Origin: Desulfosporosinus youngiae DSM 17734
GTDB lineage: Bacteria; Bacillota; Desulfitobacteriia; Desulfitobacteriales; Desulfitobacteriaceae
Reading direction: 5' to 3'
Assembly: GCF_000244895.1 (NCBI RefSeq)
Contig: NZ_CM001441.1
Coordinates: forward strand, 4,740,198-4,804,197
Length of the DNA: 64,000 bases
Below are positions 1 through 64,000 of this stretch, one piece after another. Below the pieces are notes generated by a model. That model was not told the origin of the DNA. It did no database searches and worked only from the letters and a program-made list of their open reading frames with translations. Each line of letters begins with the position of its first letter. The stretch's first letter is position 1. A program made the translations under genes and the position numbers.

Positions 1-68
1 AGAAGCTACATTATACTATAATCATCTGCTAATTCTCAAATGTGCTCCGATGACAAACAGCACTAGGC

Positions 69-110
69 CTACGTTCGAATTTCGAATTTCGAACCTCGAA
101 CTTCGCATTT
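69..110 (-). repeat. Heptad-repeat arm at the Ca-ATPase stop codon
   Basis: CGA/CGC units start at 76, 83, 90, 97 and 104, an exact 7-bp phase (units such as CGAATTT, CGAACCT, CGAACTT). The TAA stop of the ATPase gene (109-111) lies at the edge of the last unit. Read in the gene's direction the array begins at the stop codon and continues into the downstream gap. Same family as the arrays at 15834, 31481, 42837, 44279, 53762 and 55021. Only one arm is visible here. Positions 1-68 hold nothing else I can name. Confidence 0.8.
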
Positions 111-2847
111 ACCCCTTGGCGATAACCGTTTTCCCCTGCCAGCTATTTTTTAAAAACCGGGCAAAGCCGATCAAAACGGACGGTCCACCGGCAACACACA
201 GAATAAGAATCCATTGCCAGCCTACTAAGGGTGCCGTCTTAAAGATCACTTGTAAAGGAGCCAGATATATGACACAGAGCTGCATGAGCGTTGAAACCAG
301 GACTGCTCCCACAAGATAGATATTGGTGAAAAGGCCTACTTCAAAGATACCTCGTTCTTCAGACCGGCAATCGAAGACATGGAATAGCTGAGAGAATACC
401 AAAGTGGTAAAAGCCATGGTTCGGGCACCTAGCATATTGACTCCCATAAGGAGCGCGGTTACAAAGACAAAGAGCGTACCCAGTCCGATAAACGTTCCTC
501 TGACGGCAATTTTAGAAGCCAAACCTCTGGCAAAGATGCTCTCGCCAGGTTTTCTCGGCGGGCGGTTCATAATGCCCGGTTCCGCACCATCCACCCCTAA
601 GGCCATCGCCGGCAATCCGTCTGTGACTAGATTAACCCATAAGATCTGAATGGGAAGAAGTGGGAGAGGCAAACCCACGAGTGTTGCTAAAAACATGGTC
701 AAAACTTCTCCGAGATTACAGGAAAGTAAGTAGCGGATAAACTTTCGAATGTTGTCGTAAATTCCCCGACCCTCTTCCACAGCGGCCACGATGGTTGCAA
801 AGTTATCATCTCCCAAAACCATCGATGAAGCTTCCTTGGTTACATCCGTCCCTGTTTTACCCATAGCAACCCCAATATCCGCTTCTTTAACGGCCGGCGC
901 ATCGTTAACCCCGTCCCCGGTCATAGCCACGACTTGGCCACGATTTTTGTAAGCACGTACAATTCGAAGCTTATCCTTAGGTGTCACTCGGGCAAAGACT
1001 GAAATATCCATGATCTTCTCGCTTAATTCCTGGTCTGACGTTCGCTCTAATTCTGCCCCTGAAATAACTCCGCTGTCCTTGCCGCGTAAAATTCCTAATT
1101 CATGGGCCACCGCTTCGGCAGTTAAACGATGATCACCTGTGATCATAACCGGCTTAATTCCGGCCTGCCGACAAACCCTAATCGCTTTGACAGCGCTCAC
1201 ACGCGGCGGATCAATCATTCCTAACAATCCCACAAAGGTCAGCCCTTGCTCCACATTTTCATCAAGGGGCTCAGAATCTGGCAACGGTCTTTCGGCAACT
1301 GCCAGAACCCGGAGAGCATGCATAGCCATTTCATCATTGGCCCGCATAATACCTTTCTTGCGTTCATTGGACAATTCCACAACCCCTTGGCGGGTTAACT
1401 CATGCTGACAAAGCCGCAGCACCATGTCCGGAGCTCCTTTAACATAGGCCTTACGCCCTTGTTTAGTCTCATAGACCACACTCATTCGTTTCCGATCCGA
1501 ATCAAAGGGCAGCTCACCAATTCGCTTTTGCTTTCGTTCCAGAACTTCGCGCCATATTCCTGCCTTGGCCGCCGCTACTAATATAGCACCTTCAGTCGGG
1601 TCTCCCTCAATACCCCAAGGTGCCTCCTTGCCTTTGGAGCGAAAGAGCCCGGCCACTTGAACCCCCTTCTTAGTCAGGGTAGAGTTGTTGCAAAGTGCAG
1701 CAATCTTCAAGGCTGCATTAAGGGGATCACGTTCTTTCTCCGGATCCGCACCATTGAACTCTCCTTTAGGATCATACCCTTCCCCTGATACTGAAATTCT
1801 TCGTCCGTCTGAGTAAATTTGGCGAACAGTCATTTCATTCTGAGTTAAGGTCCCGGTCTTATCCGAACAGATCACCGTCGCACAGCCCAGGGTTTCCACG
1901 GCGGGAAGTTTGCGTATGATGGCTTGCCGTTTGACCATTCGCTGCACCCCTACTGCCAAAGCCACGGTAACAATAGCCGGCAGACCTTCCGGAATAGCGG
2001 CCACTGCTAAGGAAACTCCTGTGAAGAACATCTTGTAGAAATCCTCACCTCGTAAAATACCAGTTACTACAACGGCCGCACAGACGAGAAAACTGATCAG
2101 CACCAACCATTTTCCCAGTTCAGCTAAACGTTTCTGCAAAGGGGTTTCTTCATCTTCCACACTTTGAATCATACCGGCGATAACGCCCATCTCAGTATCC
2201 ATCCCGGTTGCTACAACGACCCCGGCCCCTCGTCCATTGACAATGGATGTCCCCATATACCCCATATTCTGACGGTCTGCCATAGGGGTAAGTTCATCAC
2301 TTAAAGGTGAAATACTTTTATTGACCGGATGAGATTCTCCTGTCAGAGCAGACTCTTCCACTTGCATATTCACGGCCTGGATCCAGCGTACATCCGCCGG
2401 AATCCGATCCCCTGTATCCAGCAGCACAATATCTCCCGGTACAACATCCGAAGCGGGAATCCTTTGCTCCATCCCTTCCCGCAACACTCGCGCCTCGGGA
2501 GCGGTCAGGGAACGCAGGGATTCCATAGAGCGCTCCGCCCGAAACTCCTGAACAAAACCTAAAATGGCATTGATTATAAGAATGGCCAATATTGTGATAG
2601 CATCCGCAACCTCGCCCAAAAGCCCGGAGACTACCGTTGCCGCAAGCAAGACGAGCACCATAAAATCTTTAAACTGTCCCAGAAATAAAAAGACAGGGTG
2701 AGTCCCTTTTTTTACTGCAAGGACGTTCTTTCCGACCTCCTGTAACCGACGCCGAACCTCTTTGACATTCAAACCTTTACCTGGATGTACATCCAACGCC
2801 TTGGCCACGTCAAGCCAAGGCAGCACATGCCATGCCTGTTGCCGCAT
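109..2847 (-). CDS. Calcium-transporting P-type ATPase (SERCA-like, type IIA)
   Basis: Membrane ATPase predicted to export Ca2+ from the cytoplasm. Visible landmarks are the N-terminal cation-ATPase domain, the actuator TGES loop (about residue 170), the M4 motif PEGLPA, the phosphorylation motif DKTGTLT (Asp near 329), the hinge [10 protein letters not shown], the M5 motif SCNLGEV, and the M6 motif [13 protein letters not shown]. The M5 and M6 residues match the calcium-binding residues of SERCA-type pumps, which separates it from Mg2+ or Na+/K+ relatives. At 912 residues it is full length. The reading frame is open 15 codons further upstream, but a strong AAAAGGAGG eight bases before the ATG at 2847 fixes this start. 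It stands alone and is divergent from rqcH. A heptad-repeat array begins at its stop codon. Confidence 0.93.
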
Positions 2848-2974
2848 GCCCCTTTCCTCCTTTTCGTGCTTCGCACATTGCGCATTCTGCAAAAGCGCAA
2901 ATGGCTTTGTCCGCTTTTGTAGTACATGCTTATTCCTGAAAGCATGGAAAAATGCCTAGACAAAACAAGTGTGT

Positions 2975-2980
2975 TATACT
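2975..2980 (+). promoter_or_regulatory. Possible -10 box for rqcH
   Basis: TATACT lies 36 bases before the chosen rqcH start in the divergent gap. I see no good -35 at the right distance, so this is weak. Confidence 0.3.
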
Positions 2981-3015
2981 AAAAAGCGATTCAACGATTG
3001 AAAGGATGTAATTAC

Positions 3016-4854
3016 ATGGCATTAGACGGCGTAACCCTCGCCTATTTAGTCAACGAGCTTGCTCCGCTTCTGATCGGAGCTCGTATTGATAAAATTTTTC
3101 AGCCTGAAAAGGATGAAGTCCATTTCCAAATGCGCCAGCAACGATCTCTGCGTCTCCTGCTTAGCACCAGTGCCACTTCCCCTCGCTTTCACCTCACTCA
3201 GGAGACTAAAAAAAACCCAGCGTCCCCACCTATGTTTTGTATGATTTTACGCAAACATCTTGAGGGGGGTAAACTTGTCAGCCTGCACCAAAGCGACCTG
3301 GAGCGTGTGGTCACCTTTGAATTTCAAAATTATAATGACCGCGGGGATTTAGTCACGCTGCATCTTCACTTAGAAATCATGGGGAAGCACAGTAACCTTA
3401 TTCTCGTTGACCCCCTGACAAATACAATTCTGGACGGTCTAAAGCGTTATTCCCATGCTCTCAGCCACTATCGCGAAGTGTTGCCCGGACGAACCTATCT
3501 GGCCCCTCCCTCTCAGGGCAAACAGCCTCCTCTGGACAACGAAGAGCTGTGGCGCGGGATTCTCTACGAGGAAGCTCTTGATCATTCTATAACCGGTATA
3601 CTTCTCGCTCGTTTTGCCGGAATCAGCCCGGAATTGGCCCGGGAAATCGTCATCCAAGCCGGATTAAATAACGAAACCCTTCTCCAGCAGTGCGGAGATA
3701 TTGACCTTTCACGGCTTTTCCAGGCTTATCGCAGGCTATCTAACCCCCAGGGGGTTCCGGAGATTGAGCCATGTCTCTACTACAATTCTTCGCCCCGACC
3801 TCAGCTCGCGGCCTTTAGCTTTGTCCCCTTTCAACAGTACCAAGAGCTGAGATTAGAACATGTTCCATCTATAAACGATGCAGTCCAGCGCTTCTATCAG
3901 TCAAAATCCAGCAGCAACTCCCTTGAATCAAAACGCGGCTCTCTGCACAAGATCGTTCAAGAGCAATATACCCACAGTAAGAAAAAGCTTAAAATCTATA
4001 ACGAAGCCGAATCAACTGCTCAAAAAGGCCTGGCGTATCAGCGGTGGGGAGAACTCCTTACCGCAAACCTCTACCGCATTCCACCCGGGGCGACTGAGGC
4101 CAGCGTAGACGATTATTATGACCCCTCAGCTTCTCTCGTGGTTATTCCTCTTAACCCTCATATCAGTGCCATTGACAATGCTCAACGCTATTACAAGCTC
4201 TATAACAAAGCCAAGGCGACGTTGCTCAAAACAAAGGAACTGAAGGAAACCACCCTCGAAGAACTTAATTACCTTGAATCCTTGCAGTACAATTTAGACC
4301 AGGCGGGCACTCTAAGCGAGCTGGACGAAATCCATCATGAACTTGCCGGGCAAGGGTATGTGGCCGGCAAGCATTTGAAAAAGGAGCACCTTAAACTAAA
4401 AAAAGGCCGTCCTAAAACAAATGCCAAGTCTAAAACAAAATCGTCTAAAGACGTCCCTCAACCCCGTGTCTATCATTCCAGCCAGGGCAGAGTCATCCTG
4501 GTCGGGAAAAACAATGCTCAAAATGATTGGCTGTCCTTGCGCAAGGGAAAACCAACCGATCTCTGGCTTCATACCAAAGTGATACCGGGTTCACACGTCC
4601 TGATTCCTCTCGAAGAAGGGGAAGAATTTCCGGACGACACTACCCTTGAAGAAGCGGCCGCCCTGGCCATCTATTACAGCCAAGCACGCGGTTCTTCTCA
4701 AGTCGCCGTGGATTACACCCATGTCAAACAACTTAAGAAGCCTAACTCGGCCAAGCCCGGCATGGTGATATATGAACAGAATTGGACTTTATACCTCACG
4801 CCAAAACAGGAGATCTTAGAAAGGCTTCTGGCCAGCGAAGAGGTTTTGGAGTGA
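3016..4854 (+). CDS. rqcH: RqcH/NFACT-family ribosome quality-control protein
   Basis: Homologue of the family called FbpA, RqcH or Rqc2. In Bacillus this protein binds stalled 50S subunits and directs addition of C-terminal alanine tails. The N-terminal NFACT-N domain carries the signature EIMGKHSNLIL near residue 121. A helical, coiled-coil-rich middle (about residues 290-450) and a Lys-rich linker follow. The C-terminal NFACT-R (DUF814) domain starts near residue 482, with GKNNAQNDWLSLRKG and LWLHTKVIPGSHVLI. Length is 612 residues, normal for the family. A TTG six codons upstream is possible, but GAAAGGATG sits well placed for the ATG at 3016. It is the only plus-strand gene in the window and converges with dmsC. 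Confidence 0.92.
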   Translation: MALDGVTLAYLVNELAPLLIGARIDKIFQPEKDEVHFQMRQQRSLRLLLSTSATSPRFHLTQETKKNPASPPMFCMILRKHLEGGKLVSLHQSDLERVVTFEFQNYNDRGDLVTLHLHLEIMGKHSNLILVDPLTNTILDGLKRYSHALSHYREVLPGRTYLAPPSQGKQPPLDNEELWRGILYEEALDHSITGILLARFAGISPELAREIVIQAGLNNETLLQQCGDIDLSRLFQAYRRLSNPQGVPEIEPCLYYNSSPRPQLAAFSFVPFQQYQELRLEHVPSINDAVQRFYQSKSSSNSLESKRGSLHKIVQEQYTHSKKKLKIYNEAESTAQKGLAYQRWGELLTANLYRIPPGATEASVDDYYDPSASLVVIPLNPHISAIDNAQRYYKLYNKAKATLLKTKELKETTLEELNYLESLQYNLDQAGTLSELDEIHHELAGQGYVAGKHLKKEHLKLKKGRPKTNAKSKTKSSKDVPQPRVYHSSQGRVILVGKNNAQNDWLSLRKGKPTDLWLHTKVIPGSHVLIPLEEGEEFPDDTTLEEAAALAIYYSQARGSSQVAVDYTHVKQLKKPNSAKPGMVIYEQNWTLYLTPKQEILERLLASEEVLE

Positions 4855-4870
4855 ACCCGTTCAGCAAGAA

Positions 4871-4909
4871 AAGAAACCTGCTTTCTTATCGATAGAAAGC
4901 AGGTTTCTT
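4871..4909. terminator. Bidirectional intrinsic terminator (rqcH / dmsC)
   Basis: Perfect 15-bp inverted repeat (4872-4886 and 4894-4908) with a 7-base loop. T-rich flanks lie on both sides, in the gap between convergent rqcH and dmsC. It can serve both transcripts. Confidence 0.9.
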
Positions 4910-4922
4910 TATAAGGCAGGGA

Positions 4923-5765
4923 TTAAGTTAAGCCCACACCTGTGGAGACCATCGCCGCATAGAAGACATATCTTCCGATGATCTCGCCGAGGATTAAAGC
5001 AGCACCAGCTGCATAAATCATGTTTGTCGCCGGCTTTGCCTCTTTTGCACTGATTTTCTGGGTCACCGGCCAGATTAAGAATCCGGCTCCACCTAGGATA
5101 AGCAGCCATTTAAGACCTATGGCAACACTCATTTCACTGAGTATTTCAGCGCTTGCCTGAGCAGCCATGCCATTGGAACCTAAGCCGACAGCATAGGGTA
5201 CCGCCACCGCCGCCTGGAAGATTACAGCAGCTAAAATAATGAATCCAAAGATTTTCTTATTGCTGTCTTGTAATTCCTTAAGGCTGGAGACTAAAAAGAT
5301 TAAGGCACCTACGGCAATCGTTGTAGCATAAAGATCGACAAATGTGTTAATTCCATGCCAAACAGGAACAGAGGCTGTGCTGTAAAGTTTCGCCATTGAG
5401 AAAATTGTAATCAAGCCAACAACACTGCCGGTCCATCTCAAAATGTTAGGCAGGCTTTGATTATCTTGTTTAAAGTATAAGGCTAAAGCATGCAGCACAG
5501 TAATCCCCATGAAAACCCCGGCAAACAATACTTCTCTGCTTAACCAGGAGCTCCCAAAATTAGAGAGAGAATTCAAAGCTGCAAGAGGACGCCCCAAGTG
5601 CGCCAAAGAAGCTGAAACTCCAATGACACTTAGAATGGCTGCGGTTAAAGCAGCAATTCTAAATTGCTTATCTTTGTAAAGAAGTTTGCCAAGGGTAGTA
5701 AACAGCATAATTCCAATGGCAGCTTCCATGCAAAACGAAAAAATCAATAATGCAGTTTCACCCAT
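4923..5765 (-). CDS. dmsC: DMSO-reductase-type membrane anchor subunit (DmsC-like)
   Basis: Hydrophobic protein of 280 residues with about eight membrane segments, of the DmsC anchor family that passes menaquinol electrons to the iron-sulfur subunit. Features seen are the N-terminal segment ALLIFSFCMEAAIGIMLF, a repeated Leu/Ile/Ala-rich helix pattern and the C-terminal VFYAAMVSTGVGL. An AAGGAGG precedes the ATG. It is the last gene of the torD-dmsA-dmsB-dmsC operon, two bases after dmsB, and ends at the bidirectional terminator. The electron-acceptor substrate of the complex cannot be read from this subunit. Confidence 0.88.
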   Translation of the reverse strand: MGETALLIFSFCMEAAIGIMLFTTLGKLLYKDKQFRIAALTAAILSVIGVSASLAHLGRPLAALNSLSNFGSSWLSREVLFAGVFMGITVLHALALYFKQDNQSLPNILRWTGSVVGLITIFSMAKLYSTASVPVWHGINTFVDLYATTIAVGALIFLVSSLKELQDSNKKIFGFIILAAVIFQAAVAVPYAVGLGSNGMAAQASAEILSEMSVAIGLKWLLILGGAGFLIWPVTQKISAKEAKPATNMIYAAGAALILGEIIGRYVFYAAMVSTGVGLT

Positions 5766-5767
5766 TA

Positions 5768-6343
5768 TTAAACCTCCTTCTTCTGGAAATCACTTTGGAA
5801 AGCAAGGGTTTTAGCTTTGATGAGCACTGAAGGGTTAGTGACAGAGGGGTGAGGAAGAATTGGCAGCTCCGTCGTAGCACCGCCGTGTTTAGCTTTTAAT
5901 TGGTCAATATCTCCCCATTCAAGAGCGCGCATGGGACAGGCATCGATACAGACAGGTGCTTTCCCTTTGTCACGCAATTCTTTACAACCATCACATTTGC
6001 CGGCTCTTCCTGTTTCTTTGATGAATTTAGGCACTCCATAAGGGCAAGCCCATGTGCAGTAACGGCAGCCAATGCACTTATTTTTGTCATGCTGTACCGT
6101 ACCATCTTCATCCACATGCATTGCCTTAGTCGGGCATCCCTCAACACATTTTGGATTAGCACAGTGATTGCAGGAACCTGAATAGTGGTATACCCCAGGT
6201 TTAGGAAAAACACCTGTTTCAAAGGTTTTCACTTCTCTAAAGATTGTCCCTACTTTAAGTCCATTTTTATCCTTACAAGCGATTTGGCAGGTTCGGCAAC
6301 CAATGCATGCTGTCATGTCAAAATAGAATCCTAAACGCCCCAC
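5768..6343 (-). CDS. dmsB: DMSO-reductase-type iron-sulfur subunit (DmsB-like)
   Basis: Electron-transfer subunit of 191 residues with four ferredoxin-type cysteine clusters visible in order: CIGCRTCQIACK, CNHCANPKCVEGCP, CIGCRYCTWACPYG, and CDGC followed by CIDACP. This is the 4x[4Fe-4S] pattern of DmsB/NrfC proteins that link the membrane anchor to the molybdopterin subunit. The start is a GTG with GAGGAG about eleven bases upstream. It lies between dmsA and dmsC with short gaps, consistent with one complex. Confidence 0.92.
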   Translation of the reverse strand: MGRLGFYFDMTACIGCRTCQIACKDKNGLKVGTIFREVKTFETGVFPKPGVYHYSGSCNHCANPKCVEGCPTKAMHVDEDGTVQHDKNKCIGCRYCTWACPYGVPKFIKETGRAGKCDGCKELRDKGKAPVCIDACPMRALEWGDIDQLKAKHGGATTELPILPHPSVTNPSVLIKAKTLAFQSDFQKKEV

Positions 6344-6361
6344 GATTAGTCACGCTCCTCT

Positions 6362-8941
6362 CTAGAAAATAATTCTTTGTGGTTTTTGGACATCCGGAGT
6401 TAACGGTGCATCTGAATATTTTTCAATATCAACCACACAGCTATTCCAACCTGAAGCACCTTGACCCGTTGATACCGGGCCACAAAGAATGTTATCTGCG
6501 CCGCCGGTATCAATCCCGGTCTTCTCATCCATATCTACCCAAGAACCATGAGGCAGCCCGACCACACCCGGCATATAGCGTTCTGTAACAAGGGCCGTAC
6601 GCAAAACTTTACCATGCTGACTCGTCAATAAGACAGTATCACCGTCTTTTATTCCTTTTTCCTTGGCATCGTTAACATTAATGAACACAGGATTTGGCCA
6701 TGTTTCTCTGAGCCACTGCACATTATCGAAAACTGAATGAGAACGACGCAAGTAGTGTGGGTTAATCACCTGGTAGGGATAATCCCCTTTTTCCTTACCC
6801 TTCCAATCTTTAAAGGTTGCTTCATAGCCTTCGACAGGCGGAGTATGGGTAGGGATAGGCCTAATTTTGCTATAACCCATATTATTAATTCTGTCAGCCA
6901 ATGCCTGACAATAGATTTCCAGTTTGCCGCTGTCAGTCTTACGCGGATTAGCCGCTGGATCATCCCTGAATTCCTTCAAGGCAATAAAGCCATAGTTATC
7001 ACCAGGTTTTCTTTCAACTTGGTAAATACCCTTTTCCTTAAATTCTTTCAGAGTAATACGACCTGTTTGAGGTTTACCTTTTACCTTCCACTCGTCAATA
7101 TCCGCTTGAGTAATCGTTACCAAAGGCTCCATGGTTTTTCCATCTTCAGCTACGACTGTAGCACCCATAATCTGATTAAAAAGTTGTTGTCTGCCGTCGA
7201 TAGGAAATGCCTTTGCAGGATCTACTCCAAGACGTTTCGCCAATTCCATGGCAATCCATTGATCATCATGACATTCATACAAGGGCTCGGTGATTTGAGA
7301 ATACATAATCAAAATCTCACGGTTACCTGTCAGGAAACCGCCGATTTTTTCCCATTCTGTGGTCAGCGGAAGAACAAAGTCAGAATACTTGGCATTGGTT
7401 GTTAAAAATTGGGCATGGCTGACGACTAAATCAACCTTGCGGTGAGCTTCAATTCCTTTCGTCATTCCGTCCGCAGTTTGAAGCCTTGCGCTGGTATCAT
7501 GATAAATCATGCGGATATCAATATCTCTCATTTCGCCTTTAAGCCATTGCATATTGCCCGTGAAATTGTACTTGCCTTTAAGAATGGCCGGCCACATTTC
7601 TGTATGGTTGATACTATCATCGACCGGATTTTTCACAGAAGGCAAGCCATCTTTACCGGCACTTACCAACGAAGGACCACCATTACTGGAACCTGTGTGG
7701 CAGCTAACCCCACACATATGCCCTGATTTTCCTATGTGTCCGGTCATAGCCCCGATAGTCATTACAATGTGAGGAAGACTATCCGCATTTTGAGTTCTAG
7801 CGGATGCCCAGCCGAATATAATTGCCACTTTCTTGTTTTTGTTCATAGCCCTGGCCAGATAGCGGATTCGATCAGGCTCTGCCCCGCAAATTTCTGCTGC
7901 CCATTCAGCCGTTTTAGGTACACCGTCATAAGTGCCTAAAACGTAGTCTTTGAAGTTCTCCTTAGGGTCAGCACCTTCCGGCATGCTGTCCGCATCAAAA
8001 CCAATGGTATTATTTTTCAGGAACTCCCAGTCAATTAAGGGGTTGGTCGCCGGATTATCCTCTACAATTAACGTATGAGCAACGCCTAACAGCAAAGCCG
8101 TATCAGAAGAAGGACGTGAAGGAATCCAGTCTGCCTCCAATAATGCATAGGTATCATTATAATATGGATCAACGGCTATGAATTCGGCGCCGGCTTTTTT
8201 AACTTGAAGGAAATTGTAGGAAGGGTTCCCTCCAGCACTCCAGGCTGGATTCATGCTGAACATAATAACCGTCTCACAGTTGCGCATGTCTAATCTGTCA
8301 TTAATACCCTCAACTGCCGATGGAGTAAAACCTATCGGACCATTTGTGCCATGCCACGTACCCCGCGATGTGGTTCCCCAGTTGCCGACATAACCGCCAT
8401 AAAGGGATAAAACCTTAGAAACAGGGCCGCCATCAGCAAAGAAGGCCCGATTACCGTTCTCTTCTTTGATGCGCTTCATTTCGCCGGCAATAGCATCCAA
8501 GGCTTCTTCCCAAGAAATTCTGACCCATTCATCCTTTCCCCGCAGTGACTTGTCACCGCCGCCCGGCTCCCAATGTTTACGCTTCATAGGGTATTTTAAG
8601 CGATCGGCCCCAAATACCTGCTGACGTTGTGAACGTCCTCTCAAACATGCCCTTAGCTGTGGATAATCAGGGCTGTCGGGGTGGGTATCATCTGTTTTCT
8701 GACGAACAACAACGCCGTCCACTACTAAAGCCTTGTTGAGACAGCGACTGCCACAGTTATGCCAGCAGGCGGCAGTAATCCACTTCTCTTCACTTTCACT
8801 GGTCATAGTTTCAGCATTCGTTTTCATTAACGCGTTCCCACAGCCTGTCAAAGGTAAGGCAGCAGCTGCAGCCGCACTTGCTTTAATAAAGCTTCTGCGA
8901 CTAAGGTTTAAGTCATTAATTTTGTTAATAAAATTAGTCAT
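6362..8941 (-). CDS. dmsA: Molybdopterin oxidoreductase catalytic subunit (DmsA family), Tat-exported
   Basis: Catalytic subunit of a bis-MGD enzyme of the DMSO-reductase family, 859 residues. The N-terminus has the twin-arginine motif SRRSFIK followed by an Ala-rich stretch ending LPLTGC. This marks a Tat substrate and fits a lipobox (L-T-G-C). The [4Fe-4S] site CWHNCGSRC plus the later RACLRG gives the CX3CX3C...C spacing typical of DmsA. The C-terminal molybdopterin dinucleotide-binding domain follows NPHYLRRSHS. Assignment to the DmsA branch is good. The actual substrate (DMSO, TMAO, another N/S-oxide, or something else) is not decidable here because this branch has many paralogues in Desulfitobacteriaceae. 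TTAAAGGAGG precedes the ATG. Upstream lies a torD-like chaperone gene. Confidence 0.9.
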   Translation of the reverse strand: MTNFINKINDLNLSRRSFIKASAAAAAALPLTGCGNALMKTNAETMTSESEEKWITAACWHNCGSRCLNKALVVDGVVVRQKTDDTHPDSPDYPQLRACLRGRSQRQQVFGADRLKYPMKRKHWEPGGGDKSLRGKDEWVRISWEEALDAIAGEMKRIKEENGNRAFFADGGPVSKVLSLYGGYVGNWGTTSRGTWHGTNGPIGFTPSAVEGINDRLDMRNCETVIMFSMNPAWSAGGNPSYNFLQVKKAGAEFIAVDPYYNDTYALLEADWIPSRPSSDTALLLGVAHTLIVEDNPATNPLIDWEFLKNNTIGFDADSMPEGADPKENFKDYVLGTYDGVPKTAEWAAEICGAEPDRIRYLARAMNKNKKVAIIFGWASARTQNADSLPHIVMTIGAMTGHIGKSGHMCGVSCHTGSSNGGPSLVSAGKDGLPSVKNPVDDSINHTEMWPAILKGKYNFTGNMQWLKGEMRDIDIRMIYHDTSARLQTADGMTKGIEAHRKVDLVVSHAQFLTTNAKYSDFVLPLTTEWEKIGGFLTGNREILIMYSQITEPLYECHDDQWIAMELAKRLGVDPAKAFPIDGRQQLFNQIMGATVVAEDGKTMEPLVTITQADIDEWKVKGKPQTGRITLKEFKEKGIYQVERKPGDNYGFIALKEFRDDPAANPRKTDSGKLEIYCQALADRINNMGYSKIRPIPTHTPPVEGYEATFKDWKGKEKGDYPYQVINPHYLRRSHSVFDNVQWLRETWPNPVFINVNDAKEKGIKDGDTVLLTSQHGKVLRTALVTERYMPGVVGLPHGSWVDMDEKTGIDTGGADNILCGPVSTGQGASGWNSCVVDIEKYSDAPLTPDVQKPQRIIF

Positions 8942-9112
8942 AGGGTTTCAGTCAGCCTCCTTTAAGCATACTGGAAGTGATTCAGATTCGGAATTTGCTT
9001 CTCTCCTTTTTGGGGATTCAGGCAAGAAGGGGGTAAATAATTTCGCTTGTTCATTTTGTCACAAGCAAACCGCCAAACATCTCGGTATGAAGACATTTAG
9101 TGAAATCATGAA

Positions 9113-9802
9113 CTAAAGCAGGGTAATAAGTTCATCGAGAACAGTAGCGTCTCTTTTCAAGACCCGCTCAGTCAAAGCCGCGACCGCCGGATAAAGAAGA
9201 TGGGTTCTTGACGCCTGTATTTGCGCAGCGAAACCGCTAATCCAAAGCAACAAATGCCTCGCTAAAAATTCTCTCTGATCAATCAACAACTTCTTTACTT
9301 CTTCAAACTTCTCTTCCTCAAAGCGTTGCAAAGCCAACTGCGCCAAATGGGCCATAAAGTCCAGCTCCAAAGCAATGTGATCATCCGCTTCATGTGGATA
9401 CTTCGCCGGCAGAAATTGATAGTTAAGATAAGCCTGACGCACCTTTAACGTGCTTTCCTGAAATATCATCCGCTCCTCAGTCAGATAAACAGATTCCCAA
9501 GGGGGAGCAGGCAACTTATTCGGGCCGAGCATTAAATAGGTGTACTCACTTTTCAGTTTATCCAGTGTACCACGCCGATCAGCCGAAAAACTTTGCTCCA
9601 ACTTCTTTAAGACTAATAAATAATCTCCAAGTTTATCCTGTTCTTCATCTAGTACCAACTTCAAAGCATTTTGAGTATGCTCGCTTAGGGCGATTTCTAT
9701 CAATTCAAAGCTTGGCTCATGGCCGAATACATGCTGCAATAATCCATAAAGATAATGTCGGTTGGCAAGAACTATAGCAATCCCATCGTTTTGAGTAGTC
9801 AT
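9113..9802 (-). CDS. TorD/DmsD-family molybdoenzyme chaperone
   Basis: 229-residue, mostly helical protein of the TorD/DmsD/NarJ type. These chaperones bind the Tat leader of the molybdoenzyme and help cofactor insertion before export. The family pattern is visible as a first helix with LANRHYLYGLLQHVFGHEP, the mid-region ESVYLTEERMIFQESTL, and then HEADDHIALELDFMAHL, the TorD-like PxDHxxxELxFMA segment. The reading frame extends 20 codons upstream to a TTG with no ribosome site. The ATG at 9802 is preceded by AAAGGCGG and gives a family-like N-terminus. It is first gene of the dms operon. Confidence 0.88.
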   Translation of the reverse strand: MTTQNDGIAIVLANRHYLYGLLQHVFGHEPSFELIEIALSEHTQNALKLVLDEEQDKLGDYLLVLKKLEQSFSADRRGTLDKLKSEYTYLMLGPNKLPAPPWESVYLTEERMIFQESTLKVRQAYLNYQFLPAKYPHEADDHIALELDFMAHLAQLALQRFEEEKFEEVKKLLIDQREFLARHLLLWISGFAAQIQASRTHLLYPAVAALTERVLKRDATVLDELITLL

Positions 9803-9959
9803 ATAATGATCCGCCTTTTTGTTTTTTACGAAGAATAAGCCTGATTTGTCTAACTGACTCAAGTAGCAGTCACGACTGACTCATACCGTGAAGATCAAGT
9901 AATCAACTTACCTCCTTTAAAAAAATTCGTTTTTTGTTGTAATAAGTCGATTCTTGTCT

Positions 9960-9988
9960 ATTTTAACACAATGCCTTTTGGCTAGCAA
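9960..9988 (-). promoter_or_regulatory. Predicted promoter of the torD-dmsABC operon with an overlapping palindrome
   Basis: On the minus strand TTGCTA (9983-9988) and TAAAAT (9960-9965) are separated by 17 bp. Overlapping the -10 is TTGTGTTAAAATAGACAA (9954-9971), with TTGT/ACAA half-sites like those of CRP/FNR-family regulators. The rest of the 335-bp gap (9803-10137) holds an orphan ribosome-binding-site-like AAAGGAGG near 9912-9919, a weak hairpin at 10094-10123, and no gene. Confidence 0.45.
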
Positions 9989-10093
9989 GATGTAGGCTAT
10001 GCGCTATTCAAAATTCCATAATTTACAAACAGTCAACAATCAGGGAAATGATGATCAGATTTATAATGAATTGAAAAAACGCTCCAATTAAAT

Positions 10094-10123
10094 AACCCGC
10101 AGACCTATTCCTGTCCACGGGTA
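10094..10123 (-). terminator. Possible terminator after the DUF1287 gene
   Basis: In RNA, ACCCGUGGAC can pair over ten positions (two G-U) with GUCUGCGGGU across a short loop, just after the stop codon at 10138. The following tract is A/T rich, but not a clean run of T. Confidence 0.45.
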
Positions 10124-10137
10124 TTTAAGGCTCAGAC

Positions 10138-10839
10138 CTAAAACTTTGGAAAGCGAAAATGTCCGGTCATCCGGGAAGGCCAACTCTCCAATTGATCAGT
10201 CTCACTGGCTATGGGACCTGCGTTATGGAGAATATACGGAACACCATCCGGTCTGCGTTTATCAGATACAATGACAATATGTTCATGGGGCGTGGCATAG
10301 GTTACAATATCCCCGGGCTGCCAATTTGTCAGATTTTCTACGTCCCCAGGTTTGATCTCCAGAGTTAATTCCTGAGCGTGCCGTCGAAAAAAGACAATGA
10401 GATTTGGGACTCTGCGGAAATCTATATTTGGATCCGGACTACCTTCTATACGGGAGTACTCTCTCCGATTGTCCCGAATGTCTTGATCAACTAAGCTCTT
10501 TAAATCATAGCCCGCATCACGGAATGCCCGCCATACAACGTCTGTACAGACACCTTCATTCTCCGGAGGATACCCTTTCTGATAATAGGCGCTGCGATAC
10601 TGCGGCTTCCTCTGAACCTCAGCTTTTGCACCCGCCACAATATCCTGAAGATCATCTAAGCCATCCTCATCTTTGTCTATTGGACAAACAAGCGCCGGGA
10701 TTTTCAGGGATGGTACAAACGGAACTTGAATTGGAACTTGAATTTCCGGCCGGGGTTTCCGAAAAGTCCAGATACCACACGCGACACCGCCGATCAGCAA
10801 CACCAGAGCTGCCCAAACAAACTTTTTTCGCACATCCAT
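10138..10839 (-). CDS. DUF1287 (YijF-like) membrane-anchored protein with a DxDxDG loop
   Basis: Recognised as DUF1287 from YYQKGYPPENEGVCTDVVWRAF and the later PGDIVTYATPHEHIVIVSD and HNAG segments. The conserved Cys and His suggest a papain-like/NlpC-type fold, but activity in this family is not established to my knowledge. A single N-terminal hydrophobic segment (FVWAALVLLIGGVACGIW) predicts a signal anchor, so the domain would face outward. Before the domain is DKDEDGLDD, which fits a calcium-binding DxDxDG loop. The start is uncertain: ATG at 10839 is used, but GTG at 10833 is six bases from GGGGGG and may be the real start. It lies 49 bases after the phosphatase gene and may be cotranscribed with it. 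Confidence 0.8.
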   Translation of the reverse strand: MDVRKKFVWAALVLLIGGVACGIWTFRKPRPEIQVPIQVPFVPSLKIPALVCPIDKDEDGLDDLQDIVAGAKAEVQRKPQYRSAYYQKGYPPENEGVCTDVVWRAFRDAGYDLKSLVDQDIRDNRREYSRIEGSPDPNIDFRRVPNLIVFFRRHAQELTLEIKPGDVENLTNWQPGDIVTYATPHEHIVIVSDKRRPDGVPYILHNAGPIASETDQLESWPSRMTGHFRFPKF

Positions 10840-10888
10840 CCCCCCTGTTAATTTAACATTCAACTCCTTCCTCAATAATCCTTCTTTT

Positions 10889-12382
10889 TTAACCCTTTAA
10901 TAATCCAAAATGGTTTAAAATCATAGGGCACAAATCGATGATCCTGGCCTGCTCTAACCTAAGCGGCATACCGGCAACGATCATGGGCACCGTTGAATCT
11001 TCTTGCTCCAGGGAGCCATGGCTCCCTCCGCCCGGATGAATCGGTGCGCCGCCGGCAAAGTATTCATACCCTGAAGCAGCGGATACAACAATCCTGCTTC
11101 CGCTTCGCGCCTCAAGGGCTGTTATGAGACGATTAAAGGCATCCGGGAACTTCCCGAATTCAATGATTTGCTCGCTTATTACTTGAGCATCAACCACCGA
11201 TAAATCTCCCTCACAGGACCAGGTTTGGCCGTAAACATCTTGATATGGACCCGTCCGGGAAAAGAAAAGCCTTTTTTCCGTTCCGCCTTGAACAACACAG
11301 AATTTATTATCGGAAACCTTCCAACTGATCTGAGCATTGCGGGGATCTTTGGCCAAAATCCCAACTACCTCAGGGAGAATTTCATCATTTTTCTGAAGGA
11401 GGTAAATAAAGGCCATCCGCTCATTCGGGCAAATGGCAATCTCATGCTTGTTATCTTCCACATTTGCTTCTTCTGTGGCTTTCAAGCGTTTAAACGACTT
11501 CAAGTCACGGTCTAAATCAATGAGGTACTCTCTTCCTAAACCGACCGTTGACTGAGCATGGTCACCCGTAACTATCATAACATTCTTCTCTAATGCTTTT
11601 TCCCACGAACCGAATTCATCAAGGACCGCGGCCACCTGCTGATCCGCATGTTCAATCGAAAACCCGGAGCGCAAGGGACCATGCTGGTGTGAGTATTTAT
11701 CATTATCCGGAAAATAAACAACCATAAAATCCGGCTGTTGCCGTTCTCGTACAAGTTGAGCTGCAATCTTTCCAGAAAAAATATCATTAAACCCGAAACG
11801 ATGGAAAGGTCCTCTCGGGTAGATTTTTTTACGTCCGGAGAACGGGGGGTGGATAAGTTGACCTAAGGTTAAGTGAGAAGGACCTGATACCTTTTCCCGA
11901 TGGAGACGAAACCCAGTCCCCAGAGCCAGAGAAAGCGGAACATTCGCTAAGTAAGAGTGCTGTGCCCGATGCATAAAAAAGTTAATATTCCCGGTACTAT
12001 AACCGCCTGCTTCCAGTTGTTCATACAAAGTCGGTATTTTAGCATTAAGGTGATCTTCATTCAGCCTAAGCAATAAATTACGCAGAACGTTTTCTAAACC
12101 AATCTTTAGGATACTTTGCCATGTCGCTCCATAATCCACAATTTTCCGTATCTTCTCATTGTACCAAATAAACCCCGGAACCCCATGCTGATCCGGCCAA
12201 GTTCCTGTGATCATAGAACTCATAGCAACCGGAGTCATGGTTGGAAAAGAAGAGATAACACGATCAACATAAGTTCCGTGCTTAACCAGGAAGCGAAAAG
12301 CAGGGGCATTTCCTTCCGAAAGGATCCTCTCCAAGACCGAAGGATGAAGGGAGTCTACCACAAATAAGATTAACTTTTTCAT
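10889..12382 (-). CDS. Alkaline-phosphatase-superfamily phosphodiesterase/pyrophosphatase-like protein
   Basis: 497-residue protein of the type I phosphodiesterase/nucleotide pyrophosphatase branch. Metal-site residues are visible in order: Asp in FVVDSLHPS near the N-terminus, the nucleophile Thr in SSFPTMTPVAMSSMITG, Asp/His in YFPDNDKYSHQHGP, Asp-His in VTGDHAQS, and the last His in IHPGGGSHGSL. There is no signal peptide, so a cytoplasmic location is likely. The substrate cannot be told from sequence. The chosen ATG (12382) follows GGGGG by seven bases; a TTG two codons earlier is less likely. It sits after the pyr-operon terminator and before the DUF1287 gene. Confidence 0.85.
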   Translation of the reverse strand: MKKLILFVVDSLHPSVLERILSEGNAPAFRFLVKHGTYVDRVISSFPTMTPVAMSSMITGTWPDQHGVPGFIWYNEKIRKIVDYGATWQSILKIGLENVLRNLLLRLNEDHLNAKIPTLYEQLEAGGYSTGNINFFMHRAQHSYLANVPLSLALGTGFRLHREKVSGPSHLTLGQLIHPPFSGRKKIYPRGPFHRFGFNDIFSGKIAAQLVRERQQPDFMVVYFPDNDKYSHQHGPLRSGFSIEHADQQVAAVLDEFGSWEKALEKNVMIVTGDHAQSTVGLGREYLIDLDRDLKSFKRLKATEEANVEDNKHEIAICPNERMAFIYLLQKNDEILPEVVGILAKDPRNAQISWKVSDNKFCVVQGGTEKRLFFSRTGPYQDVYGQTWSCEGDLSVVDAQVISEQIIEFGKFPDAFNRLITALEARSGSRIVVSAASGYEYFAGGAPIHPGGGSHGSLEQEDSTVPMIVAGMPLRLEQARIIDLCPMILNHFGLLKG

Positions 12383-12482
12383 GATCAACCCCCTTCACAA
12401 ATTCATACAAACTTAAGTATACCAAACTGTTACGATTTTAGATACCTGTATTGCAGCAGCAACTGCGATCAGATAAACGACT

Positions 12483-12519
12483 AAGGAACAGTCGGAATAT
12501 TCACTTCCAACTGTTCCTT
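12483..12519 (-). terminator. Hairpin at the end of the pyr operon
   Basis: AAGGAACAGTTGGAA pairs with TTCCGACTGTTCCTT (15 bp with one G-U) directly after the pyrE stop. The downstream tract is only moderately T rich. Confidence 0.7.
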
Positions 12520-12530
12520 GATTAGTGATC

Positions 12531-13136
12531 TCAAATTTTTCGGCTTCCCGGCTTGACGGCCGGAATTCCTTGAGCACAAAGCGGACATTCTTGAGCTTCG
12601 AAAGCCTGAATGTTCAACTGAATAATAGAACACTGCGGCAATCCGAAATCCACCTTCCCTCCTGTTCGATCGACAAGTACACCGACGCCTAAAGCGGTAG
12701 CTCCGAACTCTTGGACTACTGCCAGAACTTCCCGAACAGATCCGCCGGTTGTGATCACATCCTCCACTACTAAAACACGTTCCCCGGGGGAAAGGGCAAA
12801 TCCTCTGCGCAAACGCATAACTCCGTTTTCCCGTTCTGTAAACAAGGACCTGACTCCTAAAGCTTTAGCAACTTCATGCGCCACTAAAATTCCCCCGGTA
12901 GCCGGCCCGATAACAGTTTGAACGCCCATATCCCGGAATTGTGAAGCCAAGCCTTCAGCCAGTATGGCTGCACGATCAGGATATTGGAGTACTTGAGCGC
13001 ACTGCATATATTGCGCACTATGCTTGCCTGAGGTTAAAAGGAAATGCCCATCCAGCAGGGCTTCGCTTTTTTTGAACACATCAAGATACTCTGCCGGGGT
13101 AAGCGGCATTTTGTTCTGGTTGGATAGCTGAGTCAT
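12531..13136 (-). CDS. pyrE: Orotate phosphoribosyltransferase
   Basis: Converts orotate plus PRPP to orotidine 5'-monophosphate, the fifth step of UMP synthesis. 201 residues. The PRPP-binding motif VLVVEDVITTGGS is present, as are the upstream GPATGGILVAHEVAKALG and the orotate-contact region LTSGKHSAQYMQC. It is the last gene of the pyrimidine operon, 80 bases after pyrF. AAAGGAG lies 12 bases before the ATG, slightly long. Confidence 0.95.
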   Translation of the reverse strand: MTQLSNQNKMPLTPAEYLDVFKKSEALLDGHFLLTSGKHSAQYMQCAQVLQYPDRAAILAEGLASQFRDMGVQTVIGPATGGILVAHEVAKALGVRSLFTERENGVMRLRRGFALSPGERVLVVEDVITTGGSVREVLAVVQEFGATALGVGVLVDRTGGKVDFGLPQCSIIQLNIQAFEAQECPLCAQGIPAVKPGSRKI

Positions 13137-13216
13137 TATAGTTTATCTCTCCTTTTTCTAAAGTACCTCTCGCACATGAACACGTTATCCGACTCTGCCA
13201 ATTGAAGCGAATTCCG

Positions 13217-13927
13217 TTATTCCCAAAGCCGTTCCAAGGCATGACGGGGGTTTTCAGCACGGGTAATCGGTCTCCCGACAACAAGATAGGAACTGCCCGC
13301 TGCCAAGGCCTCATGGGGGGTAAGAACCCGCGCCTGGTCCTGTGCTTCACTCCAAGCCGGACGGATTCCAGGTGTGACAATCAAAAAATCAGGTTTCGTA
13401 TTCTTTCTGATTTCTTGCGCCTCCCTGGCTGAGGCGACCACCCCGTCAAGTCCGGCTTTTTCCGCAAGTTTGGCGAGTTCAACAACATGATCCCTGAGAT
13501 CCCGCTGAACTCCCATCTCTTCTCTAAATTGAGTTTCCGACATACTAGTCAGGACAGTAACCCCAATCACTTTTGGTACGCTTTTAAGCTTACTTCCTTC
13601 TTCCCGCACCGCATTGGCGGCCTTAGCCATCATGTCATACCCGCCGCTGCAATGAACATTGATCATATCAACCCCACACTGAACGAAACCGCGAATCGCC
13701 CGTTCCACTGTTGTCGGTATATCGTGAAGTTTTAAGTCCAGAAAGATGGGAAATCCCAAAGACTTCAGTTCATGGATCATCTCGGGCCCAGTGTACGCGT
13801 ACAACTCCAGCCCTACTTTAAGCCAACACCCGCTGTCTTGAAGCGCCTTAGCTAAGCCTAAGGCTTTCTCACGCCCTTGAACATCTAAGGCTACCATGAC
13901 GCGCTGATTATTTAATCTGACATCCAA
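13217..13927 (-). CDS. pyrF: Orotidine 5'-phosphate decarboxylase
   Basis: Decarboxylates OMP to UMP. The catalytic Asp/Lys motif is intact as FLDLKLHDIPTTVERA, with VMVALDV at the N-terminus and the phosphate-binding end SSYLVVGRPITRA. A longer frame is open to 13966, but TTGGAGG is nine bases before the TTG at 13927. That start yields 236 residues, the normal size, beginning just before the first beta strand. It sits between pyrD and pyrE in the pyr operon. Confidence 0.94.
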   Translation of the reverse strand: MDVRLNNQRVMVALDVQGREKALGLAKALQDSGCWLKVGLELYAYTGPEMIHELKSLGFPIFLDLKLHDIPTTVERAIRGFVQCGVDMINVHCSGGYDMMAKAANAVREEGSKLKSVPKVIGVTVLTSMSETQFREEMGVQRDLRDHVVELAKLAEKAGLDGVVASAREAQEIRKNTKPDFLIVTPGIRPAWSEAQDQARVLTPHEALAAGSSYLVVGRPITRAENPRHALERLWE

Positions 13928-14009
13928 AATGCTAAGCCTCCAATTCCGTCTTTCTAACGATACCAATCATACACCTGAGCTCAATGGAGATTTGTTTAGT
14001 TGAACAAGT

Positions 14010-14927
14010 TTACTTATGCGCTGCTCCCACTAAATCACGCACGGAAGCCACTCCACGCTGTTCGCAGTATTCCTGGATTCCCTTGAGGATTTCCAGGGGC
14101 GCCTGAGGATTGACAAAATTCCCCGTACCGATGCTCACAGCCGTCGCCCCTGCCAGCAGAAATTCCACGGCATCCTGCCATGTAGTAATCCCGCCCATTC
14201 CTATGATCGGTAAATCTACAGCCTGAAAAACTTGCCAAACCATTCGTACTGCCACAGGTCTTATGGCTGGCCCGGAAAGCCCTCCAAACGTATTCGCCAA
14301 GACCGGACGCTGCTGGTTTATATCAATATGCATCCCTAATAACGTATTAATAAGAGATAAAGCATCCGCTCCTCCAAGCTGGACCGCTCGTGCCATCCCC
14401 ACAATATCCGCGACGTTAGGTGAAAGTTTGGCGATAACCGGGAGGTCCGTTTCTGCCTTCACTGCCGCAATCACTTCGGCAGCACTCTGAGGGTCCGTAC
14501 CAAAATGCATCCCGCCATGTTTAACGTTCGGGCAGGAAATGTTCACCTCAAGCGCCGCTAACCCTGATTCTTTTTGTAACGCTCTCGCCAGCTGAACATA
14601 GTCTTCAAGAGAAAACCCCGAAATATTCGCAATCGCCGCAGTGGGCAGTTCTCGCACCTTAGGCAGGTAGGATTTGAGAAATTCCTCCAGACCAGGATTC
14701 TCCAAACCCACAGCATTGAGCAAACCTGCCGGGGTTTCTGCTAACCTCGGAACCGGATTTCCCAGGCGCGGCAAGGGAGTGATCCCCTTCAAGGTTATTC
14801 CTCCTAAGGCTTCAACAGGACAATAAGCGGCATACTCCTCTCCAAACCCATAAGTACCTGAACATGTAAGGACCGGATTTCTTAAGGTCATGCCCGCAAG
14901 CTGGGTCGTAAAATCAACAGGACTCAT
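14010..14927 (-). CDS. pyrD: Dihydroorotate dehydrogenase, type 1B catalytic subunit
   Basis: FMN enzyme oxidising dihydroorotate to orotate. The class 1 catalytic cysteine motif [11 protein letters not shown] identifies the soluble type, and the adjacent pyrK makes it type 1B (NAD-linked heterotetramer). The FMN phosphate region [13 protein letters not shown] and [10 protein letters not shown] are also present. 305 residues from the ATG at 14927, which has GGAGG nine bases upstream. The longer frame to 14963 would run further into pyrK. The start overlaps the pyrK stop by 14 bases, suggesting coupled translation and matched stoichiometry. Confidence 0.95.
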
Positions 14928-15804
14928 CCCAGACAACCTCCTCCCCCCGAAAAACCGGCCCATCCTGGCATACTTTCTTATGGATCATAGCCCCTGCTCC
15001 GTCAGTCAGAGTTACCGCACACCCTAAACAAGCGCCAACCGCACAGCCCATGCGTTCTTCCAGAGAAACTTCCACAGGAACTTTATAGTCCAGACATAAA
15101 TCCGTCACGGCCTGCATCATCTTCTTCGGTCCGCATGCGGCGGCCCGGATACTGGGGCTGCCCGCCCTGTCCCCTGCCAGCCGGTCTTCCTTTAATGTTC
15201 CTTCTTGTCTCTCATGGTTCTTATCCTCAGATAACTGAGCCAACAACTCCTTTACCTGCCTAGTCACAAGACCTTTTTGTCCGAGACTTCCATCCAGTGT
15301 ATTTAAGTGCAGCGGAATCCCCAGTGCTTGCCAGGAGGAAAGCCCTGCACTCTCCAGAAAGGACTTAGTTTCTCCTCCCCAAAACAAACGCACTGCCAGC
15401 CCTTGCGCCAGAGCACTTTGCGCTAAGGGATAAAGAGGAAAAATCCCAATCCCTCCGGCGATAAGCCATAGCTCCCCTTCTTCAGGCAAAGAAAAACCCT
15501 GCCCCAAGGGACCCATAATACTGAGTTTCTCTCCGCATTTTGCTCTCGATAGTATTTCGGTTCCCCGGCCTTGTATGCGGTAAAGCAAGGTAATCTCGTC
15601 ACGTTCGGAAGAGATTCCAGCTATGCTAAGCGGGCGGCGCAATAAGGGATCGAACGATGGGACTGAGGAGTCTTGCACCTGTATGGCAACGAATTGTCCA
15701 GGTTTCGCGGTCTGAGCAATCGGCCCCTTTAGAACCAATCGCCTGAGCCTTTGATCTTCATCTCCCAAGCGTTCATGAACAACCACATGTCCTTCGGTAA
15801 GCAT
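14914..15804 (-). CDS. pyrK: Dihydroorotate dehydrogenase electron-transfer subunit
   Basis: FAD/[2Fe-2S] subunit carrying electrons from PyrD to NAD. The FAD motif RRPLSI is near residue 56, and the NAD-binding [14 protein letters not shown] follows. The iron-sulfur ligands are CAVGACLGC with a fourth Cys in [10 protein letters not shown]. At 296 residues it is longer than the usual roughly 256. The extra length is a charged stretch near residues 195-225 (around [16 protein letters not shown]), before [16 protein letters not shown] precedes the ATG. It lies between carB and pyrD as in other Firmicute pyr operons. Confidence 0.94.
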
Positions 15805-15833
15805 GGCATCTTCTCCTTTCTATTCTAAAACTT

Positions 15834-15854
15834 CGCGCGTCGCGCCTCGCACTA
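15834..15854 (-). repeat. Short heptad-repeat arm between carB and pyrK
   Basis: Three phased units, CGCGCGT, CGCGCCT and CGCACTA, start at 15834, 15841 and 15848. The carB TAG stop (15852-15854) is inside the last unit. Short GC-rich member of the stop-codon-anchored heptad family, lying inside an operon. Confidence 0.6.
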
Positions 15855-18800
15855 GAGCGGCAATAGACCCGGAGAAATACTTTCCAGCACTTGGAGCAGC
15901 GCTCCGGCGGTATCTAGGCTTGTAAAACAAGGGATTCCATGTTCCACAGCCGCTCTGCGGATTGCGAACCCATCGCTTTCCTGCAGCCGGCCATGGGTTG
16001 TTGTATTGACAACATATTGAATTTGCTGTTTCCGGATGCCGTCAATAATTTCGTTTGAACCATCATGCAGTTTGGCAATAGTTTCAACTCTTAATCCCTC
16101 ATTCCTTAAATAACGAGTCGTGCCCTCAGTTGCTAAGATACGAAAGCCAATTTCTGCGAACCTCTGGGCAAGAGCTACTCCTTCCGCTTTATCACGATCC
16201 GCCAAGGTTATCAACACAGAACCATAGGTCGTAAAGGACAGTCCCGCTCCTAATAGAGCTTTGTAGAGGGCTTTTTCGTAGGTCCTATCCATTCCCATAA
16301 CTTCCCCGGTCGATTTCATTTCAGGACCTAAAGAAGGTTCGACTCGTTGAAGCTTAGAGAAAGAGAATACAGGCGCCTTGACGGCAACCCGGTCACCCCT
16401 CGGCAAGAGGCCGTGGGGAATACCTATATCTTCCCATTTCCTGCCTAAGATCACTTGAGTGGCCCAGTCTACGATGGGGATTCCCGTAACTTTACTCAAA
16501 AAGGGAACCGTACGGCTTGAGCGGGGATTAACCTCCAGGACATAGAGTTCCTGATGATAAATCACATATTGGATATTCAGTAATCCTTTAATTTTCAGGG
16601 ATCGTGCTAAGGATTCTGTTAGGGCGATGATGCGTTCTTGCATACTCAAGTCCAAGGTTTGCGGCGGATAGACCGCGATAGAATCTCCGGAATGGACGCC
16701 GGCCCGTTCTAAATGTTCCATAATTCCAGGGATAAAGACCTTTTCTCCATCCGAGATGGCATCAACCTCCACCTCAGTTCCAAGCAGATATTGATCCATC
16801 CAGATCTCCTGATCCGAGGATGCCGATAGGGCACGTTTTATAACCGGCTCTAATTCCTTCTCTTCATACACAATCTCCATGGCCCGTCCACCTAAAACAT
16901 AGGATGGACGAACCACCAAAGGAAATCCGATCTCATGGGCGACACGCCGCACCTGCTCCATATCCCTGGCCCCGCCTCCGCGCGGCCGCTTGGCCCCCAG
17001 CTCTTGAAGAACACGGTCAAAGGTTCCGCGCTCCTCCGCCCGGTCAATGTCTTCAACCGTCGTACCCAAAATCCGATAGCCGCGCCGTGCCAGACCGCTT
17101 GCCAAACCAATTGCCGTCTGCCCGCCGAACTGAACCACAACACCGTCGGGCTGTTCTTTATCTAAAATCTCTGAGACATCCTCCAAGGTCAAAGGCTCGA
17201 AATAGAGACGATCCGCTGTGTCGAAGTCTGTGGAGACTGTCTCTGGATTGTTGTTGATAATAATACTCTCAAAGCCCGCTTTTCTTAGGGCCAGTACAGC
17301 ATGAACGGAACAATAGTCGAATTCTATTCCCTGCCCAATCCGGATCGAGCCCGAGCCTAAGACCACCACTTTAGGCAGCTTATGAACTTCCCCTTCGTCT
17401 TCAACATCATAGCTGGAATAAAAGTAAGGTGTTGTCGCTTCAAACTCTCCGGCACAGGTATCGACCATTTTAAAAACCGGCCGAATACCATGCTCCATTC
17501 TGAACTGATGTACTTTATCTTCCGTACTCTTCCAGAGGGATGCAATCTCCTGATCTGAAAATCCAAGCCGTTTGACACGCCTCAAGCTCAATTCATTCCA
17601 TGAAGCTTGCTCTAATAAGGTCGTCTCATCCACAAGACGTTTTAATATATTAAGATAATATCGATTCCAGCCTGTTTCCTGAACCAGCCAATCTACCGCC
17701 CAGCCACGCCTTAAACCCTCAGCAAAAACAAACAGCTGCCGGTCATCCGGTTCTAAGCAGGCGGCTTTAAGTTCAGCATCTGAAAGCTCTTCAAGCTCGA
17801 ATAAACGAACCCCATACACCTTGATATCGAGCGAACGGATAGCTTTAAGCAGAGCGGTTTCTAAATTCCGGCCAATACCCATCACTTCACCCGTTGCCTT
17901 CATTTGGGTGCCTAAATGCCGGTCTGCCTCTGTAAATTTGTCGAAGGGCCAACGCGGGAATTTCACCACAACATAGTCCAGGGCCGGCTCAAAACAAGCG
18001 GAAGTTTTTCCCGTGACCGCATTTTTGAGTTCTGTCAGCGCATATCCCAAAGCTATCTTAGCAGCGACCTTAGCAATCGGATACCCCGTGGCTTTAGAGG
18101 CCAAAGCACTGGAGCGGCTTAGACGGGGATTAACCTCGATCACAACATATTCCCTGCGGGAAGGATGGAGGGCAAACTGGACATTGCATCCCCCTTCTAT
18201 CCCCAAACCATTCACGATTCGCAAAGACGCGCTGCGTAAGGTTTGAACCTCTCGATCCGTCAAGGTCTGACAAGGTGCAACGACAATACTATCCCCTGTA
18301 TGTATTCCTACGGGGTCCATGTTTTCCATATGACAGATTGTGATACAGTTTCCGATCCCATCGCGTAAGACCTCAAACTCCACTTCCTTCCAGCCGGCCA
18401 CACTTCGCTCCACAAGAATTTGACCGATAAGACTGGCCTGCAGGCCGCTTTCTGAGATCTGCTTAAGCTCAACAGCATTTTTAACAATTCCCCCGCCGGT
18501 TCCACCTAAGGTAAAAGCCGGCCGTACAATTAGAGGGTATCCAGTTTGATCCGCGAATATGAGCGCTTCTTCAACACGGGAAACAATCTTACTCTCCGGA
18601 ATCGGTTCACCAAGCTCTCTCATCAAAGCCCGAAAACTCTCCCGATCTTCTGCCTGGTCAATACTCTTGAGAGACGTTCCCATTAAAGTGACTTCACAAC
18701 GCTCTAAAACCCCTCTTTTAGCAAGCTGATAAGCTAAGTTCAGGCCGGTTTGCCCTCCCATCGTAGGAATTAACCCGTCCGGCCTTTCTCGTTCAATGAT

Positions 18801-19025
18801 CCGTTCTACAGATTCCACGGTCAGAGGTTCTATATAAACCCGGTCCGCCGTTTCGCGGTCCGTCATAATCGTAGCAGGATTGGAGTTCACGAGAATGACC
18901 TCTACCCCTTCTTCGCGCAGAGCACGGCAGGCCTGGGTGCCCGCGTAGTCAAACTCGGCAGCCTGCCCAATCACAATGGGGCCCGATCCAATCACCAGTA
19001 CCTTTTTCCACTCCTTCTTGGGCAC
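15852..19025 (-). CDS. carB: Carbamoyl-phosphate synthase large subunit
   Basis: Synthesises carbamoyl phosphate from bicarbonate, ATP and glutamine-derived ammonia. 1057 residues, full length. It has the duplicated ATP-grasp architecture: the opening [22 protein letters not shown] is matched near residue 555 by [23 protein letters not shown]-terminal allosteric MGS-like domain includes [14 protein letters not shown]. The start is a GTG with GGAGG seven bases upstream, one base after the carA stop. Because it sits in the pyr operon it is probably the pyrimidine-controlled copy (pyrAB). Confidence 0.97.
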
Positions 19026-19026
19026 G

Positions 19027-20139
19027 CTATCTCCTCCCCTTCCCTGTTGAATTTTTTAAAATAAGCTCCTTGAAACGGTCAAAGACTTCAGCGTTTTCCT
19101 CCGGTCCCGGAGCACCTTCCGGATGAAACTGGACCGATAGAATGGGGTAAATCCTATGCTCCATCCCTTCTACGGTTCCATCATTAAGATTGCGTAAGGT
19201 TACTTCAAATCCCGTCCCCTCTAACGATGCTTCCTGTACGGCATAGCCATGGTTTTGGGATGTCATGGTCGCTTTTCCCGAGCGAATATCAATAACCGGA
19301 TGATTTCCACCGCGGTGCCCGTAGGGAAGTTTGTAGGTTTTTCCACCTGCAGCCAGGGCTAAAAGTTGATGCCCTAAACAGATACCTAAGATTGGCAGCT
19401 TATCGTATAACTGACGAACCGTTGCTATTCCTTCGGGCAGCTCCTCAGGATCTCCGGGGCCATTGCTTATCACCGCTCCGCTCGGGCGGTTCTTGAGGAT
19501 TTCTTCAGCCGTTGAACGGGCAGGGAACACCATGATTCGCAACCCTCTCTCTTGTAGGTTGCGAATAATATTTCGTTTGACGCCAAAATCCAATACTGCA
19601 ATTAAGGGACCCAATCCTGGAATTTCATAAGCTTCCCTTACGGTTGATCGATAGGCCCAGGGTTCATTTTCCCTCCCTATCTTAGCTTGTCCCCGGGAAT
19701 TAGCCCAATACTCCCGTCCCGCCTCCTCGGTTTGAACCAGTACCCCCGGCAGGGTGCCAAATTGCCGCAGATACCTGGTTAACGCCCGGGTATCGACTCC
19801 CTTTAAGCCTTGAACCCCATGCTGCCGGCAATAGTCCTCTAGAGAATCCTCACAGTGCAAACTTCCCTCTCCCTCGGAAAGTTCACGAACAACTAAACCC
19901 TGCAAGCGGGTTTTAGCCGCTTCATTTTCCTCATGGTGCCAGCCATAATTTCCGATCAGCGGCTGGGTTAGGACAAGAATCTGACCAGCATAGGATAAAT
20001 CCGTGACCATTTCTTGATAGCCGCTCATGGACGTATTGAAGACGACTTCCCGCTCTTCTGTTTGGACAGGACTCTTCGTCCAATCCCCAAACTCTTCTCC
20101 CTCAAAGGTTTTACCATCCTTAAAAACAAGATAAGCCAC
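19027..20139 (-). CDS. carA: Carbamoyl-phosphate synthase small (glutaminase) subunit
   Basis: Class I glutamine amidotransferase that supplies ammonia to CarB. The catalytic cysteine is in [14 protein letters not shown] and the partner His in [12 protein letters not shown]. The N-terminal CPSase small-chain domain begins [18 protein letters not shown] longer frame reaches 20208, but AGGAGG lies eight bases before the GTG at 20139. That start gives 370 residues and a family-like N-terminus. It is followed with a one-base gap by carB, so the two are tightly coupled. Confidence 0.95.
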
Positions 20140-20243
20140 CTCCGACACCTCCTCTCTCCACATAGTCTCCTGCAGGCAATTTCTTTGCTCTATCTTTTTT
20201 CCCTGCACGTTTATCTAAATTCAAAGATCTTATTAAAATTCCC

Positions 20244-21554
20244 TTATAGTACTGTTCTGTCTCGCTGTACAAGCCGGCCTTCTACCCAAACCATCACAGG
20301 GAAACCTTGCATGGTTTTCCCCAGGAACGGAGTATTGCGTGCTTTCGAAGCCAGCTTAGCCGGATCAATTACTTCCGAAAAATCCGGGTCAAAGAGTACT
20401 ATATCCGCTGGGGTTCCGGGCTTTAAGGTTCCCCCCGCCAGTCCGAAGCGATCTGCCGGAGAAACACTCCAAGCTTCGATCACCCGATCCAGGGACAGTT
20501 TTCCCGGTTTCACTAAATACTGCCACACTGCACTTAAGGCCGTCTCCAAGCCGGCAATGCCGAAGGGTGCCTCTGCAAAAGGCCGCGCTTTTTCGGCCTG
20601 GGTGTGTGGAGCATGGTCGGTGGCAATCATATCAATGGTTCCATCCCTAAGACCTTCAATTAAGGCCTCACGGTCCGCCTGAGAACCCAAGGGAGGATTA
20701 ACTTTGAGAACGGTATCTGTTATCTTTATCTCTTCATCACAGAAGATCAAATGATGAGGATTAACTTCCGCGGTGACATCGATCCCTCGGGCTTTAGCCC
20801 GCCGAATTAACTCCACACTCTCTGCGCTCGAGATATGGGCTAAATGAAGTTTCCCGCCGGTTTCCTCAGCCAGAAGCAAATCCCTGGCAACAATCACACT
20901 TTCCGCACTGGCTGGAATTCCTCTTAACCCCATTCGTGCGGAACTTACTCCGCGGCGCATCAGCCCATCTCCGGCCAAATTTTTATCCTCGCAATGGCTG
21001 ATAATTGGAAATCCTGTGAGCTTAGCATACTCCAGGGCCAGCCGCATCACTTCCGCATTTTGAATATTTTTGCCATCATCGGAAAAGGCCGCTGCTCCCC
21101 CCGCTTTCATGTCTGCCATTTCGACGAGTTCGCTCCCCTGCATACCTTTAGTGACTGTCCCAATCGGCAGCACATGGGCATATCCGGCACGTTCTCCCTG
21201 CCTGCACACGAATTCGACTAAAGCCCGATTATCAATCGGGGGCTGAGTATTGGCCATAGCCAAAATTGTAGTGAACCCGCCACGCACCGCAGCACGTGAT
21301 CCGCTTAAAATATCTTCTTTATCCTCTTGCCCCGGTTCACGCAAGTGAGTGTGCACATCGATCAGCCCCGGGAAAACAAACTTCCCTGTTCCGTTAATAA
21401 TTTCCAAATTCTCACCCTGAGCTTTTGCCAGAACTTCCTCTTCGGTCATTGAAGATGATATTTCTAAGACGTTTCCGTCTTTAACAAGAACATCTTGAGG
21501 GGATGAAATCTTTTGACTCGGATCAATTACCCAAACATCTTTAAGCCACCACAT
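20244..21554 (-). CDS. pyrC: Dihydroorotase, class I
   Basis: Zinc amidohydrolase closing carbamoyl-aspartate to dihydroorotate. Metal ligands are visible in DVHTHLREPG near residue 57, in the following histidine-containing ISHCEDKNL and LAHISS, and in ATDHAPH. 436 residues. The ATG at 21554 is used because GGAGG sits eight bases upstream. It overlaps the end of pyrB by 14 bases, another case of coupling in this operon. Confidence 0.95.
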   Translation of the reverse strand: MWWLKDVWVIDPSQKISSPQDVLVKDGNVLEISSSMTEEEVLAKAQGENLEIINGTGKFVFPGLIDVHTHLREPGQEDKEDILSGSRAAVRGGFTTILAMANTQPPIDNRALVEFVCRQGERAGYAHVLPIGTVTKGMQGSELVEMADMKAGGAAAFSDDGKNIQNAEVMRLALEYAKLTGFPIISHCEDKNLAGDGLMRRGVSSARMGLRGIPASAESVIVARDLLLAEETGGKLHLAHISSAESVELIRRAKARGIDVTAEVNPHHLIFCDEEIKITDTVLKVNPPLGSQADREALIEGLRDGTIDMIATDHAPHTQAEKARPFAEAPFGIAGLETALSAVWQYLVKPGKLSLDRVIEAWSVSPADRFGLAGGTLKPGTPADIVLFDPDFSEVIDPAKLASKARNTPFLGKTMQGFPVMVWVEGRLVQRDRTVL

Positions 21555-22476
21555 TGCTTGACCCTCCAATCAGTAAGTAAATTAGTGCCATACGAATAGC
21601 CACACCATTCGTGACTTGACGTTCGATTAAGGCGTCTACGCCATCTGCCACTTCGTCGGAAATTTCCACGCCCCGGTTCATCGGCCCTGGATGTAAGACA
21701 ATGCTTTGTTTTCCGGTTTTCTTGAGACGATCTGTGGTCAATCCATAAAGATGGCTGTACTCACGCAGGCTGGGAAAGAGGCCGCTTTTTTGCCGTTCCA
21801 GCTGAAGGCGAAGAGCCATCACTATGTCTGCCCCTGGTAAAGCACTGTCCAGGTCATGGGTCAATTTAACTCCCAGACCCGCCATTTCAGCGGGTACAAG
21901 TGTGGGTGGGCCCGCAAAGGTCACATTGACCCCCATTTTTTGAAGACACCAGGCATTGCTGCGAGCAACCCTGGAATGGAGCACATCCCCAACGATGACG
22001 ATATTTTTACCTTCTAATTCACCTAAACGCTCCTGCATTGTGAAAATATCCAATAACGCTTGGGTAGGATGGGCATGCTGCCCGTCTCCTGCATTAATGA
22101 CCGCGGGATCAAGGATATCCGCCAAAAAGTTGGCCGCACCTGAACTGGAGTGCCTTAGGATCACAACGTCCGCCCGCATCGCCTGAATCGTCTTGGCCGT
22201 ATCGTATAAACTTTCGCCTTTACTCACACTGCTCTGAGCGACTGCAATACTTGTCGTATCCGCCCCTAATACTTTAGCAGCCATTTCGAAAGAGGTACGG
22301 GTTCGTGTACTTGCTTCATAAAATAAATTGACAACCGATTTCCCTTTTAACGTCGGCAATTTCTTAATAGGGCGCATCAGAATTTCTTTCATCACTTTTG
22401 CTGTATGCAGAATATGCCGTATTTCCTCTACACTCATGTCCTCGATCGCCAGAATGTCTTTACGCTGCCATTTCAT
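21541..22476 (-). CDS. pyrB: Aspartate carbamoyltransferase catalytic subunit
   Basis: Forms carbamoyl-aspartate, the committed pyrimidine step. The carbamoyl-phosphate site YEASTRTRTSFE and the substrate motifs HPTQALLD and LHPGPMNRGVEI are present. 311 residues, normal. There is no pyrI regulatory subunit nearby, as expected for Firmicutes. GGGAGG precedes the ATG. Expression is probably set by the second PyrR attenuator immediately upstream. Confidence 0.96.
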   Translation of the reverse strand: MKWQRKDILAIEDMSVEEIRHILHTAKVMKEILMRPIKKLPTLKGKSVVNLFYEASTRTRTSFEMAAKVLGADTTSIAVAQSSVSKGESLYDTAKTIQAMRADVVILRHSSSGAANFLADILDPAVINAGDGQHAHPTQALLDIFTMQERLGELEGKNIVIVGDVLHSRVARSNAWCLQKMGVNVTFAGPPTLVPAEMAGLGVKLTHDLDSALPGADIVMALRLQLERQKSGLFPSLREYSHLYGLTTDRLKKTGKQSIVLHPGPMNRGVEISDEVADGVDALIERQVTNGVAIRMALIYLLIGGSSNVVA

Positions 22477-22564
22477 CAGTAAACCTCCCTAAATTCTTTC
22501 AGCTTATTATCTCTAATGAATTTGTAATTAATTCCCTGACCGCTTTGCTTAACCCTAAACTAAA

Positions 22565-22650
22565 AAATCCTCATCCCAAAGAGGGAGAGGATTTAAAAAT
22601 AGGCATAACCTATTATCCCGCTCGCCCCTTGGCTATCTCTCTGGATAACA
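22565..22650 (-). promoter_or_regulatory. PyrR-responsive attenuator between pyrR and pyrB
   Basis: In transcript order a PyrR-binding element, TTATCCAGAGAGATAGCCAAGG (22629-22650), precedes an intrinsic terminator. The terminator stem is AAATCCTC..CCC with GGG..GAGGATTT (22565-22594), followed by six T. The AUCCAGAGAGxxxGCC core matches the anti-antiterminator loop bound by PyrR-UMP. High UMP should therefore stop transcription before pyrB. Confidence 0.85.
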
Positions 22651-22680
22651 TTTAAAGGGTAACGTTTGCTTAATTCATAG

Positions 22681-23397
<717 letters not shown>

Positions 23398-23399
23398 TT

Positions 23400-23428
23400 A
23401 GTTTACTTTAGGTTTGGCCGAATGTCAA
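23400..23428 (-). promoter_or_regulatory. Sigma-A promoter of the pyr operon
   Basis: TTGACA (23423-23428), a 17-bp spacer and TAAACT (23400-23405) on the minus strand. It lies about 27 bases before the PyrR-binding element. Confidence 0.85.
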
Positions 23429-23469
23429 TGCAGGCAATGAAAAGGAAATAAACATAGAAAACTTTGCCT

Positions 23470-24486
23470 TTAATTGCTGCGAAGTTTTTCAATGACTTCG
23501 GCAAATATCTTAGGTACAGGTGCATCGAACCTCATCCATATCCCTTTCACCGGGTGCTCAAATCCCAGATGTGCTGCATGCAGCATTTGTCCTGGCAACC
23601 CAAACTGGTTTTTTTTCGACCCGTAGACAGGATCTCCAATAACCGGATGCTTAATATAGGCCATATGAACACGAATTTGATGGGTACGGCCGGTCTCTAA
23701 GCGCACTTCTAAATAGGTGGTCTCTTTAAAACGTTCTAAAACCGTATAATAAGTCACAGCCGGTTTCGAATGCAGCATAACAACCGCCATACGTTTACGG
23801 TCGGATGGATCCCGGCCAATTGGTGCGGACACTGTTCCGGAAGGTTCTGACATGACTCCCTGAACCAGAGTTAAGTATTTCCGTTCCATCGTATGGGCTT
23901 TGAGCTGCGCTGCAAGTCCCTGGTGGGCAGAATCGTTCTTGGCAACCACTAAAATTCCCGAGGTGTCTTTATCTATACGATGAACAATTCCCGGACGCAG
24001 GACCCCGTTAATTCCGGAGAGATTTTTACAATGATATAACAAAGCATTAACCATTGTTCCGGTCCAAGCACCTGGCGCAGGGTGCACTACCATCCCTTGA
24101 GGCTTATTCACCACCAGAACATCCTCATCTTCGTAAAGGATTTCCAGCGGGATATTTTCCGGTTCGGCAGCGGCCTCTCGCGGGGCAGGGATCATCACCT
24201 CAATCATATCCCCTTGGCGTACTTTATAATTTGCTTTTTTAATGAATCCATTAACCTTAACACATTCTCCGGCAATGAGTCCTTGAATGAACGATCTGCT
24301 CTTTCCTAAAACATCAGTCACTCCTACATCCAAGCGAATTCCCTCAGGAAGCTCAAGCCTTACCCTTTCAGGCGTAGGGGCGGAATCTATCGGCAATCTT
24401 TCCGCGCTTGAAACTTGATCGCCGAATTCGAAATCGAGATCATTCTCTATTGATTCGCTTAATATTTTTCTTGACACTTTTTCCAC
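23470..24486 (-). CDS. rluD: RluD-family 23S rRNA pseudouridine synthase
   Basis: Pseudouridine synthase of the RluA/RluD class. An N-terminal S4 RNA-binding domain (about residues 45-105, with GIRLDVGVTDVLGKSRSF) precedes the catalytic domain. The active-site Asp lies in GIVHRIDKDTSGILVVAK, and the end of the domain has TGRTHQIRVHM. 338 residues. The start is a GTG with only a weak ribosome site, and the first 40 residues are acidic and not obviously conserved. It follows lspA, a common Firmicute pairing. Confidence 0.92.
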   Translation of the reverse strand: MEKVSRKILSESIENDLDFEFGDQVSSAERLPIDSAPTPERVRLELPEGIRLDVGVTDVLGKSRSFIQGLIAGECVKVNGFIKKANYKVRQGDMIEVMIPAPREAAAEPENIPLEILYEDEDVLVVNKPQGMVVHPAPGAWTGTMVNALLYHCKNLSGINGVLRPGIVHRIDKDTSGILVVAKNDSAHQGLAAQLKAHTMERKYLTLVQGVMSEPSGTVSAPIGRDPSDRKRMAVVMLHSKPAVTYYTVLERFKETTYLEVRLETGRTHQIRVHMAYIKHPVIGDPVYGSKKNQFGLPGQMLHAAHLGFEHPVKGIWMRFDAPVPKIFAEVIEKLRSN

Positions 24487-24532
24487 TCTCTTATCCGCTC
24501 ATTCTTGATTAGCTGATTATTAGGTGACAAGC

Positions 24533-25006
24533 TCACTTTTCAGGCACTTCGGGTGAGGATTTACCTTGAGCTTTTTCCTCCCGATATATGGCAAGCATCA
24601 ATAACCCCACCCCTATGACAATCATGCTATCCGCAAAATTAAAGACATAAGGCCAAATTTGAAAATCGAGATAATCGACAACTCGTCCTATGGTGAGTCT
24701 ATCATATAAATTCCCCATGGCTCCTCCACCGATCATCCCTATAGCCAAACGGGTAATCCACTCCTCACGAGGAATACGAAACTGTCCATAAATTACTCCA
24801 CCTAGAACTAATACTGCGGTAACAACAAAAATCCAGGTTCGGCCGGCCATCAGACCAAATGCCGCGCCTGGATTTAGGACATACGTCAGATGAAATACTT
24901 TAGGGATAACTTTCACCGTCTCACCCGGCATAAAGTTGATTTGAACCAGAACCTTCAGGACCCGATCAATTCCCCATGCTCCGATTATTGCAAGCCAAAC
25001 TAACAA
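24533..25006 (-). CDS. lspA: Lipoprotein signal peptidase (signal peptidase II)
   Basis: Membrane aspartic protease that cleaves prolipoproteins. Four hydrophobic segments are visible. The two catalytic aspartates lie in GNLYDRLTIGRVVDYLDF and FNFADSMIVIG, and the conserved loop NPGAAFG is present. 157 residues. Start is a TTG eight bases after GGGGGG. Next to rluD. Confidence 0.95.
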   Translation of the reverse strand: MLVWLAIIGAWGIDRVLKVLVQINFMPGETVKVIPKVFHLTYVLNPGAAFGLMAGRTWIFVVTAVLVLGGVIYGQFRIPREEWITRLAIGMIGGGAMGNLYDRLTIGRVVDYLDFQIWPYVFNFADSMIVIGVGLLMLAIYREEKAQGKSSPEVPEK

Positions 25007-25138
25007 CGATCTAACCCCCCTGCTCTTTTACCCATCTTAACACAGGGCTCGAAGCGGAGCAAACGAATCATTCAGCTGAGAGCTAACTTTCTCACTTTGG
25101 CACAATTTCTCCGGTCGAGAGGTAAGGGCATGAAGCGG

Positions 25139-25813
25139 CTAAGTCCGCCCGTGCTCCTTGCTGTAATGAATAGTATTTAACCGCCCCTCCGGTTCTCTTT
25201 GAGTTTCGACGGTTTCGATATATTGAACAGCACCAATCATTTCATCCGCATCTTCATACATATCATTGGGATCCGAGACATCCCGATTCGTCCCCAGATC
25301 CTGGAGAGAATCTGCAGTCCCATAGCGGGCCACAGCCTGCCAGGAATCTTCTCCATCAAACTCCACCCGATCTGTCCCATCATTAAAGGTTCTGGAAAAC
25401 GGTCGGTTTAATAGTTCATCTTCGACCGGGTCACGATATAAGGAGTGCTGCTCTTCTTTCTCCTCTTCCCGGCTGCACTCTGTGCATACCGTCGTATAAG
25501 GCAGCAATTCAAGTCGTTCATACGGAATTTCTTGACCGCAGTGTTCACACTTGGCGTAGTCCCCTTTTTTAAAACGTTCTAAAGCATCGTCAATAGCCTC
25601 AACCCTGTGGAGCAGCCGATCATGCTCGGCAACATCACGAGCCCGCTGATATACTTCTGATCCAATATCAGCCGGGTGATTGTCTGCTAATGATAATTCA
25701 CCTAAAGACTCTCTCATATCTCCGTTAAAGAGTTCTGCGGTAGTTTCCATCAAATCAGCTTTCTCTTTACGCAGCGTTTTGATCAATTTATTATAATTTG
25801 ATTGATCTTTCAA
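25139..25813 (-). CDS. TraR/DksA-type zinc-finger protein (YteA-like sporulation family)
   Basis: 224-residue protein with a helical N-terminus followed by the DksA/TraR zinc finger CEHCG...CTEC (about residues 95-118). The overall layout fits the YteA sporulation family of Firmicutes: a zinc finger followed by an acidic C-terminal half with RPFSRTFNDGTDRVEFDGEDSWQAVARYG. Its molecular role is not known to me; DksA relatives bind RNA polymerase. Start is a TTG eight bases after GGGGG. It lies between lspA and a DUF5665 gene. Confidence 0.88.
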   Translation of the reverse strand: MKDQSNYNKLIKTLRKEKADLMETTAELFNGDMRESLGELSLADNHPADIGSEVYQRARDVAEHDRLLHRVEAIDDALERFKKGDYAKCEHCGQEIPYERLELLPYTTVCTECSREEEKEEQHSLYRDPVEDELLNRPFSRTFNDGTDRVEFDGEDSWQAVARYGTADSLQDLGTNRDVSDPNDMYEDADEMIGAVQYIETVETQREPEGRLNTIHYSKEHGRT

Positions 25814-25884
25814 ATAAGTCGCCCCCTATTACTCTTTCCTAGACTTACACTCTCACGTAAAATTTCACTTTAGCTGTCCAATTC

Positions 25885-26235
25885 TTAAGGTTGATTAACA
25901 TACTTACTAAGTTCGGCAATAAATCCGCCAATCACCGGTAAATTCAACACCACTATTCGCTTTAACAAGATATAAGCAAATCCTGCAAGAAGTCCTGCCC
26001 CCAGAGCAGTTCCCAAACCTCGCAAGAGGCCGACCAGGAAATTAAACCAAAGAAGTCGTCCGGGACGATTCAAATACGCTATGTATTCAGCTAATCTCAT
26101 CTTTTCAAGAGTTTCTGCCAACAATGCAACCTGATGTCTTAATCCAGTCAACCCGGGAACGCTCACGGTATCGGTAAACTCTTGACCTGCCGAAGATGTT
26201 ATGGGTAATTTCTCCTTTTCGTCCGAAACGGCCAC
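25885..26235 (-). CDS. DUF5665 family small membrane protein
   Basis: About 116 residues. The N-terminal half is soluble with a helix LRHQVALLAETLEKMRLAEYIAYLN. Then come LLWFNFLVGLLRGLGTALGAGLL and a second hydrophobic segment, the pattern of DUF5665 proteins, which have no known function. The GTG at 26235 is six bases after GAGGTG and is preferred over the GTG three codons earlier. Confidence 0.78.
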   Translation of the reverse strand: MAVSDEKEKLPITSSAGQEFTDTVSVPGLTGLRHQVALLAETLEKMRLAEYIAYLNRPGRLLWFNFLVGLLRGLGTALGAGLLAGFAYILLKRIVVLNLPVIGGFIAELSKYVNQP

Positions 26236-26344
26236 ATTATTCACCTCACGTTAGAACATCAGGTTTAGTGTTCCCATGTCGCTAAAATTTACACGGATCT
26301 CAACATCCATAGCACGATTAAAAAATAGTTTCACTATACACAAA

Positions 26345-26367
26345 AAAGAGGCTTTACAAGCCTCTTT
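26345..26367 (-). terminator. Intrinsic terminator after pduL
   Basis: Perfect 10-bp stem AAAGAGGCTT/AAGCCTCTTT with a 3-base loop and a T run, about 45 bases after the pduL stop. Confidence 0.92.
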
Positions 26368-26412
26368 CAGAAATAAACAGAATTATTCAACTCATGATAG
26401 GATTTAAATAGA

Positions 26413-27021
26413 TTATCTAGCCGATTGCGGATAGATGCGTTGATTGTAAGAATAAACTTCCAGTTCTTGACCATTTGCCAAACCAAATGCATTACCCTCG
26501 TCCGTATCCACATGTAAATCCAAGGCATAATCCGGACTAACGCGAACGAGAACTTGATCTAAGATTCCGCCGCGAGGACCAGGAACAATGACTGAAACAT
26601 AATCCCCATCGTTTAAAGAATACTTAAATCCATCTTTTGGCGCCATGTGGAGATGGCGGGCCGCAATAATCACGCCTTGCTCAATATGAACAATTCCCTT
26701 AGGACCTTTAATATCAATACCCGGGCTATCTTCAAGCCTTCCTGAATCCCGAACTGGCGGCTTAACTCCAACTTTAAAACTATCTGTCTTTGAAAGTTCT
26801 ACTTGAGAGACTTTCCGGGCAGGACCCAAAACACGCACTCCGGAAATCTCACCCTTCGGTCCAATGAGCGTAACCATTTCTTCAGCGGCAAATTGGCCGG
26901 GCTGACTAAGGTCCTTCATTTTTGTCAAAGAATATCCTTCGCCAAAAAGCGCTTCAATATGTTCTTGGGATAGATGAATGTGACGGTTTGAGATACCAAC
27001 GGGAACTTTAAACGTTTCCAT
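26413..27021 (-). CDS. pduL: PduL-type phosphate acyltransferase
   Basis: Phosphotransacylase (PduL/PTAC family) interconverting acyl-CoA and acyl phosphate. The paired zinc-binding segments SNRHIHLSQEHIE near residue 11 and AARHLHMAPKDG near residue 125 are diagnostic, as are the repeated VLGPARKVSQVELSKTDSF and GIVHIEQGVI. 202 residues. No microcompartment genes are present, so it probably serves as a housekeeping acetate/propionate phosphotransacetylase. GGGAGG lies seven bases before the ATG. The leader contains a terminator-like hairpin. Confidence 0.93.
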   Translation of the reverse strand: METFKVPVGISNRHIHLSQEHIEALFGEGYSLTKMKDLSQPGQFAAEEMVTLIGPKGEISGVRVLGPARKVSQVELSKTDSFKVGVKPPVRDSGRLEDSPGIDIKGPKGIVHIEQGVIIAARHLHMAPKDGFKYSLNDGDYVSVIVPGPRGGILDQVLVRVSPDYALDLHVDTDEGNAFGLANGQELEVYSYNQRIYPQSAR

Positions 27022-27061
27022 ATATTCAACCTCCCTTTTGCAAGTATGCCACCGTCCAGTA

Positions 27062-27084
27062 TAAAAAAACTGGCTTATGCCAGT
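27062..27084 (-). terminator. Terminator-like hairpin in the leader of pduL
   Basis: ACTGGC-ATAA-GCCAGT stem (27069-27084) followed by seven T on the minus strand. It lies 150 bases after the comB stop and about 40 before pduL. A TATAAT box at 27137-27142 lies between the two genes, so the hairpin may act as an attenuator rather than as comB's terminator. Confidence 0.65.
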
Positions 27085-27136
27085 ATTAAAGATGGCAGAA
27101 GTTACATTTAATATTACATTAACTGCTTCTTCTGCT

Positions 27137-27142
27137 ATTATA
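27137..27142 (-). promoter_or_regulatory. Possible -10 box of a pduL promoter
   Basis: A perfect TATAAT on the minus strand in the comB-pduL gap, in an A/T-rich context. No clear TTGACA-like -35 at 17 bp. Confidence 0.4.
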
Positions 27143-27236
27143 CTTTATTTTAAATCATAAAAAAAGTTATTATTTCTTCTCATTATTTAGAAATAAAGAC
27201 AATAATTCAAATAGTCTGAACGTTGCAATAATTGTC

Positions 27237-27968
27237 CTACTGCTCTGTCAGCCATACTATTTCTCCATCTTGAACCACAGGAACAATTGGTAAAATGTTC
27301 GGAGTAGCGCAATAAACTAAATCCTTTTCAAGTCCTAAAGAAATAAGCTTTTTTCCATGATCTGAGTCACGAATTATATCAACAAGCTGATCTTCCGAAC
27401 TATGATATAGCATACGAGCGGCAGTACCCAAATCATTCAGCACGACATTTGGTCCCAATGCATCAATAAACATACCTGCACAAAGTGTGTCTGCAAGATC
27501 AAAACGTTCTTCCGTGCCCGCACAATACACCACTATTCCTTGAAGTTTCTTATTCGTTTCAAATTCACTCAGAACCGCTGAAACAATACTCTGCATGTTT
27601 ATAAAAGAAGCCATCCAGATCATAGGCGCAGCAATAGAATCACGTATAGCCCGAGTGCCGTTTGTCGTGGTCAAAATGACTCTTCTGCCCCCGACTTTTT
27701 CAGGAACATAGTCAAAAGGGGAATTGCTTAAATCAAACCCTTCAATAATCAGAGAATCGCGCTCCCCTCCCAATAATGATCCGGGAAGGGTCAGGCGTCT
27801 TTCCAGTGCTTCTTGAGGAGTGAGAACCGGAATAATGGCCTGACAGCCATTTGCCAACGCCGTTACTATTGTACTTGTCGCCCTCAACACATCAATCACA
27901 ATGACCAATCTTTCTTCTAAATAAGGGGTTCTTGGAGAACCTGTACTCGGTAAAACTTCTATTTGCAT
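27237..27968 (-). CDS. comB: 2-phosphosulfolactate phosphatase-like protein (ComB family)
   Basis: 243 residues of the ComB family, named for 2-phosphosulfolactate phosphatase of coenzyme M synthesis. Conserved blocks are IDVLRATSTIVTALANG, LLGGERDSLIIEGFDLSNSP, TTTNGTRAI and the later VYCAGTEERFDLADTLCAG. Many Firmicutes carry this gene without making coenzyme M, so sulfolactate metabolism or another phosphatase role is possible. No comA or comC is nearby. GGGGGTGATC precedes the ATG. It lies between the gcv terminator and pduL. Confidence 0.88.
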   Translation of the reverse strand: MQIEVLPSTGSPRTPYLEERLVIVIDVLRATSTIVTALANGCQAIIPVLTPQEALERRLTLPGSLLGGERDSLIIEGFDLSNSPFDYVPEKVGGRRVILTTTNGTRAIRDSIAAPMIWMASFINMQSIVSAVLSEFETNKKLQGIVVYCAGTEERFDLADTLCAGMFIDALGPNVVLNDLGTAARMLYHSSEDQLVDIIRDSDHGKKLISLGLEKDLVYCATPNILPIVPVVQDGEIVWLTEQ

Positions 27969-28130
27969 ACGATCACCCCCATAACTGAATAAAAATGTTT
28001 ACTTTTTGTACAACCTTTTATATATTCAACTTATTTATTCTTAAATCCTGCCTGCTGTGAAAATTGTTATTTAACAAATGGATAATAGTGTACATTTTAA
28101 CAAAAACAACTAGATAATGTAACGTAGTTG

Positions 28131-28170
28131 TAAAAAGAAAGACACAAGATACAAATTGCATCTTGTGTCT
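28131..28170 (-). terminator. Intrinsic terminator of the gcv operon
   Basis: Perfect 11-bp stem AGACACAAGAT/ATCTTGTGTCT (28140-28170) followed by a T-rich tract, about 60 bases after gcvPB. The 260-bp gap around it has no convincing gene. Confidence 0.92.
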
Positions 28171-28228
28171 ATGCCCAACTTCATACATCTTTAACTTTTT
28201 AAATAAGTTAAACCAAACTTTTACAAAA

Positions 28229-29692
28229 TCATACCTGTTTACGCCAGCGTAAGTTAGGCTTTCGTACTGCACCAACTTCATCTAATCGTGTCACAAGCGT
28301 AGTGTAGGGTGCGTTCTTAACAAGATCCGGATCAGTTTGGGCTTCTTCCGAAATCTTGATCAGGACTTGGGCGAATTCATCCAAGGTTTCAATGCTTTCG
28401 GTTTCAGTGGGCTCAATCATCATTGCCTCTTCAACAATAATTGGGAAATAAATAGTGGGAGGATGATAGCCATAATCCAATAAGCGTTTAGCGATATCTA
28501 AGGTATGCACACCAGTAGATTTTAGGTTTTTCGGAGTAATAATAAACTCATGTTTACATAAACGGTCAAAGGGCAAGAAATAGTGCTCTTTGAGAATACT
28601 CATCAGGTAGTTGGCGTTTAACACAGCCGATTCCGATGCTGCTCGCAGCCCTTCTCCGCCAAGACCTCGAATATAAGCATAAGCCCTGACAACAACCGAG
28701 AAATTGGCGTAAAACGAGCGCACTTTTCCGATGGAGAGCGGCATATCGTTTTGGAGAATAAACGTCCCGTCTCCACTCCGAACCACCATGGGCTTAGGAA
28801 GAAACGGCATTAAGAAATCTTTAACCCCAACCGGTCCCGATCCCGGACCTCCACCACCGTGTGGAGTAGAAAAGGTTTTGTGTAAATTAAGATGAACAAC
28901 ATCAAATCCCATATCCCCAGGGCGGGCAATACCCATGACTGCATTGGTATTTGCTCCGTCATAGTATAAGAGACCGCCGGCATCATGGACCAGCTTGGTA
29001 ATCTCTAAAATATTTTCATCAAATAGCCCGACGGTGTTAGGATTTGTCAGCATCAATGCTGCCACTTCGTCATTCAGGACCTTTTTCAATGCCTCCAGAT
29101 CAACCCCGCCCCGGTCGTTGGAGGGTATTTGAATAATTTCATATCCGGCCATAGCTGCGGTGGCAGGATTCGTTCCATGGGCAGAATCCGGAACGATGAC
29201 TTTTTTGCGTTTCGTGTCTTGACGATGATCATGATAAGCTTTAATGATTAGGATTCCAGTCATTTCTCCGTGGGCACCGGCGGCCGGCTGAAGAGTAAAG
29301 CCATCCATTCCTGCTAATTCGCAAAGATCCTCTTGAAGTTCCGCCATCAGTTGCAAAGCTCCTTGAGTCAACGACTCAGGCTGATAGGGGTGAAGGGCTG
29401 TAAACCCGGAAAGCCGGGATAACATTTCATTCACTTTCGGATTATACTTCATTGTACACGACCCAAGTGGATAAAACCCTGTATCCACTCCATGATTAAA
29501 GGTGGAAAGACGAGTAAAGTGACGAACCACATCGATTTCAGAAAGCTCCGGAAGTGACGGCTCCTGTTGGCGTAACATATCCTTGGGGATCAGATTTTCC
29601 ACAGATACTTCCGGCACATCACATTTTGGCAAACTGACAGCACTTCGGCCACTGGCACTGAGATCAAAAATAAGCGGTTCTAATACTTTCAT
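28229..29692 (-). CDS. gcvPB: Glycine dehydrogenase (decarboxylating) subunit 2
   Basis: PLP-bearing half of the split glycine-cleavage P protein. The Schiff-base lysine is in [18 protein letters not shown], preceded by [13 protein letters not shown]. 487 residues, normal for the beta subunit. The start overlaps the gcvPA stop by four bases (ATGA), so the two halves are translationally coupled. Last gene of gcvT-gcvH-gcvPA-gcvPB, ending at a strong terminator. Confidence 0.96.
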
Positions 29693-31029
29693 TGAATTGC
29701 CCCCAATCTGGCCACGAGCCGGTCAATATCAGCTTTAGACTTCGTTTCAGTCACACAGTAAAGGAGATGATGATCAAGTTCAGGGTAAAAACGCCCCAGA
29801 TCAAGGCCTCCGATGATTTTATCTTCCAGGAGCACTGAGTTTATTTTAGCCGGATCAATCGTTGATACAATGACAAATTCATGGAAGAACGGATTCGAGA
29901 AAGCCAGGTTCATTCCTGGAATCTTAGCAATTTCCTGAGCAGCATAATGAGCATTCTGCAAATTTAGATAGGCCAGTTCTTTGACCCCGGTTTTCCCCAA
30001 AGCACTCAGATGCATCGTAAAAGCGAGCGCACAAAGTGCCTCATTAGAGCAAATGTTTGAGGTAGCTTTTTCCCTTCGAATATGCTGTTCGCGGGCTTGA
30101 AGAGTTAAGACATATCCTTTTTTCCCATTTTTGTCTGTCGTTGCTCCAACAATCCGTCCTGGCATTCTGCGGACAAATTTATCACGACAAGATAAAAATC
30201 CTAAATAAGGTCCCCCAAAATTAAGAGAATTACCGAAAGGCTGCCCTTCACCTACCACGATATCCGCACCGCATTCTCCTGGGGACTTTAGTAATCCTAA
30301 AGAAACCGGATTGACTGACATGACCACGAGAGCCCCTTTGGCATGAGCCAACCGGACAATTTCTTCAGCCTTTTCAATACTGCCAAAAAAGTTCGGGTTT
30401 TGAACAAGTACACCCGCAATATCCTCTTGAAGCGCCGCTTCCAAGGCCTGTTGATCTATGACACCATCTTTAAAAGGAATCTCAACAAGTTCTACACCCC
30501 GGGGCGGCAGATAGGTTTTTAAAACCTCACGATATTCTGGATGCACGGTTTGCAGGACGAGTACTTTTTCCCGGCGGGTAGCGTCACAAGTCATAAGGGC
30601 TGCTTCTGCCAAAGCCGATGCACCATCATACATAGAAGCGTTGGTGACATCCATTCCGGTCAGTTCACAGACTAAGGTCTGATATTCATAAATCGCCTGC
30701 AGGGTTCCTTGACTAATTTCTGGTTGGTAAGGTGTATAAGCTGTGTAAAATTCAGAACGCAGCAGCAATTGATCGATGAAACTAGGAATGTAATGTTCAT
30801 AAGCTCCGGCACCGAGATATGAGCTGTATCCTTCTACGGTTTTATTTAAATCTGCCAGACCTTTGACATGTTTCACCAATTCCTGCTCCGACATTCCTCC
30901 TTTAATCGCCAAAGGACGCTGCAACCGGACTTCTTTGGGAACATCTGCAAAGAGTTCTTCAACGGACTTAACCCCAATACGGGCTAAGAGCCGCTCATTT
31001 TGGCTGTCCGTATTCGGTATAAAGTTCAT
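29689..31029 (-). CDS. gcvPA: Glycine dehydrogenase (decarboxylating) subunit 1
   Basis: Alpha half of the two-subunit P protein that decarboxylates glycine and passes aminomethyl to GcvH. Family blocks are visible: FIPNTD at the start, [36 protein letters not shown], and [26 protein letters not shown]. 446 residues from the ATG at 31029, which is preceded by GGAGGAG and lies one base after the gcvH stop. A longer frame to 31062 runs into gcvH and is unlikely. Confidence 0.95.
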
Positions 31030-31030
31030 C

Positions 31031-31417
31031 CTAGTGCTCCTCCTGTGCCAAAAACGTTTCATATCCGTCTGCCGTCATCATACTATCAAGAGGGGATAAG
31101 TCATCCGCTTCGACTTTAATCAGCCAGCCTTCACCATAAGGATCAGAGTTGAGCAAATCAGGGGAATCCATGACCTGAGTATTCACTTCCACAACTTTCC
31201 CGCTAACCGCGGCAATAATATCGGAGACCGCTTTTACAGATTCCACCGTACCATAGGATTTACCAGCCGTTACGGTGTCGCCCTCTTCAGGAAGCTCAAC
31301 AAATACGACATCCCCAAGGCTATGCTGCGCATGATCCGTAATTCCAAACGTAACGACATTTCCCTCAACTCTTGCATACTCATGATCTTTGCTATACTTC
31401 AATTCTACTGGATTCAT
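31031..31417 (-). CDS. gcvH: Glycine cleavage system H protein
   Basis: Lipoyl carrier that shuttles the aminomethyl group between P, T and L proteins. The lipoylated lysine lies in [12 protein letters not shown], with the upstream [13 protein letters not shown] and downstream [13 protein letters not shown]. 128 residues from the ATG at 31417, which has GGAGG nine bases upstream. Between gcvT and gcvPA. Lipoate attachment and L protein must be supplied elsewhere. Confidence 0.96.
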
Positions 31418-31480
31418 TAAAATCATCCTCCTCATTTTTGGTTATATTACCCCGGGTTATAAAGGGTCATCCACAGTTCT

Positions 31481-31524
31481 CGAATTTCGAAATATCGAAC
31501 CACAAACCTCGCTTTTGCCTCGGC
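31481..31524 (-). repeat. Heptad-repeat arm between gcvT and gcvH
   Basis: Units CGAATTT (31481), an 8-base CGAAATAT, CGAACCA (31496), CAAACCT and CGCTTTT are followed by degenerate copies up to the gcvT stop at 31525. Same orientation relative to the upstream gene as the other members, but more decayed. Confidence 0.65.
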
Positions 31525-32619
31525 TTAGCCTCGCTTATAGAACAAAGAAGGAATAATCTTAGCTTTCACTGCTTTTCCACGAATCATAACGTCGAGAATT
31601 TCCCCTTGAACTGCTAATTCTGCACGAATCAAACCTAAAGCTATGTTTTTATTTAAGGTCGGGGAGAAGGAACCAGATGTGACAAAGCCAATTTCTTGTC
31701 CGTCTTTTTGTAATGGGTAATGAGAACGGGCAATTCCTCGTTCAATCATCTCCAGCCCTACCAGTTTACGGGGAACTCCTTGTTCTTTCTGAGCCTGGAG
31801 TACTTCCTTCCCTATAAATTCCGCTTTATCAAGCTTGACAAAAATTCCAAGACCTGCTTCAAGTGGCGTAATTTCAGCACCTAACTCATTTCCGTACAAA
31901 GGGAGACGAGCTTCAAAGCGTAAGGTATCACGAGCGCCTAAACCTATCGGCTGTACTCCATCCGAAGCACCGGCCTCTAATATCTTTCGCCATAATTGTC
32001 GCCCATACTCGGGAGAAAAGTAAATTTCAAACCCATCTTCTCCTGTATATCCCGTCCTGGAAATCAGGCATTCAACCCCATCAATTTGTCCATGTGTAAA
32101 ACTATAGTATTTAATTTGGGCAAGATTAACCTTTGTGATACGTTGTAAAATAGATTCTGACAGAGGCCCTTGTAACGCTAGTTGGGCATATTTATCAGAA
32201 ACATTCTCCACAACAACCTTAAAGTTCTTGGCTTGTTCTAACATCCAGGCATAATCCTTATCCGTATTCGAAGCGTTAACCACTAAGAAAAAATGCTGAG
32301 GATCATAGCGATAAACCAGTAAATCGTCAACAATTCCGCCATTCGGATAACACATAGGTGAATAAAGGATCTTCCCATCCTCAAGTTTGCCAGCATCATT
32401 GGTAATCAGCATTTGGACAAAAGCCAATGCCTCTTCTCCACGCACATCCACCTCTCCCATATGCGAAACATCAAACAGGCCTGCCTTTGTACGAACCGCA
32501 TGATGTTCATCTATAACCCCCGCATACTGAACAGGCATTTCCCAACCGCCAAAGTCAATCAGTTTAGCTTTTGCAGACAAATGTTCTTCATAAAGTGGAG
32601 TTCGTTTAGCCTCAACCAT
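31525..32619 (-). CDS. gcvT: Aminomethyltransferase (glycine cleavage T protein)
   Basis: Transfers the methylene unit from GcvH to tetrahydrofolate, releasing ammonia. Family blocks are LIDFGGWEMPVQYAG at the N-terminus, FDVSHMGEVDV, CLISRTGYTGEDGFEIY, and GLGARDTLRFEARLPLYGNEL. 364 residues. GAAGGAGG precedes the ATG. First gene of the gcv operon, behind a glycine riboswitch. Confidence 0.96.
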   Translation of the reverse strand: MVEAKRTPLYEEHLSAKAKLIDFGGWEMPVQYAGVIDEHHAVRTKAGLFDVSHMGEVDVRGEEALAFVQMLITNDAGKLEDGKILYSPMCYPNGGIVDDLLVYRYDPQHFFLVVNASNTDKDYAWMLEQAKNFKVVVENVSDKYAQLALQGPLSESILQRITKVNLAQIKYYSFTHGQIDGVECLISRTGYTGEDGFEIYFSPEYGRQLWRKILEAGASDGVQPIGLGARDTLRFEARLPLYGNELGAEITPLEAGLGIFVKLDKAEFIGKEVLQAQKEQGVPRKLVGLEMIERGIARSHYPLQKDGQEIGFVTSGSFSPTLNKNIALGLIRAELAVQGEILDVMIRGKAVKAKIIPSLFYKRG

Positions 32620-32786
32620 ACCAGAACCTCCTTCAAATACGTTTAGTTTAAATACCCTACAACACGATTCTTGACGTTTACCTGATTCTTAAAAGAAATT
32701 CTGGAGTCATTACGTTTATCGTTCCACTTAATAGCTCATGAAACCCGTGAGAAATCCTTCCAAACGTTTTCGAAAACTAAAGAATT

Positions 32787-32832
32787 AAAAAAGGACAGAG
32801 AAAGTACATTGCGCACTTTCTCTGTCCTTTAA
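32787..32832 (-). terminator. Terminator of the glycine-riboswitch expression platform
   Basis: Strong stem AAAGGACAGAGAAAGT with ACTTTCTCTGTCCTTT across a 9-base loop, followed by T residues. Immediately downstream of the second glycine aptamer. Confidence 0.88.
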
Positions 32833-32998
32833 CCTGAGAGATTCACTGTTTCCAGCTTCCCCTTTGGTGTTCTCTTTTAAAGAAACTCTCCAGAGTCCCG
32901 TCTTCTAGCAGTACATTTGCCTGAGAGCTTCCCTCCTTGAAAGAGCGATTTCAAGGAATTTCTCCTTCGGCGCCTGACGAATCAGATCTCTCCCGCTA
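32831..32998 (-). ncRNA. Tandem glycine riboswitch upstream of gcvT
   Basis: Two aptamers are visible on the minus strand. The first (32911-32998) has GCGGGAGAG, GCGCCGAAGGAG and the closing GCTCTCAGGC. The second (32831-32897) has GACGGGACTCTGGAGAG, ACACCAAAGGGG and ATCTCTCAGG. This is the usual paired arrangement, followed by a terminator hairpin. Glycine binding is expected to allow read-through so that the cleavage system is made when glycine is abundant. Confidence 0.93.
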
Positions 32999-33031
32999 GT
33001 GTCATTCGGATTTAACTATTAACTTATCATA

Positions 33032-33060
33032 ATAATATGCTAATTCCATCAAAATGTCTA
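33032..33060 (-). promoter_or_regulatory. Promoter of the glycine riboswitch / gcv operon
   Basis: TAGACA (33055-33060, overlapping the ileS stop codon), a 17-bp spacer and TATTAT (33032-33037), just before the first aptamer. Confidence 0.7.
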
Positions 33061-35835
33061 CTGGTTTTTTCTCTCTGATAGAACCGTACTGCAGCGTGGG
33101 CAAATTGTCGGATGCTCTTCATCCTTACCAACTTCCTCATGGAACATCCAGCAGCGTTCACATTTTTCCCCTTTAGCCGGCAGTACGAGAATCCCTAAAC
33201 CCTCGTGCCCTTCCGCAGGCTGTACACCCTCAGGCCTTTTTTCCCGGGGTCCGTGCACAGTCAAGTTGGAAACGATAAAGACTTCTGCAAGGTTGGGAAC
33301 CTTTTGCAAGAACTCAAACTGATCTTCCGTAGGATAAAGATCCACTTGGGCGGTCAAGGGATGATTAATTAATTTTTCCTGACGAGCTTTTTCTAAGACT
33401 TTAGAAACATCCGCCCGCAGCTCTAAGATCTGATCCCAAAGAACAGCAATCTCCTCATTCATCCACTCCGGATTCACCTTGGGCATTTCTGCCATTTGGA
33501 CATTTTCCGTGGTCTTTTCACCCGGTATATACGGCCAGATTTCTTCAGTCATGAACGACAAGATCGGAGCTAAGAGACGGACCAGGGCGTCCAGAACCTC
33601 GTATAAGACCGTTTGGGCAGAGCGGCGAAGGAGGGATGTTTTTCCTTCAACATAAAGTCTGTCCTTAGCAATATCCAGATAAACAGCACTTAATTCAATG
33701 GTACAGAAATTATGAATGGTATGATAAGCCCAATGGAATTCATAACTCTCATATCCAAGCAGAACCCGTTCAACGACTTTAGATAGCTTAAGCAAAGCCC
33801 AGCGATCAATTTCCTGAAGTTCTTGATAACTCACCTTATCTTTGGCCGGATCGAAATCATTGAGGTTACTTAGCAGGAAACGCATGGTATTACGAATTTT
33901 ACGATAGGCTTCAGACATTTGCTTCATAATACGCGGAGAAGCAGCAACATCATTTTTATAATCCACGGAACTTACCCAGAGCCGCAGAATGTCCGCACCT
34001 AATTCCTGAACAACCTTAAGAGGATCGACTCCATTGCCCAGAGATTTTGACATCTTGCGACCTTGCTCATCAACGACGAAACCATGAGTAAGCACATTTC
34101 GATAAGGTGCTTGACCAAAAGCAGCAACTGAAGTTGATAACGATGAATTGAACCAGCCACGGTGCTGATCTGACCCTTCCAGGTAGAGATCCGCTGGCCA
34201 GGCAAGCTCAGCCCGCTGCTTTAAGACGCCGGCATGGCTCGTTCCGGAATCAAACCAAACGTCCATAATATCCGTCTCCTTGCGGAATTTCGTACCGCCG
34301 CACTCACAAGCGGTTCCTTCAGGCAGCAATTCCGCAGGCGAATGGGCAAACCAAGCATCTGACCCTTCTTGACGGAAAAAGTCCTGAACCTTTGCTATGG
34401 TTTGGTCGTTCACCAACACATTTCCGCAATCTTCACAATAGAAAATAGGAATAGGAACCCCCCAAGTCCTTTGTCGGGAAATACACCAGTCTCCTCGATC
34501 TGCGATCATGTTAAAGATCCGGTCTCTTCCCCAGGCAGGAATCCAGCGAACCTTCTCAATCTCATCCAAGGCCGCTTGACGAAAGCCATCAATGGAAGCA
34601 AACCATTGTTCAGTTGCCCGGAAGATAATCGGGCTCTTGCAGCGCCAACAATGAGGATAACTATGTTTGATCGTTTCTTCAAGAACAAGATCTCCGGTGC
34701 CCTTAAGATCTTCTACGATCACAGGATTCGCCTTTTCTGTCTTAAGTCCGGCATAGGCCCCACCTTCTGACGTGAACTTTCCTCGATGATCAACCGGGCA
34801 TAAGACGGGCAGCCCATATTGCTTACCAACTAAGAAGTCATCTTCCCCGTGGGCCGGTGCGGTGTGAACACAGCCTGTACCCGCTTCTAAGGTGACATGT
34901 TCTCCGCAGATGACCATGGAGTCACGATCCATGAGCGGATTTTTGCATAAGACTCCTTCAAGTTCCTTACCAGTGAGAGTCCTCTCAACCGGCAGTTCCA
35001 ATTGCCATAAAGATCGTAAAGAATCCAGCATTCCCTCAGCAACCACCCAGTGTTCTTGCTGAGCACTGACCACAGCATAAGTCAACTCAGGATGTACACT
35101 GATCGCCAAGTTTGCGGGCAAGGTCCAAGGAGTCGTCGTCCAAATAACGACAAATGTATTTTCTTCGGTAAGGACACTCAACCCATTGCGTACTGCAAAT
35201 TTAACGTAAATCGCTGTAGCGGGTTTATCTGCGTATTCTATTTCAGCCTCAGCCAGTGCCGTCTCACAAGAAGGGCACCAGTAGACAGGTTTTAACCCCT
35301 TATAAATATAACCTTTCTTGGTCATATCCCCAAAAACTCCGATTTGAGCGGCCTCGTACTCTTTTTGCAGCGTCAGATAAGGATGGTCCCAATCCCCGCG
35401 CACTCCAAGCCGCTTAAATTCCTCACGTTGAATCCCGACATATTTCTCAGCATAATCTTTACATTTCTGCCGAAATTCCAGAGCCGAGACCGCATGACGG
35501 TTGACTCCTAATTTCTTAATAACTTGTTGCTCAATAGGAAGCCCATGGGTATCCCATCCCGGCACATAAGGCGCATCAAAACCCATCATGGTTTTGTATT
35601 TGACAATGATATCTTTCAAGACTTTATTGATGGCATGCCCAAGATGAATATCTCCGTTCGCATAGGGCGGACCATCATGAAGGATAAATTTAGGTCGTCC
35701 TTCCCGGGCTTTCTGTACTTTTTCATAAAGCTTTTCTTCTTCCCAAGCTTTGAGGATTTCAGGTTCCTTTTTAGGAAGATTTCCTCGCATCGGGAAATCA
35801 GTTTCAGGTAGGTTTAATGTATCGCGATAATCCAT
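33058..35835 (-). CDS. ileS: Isoleucyl-tRNA synthetase
   Basis: Class I synthetase, 925 residues. The HIGH motif is present as [15 protein letters not shown], the KMSKS motif as [11 protein letters not shown], and a C-terminal zinc finger has CERCW...CPRC. The CP1 editing domain lies between, with [13 protein letters not shown]. The zinc finger and bacterial-type N-terminus indicate the type 1 enzyme. AAAGGAGG precedes the ATG. Controlled by the upstream T-box; a 180-bp inverted-repeat element lies between the T-box terminator and the start. Confidence 0.97.
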
Positions 35836-35885
35836 TAATTGTTTTCCTCCTTTAAGATTTTAAGACTTAAGACTCCTTCGGGTCG

Positions 35886-36065
35886 GGCAGCTTCTCGCAC
35901 ATCCGTTCACTCAGCACTCCGAGCCTCGCCCACGCGCTTTCGGGGGAGCTTCGCCAAACCTCCGGGTAATACCTGAAGTGAACCCGTGGCTACGCTTCCC
36001 ACGAAAGCTTTGTGCGCCTTACCGCCTCTACGTACGATGAGTTCACTCCTGTGCGAGAAGCTGCC
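35886..36065. repeat. Inverted-repeat element between the T-box terminator and ileS
   Basis: Outer arms at 35886-35913 and 36038-36065 are inverted copies of each other: 16 outermost bases match perfectly (GGCAGCTTCTCGCACA) and the inner parts match partly. The roughly 120-bp interior is GC richer than the neighbouring leader and contains a smaller hairpin (CGTGG..CCACG). No ORF. It could be a MITE-like or REP-like insertion, or an RNA structure in the ileS leader. Confidence 0.7.
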
Positions 36066-36103
36066 TTCCTTTGAGGTCTTTTAATTTTTCAAGATAGTAT
36101 AAC

Positions 36104-36320
36104 TAAAAAACCCCACCCCTAAAAAGGGGCGAGATTATCACTCACGGTACCACCCTTGTCGCCATATAGCCACTCGGAAGTCTTTTAACGGAGACAAACC
36201 GAACAAAGCTTACTAAAATTCAGCGTTTCACTCCAAGGGGATTCTCTTTGTCGTTTCTCACGGGCTCACACCATACCCCGCTCGCTGTTGAGCTTATCTG
36301 ACAAAGACTGTCCTTTTCAA
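36104..36320 (-). ncRNA. T-box leader of ileS
   Basis: The T-box sequence AAGGGTGGTACCGTGAG (core 36146-36154) is followed by an intrinsic terminator CTCGCCCC-TTTTTA-GGGGTGGG-TTTTTT (36104-36133). Upstream is a stem-I-like region with GGTATGGTGTGAGCCCG, and GAGAATCCCCTTGGAG in the specifier-loop position. There ATC (36242-36240) reads as an isoleucine specifier, which matches ileS. Uncharged tRNA-Ile should promote read-through. The exact 5' end was not determined. Confidence 0.92.
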
Positions 36321-36395
36321 CGTGTCTATACATATTAATAGTATTAAACGTATTATTGGTATCAGTGCTATAAACTATACAATCAGTATCAATTA

Positions 36396-36881
36396 TTAAT
36401 CCTTTAAAATAACTTTTCGTAAGATAGAAACCAGTTTAGCTTGACCTTCAGAGTCGACCGGATCTACCATCCACAGACACAGGAAGGAAAACTTTCGGCT
36501 TCTCCACTCCTGAACAAAGGGGTTCATTTGATCTTTACATAGGTATAAATGCTTAGAATCTTGAGGAGGCGTCAAACTGACAACAACTCCACGCTGCTCC
36601 ATTTCATCCATGGCTCTAAATGCACGATCCAATAAATCATCACTCCCAGTCATTAACACATCCCCAGAGCGAAAATGACTGTCCGCTTCCGCAAACCCCA
36701 CGCTGAAAATTTTCGTATCCTTCTCATCTGCTTGAAAATGATCTGAATGTAAATGATCAATGGGGATAAGCTGAACCTCTTGACCCCCTACTTTGCCAAC
36801 GTAAATCTCATTCTCATCCTGATGCAATCCAAATCCTTGAATGAGAAAGTTCGGAGATATCTCACTAATTAATCTATACAT
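36396..36881 (-). CDS. Hypothetical protein, 161 residues
   Basis: Not recognised. A soluble mixed alpha/beta protein without signal peptide or membrane segment. It is rich in charged residues, with a His-rich patch (PIDHLHSDHF) near residue 42 and KFSFLCLWMVDPVD near residue 130. A good GAAGGAG before the ATG and its place after divIVA support a real gene. I do not assign a function. Confidence 0.7.
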   Translation of the reverse strand: MYRLISEISPNFLIQGFGLHQDENEIYVGKVGGQEVQLIPIDHLHSDHFQADEKDTKIFSVGFAEADSHFRSGDVLMTGSDDLLDRAFRAMDEMEQRGVVVSLTPPQDSKHLYLCKDQMNPFVQEWRSRKFSFLCLWMVDPVDSEGQAKLVSILRKVILKD

Positions 36882-36966
36882 CGATGAAATCCTTCTCCTT
36901 CAAAGTCATCTATAGAACATTTTACCACAAAAATAAACAGATTCGCAACACTTCGCTATAATCACG

Positions 36967-37428
36967 TTAAGCTATGCCTTCATTCTTCTCCTGTAAAGCT
37001 TCCAGATCTAAGTGGGCTAACAGAAAAGACTTCAGCTGTGTGCGCAATAAATCACGTTTTCTTGAAAGACTCTGGATCTCTTCCTGTATTCTTTCCCACT
37101 TTTCCTGTGCTTCAGAAACTTTACTCAGTTTTTGATGCTCTGCCTCACGTAGTATAAGTGCTGCCTCTTGACGTGCCGCCTCTTTAACATCTTCAGCGGT
37201 TTTTTGAGCTAACACCAGCGTCTGTTGTAAAGTGTTCTCGATTTCACGAAAATGGCTGATTTCTGCTTCCAGCCTATTCGCTTTTTCTCGGAGTTCAAAA
37301 TTTTCAGTATAGGCTGATTCAAATTCTTGACTGACGTTCTCAAGAAACTTTTCCACTTCTTCACATTGAAAGCCCCGAATGCCTTTGCGAAATGTTTTAT
37401 TTCGAATATCGAGAGGTGTCATTTCCAT
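36967..37428 (-). CDS. divIVA: DivIVA-family cell-division/polarity protein
   Basis: Membrane-curvature-binding coiled-coil protein that marks poles and septa. The N-terminal lipid-binding segment is MTPLDIRNKTFRKGIRGFQCEEVEKFL. Long heptad-type coiled coils follow from about residue 40 to 140. 153 residues from the ATG at 37428, seven bases after GGAGG; the open frame to 37476 runs into ylmH. It is the last recognised gene in the order yggS-sepF-yggT-ylmH-divIVA, which is typical of Gram-positive bacteria. Confidence 0.93.
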   Translation of the reverse strand: MEMTPLDIRNKTFRKGIRGFQCEEVEKFLENVSQEFESAYTENFELREKANRLEAEISHFREIENTLQQTLVLAQKTAEDVKEAARQEAALILREAEHQKLSKVSEAQEKWERIQEEIQSLSRKRDLLRTQLKSFLLAHLDLEALQEKNEGIA

Positions 37429-37439
37429 TTTATCCCCTC

Positions 37440-38237
37440 CTAATGCCGTTGTGACCGGAAAAGTATGATTTGCCATGCTATTCGTTCTTTGCGCGTCTGA
37501 GTGCTTTCCAAAAGCTTAATTCGCCCATACCCCCGGCAAGAGATCATATCATCAGGCTGAGCTTCCGTATCCGCTTTGGACACCACAATGCCCCCTCTTC
37601 TGACCTTACCTTGAATTATCAATTCCTGTGCCGTACTCCTCGATACTTTAAAAGCATTAGCGATTACCGCATCCAGGCGTGATGAATTAACGGTAATACG
37701 CCGCTCTTCACCCTTATCAGGCAGCAAGTCCGGTTCACCGTTAGCAAGCAGAACCTCAATTTTCTCGCGTCCCGCCTGGGTCCAGTGGTTTAACAAAAAG
37801 GGAGCAATTTCTGAGGTCGTTGCAACATAAAAGCCACTCCTCCCAACCTGGATATCTCCAAAAACATCCCTTCTAAAGCCTAGTCCCATGAGAGATCCCA
37901 GTATCTGGGGATGTGCAAGTTGAGCACGGGAATCCTTAGGCCGAACCGATAGTATAGAAATTTGAGCATCTTCAGAAGCCAGAATTTCCCCCCTGGAACC
38001 TATAAGAATTCTAACCCGTTCTGCCTCTGGGAACCCTCCCTCCGCCAGATGCTCTAAGTGTACCTTATGCAGAACGGCTTCAGACCAATCACGCATAGCA
38101 AGGCTTAAAAATGGAGTAACCTGTTGACCTCCTCCATTCAGCACCATATTTATCTGATCCAACAGATGCGCTGCTTCCAGACGTACCTCTTTTTCATCCC
38201 AAAATCTTAGGATACTTCGATCGATTGACTGCTTCAT
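37440..38237 (-). CDS. ylmH: YlmH S4-domain RNA-binding protein
   Basis: 265 residues. The N-terminal half carries LGFRRDVFGDIQVG and FYVATTSEIAPFL, and a C-terminal S4 domain (about residues 180-250) has SSRLDAVIANAFKVSRSTAQELIIQGKV. Bacillus YlmH is linked to ribosome quality control, which would fit functionally with rqcH elsewhere in the window. Its start overlaps the yggT stop by four bases (ATGA), so it is probably translated by coupling. Confidence 0.92.
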   Translation of the reverse strand: MKQSIDRSILRFWDEKEVRLEAAHLLDQINMVLNGGGQQVTPFLSLAMRDWSEAVLHKVHLEHLAEGGFPEAERVRILIGSRGEILASEDAQISILSVRPKDSRAQLAHPQILGSLMGLGFRRDVFGDIQVGRSGFYVATTSEIAPFLLNHWTQAGREKIEVLLANGEPDLLPDKGEERRITVNSSRLDAVIANAFKVSRSTAQELIIQGKVRRGGIVVSKADTEAQPDDMISCRGYGRIKLLESTQTRKERIAWQIILFRSQRH

Positions 38238-38506
38238 CTATAAAAAATCTGGCTTAAAAGCCATTGAATGATATTCAGGGCAAGGATCGCAAAGATTGGA
38301 GAAAAATCCAATCCCATTGATGCATTACCTATTTGAAACCGTTGAAACGGCTTGATGAGCGGGTCTGTAATGTCATAGATAACACTGACTAATTTATTGT
38401 TGTGCGGAGATAATTTGGGGCCAAACCACGATAAAATTACCCTGATAAAAATTGCGTATATCAAAATGGTAATCACTTTATTAATAATTTGAACGGCGAA
38501 GATAAT
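38234..38506 (-). CDS. YggT/YlmG family membrane protein, probable ATT start
   Basis: Small two-helix membrane protein of the YggT family, linked to division and membrane organisation. The core is IRVILSWFGPKLSPHNN, then YDITDPLIKPFQRF and a second hydrophobic helix. The only ATG/GTG/TTG in frame before the core is a GTG at 38476, which has no ribosome site and gives 80 residues. GGGAGGG stands six bases before an in-frame ATT at 38506, which gives 90 residues with a complete first helix. I therefore take ATT as the start, one base after the sepF stop. Confidence 0.82.
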   Translation of the reverse strand: MIFAVQIINKVITILIYAIFIRVILSWFGPKLSPHNNKLVSVIYDITDPLIKPFQRFQIGNASMGLDFSPIFAILALNIIQWLLSQIFYR

Positions 38507-38507
38507 A

Positions 38508-38963
38508 CTAATCCCTCCCTAATTTTGAACCGGGCCAAAATAAGCCCTTGTCCTTCAGTTCGTCTCTCATCTCTCCGGAAATGTCGACGTTAGTTGGTAC
38601 AAACAAGAAAATACCGTTTCCCACCTTTTGCATGTTGCCATTTAAGGCATAAGTTGTCCCGCTAATAAAATCAACAATCCGTTTTGCTAACACCTTTTCC
38701 GCATTCTCAAGATTAACAATAACAGGACGACGGTTTTTAAGCTGATCAGCTATGCTCTGAGCTTCTTCAAAGGAATTTGGTTCCATAACAACAACTCTCA
38801 TTTGCTTTTGTGTATGTATACTTACAACCGGCGCATTTTTACGGCTAGTTCGCACCTCTTCCTGAACATTTTTCTCACGTTCATTTTCTTCGAAAAGTTC
38901 CTCTTCCGGTTCCTCATCGGCAAATCCCATAATTCCAATAACTTTATCTAATAACTTGGCCAT
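38508..38963 (-). CDS. sepF: SepF cell-division protein
   Basis: FtsZ-binding protein that polymerises into rings and tethers Z rings to the membrane. The C-terminal domain has VVVMEPNSFEEAQSIADQLKNRRPVIVNLEN and then ISGTTYALNGNMQKVGNGIFLFVP, both family blocks. A short hydrophobic N-terminus LLDKVIGIMGF fits the amphipathic membrane anchor. 151 residues, GAGGAGG before the ATG. No ftsA lies next to ftsZ here, so SepF may be the main FtsZ anchor. Confidence 0.95.
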   Translation of the reverse strand: MAKLLDKVIGIMGFADEEPEEELFEENEREKNVQEEVRTSRKNAPVVSIHTQKQMRVVVMEPNSFEEAQSIADQLKNRRPVIVNLENAEKVLAKRIVDFISGTTYALNGNMQKVGNGIFLFVPTNVDISGEMRDELKDKGLFWPGSKLGRD

Positions 38964-38987
38964 TATCTTTCCTCCTCTTAAACATAT

Positions 38988-39686
38988 CTAATTACGTTCG
39001 CCGAAAATCTGGCGACCTACACGAACAAAGGTTGCCCCTTCTTCAATAGCCAATTCAAAGTCTTGACTCATTCCCATAGAAAGTTCCTGCAAATCAACTC
39101 CGGGCCATTTTCGAGCTTGCAAAGTATCACGCAATTCCCGAAGCTGTCGAAAATAACCTTGAGTTTCCGATAAACTGGCTTCTAAAGCGCCGATAGTCAT
39201 AACCCCTTGAACCCGGACATGAGGACAATCCCTAACTGAATTTAAGAAATCTGGAACTTCCTCTGGCATAAGTCCTGCCTTGGCAGGGTCTCGGGCAATA
39301 TTAACCTGAACTAATGTCGTCCAGACAATCCCCCGTCGTTCTCCTTGCTCGTTAAGTGTTTCCAACAAGGAAAGTCTATCCAAAGAATGAATCATTGCAA
39401 CGTTTTGATCTAAATACTTAACCTTATTAGTTTGAAGCCTGCCCACCAGATGCCATTGACAATCCTTGGGAAGATCAGGCGCTTTCTCCAGCCATTCTTG
39501 AACACGATTTTCTGCGAAGGTTCGTTGTCCTGCCTGATAAGCCTCTTCTATACTCCTAACTGGTTGGGTCTTAGATACAGCCAACAATCGGATAGCCCTC
39601 GGGTCTCTTTTACTTCGAGCTGCAGCTTGGGCTATCCTCTGACGAACCTCAATTAAGCGTTGCTCAACGCCCGTTTTTGCCAGCAT
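38988..39686 (-). CDS. yggS: YggS/YlmE family PLP-binding protein
   Basis: Single-domain pyridoxal-phosphate homeostasis protein with an alanine-racemase-type barrel. The PLP lysine lies in IRLLAVSKTQPV near residue 35, followed by FAENRVQEWLEK and WHLVGRLQTNKVKYL; the C-terminal phosphate site is in LSMGMSQDFELAIEEG. 232 residues from the ATG at 39686, eight bases after AAAGGGAG. The longer frame to 39731 lacks support. Usual place before sepF. Confidence 0.93.
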   Translation of the reverse strand: MLAKTGVEQRLIEVRQRIAQAAARSKRDPRAIRLLAVSKTQPVRSIEEAYQAGQRTFAENRVQEWLEKAPDLPKDCQWHLVGRLQTNKVKYLDQNVAMIHSLDRLSLLETLNEQGERRGIVWTTLVQVNIARDPAKAGLMPEEVPDFLNSVRDCPHVRVQGVMTIGALEASLSETQGYFRQLRELRDTLQARKWPGVDLQELSMGMSQDFELAIEEGATFVRVGRQIFGERN

Positions 39687-39757
39687 TAGAATATCTCCCT
39701 TTACAATAAAATAAATTCTACGCCATTCCATGTGTTTCCTGCTAACTAAAGCCCTGT

Positions 39758-40690
39758 CTAGATATTTTTTACTTTGGCTGCTAATCCCTCTAGTCCATCA
39801 CGGGGAGTTGTTACCACGGGGATACCGCTCGGCAGATTTTCAATGCAGGCCCATTCATCATCTTCGTCAAGAACTTTCACCTTGCGAAACTGCACAACCC
39901 CCTCACTCCAGACAAACGCTCCCAGTTCCTCCCCCTTTGTCCAAAGGGCAGTTTTTGGAATAAGAACTCCATTTGTCGGCGAACGGTAAATCCAGCTCAC
40001 TTCTTGGCGTCTTTGAAGCCCTGTCCCATCGATATAGTGAGGAAATTGTACGATAACTCCCTTAGGTTGGTCTGATCTTCGTAATATTTTCGCACTGACC
40101 GTCTGAGTTCCAACCGTCAGACGTATGGATTTGCCATCAGTAAGTCCATCAATATCTGGCAGTTCAAGAAAGGCTACGGTAGGAATGAGATTATTCACTA
40201 TTTTACCGATAACTTCCCCTGCTTGTACTGTTTCTACACCCATTTTAACAGTGGCCGGCTGAGTTAATAATTTATTAAGATCCATCGTGATCAAGTTTTG
40301 GCCCGTCAAAATGGATTCTAAACCATCACTTTGGCGAAAAAACAGCCCACCCATAGCCGCCGTTATGGTCATGTTCTGGGCATATTCTTTTGTTCCGGGA
40401 GCCGCCCCTTCCGGTAGAACCGTAGCCACCGGCTCTCCGCGTCTTATCCTCTGACCATCTTCTCCTATGTATTGCACCTTCCCTGCAAACGGTGCAAGTA
40501 CAATTGATTCTTGATTAGCAAATGTTGCCGCTGCTCTGCGTTCATGGTTAATGGTTCCGGTTTGAGCTGCAGCAAATTTTATTGTCCCCGAGATAAATGT
40601 TGAACGGTAACACCATACGACTCCTCCAACCATAACAATGAACAAAATACCCCAAAACCAATGATTGGGTTTTCTCCTTTTCCCCTCCAT
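39758..40690 (-). CDS. HlyD-like membrane-fusion-type protein
   Basis: 310 residues. One N-terminal membrane segment (HWFWGILFIVMVGGVVWCY) is followed by a biotinyl-lipoyl-like half (IVLAPFAGKVQYIGEDGQRIRRGEPVATV) and a beta-rich domain ending TPRDGLEGLAAKV. This is the layout of periplasmic-adaptor/HlyD proteins as found in Gram-positive bacteria. There is no ABC or MFS transporter next to it, so its partner is unknown. CGGAGGG precedes the ATG at 40690. It follows the histidine-kinase gene. Confidence 0.82.
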   Translation of the reverse strand: MEGKRRKPNHWFWGILFIVMVGGVVWCYRSTFISGTIKFAAAQTGTINHERRAAATFANQESIVLAPFAGKVQYIGEDGQRIRRGEPVATVLPEGAAPGTKEYAQNMTITAAMGGLFFRQSDGLESILTGQNLITMDLNKLLTQPATVKMGVETVQAGEVIGKIVNNLIPTVAFLELPDIDGLTDGKSIRLTVGTQTVSAKILRRSDQPKGVIVQFPHYIDGTGLQRRQEVSWIYRSPTNGVLIPKTALWTKGEELGAFVWSEGVVQFRKVKVLDEDDEWACIENLPSGIPVVTTPRDGLEGLAAKVKNI

Positions 40691-40756
40691 ATTATCCCTC
40701 CGGCGAATTAGATATCGGATAATCAATCTTCAACATTCGCAACTACACATCGAACT

Positions 40757-42127
40757 CTATATAGCTCTTGGCAAATGGCATGTAAAAACAGTTCCAACCC
40801 CTAGCTCAGAATTCACGCTAATAGTTCCGCCTATGCCTTCCACGATATGTTTGACGATACTGAGCCCAAGCCCTGTTCCGCCTTGTTCCCGGGAACGTGC
40901 CCTGTCCACTCGATAGAACCGCTCAAAGATTCTTGGTAAAATATCCTCCGGTATGCCGCAACCCGTGTCTCCAAATTCCAAGCAAAGATGGTTTGGCGCA
41001 GTTTGTACATGCAGCCAGACACGACCTGAAGCTGTATATTTAACTGCATTTTCTAAGAGATTGAGCAGAAGTTGGCTCAATAAATCCTCACTTATAAAGA
41101 GCGGCGGCAGGTTATCGGGAAGATCAACTTCCACCTGAATTCCTTTAGCCTGAGCGACACTTTGAATGACTGGTTTAATTTTATTATACGCTTGTTGTAC
41201 GTAAGACACATTGCTGAGTCTCACTTCCGAGCGATTTCCTTGCCCTTCAATATGAGCCAGAGTCAGCAGATCCTCAATGAGACGCTGTAAACGCAAAGTT
41301 TCTGCCTGGATTATTTTTAAAAATCGGTCCCGTAAGGATGGGTCATCTGCGGCCCCATCAAGGAGTGTTTCTACGAACCCTTTAATAGAAGTCAATGGGG
41401 TTCTCAATTCATGAGAAACATTGGCGACAAAGTCGGTTCGCATTTTTTCGAGCCGGCGTAAATCTGTCACATCATGAAAAACTATAACTGCACCTCTTGA
41501 TTGCCCCTGCTCGGTTAATATGGGATTAATCTTGCTTTGCACAGTTCTTTGGGCGATCTGCAATTCTTTCATTGCTGAAGGTTGCCCGGAAAGCACCTTA
41601 CGGGTTAGCTGTTCCAATTCCGAATCATAGGTCAGCTCTAACAGATATCCTAATTCTCTAACCGTGCCTTCTCTTGCAAAAATTCTTTCCGCCGCAGCAT
41701 TTACTAAGACGACCCGCCCCACATGATCTACCGCCACAACACCCTCTTGCATCCCCGCTAGAATTGCTTCCATCTTGTGAGCTTGCTGGGTTCCATTCTG
41801 AACAATTCTTTCGACATGGCGGGAAAGGCTGTTAAGCTCCACTGTAAATTGTCCTAGTTCATCTGTGGAATCTGATAGATCAATTTGTCCAAAGTCTCCA
41901 CGGGCAATTCGCTGGGTAGCAAAGTGTAGCTTCTCCATTCGCCGGGTTAATTGGCTGGTGAAGAAATAGACAACTCCAGCAGGTAGAAGCAGGGCAAGAA
42001 TAATGACCCCTATTTCAGTTCGTTGTCCTCCAGATGCCAGCCTCGCACTTTCTCCTATCCAAAAAAGCAATAGAGAAAGCCCTGTCATACCTAAAAATAG
42101 ACCAGTTATTCTCCATTTTATACTCAT
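40757..42127 (-). CDS. PhoR-like sensor histidine kinase
   Basis: 456 residues. Two membrane helices near the N-terminus are separated by only about 15 residues, so it has almost no external sensor domain. A HAMP domain (about residues 47-100) and a PAS domain (about 115-215) follow. The dimerisation domain has the phosphorylated His in FVANVSHELRTPLTSIKGF, and the ATPase domain has LLLNLLENAVKYT, FGDTGCGIPEDIL and GGTGLGLSIVKHIVEG. The PAS domain is probably the sensing part. It forms a pair with the response regulator four bases upstream. What it senses cannot be read from sequence. Confidence 0.9.
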   Translation of the reverse strand: MSIKWRITGLFLGMTGLSLLLFWIGESARLASGGQRTEIGVIILALLLPAGVVYFFTSQLTRRMEKLHFATQRIARGDFGQIDLSDSTDELGQFTVELNSLSRHVERIVQNGTQQAHKMEAILAGMQEGVVAVDHVGRVVLVNAAAERIFAREGTVRELGYLLELTYDSELEQLTRKVLSGQPSAMKELQIAQRTVQSKINPILTEQGQSRGAVIVFHDVTDLRRLEKMRTDFVANVSHELRTPLTSIKGFVETLLDGAADDPSLRDRFLKIIQAETLRLQRLIEDLLTLAHIEGQGNRSEVRLSNVSYVQQAYNKIKPVIQSVAQAKGIQVEVDLPDNLPPLFISEDLLSQLLLNLLENAVKYTASGRVWLHVQTAPNHLCLEFGDTGCGIPEDILPRIFERFYRVDRARSREQGGTGLGLSIVKHIVEGIGGTISVNSELGVGTVFTCHLPRAI

Positions 42128-42131
42128 CTTT

Positions 42132-42818
42132 TTATCCTTTGAAGCGGTAGCCTATTCCGCGTAATGTCTCAATGTACTCAGGATTTGAGGGATCCTTTTC
42201 GATCTTCAGACGCAAATGACGCACATGAACATCAACTGTGCGGGTATCCCCGTCATATTCATAGCCCCAAATTCGTTCCAGCAAATCATCTCGGGAATAA
42301 ACTCTGCCAGGTTGTTCCAGCAAAACACGCAGCAGTTCAAACTCTTTGGGCGTCAACTCAGTCTCCTCACCCCGGACATAAACACGAAACCCCTTTATAT
42401 CAATTCGCAATTCTCCTCGAACGACTTGAGAATCCGTTTCCTCGGACAAATTCATCCGGCGCAGACGTGCTTTGATCCGAGCTAACAATTCTCGAGGACT
42501 AAACGGTTTGGTCATATAATCATCGGCTCCGAGTTCGAGTCCTAAAACCTTATCAATAACTTCACCTTTGGCGGTTAACATAATAATCGGTAATTGTTGG
42601 TATCTTGGAATTAAGCGAATTCTTCGGCAGACCTCTAAGCCGTCCATTCCCGGCAGCATAAGATCCAACACCACAAGATCAGGTTGTTCCTTCTCAACAC
42701 AATCCAAAGCTTCCTGTCCATCCTTTGCCAGAAAAACTCCATACCCTTCCTTTTCTAAATTGAATTTGAGGAGCTCAAGAATCGGTTCCTCATCATCAAC
42801 CACTAAGATTGCCGCCAC
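42132..42818 (-). CDS. PhoB/OmpR-family response regulator
   Basis: 228 residues. The receiver domain starts AAILVVDDEEPILELL, has the phosphoacceptor in LVVLDLMLPGMDGLEVC and the switch Lys in DDYMTKPFSPREL. The C-terminal winged-helix domain has LTPKEFELLRVLLEQPG and TVDVHVRHLRLKIE. The frame is open to 42899, but those codons translate a heptad-repeat array. AAGGGG nine bases before GTG at 42818 gives the usual length. Cotranscribed with the kinase. Confidence 0.92.
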   Translation of the reverse strand: MAAILVVDDEEPILELLKFNLEKEGYGVFLAKDGQEALDCVEKEQPDLVVLDLMLPGMDGLEVCRRIRLIPRYQQLPIIMLTAKGEVIDKVLGLELGADDYMTKPFSPRELLARIKARLRRMNLSEETDSQVVRGELRIDIKGFRVYVRGEETELTPKEFELLRVLLEQPGRVYSRDDLLERIWGYEYDGDTRTVDVHVRHLRLKIEKDPSNPEYIETLRGIGYRFKG

Positions 42819-42836
42819 CTGTCCCATCCCCTTCAT

Positions 42837-43021
42837 CGAGGTTCGAAGTCCGAAGCACGATGCTCGAATTTCGTTCTTCCCGTTCCCCTCGTTCTTCATA
42901 CATCGATTCTTTATCCGCTCTGTCTCGGTACACCTCTCAAATCAGGCTCCACGGAAGTTCTATTATTCCGTATCTCCCGTACCTTTCGTGCCCCGAGCAT
43001 CGCACCTCGTGCTTCGCATTC
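42837..43021. repeat. Palindromic heptad element between pgeF and the response regulator
   Basis: Left arm units start at 42837, 42844, 42851, 42858, 42865 and 42872 (CGAGGTT, CGAAGTC, CGAAGCA, CGATGCT, CGAATTT, CGTTCTT). Right arm units, of the other strand's type, start at 42987, 42994, 43001, 43008 and 43015. Both arms keep exact 7-bp phase and are partly complementary, so the 185-bp element could fold into a large hairpin. The right arm lies inside the pgeF reading frame. Confidence 0.8.
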
Positions 43022-43814
43022 TGATCCAACCTGCCATCCGTCCTGTCCGAGCACCATCCCGGCGATGAGAGAAGAACCACTCAGGATTATCTGCGGTGCA
43101 AATTTCAGCGATATCTATATTTTCCGGACGAATCCCTTTTTCCAGGAATATTGATCGATTAGCTTCCCATAGATCAAGTAAGTAGTGTCCTTCTCCCTGC
43201 GAACGAAGAAAGGGCGTTTTATTAAAATTAGAGCGAAACCATTCAGCTACCCGTTCATCTATAGAATAACAGCATGGACCTATACTTGGTCCGATGGCAA
43301 CCCATGCATTTTCTGTACGTCCCCCGGCTTTTTCAAATCCTTCCATAGCCTTCAGGCCAATTTTATTGACAGTTCCCTTCCAGCCAGCATGCACAATGCC
43401 TACTGCTTCAAGATCCGGGTAGTAAAAAAAGAGAGGAACGCAATCTGCAAAAAATGCCATTAGCCCTATAGTAGTTTGTGTTATTAAGCCATCAACGGCG
43501 GGGATTGCCGTCTCCATTTCATTCGCTCCCCGTCCCCCGTCATTCTCCTTGACCCATATTACATCCGTACCATGGACTTGCTCACCCACTGTAACCCTAG
43601 TCCAAGGAACTCCCCATTGATCAAACCAACGTTTACGATTCTCTATAACGAACTTAGAGTCATCTCCAACATGAAGTCCTAAATTCAACGTATCATAGGG
43701 AACCAGACCGACTCCACCAACCCGAGTAGAAAACCCTAGGTCAATCCCTGCATCTTGCCATTTGGGAATAGTTAAGTAAGTTAAACTTCCACTATTGTGC
43801 CACTTCCAGCTCAT
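42963..43814 (-). CDS. pgeF: PgeF/YlmD peptidoglycan-editing or purine-nucleoside enzyme
   Basis: Multicopper-oxidase-like laccase-domain family, now associated with purine nucleoside phosphorylase/adenosine deaminase activity and with peptidoglycan editing. Conserved blocks are EQVHGTDVIWV, FADCVPLFFYYP with VGIVHAGWKGTVNKIG, AIGPSIGPCCYSI, and FFSHRRDGARTGRM. The family usually ends just after the last block. Here the frame runs about 25 residues further because the C-terminus is translated from a heptad-repeat arm (RMRSTRCDARG). The ATG at 43814 follows GAAGGAG. Confidence 0.92.
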   Translation of the reverse strand: MSWKWHNSGSLTYLTIPKWQDAGIDLGFSTRVGGVGLVPYDTLNLGLHVGDDSKFVIENRKRWFDQWGVPWTRVTVGEQVHGTDVIWVKENDGGRGANEMETAIPAVDGLITQTTIGLMAFFADCVPLFFYYPDLEAVGIVHAGWKGTVNKIGLKAMEGFEKAGGRTENAWVAIGPSIGPCCYSIDERVAEWFRSNFNKTPFLRSQGEGHYLLDLWEANRSIFLEKGIRPENIDIAEICTADNPEWFFSHRRDGARTGRMAGWIRMRSTRCDARGTKGTGDTE

Positions 43815-43917
43815 CCGTCAAACTCCTTCGGTTTATATTTAATATATCATCTAATAACCTTAAGGACAAACCTCTAAAGGTCCTAGTCAGATCGTACTTA
43901 CATCAGCCTAAACAAAT

Positions 43918-43956
43918 AAGCATAAGCCTTTGCTAAGCAACCAAAGGTTTATGCTT
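43918..43956 (-). terminator. Intrinsic terminator between ymxH and pgeF
   Basis: AAGCATAAACCTTTG can pair with CAAAGGCTTATGCTT (one mismatch) across a 9-base loop, followed by ATTTGTTT. It comes about 30 bases after the ymxH stop. Confidence 0.8.
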
Positions 43957-43983
43957 CCATGTTAAGTTTTTTCCGATGCACAA

Positions 43984-44259
43984 TTATCGACGATCGTCAT
44001 TTTCTGTATTGAATTCAGGCAAATCATTGACATCCACCAAGATGACATCAACTCCTATTTTTTTGACATGATCCCATGGAACAAAAAAGTCTTCCGTCTT
44101 TCCGCTCCCGAAAAGCCCCCAACTCCGCGAGGGTCCAGGCACAATGATACCTTTGACGACACCCCTTTCCAGATCTAAATCCAGGTCTTTAATCGGACCT
44201 AACCTGCGCCCATCTTTAACGTTCACAATATCTAATAATCTTAAATCTGAGACCCGCAT
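43984..44259 (-). CDS. YmxH/YlmC-type PRC-barrel sporulation protein
   Basis: 91-residue PRC-barrel protein, MRVSDLRLLDIVNVKDGRRLG..., with the family-typical end DFFVPWDHVKKIGVDVILVDV. Small YmxH/YlmC proteins occur widely in endospore formers, often near sigG or related loci; their role is unclear. A long G run (AAAGGGGGGGG) eight bases before the ATG is the ribosome site. Downstream of sigG across a heptad-repeat element. Confidence 0.9.
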   Translation of the reverse strand: MRVSDLRLLDIVNVKDGRRLGPIKDLDLDLERGVVKGIIVPGPSRSWGLFGSGKTEDFFVPWDHVKKIGVDVILVDVNDLPEFNTENDDRR

Positions 44260-44278
44260 TGCCAGCCCCCCCCTTTAG

Positions 44279-44556
44279 CGAGGTTCGAAGCTCGATGTTC
44301 GATGTTCGAGGTTCGAATATCAAGCCTCAGCCCCGAGATAAGTCTGACGATGCACTTTTCATGCATCGTACTTCATATATCATAATATGAGGGAGGGTCT
44401 CTAAATAGCCTACAGTCCACATATATTTCGAAGTTCAATGCTCCGTGCACAAGGTTCATCTTTCACATTAGCAGCCTAATCTTTAGGGCGAAGGCCATGG
44501 ATGGGATACTAATCCCGCAATCGAATTTCGAACCTCGTGCCTGGCGCATCGCATTA
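44279..44556. repeat. Large heptad-repeat element filling the sigG-ymxH gap
   Basis: Three arrays. At 44279-44327 units start at 44279, 44286, 44293, 44300, 44307, 44314 and 44321 (CGAGGTT, CGAAGCT, CGATGTT twice, CGAGGTT, CGAATAT, CAAGCCT). At 44429-44470 there are six degenerate 7-bp units beginning CGAAGTT. At 44522-44556 CGAATTT, CGAACCT, CGTGCCT, GGCGCAT and CGCATTA end on the sigG stop codon (44554-44556). The first array is inverted relative to the last, so the gap is an imperfect palindrome of about 278 bp. Nothing else is seen in this gap. Confidence 0.8.
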
Positions 44557-45327
44557 CACGTACTTACGCATGTGTTGCATAGCTGCCTTCTCAAGGCGGG
44601 AAACCTGAGCCTGAGATATTCCGATCTCATCCGCCACTTCCATCTGAGTTTTTCCCTGAAAAAAGCGCAGAGATAGGATAAGTTTTTCCCGTTCGCTTAA
44701 GCGGCGCAAGGCTTCACGAACGGCGAGCCCTTCAACCCAGCCGGTATCAGTCTGTTTATCATCTCCTATTTGATCCATGACAAAGATAGGATCCCCACCA
44801 TCGTGATAAATGGGCTCAAATAAAGAAATCGGCTCCTGAATAGCATCTAAGGCAAAAACAACGTCTTCTCGCGGCAGAGATAATTTGTTGGCTATTTCTG
44901 CAACGGTTGGTTCACATGAACGTTCACTTACCAACTGATCCCGCACCTGTAGTGCTTTATAAGCAATATCTCGCAGGGACCTACTCACCCGAATCGGATT
45001 ATTATCTCTTAAATAACGACGAATTTCCCCAATAATCATAGGGACAGCATAAGTAGAGAATTTGACATTCTGTCCGAGATCAAAATTGTCAATAGCTTTC
45101 ATTAACCCGATACAGCCAACCTGAAAAAGGTCATCCACATACTCTCCACGATTCGTAAACCGTTGGATCACGCTAAGAACAAGGCGGAGATTCCCATGGA
45201 TTAGTTTATCTCGGGCACTGCGGTTTCCAGCTTGATAGATTACAAACAACTCTTTCATTTTCGCGCTGGACAACACAGGCAACTTTGAGGTGTTCACTCC
45301 ACAAATCTCAACTTTATTCAATGCCAA
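44554..45327 (-). CDS. sigG: RNA polymerase sporulation sigma factor G
   Basis: Late forespore sigma factor, 257 residues. Region 2 contains DDLFQVGCIGLMKAIDNFDLGQNVKFSTYAVPMIIGEI and region 4 contains EVADEIGISQAQVSRLEK, with NKVEICGVNTSKLPVL at the N-terminus, a SigG hallmark. Start is TTG with GGAGG about ten bases upstream. It follows sigE with a 57-bp gap, the standard spoIIGA-sigE-sigG order. Confidence 0.96.
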   Translation of the reverse strand: MALNKVEICGVNTSKLPVLSSAKMKELFVIYQAGNRSARDKLIHGNLRLVLSVIQRFTNRGEYVDDLFQVGCIGLMKAIDNFDLGQNVKFSTYAVPMIIGEIRRYLRDNNPIRVSRSLRDIAYKALQVRDQLVSERSCEPTVAEIANKLSLPREDVVFALDAIQEPISLFEPIYHDGGDPIFVMDQIGDDKQTDTGWVEGLAVREALRRLSEREKLILSLRFFQGKTQMEVADEIGISQAQVSRLEKAAMQHMRKYV

Positions 45328-45384
45328 ACTACGAGCACCTCCCCAGCCAATTCTGTTGGGAAGTATGCCCTAAGATAGTTTAGG

Positions 45385-46110
45385 TTATTCCAATCGACAA
45401 AATTCTTTGCGTAATCTGCGAATAATTCGCTTTTCGAGCCGAGAGATATAGGACTGTGAGATCCCTAGCCGATCGGCGACTTCTTTTTGAGTCTTCTCTA
45501 CCCCATCGTCCAAACCAAACCTCAATTCCATGATAATCTTTTCTCGATTCGTGAGCCTTCCCATAGCCAAATGCAACAGTTGCCGATCTACCTGTTCCTC
45601 TATGGGCTTTGAGATAATATCATTCTCCGTGCCCAAAACATCTGATAAAAGTAATTCATTCCCATCCCAATCAATATTTAACGGTTCATCAAAGGAAACT
45701 TCTGAGCGAGTTTTGTTATTGCGTCTAAGATACATCAAAATTTCATTTTCAATGCATCGCGAAGCATAGGTTGCCAACTTAATTTTCTTCTGAGGATCAA
45801 AGGTATTAACCGCTTTAATTAATCCAATAGTACCTATGGAAACTAGGTCTTCAATCCCGATCCCTGTATTCTCGAATTTTCGTGCTATATAGACTACAAG
45901 CCGGAGATTACGTTCAATCAAAATATCCCTTATTGAACTGTCTCCCATTTCTAAGCGTTCTAAAAGAACTCCTTCTTCATCCGAGTTAAGTGGCGGCGGT
46001 AAAGCTTCACTGCTTCCAACATAATAAATTCCACTAACTCCAAAGATTTTTTGAACAAAAATAACCCACAAGCGTCTGACCTTACCTTGAGCATTACTCC
46101 ACCACTTCAT
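45385..46110 (-). CDS. sigE: RNA polymerase sporulation sigma factor E (pro-protein)
   Basis: Early mother-cell sigma factor, 241 residues. The N-terminal pro-sequence ([21 protein letters not shown]) precedes SSEALPPPL, the conserved region after the SpoIIGA cleavage site. Region 2 has [37 protein letters not shown] and region 4.2 has [21 protein letters not shown]. It begins directly after the spoIIGA stop, so the protease and its substrate are made together. Confidence 0.97.
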
Positions 46111-47028
46111 TTATCCATCTCCACCTTTCTGCACATGTTCTGGGTGTAGTAACGCTTGGTATTCACCCTCTGAACTTAACACTTGCTTGACAAGTGCCAC
46201 CGTAGCACGGATTTGCTGTGACCCTTTACTGCTGAAATACATCACTCGCTCAGGTCTTATCCCAAGAAGCCAGCTTTGAGTATCGATTGATTGAAAGGGG
46301 ATAAAAACAATGTGTTTTACCAAATCAGGATTAACCTTCCACAATAATGGCCAAGGGTCTGCGTAATCCTTCCAAGGGATATCCAGGAATGCACGAATAC
46401 TTTCCGGCATTGCACTTGCGGCCACCTCCTGTTCCAGAAGAATAACCGGGAATCCCGTTAAGGGATCTCGCAAATGATTTCCAGTATCCATTAACGCTTT
46501 AATGTGAACAACCCCACGTTCTTCACCACCAAAGTTGATTTCTAAATCATAGATAGTTCGTTTCAGGACCGACTTCATTTCCTGCCATCGTTGCCAAAGA
46601 CGCTGTATTAACCACCATAGCGCTGCTCCTAACGGAAGAACCCAGACATTGTTTATTACCAAGGTTAATGGTTCTCCACTTAATCCGCTATCGAATTGTG
46701 CCCACCCCCATACTGCATACATAAATCCGCCTAATCCCGCCGAAAGGATCCCAAAACCAAGGAATGCCTTAATTAGGTTGCCTGTTCTCAGGGTTGGAAA
46801 AGCGACTGCGACCATAAGAAAAGGAATAATCCATTTACATGAAATAGCCCATGGCGGAGCAGAATAACAGGCTAAAACGACTGGGATTTCACCAAGCAAA
46901 GCTGCGATCAAGATTCGGTTTGGGCGGATCGGGAGGTGAAGAAGTCGACCGAGAAGGATAAGCAGAAGAGTGTCCATTCCCCCATTAATGAGAATAACCA
47001 GATCGAGATAAGTTTCTGCAGCGCCCAT
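46111..47028 (-). CDS. spoIIGA: SpoIIGA, pro-sigma-E processing protease
   Basis: Membrane aspartic protease that activates pro-sigma-E after asymmetric septation. The N-terminal half has five hydrophobic segments; the C-terminal half holds the catalytic motif ALMDTGNHLRDPLTG. About 305 residues. AAAGGG stands eight bases before the ATG at 47028; a GTG three codons earlier is the alternative. Directly upstream of sigE, as in Bacillus and Clostridia. Confidence 0.95.
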   Translation of the reverse strand: MGAAETYLDLVILINGGMDTLLLILLGRLLHLPIRPNRILIAALLGEIPVVLACYSAPPWAISCKWIIPFLMVAVAFPTLRTGNLIKAFLGFGILSAGLGGFMYAVWGWAQFDSGLSGEPLTLVINNVWVLPLGAALWWLIQRLWQRWQEMKSVLKRTIYDLEINFGGEERGVVHIKALMDTGNHLRDPLTGFPVILLEQEVAASAMPESIRAFLDIPWKDYADPWPLLWKVNPDLVKHIVFIPFQSIDTQSWLLGIRPERVMYFSSKGSQQIRATVALVKQVLSSEGEYQALLHPEHVQKGGDG

Positions 47029-47136
47029 CTGGTGCACCCTTTCTATACGCTTCTCTAAAAATTATAGCTGACTAATGAAGTAAAACCTGTCGTTTTCCGA
47101 GGGATATAAATGGATATTTTAGGAAATTGATGTAGA

Positions 47137-47166
47137 TTTATATCCAGTAAGGATATAGCTCGACAA
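47137..47166 (-). promoter_or_regulatory. Candidate Spo0A-controlled promoter of spoIIGA
   Basis: Minus strand: -35-like TTGTCG (47161-47166), 18-bp spacer, -10 TATAAA (47137-47142). A TGTCGAG heptamer (47159-47165), one mismatch from the Spo0A box TGNCGAA, overlaps the -35. Bacillus spoIIG is also an elongated-spacer promoter controlled by Spo0A. Confidence 0.5.
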
Positions 47167-47255
47167 GATACTCAAGCTTATGCGTAAGATTGTTTTGTAG
47201 AACGCAAAACATCAGCCCATTTACATGAAATCATTCGAGGTCTTGTATGGGAATA

Positions 47256-47294
47256 AAAGCGGGCAGATCCTTCGAATATGGATCTGCCCGCTTT
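47256..47294 (-). terminator. Strong intrinsic terminator upstream of spoIIGA
   Basis: Perfect 15-bp stem AAAGCGGGCAGATCC/GGATCTGCCCGCTTT with a 9-base loop and T-rich tail. It ends the transcript of the coiled-coil gene (stop at 47368) and insulates spoIIGA. The rest of the 339-bp gap holds the candidate spoIIGA promoter and an inverted repeat at 47102-47145. Confidence 0.93.
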
Positions 47295-47367
47295 ATTGCA
47301 GTTAAACGATATCCAATTTTTGAATTATCCTGAAACCCAAGACCCATTTCGGCTGCTCTCAGAGACT

Positions 47368-47790
47368 TTAGACATACCTCCGTCGAAGGCTCCTAATAGC
47401 CACTTCATGTCGTCCAAGTATTTCGTCAGTGGACCTCTTGTCCTCTTTTAAATCTTCAAGATCTGCTGAGACACGCTTTAAGATGCTCTCTAAAAGGTTA
47501 GTTTTATCGTCAATATGCTTATTGATTTCTTCATACCGCCGCTCACTTTGTACCATAAAATTTTGTTGTACTTCAACAATAATTTTGATATTTGTTTGTA
47601 CTGCTTCAAGTGTCAAACCATGATTATGCAGCTCCATGGTATTGTTCTTCAGATCTTCTCTCAACGTGCCCAATTCCATGGTGTTCTTCTTTAGGTCTTC
47701 CTTCAGCGTCTCTACGGCATCTAAGCGTTTTGTCATTATTGTTTGACTCTCAAGGATTTTGTTAAGCACTTCCATCAGTTTTTCGTCCAT
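47368..47790 (-). CDS. Unrecognised coiled-coil protein downstream of ftsZ
   Basis: 140 residues, almost entirely predicted coiled coil. No signal peptide, membrane helix or known motif. Two consecutive 14-residue copies stand out: LKEDLKKNTMELGT and LREDLKNNTMELHN. The C-terminus is basic (RSLRRRYV). GGGGGTGAGAAT before the ATG at 47790 sets the start; a longer frame to 47847 is open. It lies about 140 bases after ftsZ and ends at a strong terminator, so it may be cotranscribed with ftsZ. I do not assign a function. Confidence 0.75.
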   Translation of the reverse strand: MDEKLMEVLNKILESQTIMTKRLDAVETLKEDLKKNTMELGTLREDLKNNTMELHNHGLTLEAVQTNIKIIVEVQQNFMVQSERRYEEINKHIDDKTNLLESILKRVSADLEDLKEDKRSTDEILGRHEVAIRSLRRRYV

Positions 47791-47930
47791 ATTCTCACCC
47801 CCTTGAGAGGTTGATACTCGTCCTCCCAACATGAAAGCGAGGTGCAATTATCAAGTGCGTTATAGTTTAGTGAAAATGTAACGCGTATTTCAGAATAATT
47901 GCATCTCGCTTATATTACGTTGCTTTTCTC

Positions 47931-48992
47931 TTAACGTCTGCGTCTAAGAAACTCTGGGATATCAACATCAACTTCTTTAGTGACCGGCTTGATAATATTC
48001 TCCTGTACCTTTCCAGGCGGGGTTCCAAAGCCAGCCCACTGCTGATCAAATCCGGTAGCAATAACTGTAACTCTAATTTCATCCTTTAGATCTTCGTCGA
48101 TGACCGCGCCAAAAATAATATTCGCCTCAGGATCTGCCGCTTCAGCAATAATTCCCGCTGCCTCGTTCACTTCAAAGAGGGTTAAATTAGTTCCCCCAGT
48201 GATATTGAGCAAGACTCCTTTGGCTCCTTCAATCGAGGTTTCCAGCAATGGACTGGAAATTGCTTTTCTGGCCGCATCTGCGGCACGGTTTTCTCCATCT
48301 GCCTGACCAATGCCCATTAAGGCAGAGCCGGTATTGGACATAATCGTTTTTACATCAGCGAAGTCTAAATTTATTAAACCAGGAACTGCAATTAAATCTG
48401 AGATGCCTTGTACCCCTTGTCTCAGTACATCATCTGCAACACGAAAAGCCTCATGGATTGTCGTATGCTTGTCCACTACCTGCAACAAACGATCGTTTGG
48501 AATTGTGATGAGCGTATCCACTTTACTCTTTAATTCAGCAATCCCTTTTTCTGCCTGCATAGCCCGTTTACGCCCTTCAAAGGTAAACGGACGAGTAACT
48601 ACTCCTACCGTTAATGCTCCCATTTCTTTAGCGACTTCTGCAACAATTGGTGCCGCCCCAGTACCAGTTCCGCCCCCCATCCCGGCAGTAACGAAGACCA
48701 TATCTGACCCCTTTAAAGCTTTAGCCAGTTCCTCACGGCTTTCTTCCGCTGCTTTAGCACCAATATCCGGATTTGCACCTGCACCAAGCCCTTTGGTTAG
48801 CTTAATCCCTATTTGGATCTTTTCACTCGCCCGAGAGAACTGTAACGTTTGAGAGTCCGTATTTACAGTAACGAAATCCACCCCTTGTAAACCGGCAGTA
48901 ATCATTCGGTTTACCGCATTGTTTCCGCCACCGCCAACACCAATAACCTTAATCATTGCAAATTGGTTTATGTCTGTATCAAATTCCAGCAT
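47931..48992 (-). CDS. ftsZ: Cell-division GTPase FtsZ
   Basis: Tubulin-like protein forming the Z ring, 353 residues. The GTP-binding signature [10 protein letters not shown], the N-terminal [18 protein letters not shown], and the T7-loop region [22 protein letters not shown] are intact. The C-terminal tail ends [10 protein letters not shown], the conserved peptide bound by SepF, FtsA and EzrA-type partners. GAGGGGG lies upstream of the ATG. A 481-bp gap rather than ftsA lies between it and sbp. Confidence 0.98.
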
Positions 48993-49238
48993 TTAGGATT
49001 TAACCCCCTCGCTCTTCTTACCTGTACTACCACTTTTTTAAAATAGGTTAGCTGCCATTCATCTTTAGTTGAACACTTATCCAGTCAAAACGCCCTATGT
49101 GTAAAACCTCACTCTTTAGAGTACAAACATTAGCAATACATAGAAATTGACATTCGTCGATGTGATAGCCCAGTGTGTTGAGACATGCTAATAAACATGT
49201 AGAGAAAACCATGCCTCAAGCATAAATGTTCAAGATTA

Positions 49239-49263
49239 GACACCGCTAGATGACATCGGTGTC
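49239..49263. other. Hairpin in the long sbp-ftsZ gap
   Basis: Perfect 7-bp stem GACACCG/CGGTGTC with an 11-base loop and no T run, so not a terminator. The whole gap 48993-49473 (481 bp) has no supported ORF. It is A/T rich with short inverted repeats such as AAGTATA/TATACTT (around 49297-49333), and probably contains ftsZ promoters that I cannot place firmly. Confidence 0.45.
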
Positions 49264-49473
49264 GTGACGTCGAGAAAGAACCTGCCCGAAAGTATATGAC
49301 CCAAGTTTATACTTCCGGTAGTATAAAAAGCTAACTTAATGTACACGACATTACAAATTCTATATCCTTATGCCGTAACCCTTTTTTTTAGGATAAAAAA
49401 TTTCAGCAAAATAATACCAATCTCAAACAAAAAAATGACCATTGATAAAAACTGTACCCGGTTGGATTTAATC

Positions 49474-49803
49474 TTACTTTTTAATTAAATGCCGCCGTAT
49501 AGTACCTAAGTTTTGGAATATACGCACACCAAAAGCAACCACCGCTGCCAGATATAGATCAACACCAATTCGGTCTCCGACGTAAGCCAATAAGGCCGCT
49601 AGGAGCATATTACTAAAAAAACCAGTCAAAAACACCGTACTGTCGAAATGGTCCTCTTGCGCAGAACGTATCCCCCCCAAGACGGAGTCTAAGGCCGCGA
49701 GGATTCCAACCGATAAGTATTTCGCATATTCAATCGGGACTGAAAATGGGCTGACATACCCAATCGCCAATCCCAATACCAAGCCTAATAATGGTAACCA
49801 CAT
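49474..49803 (-). CDS. sbp: Small basic protein Sbp (DUF1290)
   Basis: 109-residue membrane protein of the DUF1290 family found between ftsQ/divIB and ftsZ in many Gram-positives. Three hydrophobic helices are visible: WLPLLGLVLGLAIGYV, FLTGFFSNMLLAALLAYVG and LYLAAVVAFGVRIFQNLG. The conserved LSVGILAALDSVLGGIRSAQEDHFD is between them. Function unknown. GGAGG nine bases before the ATG at 49803. Confidence 0.93.
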   Translation of the reverse strand: MWLPLLGLVLGLAIGYVSPFSVPIEYAKYLSVGILAALDSVLGGIRSAQEDHFDSTVFLTGFFSNMLLAALLAYVGDRIGVDLYLAAVVAFGVRIFQNLGTIRRHLIKK

Positions 49804-49821
49804 ATCCAAAATCCTCCTGAC

Positions 49822-50547
49822 TTAGCGGCCAATGACAGGTTTCGCCGCCGTGAAATCAATATATCGTACCCCTTGTTGAATGGATGTATACCCGGCATCG
49901 TTTATCAGCTGATAAAGAGCCTTTAATTTATTTATCCAATCATTAGCCTGTCCTAATCGAACTTCCACACCACTCGTTAGAAATAGGGTTATCTGTTCAA
50001 CATCATTTACGTGAACTTCTCCGATCTGAGCAACCAATTCGGGAGGAGCTTGACCAAGCATACGCAGTGCTGCCATAAGGAGCGGATTGGCAAGATTTTG
50101 TCCCGGCCCTATTGTGTCCGGAAGTTCGATTCCACTAATCACGGGATAATCTTCATTCGGCCAACTCTCCAAACGTCGTAAAAACGTTCCTTCGGCATCC
50201 ACTTCTAAGACACCTTTCGGAACTACCACCAAGGCAGCCGGAGTTCGTTCCTTCACCTGGATCACAAGTGTTTGAGGGAGCTTTCTCTGGAATTGAACGC
50301 TTTGCAGCAGGGGATGTAAAGAAATCTTATATTCAAGAGCCTTTTGGTCGAAGAGCAATAAGTTTTGTCCTTGAATTCCGTCGGATAATTTTAGGATCTC
50401 GTTCTCTGAGATTAGACTAAGCCCCTGCACTGTAACCTTTTGAATGGCAAAAGCACTAGAGCGCAAAAAGAGCGCCAACCCCAGTGACAGCAGAATCGTC
50501 AAGACCACGACATAAAAAAAGGACGTATTCATTTTCTTGGGTTCCAT
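49822..50547 (-). CDS. ftsQ: FtsQ/DivIB division protein
   Basis: Bitopic divisome protein, 241 residues. A short cytoplasmic tail and one membrane helix (FFYVVVLTILLSLGLALFL) are followed by a POTRA domain starting FAIQKVTVQGLSLISENEILKLS. The FtsQ/DivIB beta domain follows, ending with YTSIQQGVRYIDFTAAKPVIG. AAGGAGG precedes the ATG. Between murA and sbp. Confidence 0.93.
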   Translation of the reverse strand: MEPKKMNTSFFYVVVLTILLSLGLALFLRSSAFAIQKVTVQGLSLISENEILKLSDGIQGQNLLLFDQKALEYKISLHPLLQSVQFQRKLPQTLVIQVKERTPAALVVVPKGVLEVDAEGTFLRRLESWPNEDYPVISGIELPDTIGPGQNLANPLLMAALRMLGQAPPELVAQIGEVHVNDVEQITLFLTSGVEVRLGQANDWINKLKALYQLINDAGYTSIQQGVRYIDFTAAKPVIGR

Positions 50548-50655
50548 TTTGGCACTTTCCTCCTTCTCCCAAGTATAACGAATACAGTCCTATTCTGTAC
50601 ATGCCTTTTTGCATATTTAATAATAAATTTTTGTTAGGATTAATAATTCTTATTC

Positions 50656-51921
50656 TTAGCCCTTCTTTGAAACACGAAGGAGTTTGGCTCCTAAACAAGA
50701 GTACTTTTCTTCTAGTCGTTCATAACCACGATCAATATAATCGACCTTTTCAAGCACAGTCGCTTCTTCTGCAGCTAAAGCTGACAGGAAGAGCGCCGCC
50801 CCTGCCCGAAGATCTGTTGCTTCCACGAAAGCTCCTTCAAGTGTTTCCACCCCTCGAATTACCGCGGTTCTTCCTTCAACTGTAATTTGTGCTCCCATAC
50901 GGCGCAGCTCATCGACATGCTGAAACCGGTTTTCAAAGATTGTTTCAGTTATTATACTAGTTCCTTCAGCGCTGGAAAGCATAGCCATGAACTGAGGCTG
51001 CATATCCGTCGGAAATCCTGGGTAGGGCATTGTCTTAAGGTCTATTCCTCGGATTCCGCCCTGCTGCTGCACGCGAATTGAATCATCAAAGAGAGTTATA
51101 GCTGCTCCCGCCTGCCTCAACTTCGCAATAACAGGTTCCAAATGCTCTGGGACAACATTCTCGATGACGACATCTCCTTTCGTCATGACCGCGGCAATCA
51201 TGTGCGTACCTGCTTCAATACGATCCGGAATGACAGTATGTTCCGCAGGATGGAGTGCATCTACCCCATCGATTCTTATGACATCCATTCCTGCTCCGCG
51301 CACTTTTGCCCCCATTTTGTTCAGGAAGTTTTGCAGATCCACGATTTCCGGCTCGCGGGCTGCATTTCGAATCACTGTAGTCCCTTTGGCTAAAACAGCA
51401 GCCATCATAATATTTTCAGTGGCTCCTACGCTCGGCATGTCTAAATAGACATCTCCCCCCCTGAGCTGATCCGCCTTAGCCTCAATATAGCCATGCTTCT
51501 CATTAACTTTTACGCCGAGTAGCTGCAATCCCTTTATGTGCTGATCCATCGGACGCGAACCTATAGCACACCCACCCGGGCGGGAGATTTTTACTCGTCC
51601 ATATCGGGCAAGCAAAGGGCCTAAAATAAGATTAGAAGCTCGCATTTGCCGCATTAATGCTTCATCAACCTCACAAGATACTAACCCTCCGGCATTGACA
51701 AGCATTCCCTCATTTTGGCGCGCAACCTTGCAGCCAAGAGTTTCAAGCACCTCAATCATATGCGTGATATCCGCTAAGGCCGGAATTTCCAGCAAGTTAG
51801 ATGTCCCTTCAGCCAGTAACGTTGCTGCAAGCAACGGAAGGGAAGAATTCTTCGCCCCACTTACCCGAATACTTCCTTCTAACCGCTGTTTTCCGGTAAT
51901 AACATAGCGATCCATCGCCAT
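50656..51921 (-). CDS. murA: UDP-N-acetylglucosamine 1-carboxyvinyltransferase
   Basis: First committed step of peptidoglycan precursor synthesis, the target of fosfomycin. The catalytic Cys is present in SRPGGCAIGSRPMDQHIKGL near residue 110, so the enzyme should be fosfomycin-sensitive in type. The opening GAKNSSLPLLAATLL and later GFPTDMQPQFMA are typical. 421 residues from the ATG at 51921, which follows GGGGGAG. Firmicutes often have a second murA; only one is in this window. Confidence 0.96.
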   Translation of the reverse strand: MAMDRYVITGKQRLEGSIRVSGAKNSSLPLLAATLLAEGTSNLLEIPALADITHMIEVLETLGCKVARQNEGMLVNAGGLVSCEVDEALMRQMRASNLILGPLLARYGRVKISRPGGCAIGSRPMDQHIKGLQLLGVKVNEKHGYIEAKADQLRGGDVYLDMPSVGATENIMMAAVLAKGTTVIRNAAREPEIVDLQNFLNKMGAKVRGAGMDVIRIDGVDALHPAEHTVIPDRIEAGTHMIAAVMTKGDVVIENVVPEHLEPVIAKLRQAGAAITLFDDSIRVQQQGGIRGIDLKTMPYPGFPTDMQPQFMAMLSSAEGTSIITETIFENRFQHVDELRRMGAQITVEGRTAVIRGVETLEGAFVEATDLRAGAALFLSALAAEEATVLEKVDYIDRGYERLEEKYSCLGAKLLRVSKKG

Positions 51922-51977
51922 AATCTTCTCCCCCATTCGTGTGTCAGTAAGACTCCTGCTTTTTCAAGCGGGAGCTT

Positions 51978-52910
51978 TTACCTTATACTTTTATGCTCTT
52001 CTATATCTTCTTTTGCTTTGACCCCACGATTTCCAGTCAAGATACTCTCTACCTCAGTTTGCAATGTAATACCATATTTCAGTTGAACATCGAGTACAAT
52101 AGCCTCTATCAAGGCCAGCACATCTTTTGACATGGCCTTACCCGTATTCACGATAAAATTAGCATGTTTCTCTGAAACTTTGGCTCCGCCAATACATTTG
52201 CCTTTCCAGCCGGCGGCCTCGATTAATCTCCCCGCAGAATCTCCGGGGGGATTACGAAAAACACTCCCTGCATTCGGCTCCTCAAGCGGTTGATTAGCCG
52301 TCCTTTTGGTCAGGTTCTCTTTCATGGCCTGTAAAATCCGGTCGCGTTCTCCCGGCGAAAATTTAAGCTGAGCTTCCAGGACCCACGCTTGACCGCGCAA
52401 AGAACAGAACCTATAGGCAAATTCGAAATCCGTCCGTTCTAATTTTTTAATACTCCCGTCCGCCCATAGTGCAGTAATACTGAGAATACATGAGGCCATT
52501 TCATCGCCATGGGCACCTGCATTCATCATGATTGCACCGCCAACGGATCCCGGAATACCTCGTGCAAACTCCAGCCCGCTCCACCCTCGTTCACCTGCTT
52601 CTTGAGCTAAGCGGGCCAAGGTATACCCTGCTTCAACCCGGACTTCATGATCACCCCAGCTGATTCCACGTAATGATGTTGTCACTAACGTTATACCGGG
52701 AAGCCCTTCATCCGGGAAAAGTACATTGGATCCCCGTCCAATTAGGCGAACCGGGATTTCCGCCTCTTGGGCACGCCGCCATACACTCGATAAATCCTCC
52801 ACAGTTTCTGGCCAGTATACAGCTTCAGCGGGCCCACCAATTCTCCACGTGCTCAGGAGCTGAAGCGGATAGTTCTTCTCCACACGCCCCGGCATTCCAT
52901 CCAATATCAT
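51978..52910 (-). CDS. murB: UDP-N-acetylenolpyruvoylglucosamine reductase
   Basis: FAD enzyme making UDP-MurNAc. FAD-binding parts STWRIGGPAEAVYWP and LIGRGSNVLF are followed by GIPGSVGGAIMMNAGAHG. The catalytic Ser/Glu region NAGSVFRNPPGDSAGRLIEAAGWKG and SEKHANFIVN complete it. About 310 residues. The 5' end overlaps the preceding MurC-like gene by 86 bases in another frame. Because the FAD motif starts near residue 20, the overlap cannot be avoided by a later start. Confidence 0.95.
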   Translation of the reverse strand: MILDGMPGRVEKNYPLQLLSTWRIGGPAEAVYWPETVEDLSSVWRRAQEAEIPVRLIGRGSNVLFPDEGLPGITLVTTSLRGISWGDHEVRVEAGYTLARLAQEAGERGWSGLEFARGIPGSVGGAIMMNAGAHGDEMASCILSITALWADGSIKKLERTDFEFAYRFCSLRGQAWVLEAQLKFSPGERDRILQAMKENLTKRTANQPLEEPNAGSVFRNPPGDSAGRLIEAAGWKGKCIGGAKVSEKHANFIVNTGKAMSKDVLALIEAIVLDVQLKYGITLQTEVESILTGNRGVKAKEDIEEHKSIR

Positions 52911-53697
52911 CAAAATTCCACCTCAAGTTATCTGCCATTTTTATGTTCTCCCAAATAGAGCTAAGAGCCAGCCTTATGTCCAGCCACGAAACTCCTAAAT
53001 CTATACACTTAGCTATACATTGGGCCGCCATTTGTTCTTCATTCGATTCAGGCCAACGCGGTAAATGACCTACAAATTTATAATCATCTTGCGAACGGTA
53101 AAAATCAATCCGATTTTCCCGGACCGCCCAAGACGCTTTTGTAATCTCATGATCCCCTATAACGTCTCTTCCCAAGGAACCTTTCTCCATAAGCCCTTCT
53201 AACCAGGACTCCGGCATTAGCCAATGCAAGCCTTGCTTTCGCTCACAATGCCATCTTCCTTCGGCGGTCGGCCAGAGTATCGACGGTTCGAACCCCGCCT
53301 CATTTAAGATATGCCCTAACAAGGGGCGTTCATTAATAATAACTGCGGGTTCAGTAACCCATATAATTAATTCATCCTCCAAAATATTATGTAGCAATGA
53401 TTGAACGGATTGCTGACTAATCCCCTGCGCAACTGCCTTTTCTCGCCAAAACTCATCTGCCTGACTCTCAGGCCAATATACCAATTCAGTTACAGGGCTT
53501 AACTCCTCAGACTCAGATATTAGATCCGCAAATGGTTTTTCCATCCAGCGTTCCGTAAATTCTGAGCTTAACCTCTCAGTCGTCGGCTCGATCTCAGAAA
53601 ATTCAAGCTGGATCCCTTTCAACACAGCCCGAACTCCAGCAATTCCCGGAGCCGCAGAAGAAGCAACCAGTTGTATTTTTCGCCTTGGCCACACCAT
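52825..53697 (-). CDS. MurC-like protein lacking the P-loop (putative Mur-ligase pseudoenzyme)
   Basis: 290-residue intact ORF exactly where murC lies in related clusters (murG-murC-murB). It has no ligase signature at first sight. By eye it follows MurC: IQLVASSAAPGIAGVRAVL (8-26) resembles the N-terminal IHFIGIGGAGMSGLA block. IIWVTEPAVIINERPLLGHI (111-130) occupies the position of the GTHGKTTT P-loop strand, with the loop residues replaced. LNEAGFEPSIL (131-141) matches the helix and strand after it. FVGHLPRWPESNEEQMAA (208-225) and LGVSWLDIRLAL (234-245) match the central-domain helices also seen in MurD here. The C-terminal domain is missing. The ATG at 53697 follows GGAGTGAGC. The alignment is an inference without computation; function unknown. 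Confidence 0.7.
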   Translation of the reverse strand: MVWPRRKIQLVASSAAPGIAGVRAVLKGIQLEFSEIEPTTERLSSEFTERWMEKPFADLISESEELSPVTELVYWPESQADEFWREKAVAQGISQQSVQSLLHNILEDELIIWVTEPAVIINERPLLGHILNEAGFEPSILWPTAEGRWHCERKQGLHWLMPESWLEGLMEKGSLGRDVIGDHEITKASWAVRENRIDFYRSQDDYKFVGHLPRWPESNEEQMAAQCIAKCIDLGVSWLDIRLALSSIWENIKMADNLRWNFDDIGWNAGACGEELSASAPEHVENWWAR

Positions 53698-53761
53698 GCT
53701 CACTCCTTTCCTTTCTTCCTGCCATATGCTATGCATTGGAGCAAAAAGGTGTGAACAAAAT

Positions 53762-53848
53762 CGAGGCTCGAAGTGCGATGCTCGATGTCCGATTTTGGAT
53801 TTTTAGTTCTAGTTTAAATTCGAACATCGAACCTCGTGCCTCGATTAT
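53762..53848. repeat. Palindromic heptad element between murG and the MurC-like gene
   Basis: Left arm units start at 53762, 53769, 53776, 53783 and 53790 (CGAGGCT, CGAAGTG, CGATGCT, CGATGTC, CGATTTT). Right arm units start at 53821, 53828, 53835 and 53842 (CGAACAT, CGAACCT, CGTGCCT, CGATTAT). The arms are inverted relative to each other around a short A/T-rich centre, giving an 87-bp hairpin-forming unit. The murG stop (53845-53847) lies inside the last unit. Confidence 0.85.
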
Positions 53849-54954
53849 CGCCAGGCAGTTTTTAAACATAGATCCAAAATTTTATTTAAAGCTTGAGGCT
53901 GAGCCAAGGTCCGGGCAGCGGCTCCCATTTTGGTCAGAAGGGGCGGTTGGGATATAAGCCTGTCAACTTCGTTCCACAATCGTTCCCCATCACATTCCTT
54001 GTCCAAAATGATTTGAGCCGCGCCAGCTTGAACTAAGGCCTGAGCATTATGTTCTTGATGATTCTCCGCTGCAAAAGGATAGGGAATCAAAACGCTGGGA
54101 ATCCCTGCAACCATCAATTCGGCCAGGGAAGTTGCCCCTGCCCTGCCGATGTATAAGTCTGTGCAGGCCAACGCTTCCGGCATATCCTTCAAATACTCTA
54201 AAACACGCCACTGAGGACGTTCCCAAGAAATCCCTCTCTTTTCAAATTCCTCGATGGTTTCCGAATAAGTCGCCGTTCCAGTCGCCCAAATCACTTGAAT
54301 ATCCGGATACTGGGCAAGATGCTCTAAGACATTAATCATGGCTTGATTTAACGTGCGAGCCCCCCGGCTCCCACCTGTGACCAGCAAGGTCAAACGGTCG
54401 GGCCTTAATCCAAAGCGCTTTGCCCCAACTTCACGAGAACATTGACCAATCTCCTGGCGAACAGGAAGCCCCACTAGTTCTAACTTATTCTTAACACCAA
54501 AGTGCGCGATACTTTCAGGAAACGTCACCATTACCCGGCGCACAACCCTTGCCAAAATCTTATTCGTAATCCCAGGTAAAGCATTTTGCTCATGAAGTAA
54601 TGTCGGTATATTAAAAAGGGAAGCCGTCAATACAACTGGACCAGACACATATCCCCCGGTTCCTACGACAAGATCCGGATGGAATTCACGTAAAATAGTC
54701 TTTGTTTCCCACAGAGCTTTAAAACTTTTTCCAATGACTTTCAACGTATCTAAGCTCAATCTACGGGGCAGTCCCTGTCCGGAAATACCCCTAAAAGCTA
54801 TCCCCGCTTCCGGCACCAAACGTGCTTCCATCCCATCTTGAATTCCCACATAGAGAATTTGAGTCTCAGCGTCACGCGCCAATAACCCTTTGGCAATGGC
54901 TAACGCCGGATAGATATGCCCACCTGTTCCGCCACCGGTTAAAATTACACGCAC
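53845..54954 (-). CDS. murG: UDP-GlcNAc:lipid I N-acetylglucosaminyltransferase
   Basis: Peripheral membrane GT-B enzyme converting lipid I to lipid II. The N-terminal glycine-rich loop VILTGGGTGGHIYPALAIA, the acceptor-side HEQNALPGITNK, the second glycine-rich loop VTGGSRGARTLNQ, and the UDP-GlcNAc site CTDLYIGRAGATSLAELMVAGIPSVLIPYPFAAENHQEHNA region are all present. About 369 residues with the GTG at 54954, which places the glycine-rich loop at the usual distance. TTG codons just upstream are alternatives. Confidence 0.95.
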   Translation of the reverse strand: MRVILTGGGTGGHIYPALAIAKGLLARDAETQILYVGIQDGMEARLVPEAGIAFRGISGQGLPRRLSLDTLKVIGKSFKALWETKTILREFHPDLVVGTGGYVSGPVVLTASLFNIPTLLHEQNALPGITNKILARVVRRVMVTFPESIAHFGVKNKLELVGLPVRQEIGQCSREVGAKRFGLRPDRLTLLVTGGSRGARTLNQAMINVLEHLAQYPDIQVIWATGTATYSETIEEFEKRGISWERPQWRVLEYLKDMPEALACTDLYIGRAGATSLAELMVAGIPSVLIPYPFAAENHQEHNAQALVQAGAAQIILDKECDGERLWNEVDRLISQPPLLTKMGAAARTLAQPQALNKILDLCLKTAWR

Positions 54955-55020
54955 CAATAATACACCTTCCTCCAATCATGACCCTTCCACAGTATCAGGG
55001 CCCGGAATCGCACCGGCACT

Positions 55021-55055
55021 CGAACTTCGAACTTCGAACATCGCGCCTCGCTTTA
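55021..55055 (-). repeat. Heptad-repeat arm between ftsW and murG
   Basis: Five phased units: CGAACTT (55021), CGAACTT (55028), CGAACAT (55035), CGCGCCT (55042), CGCTTTA (55049). The array abuts the ftsW stop at 55056-55058. Only one arm is evident. Confidence 0.82.
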
Positions 55056-56150
55056 CTACTTTGCTTCCCTTGAAATATTCAGCAGCACTCCCACTCCTAT
55101 CATCGTAAAAACAAGAGACGTGCCCCCATAACTTATAAATGGTAAGGTGATCCCGGTAACCGGCAAAACCCCGCTTACAACGCCCATATTAATCATTGCT
55201 TGAACAGATACCATAGCAGTTAATCCAACCGCCAGAAAGCCCGTATACGCGTCCGGAGCTCTCATTGCCACCCGGAACCCCCGCCAGGCAAAGAGAAAGA
55301 AGGTTAATACGACTAAAGAAGCACCAATAAACCCGAGTTCCTCTCCAACCATAGCAAAAATAAAGTCCGTATGATTTTCAGGCAAATATAAAAACTTCTG
55401 GCGGCTCTGCCCCAAGCCTAAACCAAATAATCCGCCCGGACCAAGTGCCAAAAGGGACTGAATCGTCTGATATCCGTTTCCCAATGGGTCAGCCCAGGGA
55501 TCCAAAAAGGCAAAGATTCGCTTCATTCGGTAAGGGGCAGCCGCAATGGCCGCTACCACCAGCCCTAATCCGGCCCCACCTAAGGCCAAAATATGACTGG
55601 CCCTGGCCCCCGCGGCAATCAACATAAAAAATGTCGTAGCAGCTATCACTAAGGTTGTGCCTAAATCAGGCTGGAGCATAATCAGCCCTGCTATCACTCC
55701 CATTAAGCCAAGAATGGGCAATACCCCTTTGCGAAAGGATTCAATCTTATGGGGATTAAGGGCCAGCAGATGAGACATCATCAACACCATGGAAAGTTTA
55801 ATCACTTCCGAAGGCTGAATCGATAAGGGCCCCAGCCCAATCCAACGGTCCGCGCCATTGACTCTGCGTCCGATCCCTGGAATCTTAACCGCAATCAGAA
55901 GGACAATTGCTAAAATCAGAGCCGGTTTCGCATATTTACGCAGCCATCTTAAATCGATAACCATACTTATAAACATCGCAACTAATCCCATCGTAACCCA
56001 GAGTATCTCCATCTTAAGATAGTGATAGGGGTCGTCGTACTGTATATACCCCCTTACAGCACTAGAACTGTAAACCATAACAAACCCTATCCCTAATAGA
56101 GCCATGATCGCTCCCAACAAGACTAAATCTGGCCGATGGAATTTTCGCAT
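55056..56150 (-). CDS. ftsW: FtsW/RodA/SpoVE family peptidoglycan glycosyltransferase
   Basis: SEDS-family lipid II polymerase, 364 residues with about ten membrane helices. Conserved blocks are VYSSSAVRGY, GRRVNGADRWIGLGPLSIQPSEVIKLSMVL, MLQPDLGTTLVI, GNGYQTIQSLLALGPGGLFGLGLG, LPENHTDFIFAMVGEELGF, and LPFISYGGTSL. In this cluster position it may serve vegetative division (FtsW), spore cortex (SpoVE), or both. AAAGGGGG precedes the ATG. Confidence 0.95.
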   Translation of the reverse strand: MRKFHRPDLVLLGAIMALLGIGFVMVYSSSAVRGYIQYDDPYHYLKMEILWVTMGLVAMFISMVIDLRWLRKYAKPALILAIVLLIAVKIPGIGRRVNGADRWIGLGPLSIQPSEVIKLSMVLMMSHLLALNPHKIESFRKGVLPILGLMGVIAGLIMLQPDLGTTLVIAATTFFMLIAAGARASHILALGGAGLGLVVAAIAAAPYRMKRIFAFLDPWADPLGNGYQTIQSLLALGPGGLFGLGLGQSRQKFLYLPENHTDFIFAMVGEELGFIGASLVVLTFFLFAWRGFRVAMRAPDAYTGFLAVGLTAMVSVQAMINMGVVSGVLPVTGITLPFISYGGTSLVFTMIGVGVLLNISREAK

Positions 56151-56167
56151 ATATAGATCCCCCTTTA

Positions 56168-57541
56168 TTATTGAATGGGTTCCCTATAATGCCTACGCAC
56201 TAACTCCTTAAACAATTCCCCTCTTTGCTCATAATTCTTAAACATATCCCAACTTGTACAAGCAGGGGATAATAAAACCACATCTCCAGGCATCGCTTCA
56301 GAGATTGCTTTCTCTACCCCTTCCTCGAAGGTTGTGACCTTAATAATCCTCTGAACTCCTTCATCCTGGGCAGCCTGCGCCATTTCTTCAGCCGCTTGCC
56401 CCACTAAGACCAAGCTCTTAACCTTTTCTTGGGCAACTTTCATGAATTCGTGGAAATCCAACCCTTTATTCTTACCTCCGGCAAGCAAAACCAGGGGTTC
56501 ATCGAAGGCTAATAAAGCTTTAGTCGCTGCATCTGTGTTAGTCCCTTTGGAATCATTGATGAAAAGAATCCCGTTATATAAGCCCACAACTTCCTGACGG
56601 TGTTCTACTCCTTTAAACTGAGCCAGTGCTTCAGATATCTCCGTCCAGGAAAGACCAAATGCTCTCGCCGCGGCAGCCGCTGCCATAACATTTTCCAGAT
56701 TATGTGATCCCCGTAATTGGAGGTCCTTCCGGGAGATGATTGGAATCATCGTCCTCTTTTCCTTCTCAGCATAGACGATCTGGTCGTGCCAAAGACTGAT
56801 CCCATCCTGCAAAAAGGTCGTCGGACTGAAATAGATCACCCGGCTTTTCAATTCTGATCCCAAGTTACGTACTAAAGGGTCATCCCAATTTAAGATCGCT
56901 AAATCCGTTGCAGCTTGATTTTTAAAAATTTGAGCTTTGGCCTCCAGGTATTTTTCTAAAGTGCCATGACGGTCTAAATGATCCGGTGTGAGGTTGAGCA
57001 AAACTCCAATATGGACACGAAGCTTATCCACAAATTCCAGCTGAAAACTAGAAAGCTCGGCAACAACAATACTGTTGTTTTCCAAGCCATGCGTTTGGCT
57101 GCTTAAAGCGACTCCGATATTTCCGGCGACAACGGTCGGTCTGCCCGTGAGCTTAGCCAACTCACCGATTAACGTGGTGGTGGTTGTTTTTCCATTTGTA
57201 CCGGTTACCCCAACACAAAGCGCAGGGCAATCGTGCATAGCCAACTCCACTTCGCTCCACACGGTCACATTCCGGGAAATTCCCTCCCGGACCAAAGAAA
57301 GCTTAGGAGAAACCCCTGGAGACAAAATAATCAGCTCCGGATTAATCCCGGAAAATTCCGGAACCTCATCCAAAAGCAAATGTTCAGAATTAAGCCCTAG
57401 CTTCTCTACACCTTCAAGCTTCTCAAGCGGCTGACTATCTGTCAGAAAAACCTCAGCCCCCAAACCCTTAAGCTTCCGTACTGCCGCCTGGCCGCTTAAA
57501 CCTGCACCAATCACCAGAACGCGTTTGTCCAACCATTCCAC
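56168..57541 (-). CDS. murD: UDP-MurNAc-L-alanine:D-glutamate ligase
   Basis: Adds D-Glu in the cytoplasmic stage. The N-terminal Rossmann motif is VLVIGAGLSGQAAVRKL, the P-loop GVTGTNGKTTTTTLIGEL, and the central HNLENVMAAAAAARAFGLSW. The D-Glu/C-terminal region has INDSKGTNTDAATKAL and LLSPACTSWDMFKNYEQRGELF. 457 residues. Start GTG with GGAGG eight bases upstream. Its central-domain helix pattern is a useful comparison for the P-loop-less MurC-like protein nearby. Confidence 0.97.
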   Translation of the reverse strand: MEWLDKRVLVIGAGLSGQAAVRKLKGLGAEVFLTDSQPLEKLEGVEKLGLNSEHLLLDEVPEFSGINPELIILSPGVSPKLSLVREGISRNVTVWSEVELAMHDCPALCVGVTGTNGKTTTTTLIGELAKLTGRPTVVAGNIGVALSSQTHGLENNSIVVAELSSFQLEFVDKLRVHIGVLLNLTPDHLDRHGTLEKYLEAKAQIFKNQAATDLAILNWDDPLVRNLGSELKSRVIYFSPTTFLQDGISLWHDQIVYAEKEKRTMIPIISRKDLQLRGSHNLENVMAAAAAARAFGLSWTEISEALAQFKGVEHRQEVVGLYNGILFINDSKGTNTDAATKALLAFDEPLVLLAGGKNKGLDFHEFMKVAQEKVKSLVLVGQAAEEMAQAAQDEGVQRIIKVTTFEEGVEKAISEAMPGDVVLLSPACTSWDMFKNYEQRGELFKELVRRHYREPIQ

Positions 57542-57588
57542 GTCAAAATCCTCCGTTTCTGAGTCGTATCTTGTCTGTTCTGCAAACG

Positions 57589-57936
57589 TTACTTTTGCAA
57601 ATTCAATTCGAATCGTTCAAAATATCCAACTAACTCTCCATTCTCGTTTCTTACCGGTACGATATAAATCCTTTCGTTTCTGGGGCTAACCTTGAGAAAG
57701 ACTTCATTAGCGTGGTTTTTGAGGTTTTCCACAGTCGACTTTATCATTTCCACTGATTTGGGATTCTGATGACAAGCAAAAATGGATTTTCCAATCAAAT
57801 TACGATAACCACGCTCTTGATAATAATGATATTCTGCCCTTTTGTTAAGGTATCTAATAACATGGTCGCAATCGACAAATACAATAGGGTAGGGGTATGA
57901 ATCTAAAATATATGACAGCATTTTTTCTTTATCCAC
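57589..57936 (-). CDS. Stand-alone PAS-domain protein inside the dcw cluster
   Basis: 115-residue single-domain protein with PAS features: YPYPIVFVDCDHVIRYLNKRAEYHYYQ, IGKSIFACHQNPKS, and a final beta hairpin VPVRNENGELVGYFERFEL. The pattern resembles PAS domains of DUF438-type proteins. No output domain is present. Start GTG seven bases after GGAGG. It lies between mraY and murD, in the same direction with short gaps, so it is likely cotranscribed with cell-wall genes. Ligand and partner unknown. Confidence 0.85.
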   Translation of the reverse strand: MDKEKMLSYILDSYPYPIVFVDCDHVIRYLNKRAEYHYYQERGYRNLIGKSIFACHQNPKSVEMIKSTVENLKNHANEVFLKVSPRNERIYIVPVRNENGELVGYFERFELNLQK

Positions 57937-57952
57937 AAATATTCCTCCTTCT

Positions 57953-58954
57953 CTACCCCAGCGTCGGCATATACCCCATAATCCCCAGGACTGCGCAGAT
58001 CACAGCAACAGACCAGAATACTATGACAACTTTCCACTCACTCCAGCCCGCGAGCTCAAAGTGGTGATGAAGCGGGCTCATACGAAAAACGCGCTTGCCT
58101 GTTGTTTGGAACGAAATTACCTGAATGATCACGGAGAGAGCCTCGGCTGCAAAGAGTCCGCCAATCACGATAAACACAAATTCGCTCTTGGTTAGTACGG
58201 CTAAACTTGCTAATGCCCCCCCTAAGGCCAAAGACCCCGTATCTCCCATAAAGATACGTGCAGGGTAGGTATTAAAGCGCAAAAAGCCTAAACTCCCCCC
58301 CACCAAAGCTGCTGCGAAAACTGCCATATCTGTCTCATGCGCTAGTACTGCAACTCCGTGGATGGCCGCCAAAAGAGCAATCACCACGTAGGCGGCTCCA
58401 GCAAACATGGTACTTCCCGCTGCTAAGCCGTCCAACCCATCCGTGAGATTAACGGCGTTGGTCATTAACACAATAACGAGAGAAATCAAAACGTAGTAAA
58501 ACCAGCCTAATTCAAAGTGTATGGAAGTGAAGGGAATCGCTAAATCTGTTCCCCGTCCCAACCAACGGACTGATACCCACATTAGGATAAAGGCCAAACC
58601 AAACTGACCTATCAGTTTTTGGTAGGCCCGGAGTCCAAGAGAGCGATGCATTACAACTTTAATAAAATCATCCACAAACCCGATCAATCCATAGCCAAGG
58701 GTGATACCCACCAAGGTCACCATTTCCAAAGAAGTCGGTTGTTCCGCCATAACCAAAGAACTGACAATAATGCCTACGAGAAAAATTATTCCACCCATCG
58801 TAGGGGTTCCAGCCTTTTTAAGGTGTCTTTTGGGGCCATCATCGCGCACATTTTGTCCGAACTTAAGAATTCTTAAGACCGGTATCAAAAAAGGGCCCAG
58901 GACCAACGTGATAATAAGGGCTAATCCTGCCGCCATGACCAAACGCTCAGACAT
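57953..58954 (-). CDS. mraY: Phospho-MurNAc-pentapeptide transferase
   Basis: Integral membrane enzyme forming lipid I on undecaprenyl phosphate. 333 residues with about ten membrane segments. Conserved catalytic parts are [36 protein letters not shown], and [12 protein letters not shown]. The C-terminal [15 protein letters not shown], where the three histidines lie, is also present. AAAGGATGG precedes the ATG. Between murF and the PAS gene. Confidence 0.97.
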
Positions 58955-58967
58955 GTCATTCCATCCT

Positions 58968-60404
58968 TTACTCTGATCTTTCCAGTTTTGCAGTTATCTC
59001 TTCCATTCGCATTCCCCGCGAACCCTTGATAAGCACCCATGTTCCCGGGCCCAGCCTGGTAAGGAGGCTTAGCGCCTGCTCAACAGCTTCTTCACGTGAG
59101 CACGTTACTCTAATATGATCCCCAGCATAGCCGGCCATCCGTGCCCCTTGGGCGATCTCTTCCGCCAGTTTTCCCACGGTAATTAATTCGCTTATTCCTA
59201 ACTCGGTGAGGGTTCGCCCAACTTCCTGATGCCCTGATTCCGCGGAACTGCCAAGTTCATACATATCTCCTAAAATTGCGAGGGTTTTGTTCCCGGCCGC
59301 CCGCTCTTTGAGAACTCGCAGTGAAGCCTGCATCGAAACCGGATTAGCGTTATACACATCATTAATCAGGATCGTTCCCAGAACCCCTTGCCGGACTTCT
59401 AACCTCATCTTAGACAATTCCAGCTCACTTAGTCCACAGCTTCCCTTATCCAGAGAAACCCCAAACACTGTACCCACTGCCAAAGCAGCCAGAGCATCCA
59501 AGACATTATGCGTGCCCGGCAGCGGCAGATTAGCCGTTGTCTTTTCATCCTTATAAGTTACATCAAAGGCCGTCCCCAGGACTCCCCAAGGCCTGAGGCG
59601 CTCCCCTCTGATATGGGGAGCTGCAAAAGCGCCCTCAAGACCATAAAAGCAAATGGGATGGGGATCGTTGACTGCCTTTTGTACAGAGAACAAATCCTCC
59701 CCATTAATGATCCCTTTACCATCGTCCGGCAGGGCATCAATTAGTTCCCACTTGGCCTGAGCAATTCGTTCCTGGGTGAGAAGCAGCTCTAAATGAGTCG
59801 TACCAATATTAGTGATCACCCCAATATCCGGTTTTGCGATCTCACATAAAGCTTTAATCTCTCCTAAGCCCCGCATACCCATCTCCAGAATTAAAATCTC
59901 GGTTCCCGGCGGAGCATTAAGGATTGTCAAGGGAAGTCCTAATTCGTTGTTATGATTTTGTTTATTGCGATAGACTCGAAAGGATTGGGACAGAACCGCA
60001 TAAATCATATCCTTCGTGGTCGTTTTCCCATTACTCCCAGTGACCCCGACCACCTTGGCCTTTAGTTCCATGCGCCAGCCGGCGGCCAATTCCTGGAGAG
60101 CAGAAACGACAGATTTGACAAGCAAAAGTGCTTTCCCTTCCGGGATAGTTGTTTTATCCGGCAAAACAAGTTCACTTTCCTCCTGAAAGCGAGCTTCATC
60201 CGCAATCACGAGCACTGCTCCATTTTTCCAAGCAGCCTCGATATAATCATGCCCATCCACTTTTTCCCCCGGCAGAGCAAAAAACATTTCTCCACCCTGC
60301 GCGTGACGACTATCTATGATACAGCCTTGAACCTCTGCCTCCGGATTTCCAAACAACGTCCCTTTTGCTACTTGAGCAATCACATCAGCTGTCCAATTGC
60401 GCAT
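58968..60404 (-). CDS. murF: UDP-MurNAc-tripeptide:D-Ala-D-Ala ligase
   Basis: Adds D-Ala-D-Ala to complete the pentapeptide. The P-loop [52 protein letters not shown], and [17 protein letters not shown] are typical for MurF. 478 residues. The start overlaps the murE 3' end by 20 bases, and GAGGGGG is upstream within murE. Confidence 0.96.
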
Positions 60405-61872
60405 AACCTAGCCCCCTCAATGCTTCGCGCGCTACTTCCCGATCATCAAAGGGATGAACCTCCGTGCCGAAGATCTGATAGGTTTCATGACCTTTACCGG
60501 CGATCAGAATGGTATCTCTCGGCTTCGCAAGCCGGCAAGCACTCCATATGGCTTCTCGTCGGTCTGCTATGGCAACATAATCCACACCTGAAACACCGGT
60601 TAAAATCTCTCTGATGATTTGACCCGGATCCTCTGTACGAGGGTTATCCGATGTCACGAGGAGATAATCACTCCACTGGGCCGCTACCTCCCCCATCAAT
60701 GGCCGCTTCGTCCGGTCCCGGTCTCCTCCGCAGCCGAAGACTGTTAAAAGCCTCCCTTTAGTAAAGTCCCGAGCGGTTCGCACAACATTTTCCAGGCCAT
60801 CGGGCGTATGTGCGTAATCCACAATAACCTGGAAAGGCTGACCAAGCCGAATACTTTCAAAGCGCCCTGGCACACCGGATATTTCCGCTAAAGCTTCCGC
60901 GACAATCTCAGGGCTATATCCCCTTTCAACTCCCCAGGCAAAGGCCGCTAAGGCATTATACACACTGAAAAATCCTGGGGTAGCATACCAAATATCCCGA
61001 ACTGCACCCCGAAAATGAACCTGAAAACGGACTCCCTCTGTCGTGACTTCGACATTCTCTGCGCGGTAATCTGCCGAATTATGAATTCCATAACTTACAA
61101 CGGTCGCGGCCGAAGCCTGCCTTAATTTTTCAAAGGCAGGATCATCCCCATTTAAAATGCTTATCTTAGGCTGTTTGTCACCTTTTAAATCAGCAAATAA
61201 GCGGGATTTGGCGTAAAGATAGTCCTCCATTGTCTTATGATAATCTAAGTGATCTTGTGTCAAATTGGTAAAAATTCCCGCATCAAACTCACATCCTGCC
61301 ACTCTCCCCAGTACTAAGGCGTGAGAAGATACTTCCATGACCGCCAGACTTACTCCTTCGGCGACCATTTCCCCCAGGAGTTTCTGAACATCTATTGCTT
61401 CCGGTGTTGTCCTATCCCCCGGAATCGTTCGCCCATCAATTCGGGATCCCAGGGTTCCTATCAAACCGACCTTCTTGCCATGCTTTATCCCTATTTTCTC
61501 AATAAGATAGGTAATGGTTGTTTTACCATTTGTCCCGGTTACACCTACTAACTCCAGTTGCTCACTGGGATGATCGTAAATATTAGCTGCCAGCGTCCCC
61601 ATAACTTGACGAACATTCGGAACCTTGACTTGAGGAACTTCAAGAGGCAAAAGCCGTTCCACAACTAAGGCCACAGCTCCAGAAGCAACAGCACTAGCTG
61701 CAAAGTCATGACCGTCTACTTTAAAACCTGGCACACAGGCATAGAGATCCCCCGGCTGAACTTGCCGTGAATCCATTGACATCCCACGGACGATGACTTG
61801 ACAATCCCCCGAAGAAGCCTGAACCTCGATCCCACTTATAATCTCTGTGAGTGATTTGTTCGCTGTTGGCAT
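60385..61872 (-). CDS. murE: UDP-MurNAc-dipeptide:meso-diaminopimelate ligase
   Basis: Adds the third peptide residue. The P-loop VTGTNGKTTITYLIEKIG is intact. The selectivity motif reads VTSDNPRTEDP; DNPR is characteristic of diaminopimelate-adding MurE, so the wall should be meso-DAP type. FGCGGDRDRTKRPLMG and the C-terminal AGKGHETYQ are also conserved. 495 residues. It overlaps murF and follows spoVD. Confidence 0.96.
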   Translation of the reverse strand: MPTANKSLTEIISGIEVQASSGDCQVIVRGMSMDSRQVQPGDLYACVPGFKVDGHDFAASAVASGAVALVVERLLPLEVPQVKVPNVRQVMGTLAANIYDHPSEQLELVGVTGTNGKTTITYLIEKIGIKHGKKVGLIGTLGSRIDGRTIPGDRTTPEAIDVQKLLGEMVAEGVSLAVMEVSSHALVLGRVAGCEFDAGIFTNLTQDHLDYHKTMEDYLYAKSRLFADLKGDKQPKISILNGDDPAFEKLRQASAATVVSYGIHNSADYRAENVEVTTEGVRFQVHFRGAVRDIWYATPGFFSVYNALAAFAWGVERGYSPEIVAEALAEISGVPGRFESIRLGQPFQVIVDYAHTPDGLENVVRTARDFTKGRLLTVFGCGGDRDRTKRPLMGEVAAQWSDYLLVTSDNPRTEDPGQIIREILTGVSGVDYVAIADRREAIWSACRLAKPRDTILIAGKGHETYQIFGTEVHPFDDREVAREALRGLGYAQLDS

Positions 61873-61979
61873 TCCTCATCTTTCCTTTCGAACGTTTTTG
61901 AGCACCGTTCAATTATAAATTCATAAACCTAACGTTATTATAGACAAATTAACCCTGCAGCAGACCTCTGATCAACGGA

Positions 61980-64000
61980 TTATTGCCCTAATGGACTGGC
62001 TGAAATCGGTACACGCCCTGTCAGACTACGAATGGCTTCAATATCTTCATCCCCATCTTCCCACCAAGAACCAAGGGTCGGGGTGGAGGCATCCGCGCCA
62101 AGATAGAGGAGAACATTCGATTCGGCTTCTACTTGCACATCCCCATGCGGAATTTGATCCAAAACGATTCCCCCCTTACCTTCTGTCATCGTCTTAAACC
62201 CAGCTTCAGCTAAAATCTTTTGGGCCTCGGCTAAAGGAAGACCCAACACTGAAGGAACGGTAGCCGCCTTTTTAATCGGCGGAAACTCCAGCCCCTGCAT
62301 AGGTTTACTTGGTGTCAAGGGTGCCTTGGGATCCGGCTTAACACCCAGGTATCTCAAGGAATCGAGCATGACGGTCTGCACAATCGGGCATCCCACAACC
62401 CCGCCATAAAACGGAACACCATCGATTACACACAATATGGCGAGACGGGGTTTGTCAGCAGGTGCAAAGGCCACAAAGGAGGCAATATATTCCCCTTGAA
62501 TATACCCGCCATTTTGAACCTTTTGCGCTGTCCCTGTTTTTCCTGCTACACGATAGCCTGGCAGGAACGCCCGGCGTCCCGTGCCATTGGTTACAACCGC
62601 TTCCAAAGCTTCACGTTCTGTTTTTGAAGTATCCTCACTGATAATACGCCTGATTTCTTCTTTTTTAAAGGGGGTAACTACCTTACCGCTAGGTCCAATG
62701 ATTTCCTTTACCAGTTGTGGCTTCAATAACGTCCCGCCATTGGCCACCGCAGAAACCGCCGTTAATAATTGAATAGGGGTGACGTTATTGGTTTGACCGA
62801 TAGACATCGTCGCCAAATCTAAGGCTGTAGCCTTTTTCTTATTCGCCAAAATACCTTTTGCCTCACCGGACATCTCAATTCCTGTCTTCTGACCAAATCC
62901 AAAATCATACAGATACTTATAAAAAGTGTCCATACCGAGACGTTGTCCCATCTCGATAAAACCTGGATTACAGGAGTTTTCGGCCACTTCAGTAAAACTT
63001 TGATCCCCATGCCCTCCTGCTTTCCAGCAGCGTACATTTTTTCCCAATACCGTATAAGCACCTTTATCATAGAAATGCTCATTGAGTTTAATTTTCTTTT
63101 CTTCTAAAGCTGCCGCTAAAGTAATGATCTTAAAGGTAGATCCCGGTTCATATCCATTCTGAATAGCAATATTTCGCCTCGTACTGGGATCCGCTTCTTG
63201 ATATCGATTAGGATCAAAGGTCGGCGCTGAGGCCAAGGCCAGCATTTCTCCGGTGTTAGGATCCATCACCAGAATCGAGGCGTTCTTCGGCACTTGTCCG
63301 TTCATATTAACCCCTTGACCGGTCATCAGCTTTTGCAATTCCCGTTCCGCAAAAGCCTGGATATTCTTATCGATGGTTAATCTTACTGTGTTTCCTTGTT
63401 TAGGAGCTAAGTACTGATGTTCTGCCTGAGGCAAAGGAATCCCATTGGCCCCGAATTCTTGAAGGATACTTCCCGGAATCCCTTTTAGCTCAGATTCCCT
63501 GGTCAACTCTATTCCTTCAAGACCTTGATTGTCAATTCCTGAATACCCGATAATATGGGCAGCCAGGGAGCCATTGGGATAATATCGCTGACTATCCTCC
63601 GTAGTTCCTATTCCAGGCAGCGCTAACGCCCGTACCTGAGCAGCTACCTCCGGGCTAACCCGCTTTTGGACATATTCTAAAGCAGATCGTTTCGTAATAC
63701 GCGCTTCAATCTCACCAGCAGGTTTTCCAAGCAACGAGGAAAGAGTTGCCGCCATCTCTTTGGCCCGACCGGACTGCCGAACCTCCGCCGGAATCGCATA
63801 CACTGTTTCAGTACTTACACTCATCGCTAAGATATTTCCTTCGCGATCTTCGATATTTCCGCGTTTAGGCGCTACAGGAACCCCTCGAAAATGTGAATCA
63901 TCCGCCTTTTTTCGCAAATCCGCTCCTTGACTAAGTTGAACGAAGCCTAAGCGGATAATTAAGACGACCAAGAAGGCACTAACACACAAAAAAAGAAAAG
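61980..64000 (-). CDS. spoVD: SpoVD-type penicillin-binding protein (transpeptidase with C-terminal PASTA), 5' end outside the window
   Basis: Class B transpeptidase. The frame stays open to the right edge, so the very N-terminus is missing; the visible part starts in the membrane anchor (FLVVLIIRLGFVQL). It has a dimerisation domain (NIEDREGNILAMSV), the active-site STFK in YEPGSTFKIITLA, SCN in AENSCNPGFIEMG, and KTGTAQK. A C-terminal PASTA repeat (VPSVLGLPLAEAQKILAEAGF) is present. The PASTA domain and the position before murE point to SpoVD or an FtsI/SpoVD dual role. At least 670 residues. Confidence 0.94.
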   Translation of the reverse strand, partial: FLFLCVSAFLVVLIIRLGFVQLSQGADLRKKADDSHFRGVPVAPKRGNIEDREGNILAMSVSTETVYAIPAEVRQSGRAKEMAATLSSLLGKPAGEIEARITKRSALEYVQKRVSPEVAAQVRALALPGIGTTEDSQRYYPNGSLAAHIIGYSGIDNQGLEGIELTRESELKGIPGSILQEFGANGIPLPQAEHQYLAPKQGNTVRLTIDKNIQAFAERELQKLMTGQGVNMNGQVPKNASILVMDPNTGEMLALASAPTFDPNRYQEADPSTRRNIAIQNGYEPGSTFKIITLAAALEEKKIKLNEHFYDKGAYTVLGKNVRCWKAGGHGDQSFTEVAENSCNPGFIEMGQRLGMDTFYKYLYDFGFGQKTGIEMSGEAKGILANKKKATALDLATMSIGQTNNVTPIQLLTAVSAVANGGTLLKPQLVKEIIGPSGKVVTPFKKEEIRRIISEDTSKTEREALEAVVTNGTGRRAFLPGYRVAGKTGTAQKVQNGGYIQGEYIASFVAFAPADKPRLAILCVIDGVPFYGGVVGCPIVQTVMLDSLRYLGVKPDPKAPLTPSKPMQGLEFPPIKKAATVPSVLGLPLAEAQKILAEAGFKTMTEGKGGIVLDQIPHGDVQVEAESNVLLYLGADASTPTLGSWWEDGDEDIEAIRSLTGRVPISASPLGQ

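Follow-up and report, generated by a model that had tools for sequence, protein, structure and literature searches.

An inverted-repeat element in the leader of ileS

Why does a 180-nt sequence with inverted ends lie between the T-box terminator and the ribosome site of ileS, and is it a part of the switch or something that arrived from elsewhere? In the window (the whole stretch of 64,000 nucleotides that was analysed), an initial annotation had placed such an element on the minus strand at 35886-36065, and this description proved correct. The adjoining frame at 33058-35835 (minus strand) we take to be ileS, from its naming in the initial annotation and from our own reading of the sequence. 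The features of the locus, in the direction of transcription, are:

36122-36329, minus strand: T-box leader of ileS (context, outside the element; Rfam RF00230, 103.9 bits)
36109-36136, minus strand: intrinsic terminator stem-loop of the T-box, then a T run (context; consensus scan)
36066-36091, minus strand: left arm (TGAAAAATTAAAAGACCTCAAAGGAA), resembling that of other copies, outer end approximate (flank alignments)
35886-36065, minus strand: element body, 180 nt, one long imperfect hairpin (at least 40 further BLAST matches in its own genome; fold z -5.4; covariance model R1)
36050-36065, minus strand: outer stem, 5' arm, 16 nt
35947-35996, minus strand: apical core AGCGTAGCC..GGTTCAC..CAGGTATTACCC.GAGGTTTGGCGAAGCT, near-invariant over three genera (column identity)
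35886-35901, minus strand: outer stem, 3' arm, 16 nt
35880-35885, minus strand: CGACCC directly 3' of the body, present in most copies listed (flank comparison)
35846-35853, minus strand: Shine-Dalgarno sequence of ileS, AAAGGAGG (context)
33058-35835, minus strand: ileS, 925 aa (context; ORF call, orthologues in relatives)

Alignment of the repeat family described below returned exactly 35886-36065 as the limits of the body. The inverted ends are as first described: the outermost 16 bases are inverted exactly and 23 of the 28 outer bases pair, with a 15-base arm free of mismatches at 35887-35901 (plus strand) and 36050-36064 (minus strand). The body has a GC content of 60%, and the region 35870-36085 folds at -99.6 kcal/mol (z = -5.4), with none of 200 shuffles as good.

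The initial annotation had also assumed that T-box leaders normally run straight from the terminator to the ribosome site, which held only in part among the relatives. We could read the ileS leader in 20 of 22 loci, our own and 19 others (L062 was left out because its start was not found, L063 because the start was wrong). Long spacers are frequent in these relatives, whose 19 leaders have between 7 and 146 nt from the T run to GGAGG; what stands of the claim is that the spacer studied here, at 254 nt, is the longest of the 20. In three of the relatives' leaders (L047, L058 and L059) the spacer contains a different palindromic repeat, of the GGGCAATTCATGAATTGCCC type, and the spacer between T-box and ileS therefore appears to collect repeats.

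Comparison of the ileS leaders by BLAST, which took in all 22 loci, gave a match at our own locus and found the element at none of the 21 relatives' loci (L043-L063), where the best stray hit covered 27 nt at E 0.36. The ileS copy is thus most likely an insertion and not a part of the T-box switch.

The element belongs to a dispersed repeat family

The search for further copies proposed with the first description was amply rewarded. BLAST with 35860-36090 against its own genome gave at least 41 matches including itself (40 of 112 first-look candidates scored). We then used R1, a covariance model made from 36 bodies of three genera with the ileS copy included, and obtained 100 matches including itself at E <= 0.001 (150 of 1,069 candidates scored). 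The ileS copy scores 184.6 bits with R1, being one of the 36 sequences from which the model was built. Sixty-three of the 100 matches score at least 120 bits, with lengths of 168-186 nt; a longer class of about 232-247 nt accounts for many of the others.

Within the genus Desulfosporosinus, matches were present in 20 of 29 genomes and absent from nine at E <= 1e-6; across the order they were found in 22 of 73 genomes and four of 22 genera, all within one family. R1 run over a sample of the phylum, with six candidates scored per genome, matched 10 of 398 genomes, our own included, and added two genera. One, g14, belongs to the same order and has a single listed match, at E about 3e-7, in each of genomes G050 and G051; the other, g24, belongs to the same class and has at least six matches listed both in G160 (best E 3.7e-10) and in G389 (best E 1.5e-14). 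The structure match in G051 (L268, 3183-3363, minus strand) has pilus-type genes on one side and a sigma-factor-like gene on the other, both named by eye. The several copies in the two g24 genomes (L258-L267) have a very similar core (GGTTCACATGCAGAAAAGCCCAGAGGTTTGGCGC), and one of them lies between two leucine-pathway-like genes, also named by eye. A search of a named collection with the exact core gave 49 loci, of which 47 were in Desulfosporosinus, one in Paradesulfitobacterium ferrireducens and one in a MAG labelled 'Clostridiales bacterium'. The plasmid search gave no match to the element and no viral contig held the exact core pattern; a plasmid or viral origin was rejected on these results.

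Three other orthologous sites are filled in one Desulfosporosinus species and empty in a close one. The first is filled at L139 and empty in D. hippei (L226), with a different module at the same point in HMP52 (L225), and the element is also missing there in G006, G012 and G009. The second is filled at L138, empty in D. hippei (L234) and internally deleted in HMP52 (L235); the third is filled at L145, empty in HMP52 (L231) and truncated in D. hippei (L232). Some of these cases could partly be losses. Orthologous copies can also differ by whole modules, as in the pairs L135/L169, L140/L153 and L149/L168. Because of the many copies, the empty ileS loci of all 21 relatives and these three sites, we regard the sequence as a dispersed, non-autonomous repeat of mobile type, with the ileS copy as one inserted member. 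Of the 'MITE/REP-type insertion' first proposed, the repeat-type insertion therefore stands, on the many copies and the relatives' empty ileS loci; for a classical MITE, no consistent target duplication and no parent IS were found.

Bodies at unrelated sites are up to 98.3% identical (L025/L026), so some of the amplification must be recent. The ileS copy is 76-83% identical to the 28 other own-genome bodies with which it was compared, and it takes part in each of the three least identical pairs; it is therefore old or of an older subfamily. Judged by this divergence, it would not be a recent insertion of a young subfamily.

The fold is conserved across genera

Folding the family and looking for covariation, as also suggested at the outset, gave a strong signal. 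RNAalifold on the 36 bodies of three genera returned 50 pairs, 35 of them with two-sided compensation; 96.8% of cells pair in this structure against 33-44% in slid-partner controls, and none of 500 shuffles reached any of five covariation measures. This 36-row alignment (A2) holds 14 Desulfosporosinus bodies and 22 of 24 bodies from genera g3 and g4, L121 being left out for an insert and L134 for an altered core; in alignment A1 (40 rows), L014 and L038 are omitted as partial copies and the L023 tandem is taken from L027. The apical columns 74-127 have a mean identity of 0.91, compared with 0.76 elsewhere. In 11 more distant sequences, 10 from g24 and one from g14, 83.4% of cells were paired and 29 of the 50 pairs compensated in an alignment (A3) whose rows were themselves fitted to the model; four helices are less well kept there, helix 4 at 39%, helix 5 at 72%, helix 6 at 67% and helix 8 at 47%.

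The non-standard cells of the 36 bodies comprise 71 G-U (143 with two fixed wobble columns), compared with 20 A-C and 37 other mismatches. This excess of G-U over A-C suggests that it is the sense strand that folds, either as RNA or as single-stranded DNA, in a count that is biased by its use of a structure predicted on the sense strand.

Copies of the repeat are intergenic and stand in same, opposite, divergent and convergent arrangements to the flanking genes by a crude ORF call. The structure is under selection family-wide, in any orientation to its neighbours, and not as an ileS device. The initial annotation had set mobility and covarying stems against each other; the two are not mutually exclusive, and the covariation belongs to the whole repeat family.

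We consider it probable that the sequence at ileS belongs to a dispersed repeat family, non-coding and non-autonomous, of which it is an old and somewhat shortened copy, and that the family is kept by trans-acting recognition of its fold. The same structural conservation, the near-invariant core and the G-U asymmetry, together with the single listed copies in G050 and G051 of a further genus, would also be expected of a functional small-RNA or cis-RNA family, in which every copy acts as an RNA (a stabiliser, a processing site or a protein-binding site) and is kept for the benefit of the host. We think this rather unlikely: the place at ileS is conserved in 0 of 21 relatives, copies stand in all orientations to flanking genes, and copy number is variable down to no match in nine of 29 genomes of the genus at E <= 1e-6.

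Known RNA families were also considered. Rfam gave no match at the gathering threshold at the element, and with E up to 5 none in three own-genome loci or in one to two loci each of g3, g4, g14 and g24; a known Rfam family was rejected on this lack of a covariance-model match. As for the IscB/IsrB-associated (HEARO/omega) RNA, there was no RRXRR protein match, with control genomes equally silent, and no Rfam match.

Composite copies and nested modules

A complete unit, read in the sense direction, consists of a left arm (..CTGAAAAA..GACC..AAAG), the 180-nt body, CGACCC, TTTTCA and a palindrome, P (CTCTGCTGGTGCCGC..GCGGCATGG), often then followed by CTAC. The ileS copy resembles other copies over about 25 nt more on the upstream side of the body, as far as about 36091, and over a few bases on the downstream side; it consists of left arm, body and CGACCC, without the P that comes next in many other copies. 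P follows the body in g3 copies too (L122 and L130), stands on both sides of it in some copies, and in one case forms a tandem pair, P-body-P-body, at 288-nt spacing.

Smaller hairpin modules are nested in the loops of the body. In seven copies (L095-L098, L103, L114 and L162) a separate module, about 70 nt long (CGAAAGTGTCC..GGACATTTTCG..AAGCGG..CCGCT), is nested after GGTTTGGC, with an additional hairpin inside it in L097 and L103, and L099 and L100 are split in the same manner. A small hairpin repeat, CGAAGACACTGTCTTCGCACG..TTAGC..CTTGCA, occurs both within an internal loop of the body and at places beyond the body (L098, L103, L153, L169, and upstream of L016 and L019); it is present in L153 and missing from its orthologue L140.

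Three genomes (G004, G007 and G013) have a further upstream module with a reversed copy of the apical core. In our own genome (G000), some full copies have a weak R1 match about 340 nt upstream in the opposite orientation, as at 45894(-)/46234(+), 1707326(-)/1707670(+) and 3324177(-)/3324519(+), so that head-to-head composites occur there too. Frames traverse several copies, with strand and frame varying by copy, and a 375-aa frame reaches into the L032 copy; the repeat family is taken to be non-coding. A 6S RNA gene was noticed near another copy of the element (L026, 456-642, minus strand).

How the repeat may spread

The size of the element, its terminal inverted repeats, intergenic location and many copies, and the filled and empty sites are all consistent with a classical MITE, that is, an internal-deletion derivative of a DNA transposon on which a transposase acts through the terminal inverted repeats. 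Such elements were looked for by their target duplications. The three filled and empty sites showed no consistent one, with ATGG flanking the insert at the L139 site. At ileS a 5-bp direct repeat, ATCTT, can be drawn, and is likely to be a chance match, as 90% of shuffled windows share a 5-mer. Rare words common to both flanks were likewise near chance over the 49 loci, and were discarded as evidence: a 7-mer in 21 of 49 true pairs versus 34% of mismatched pairs, and an 8-mer in eight of 49 versus 16%. Nor was an autonomous partner or parent IS noticed: around the 49 loci (8 kb each) none of the 25 largest clusters of neighbouring ORFs looked by eye like a mobility gene, and the widest covered eight loci. 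The conserved inner core and the compensated stems throughout, moreover, exceed what an end-binding transposase needs. A classical MITE is therefore an unlikely reading of the family, if one that deserves to be kept in mind.

Movement by a Y1/RAYT (TnpA-REP) transposase that acts on single-stranded palindromes, with the element as a BIME-like composite, is suggested by the P modules followed by CTAC in many copies (reversed, P has GTAG near the palindrome) and by the P-body-P-body tandem. A RAYT-like transposase gene is present in our own genome, and such genes are commoner in carriers of the element (15 of 22) than in non-carriers (19 of 51; Fisher 0.02, a value without correction for kinship). 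Against this, RAYT as the obligatory mobiliser is not supported, since at E <= 1e-15 a match was missing from seven of the 22 carriers, among which G011, G032, G033 and G035 are single-contig genomes. GTAG also stands about 5 nt off the P stem, whereas REPs are described, in the parts of PMC8266576 drawn on here, as preceded by GTAG. A bias in replication strand as for HUH elements was not seen, with 32 of 63 copies on one side; here the contig start was taken as the origin (a dnaA-like frame, named by eye) and the terminus as halfway round. The analysis that gave this strand count took in 97 of the 100 R1 matches, the three weakest being left out. We judge this composite scheme to be quite improbable. 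Insertion beside intrinsic terminators was considered as well and dismissed for want of an excess: a terminator stood upstream on the same strand in 12 of 49 loci, the other three classes counting 11, 9 and 12.

Recognition of the fold in trans is the reading that we prefer. A trans-acting factor would recognise the folded single strand, of the sense polarity and as RNA or single-stranded DNA, and would copy or move it to new sites; selection on the copies that are still mobile would then maintain the fold and the core. A more specific and very doubtful version is that of a mobile repeat born of RNA: a reverse transcriptase, or another enzyme provided in trans, would bind the folded sense RNA at the apical core and copy it into new sites between genes and into the loops of other copies of the family. 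Such a repeat would be the bacterial equivalent of SINEs and would have lasted through the class.

Relation to known repeats

A full-text literature search of an open-access library gave no paper on this repeat family among the results listed, and a term search of PMC3733652 for two genera found neither in the text covered. In kind, the repeat resembles the structured interspersed repeats: bcr elements, MITEs and REP/BIME. According to the portions of PMC3446304 used here, bcr1-bcr18 of the Bacillus cereus group are intergenic, bcr1-3 are MITE-like, and bcr10 and bcr18 are conserved in structure and transcribed in 5' UTRs. The likeness, drawn from descriptions, lies in a dispersed intergenic repeat with a conserved secondary structure (PMC3446304); our family differs in its host group, its high copy number with strong covariation in one family, its nested modules and its presence in several genera.

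Bacterial MITEs are characterised, in the sections consulted of PMC10969869, as short, non-coding, intergenic elements with terminal inverted repeats and a stable hairpin transcript, typically AT-rich. The repeat shares with them the terminal inverted repeats (16 exact, 23 of 28) and the many dispersed copies; unlike MITEs as those sections describe them (PMC10969869), it has a body of 60% GC with a conserved core inside, and neither consistent direct repeats nor a parent IS were found. REPs are given as 20-50 nt long with a tetranucleotide before the palindrome in the excerpts used of PMC8266576. A palindromic P with GTAG nearby, composite and tandem arrangements and an intergenic location recall REP/BIME, whereas here the bulk of the unit is a 180-nt rod, P stands about 5 nt away from GTAG instead of being directly preceded by it as in those excerpts (PMC8266576) and is missing from the ileS copy, and seven of 22 carriers gave no RAYT match.

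Bacterial interspersed repeats are usually regarded as short palindromes or decayed MITEs with little internal constraint. A 180-nt family with about 100 matches in one genome, 35 of 50 pairs compensated and a near-invariant core over several genera suggests instead that the folded strand is recognised, and naming the recogniser would reveal a new route by which non-coding DNA spreads or an unrecognised RNA-binding system.

Consequences for ileS

The alternative first offered to an insertion, a second RNA device in the ileS leader, was rejected on the 0 of 21 relatives' ileS loci that hold the element and on the other copies in all orientations. As a second regulatory device acting with the T-box, it has in its favour the location and a predicted 14-pair hairpin between the 3' part of the terminator with its T run and the left arm (z -2.5; three of 200 shuffles as good). 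The absence from all 21 relatives, the roughly 100 matches elsewhere and the lack of a terminator-like site within the element on the sense strand, by consensus scan, make it hardly credible. Structure and covariation beside a riboswitch need not imply regulation of that gene.

Taken as an inserted copy of the repeat family, the element is positioned after the T-box decision point and is therefore transcribed on read-through only. It would add a stable hairpin about 30 nt ahead of the ribosome site and is probably near-neutral. When the read-through leader is folded by prediction, the mean probability that the ribosome site is unpaired comes to 0.36, so that an effect of the ileS copy on ileS translation is possible according to the model. 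On the other side of the gene, directly downstream of ileS and on the same strand, the window contains tandem glycine riboswitch aptamers (32820-33005, minus strand).
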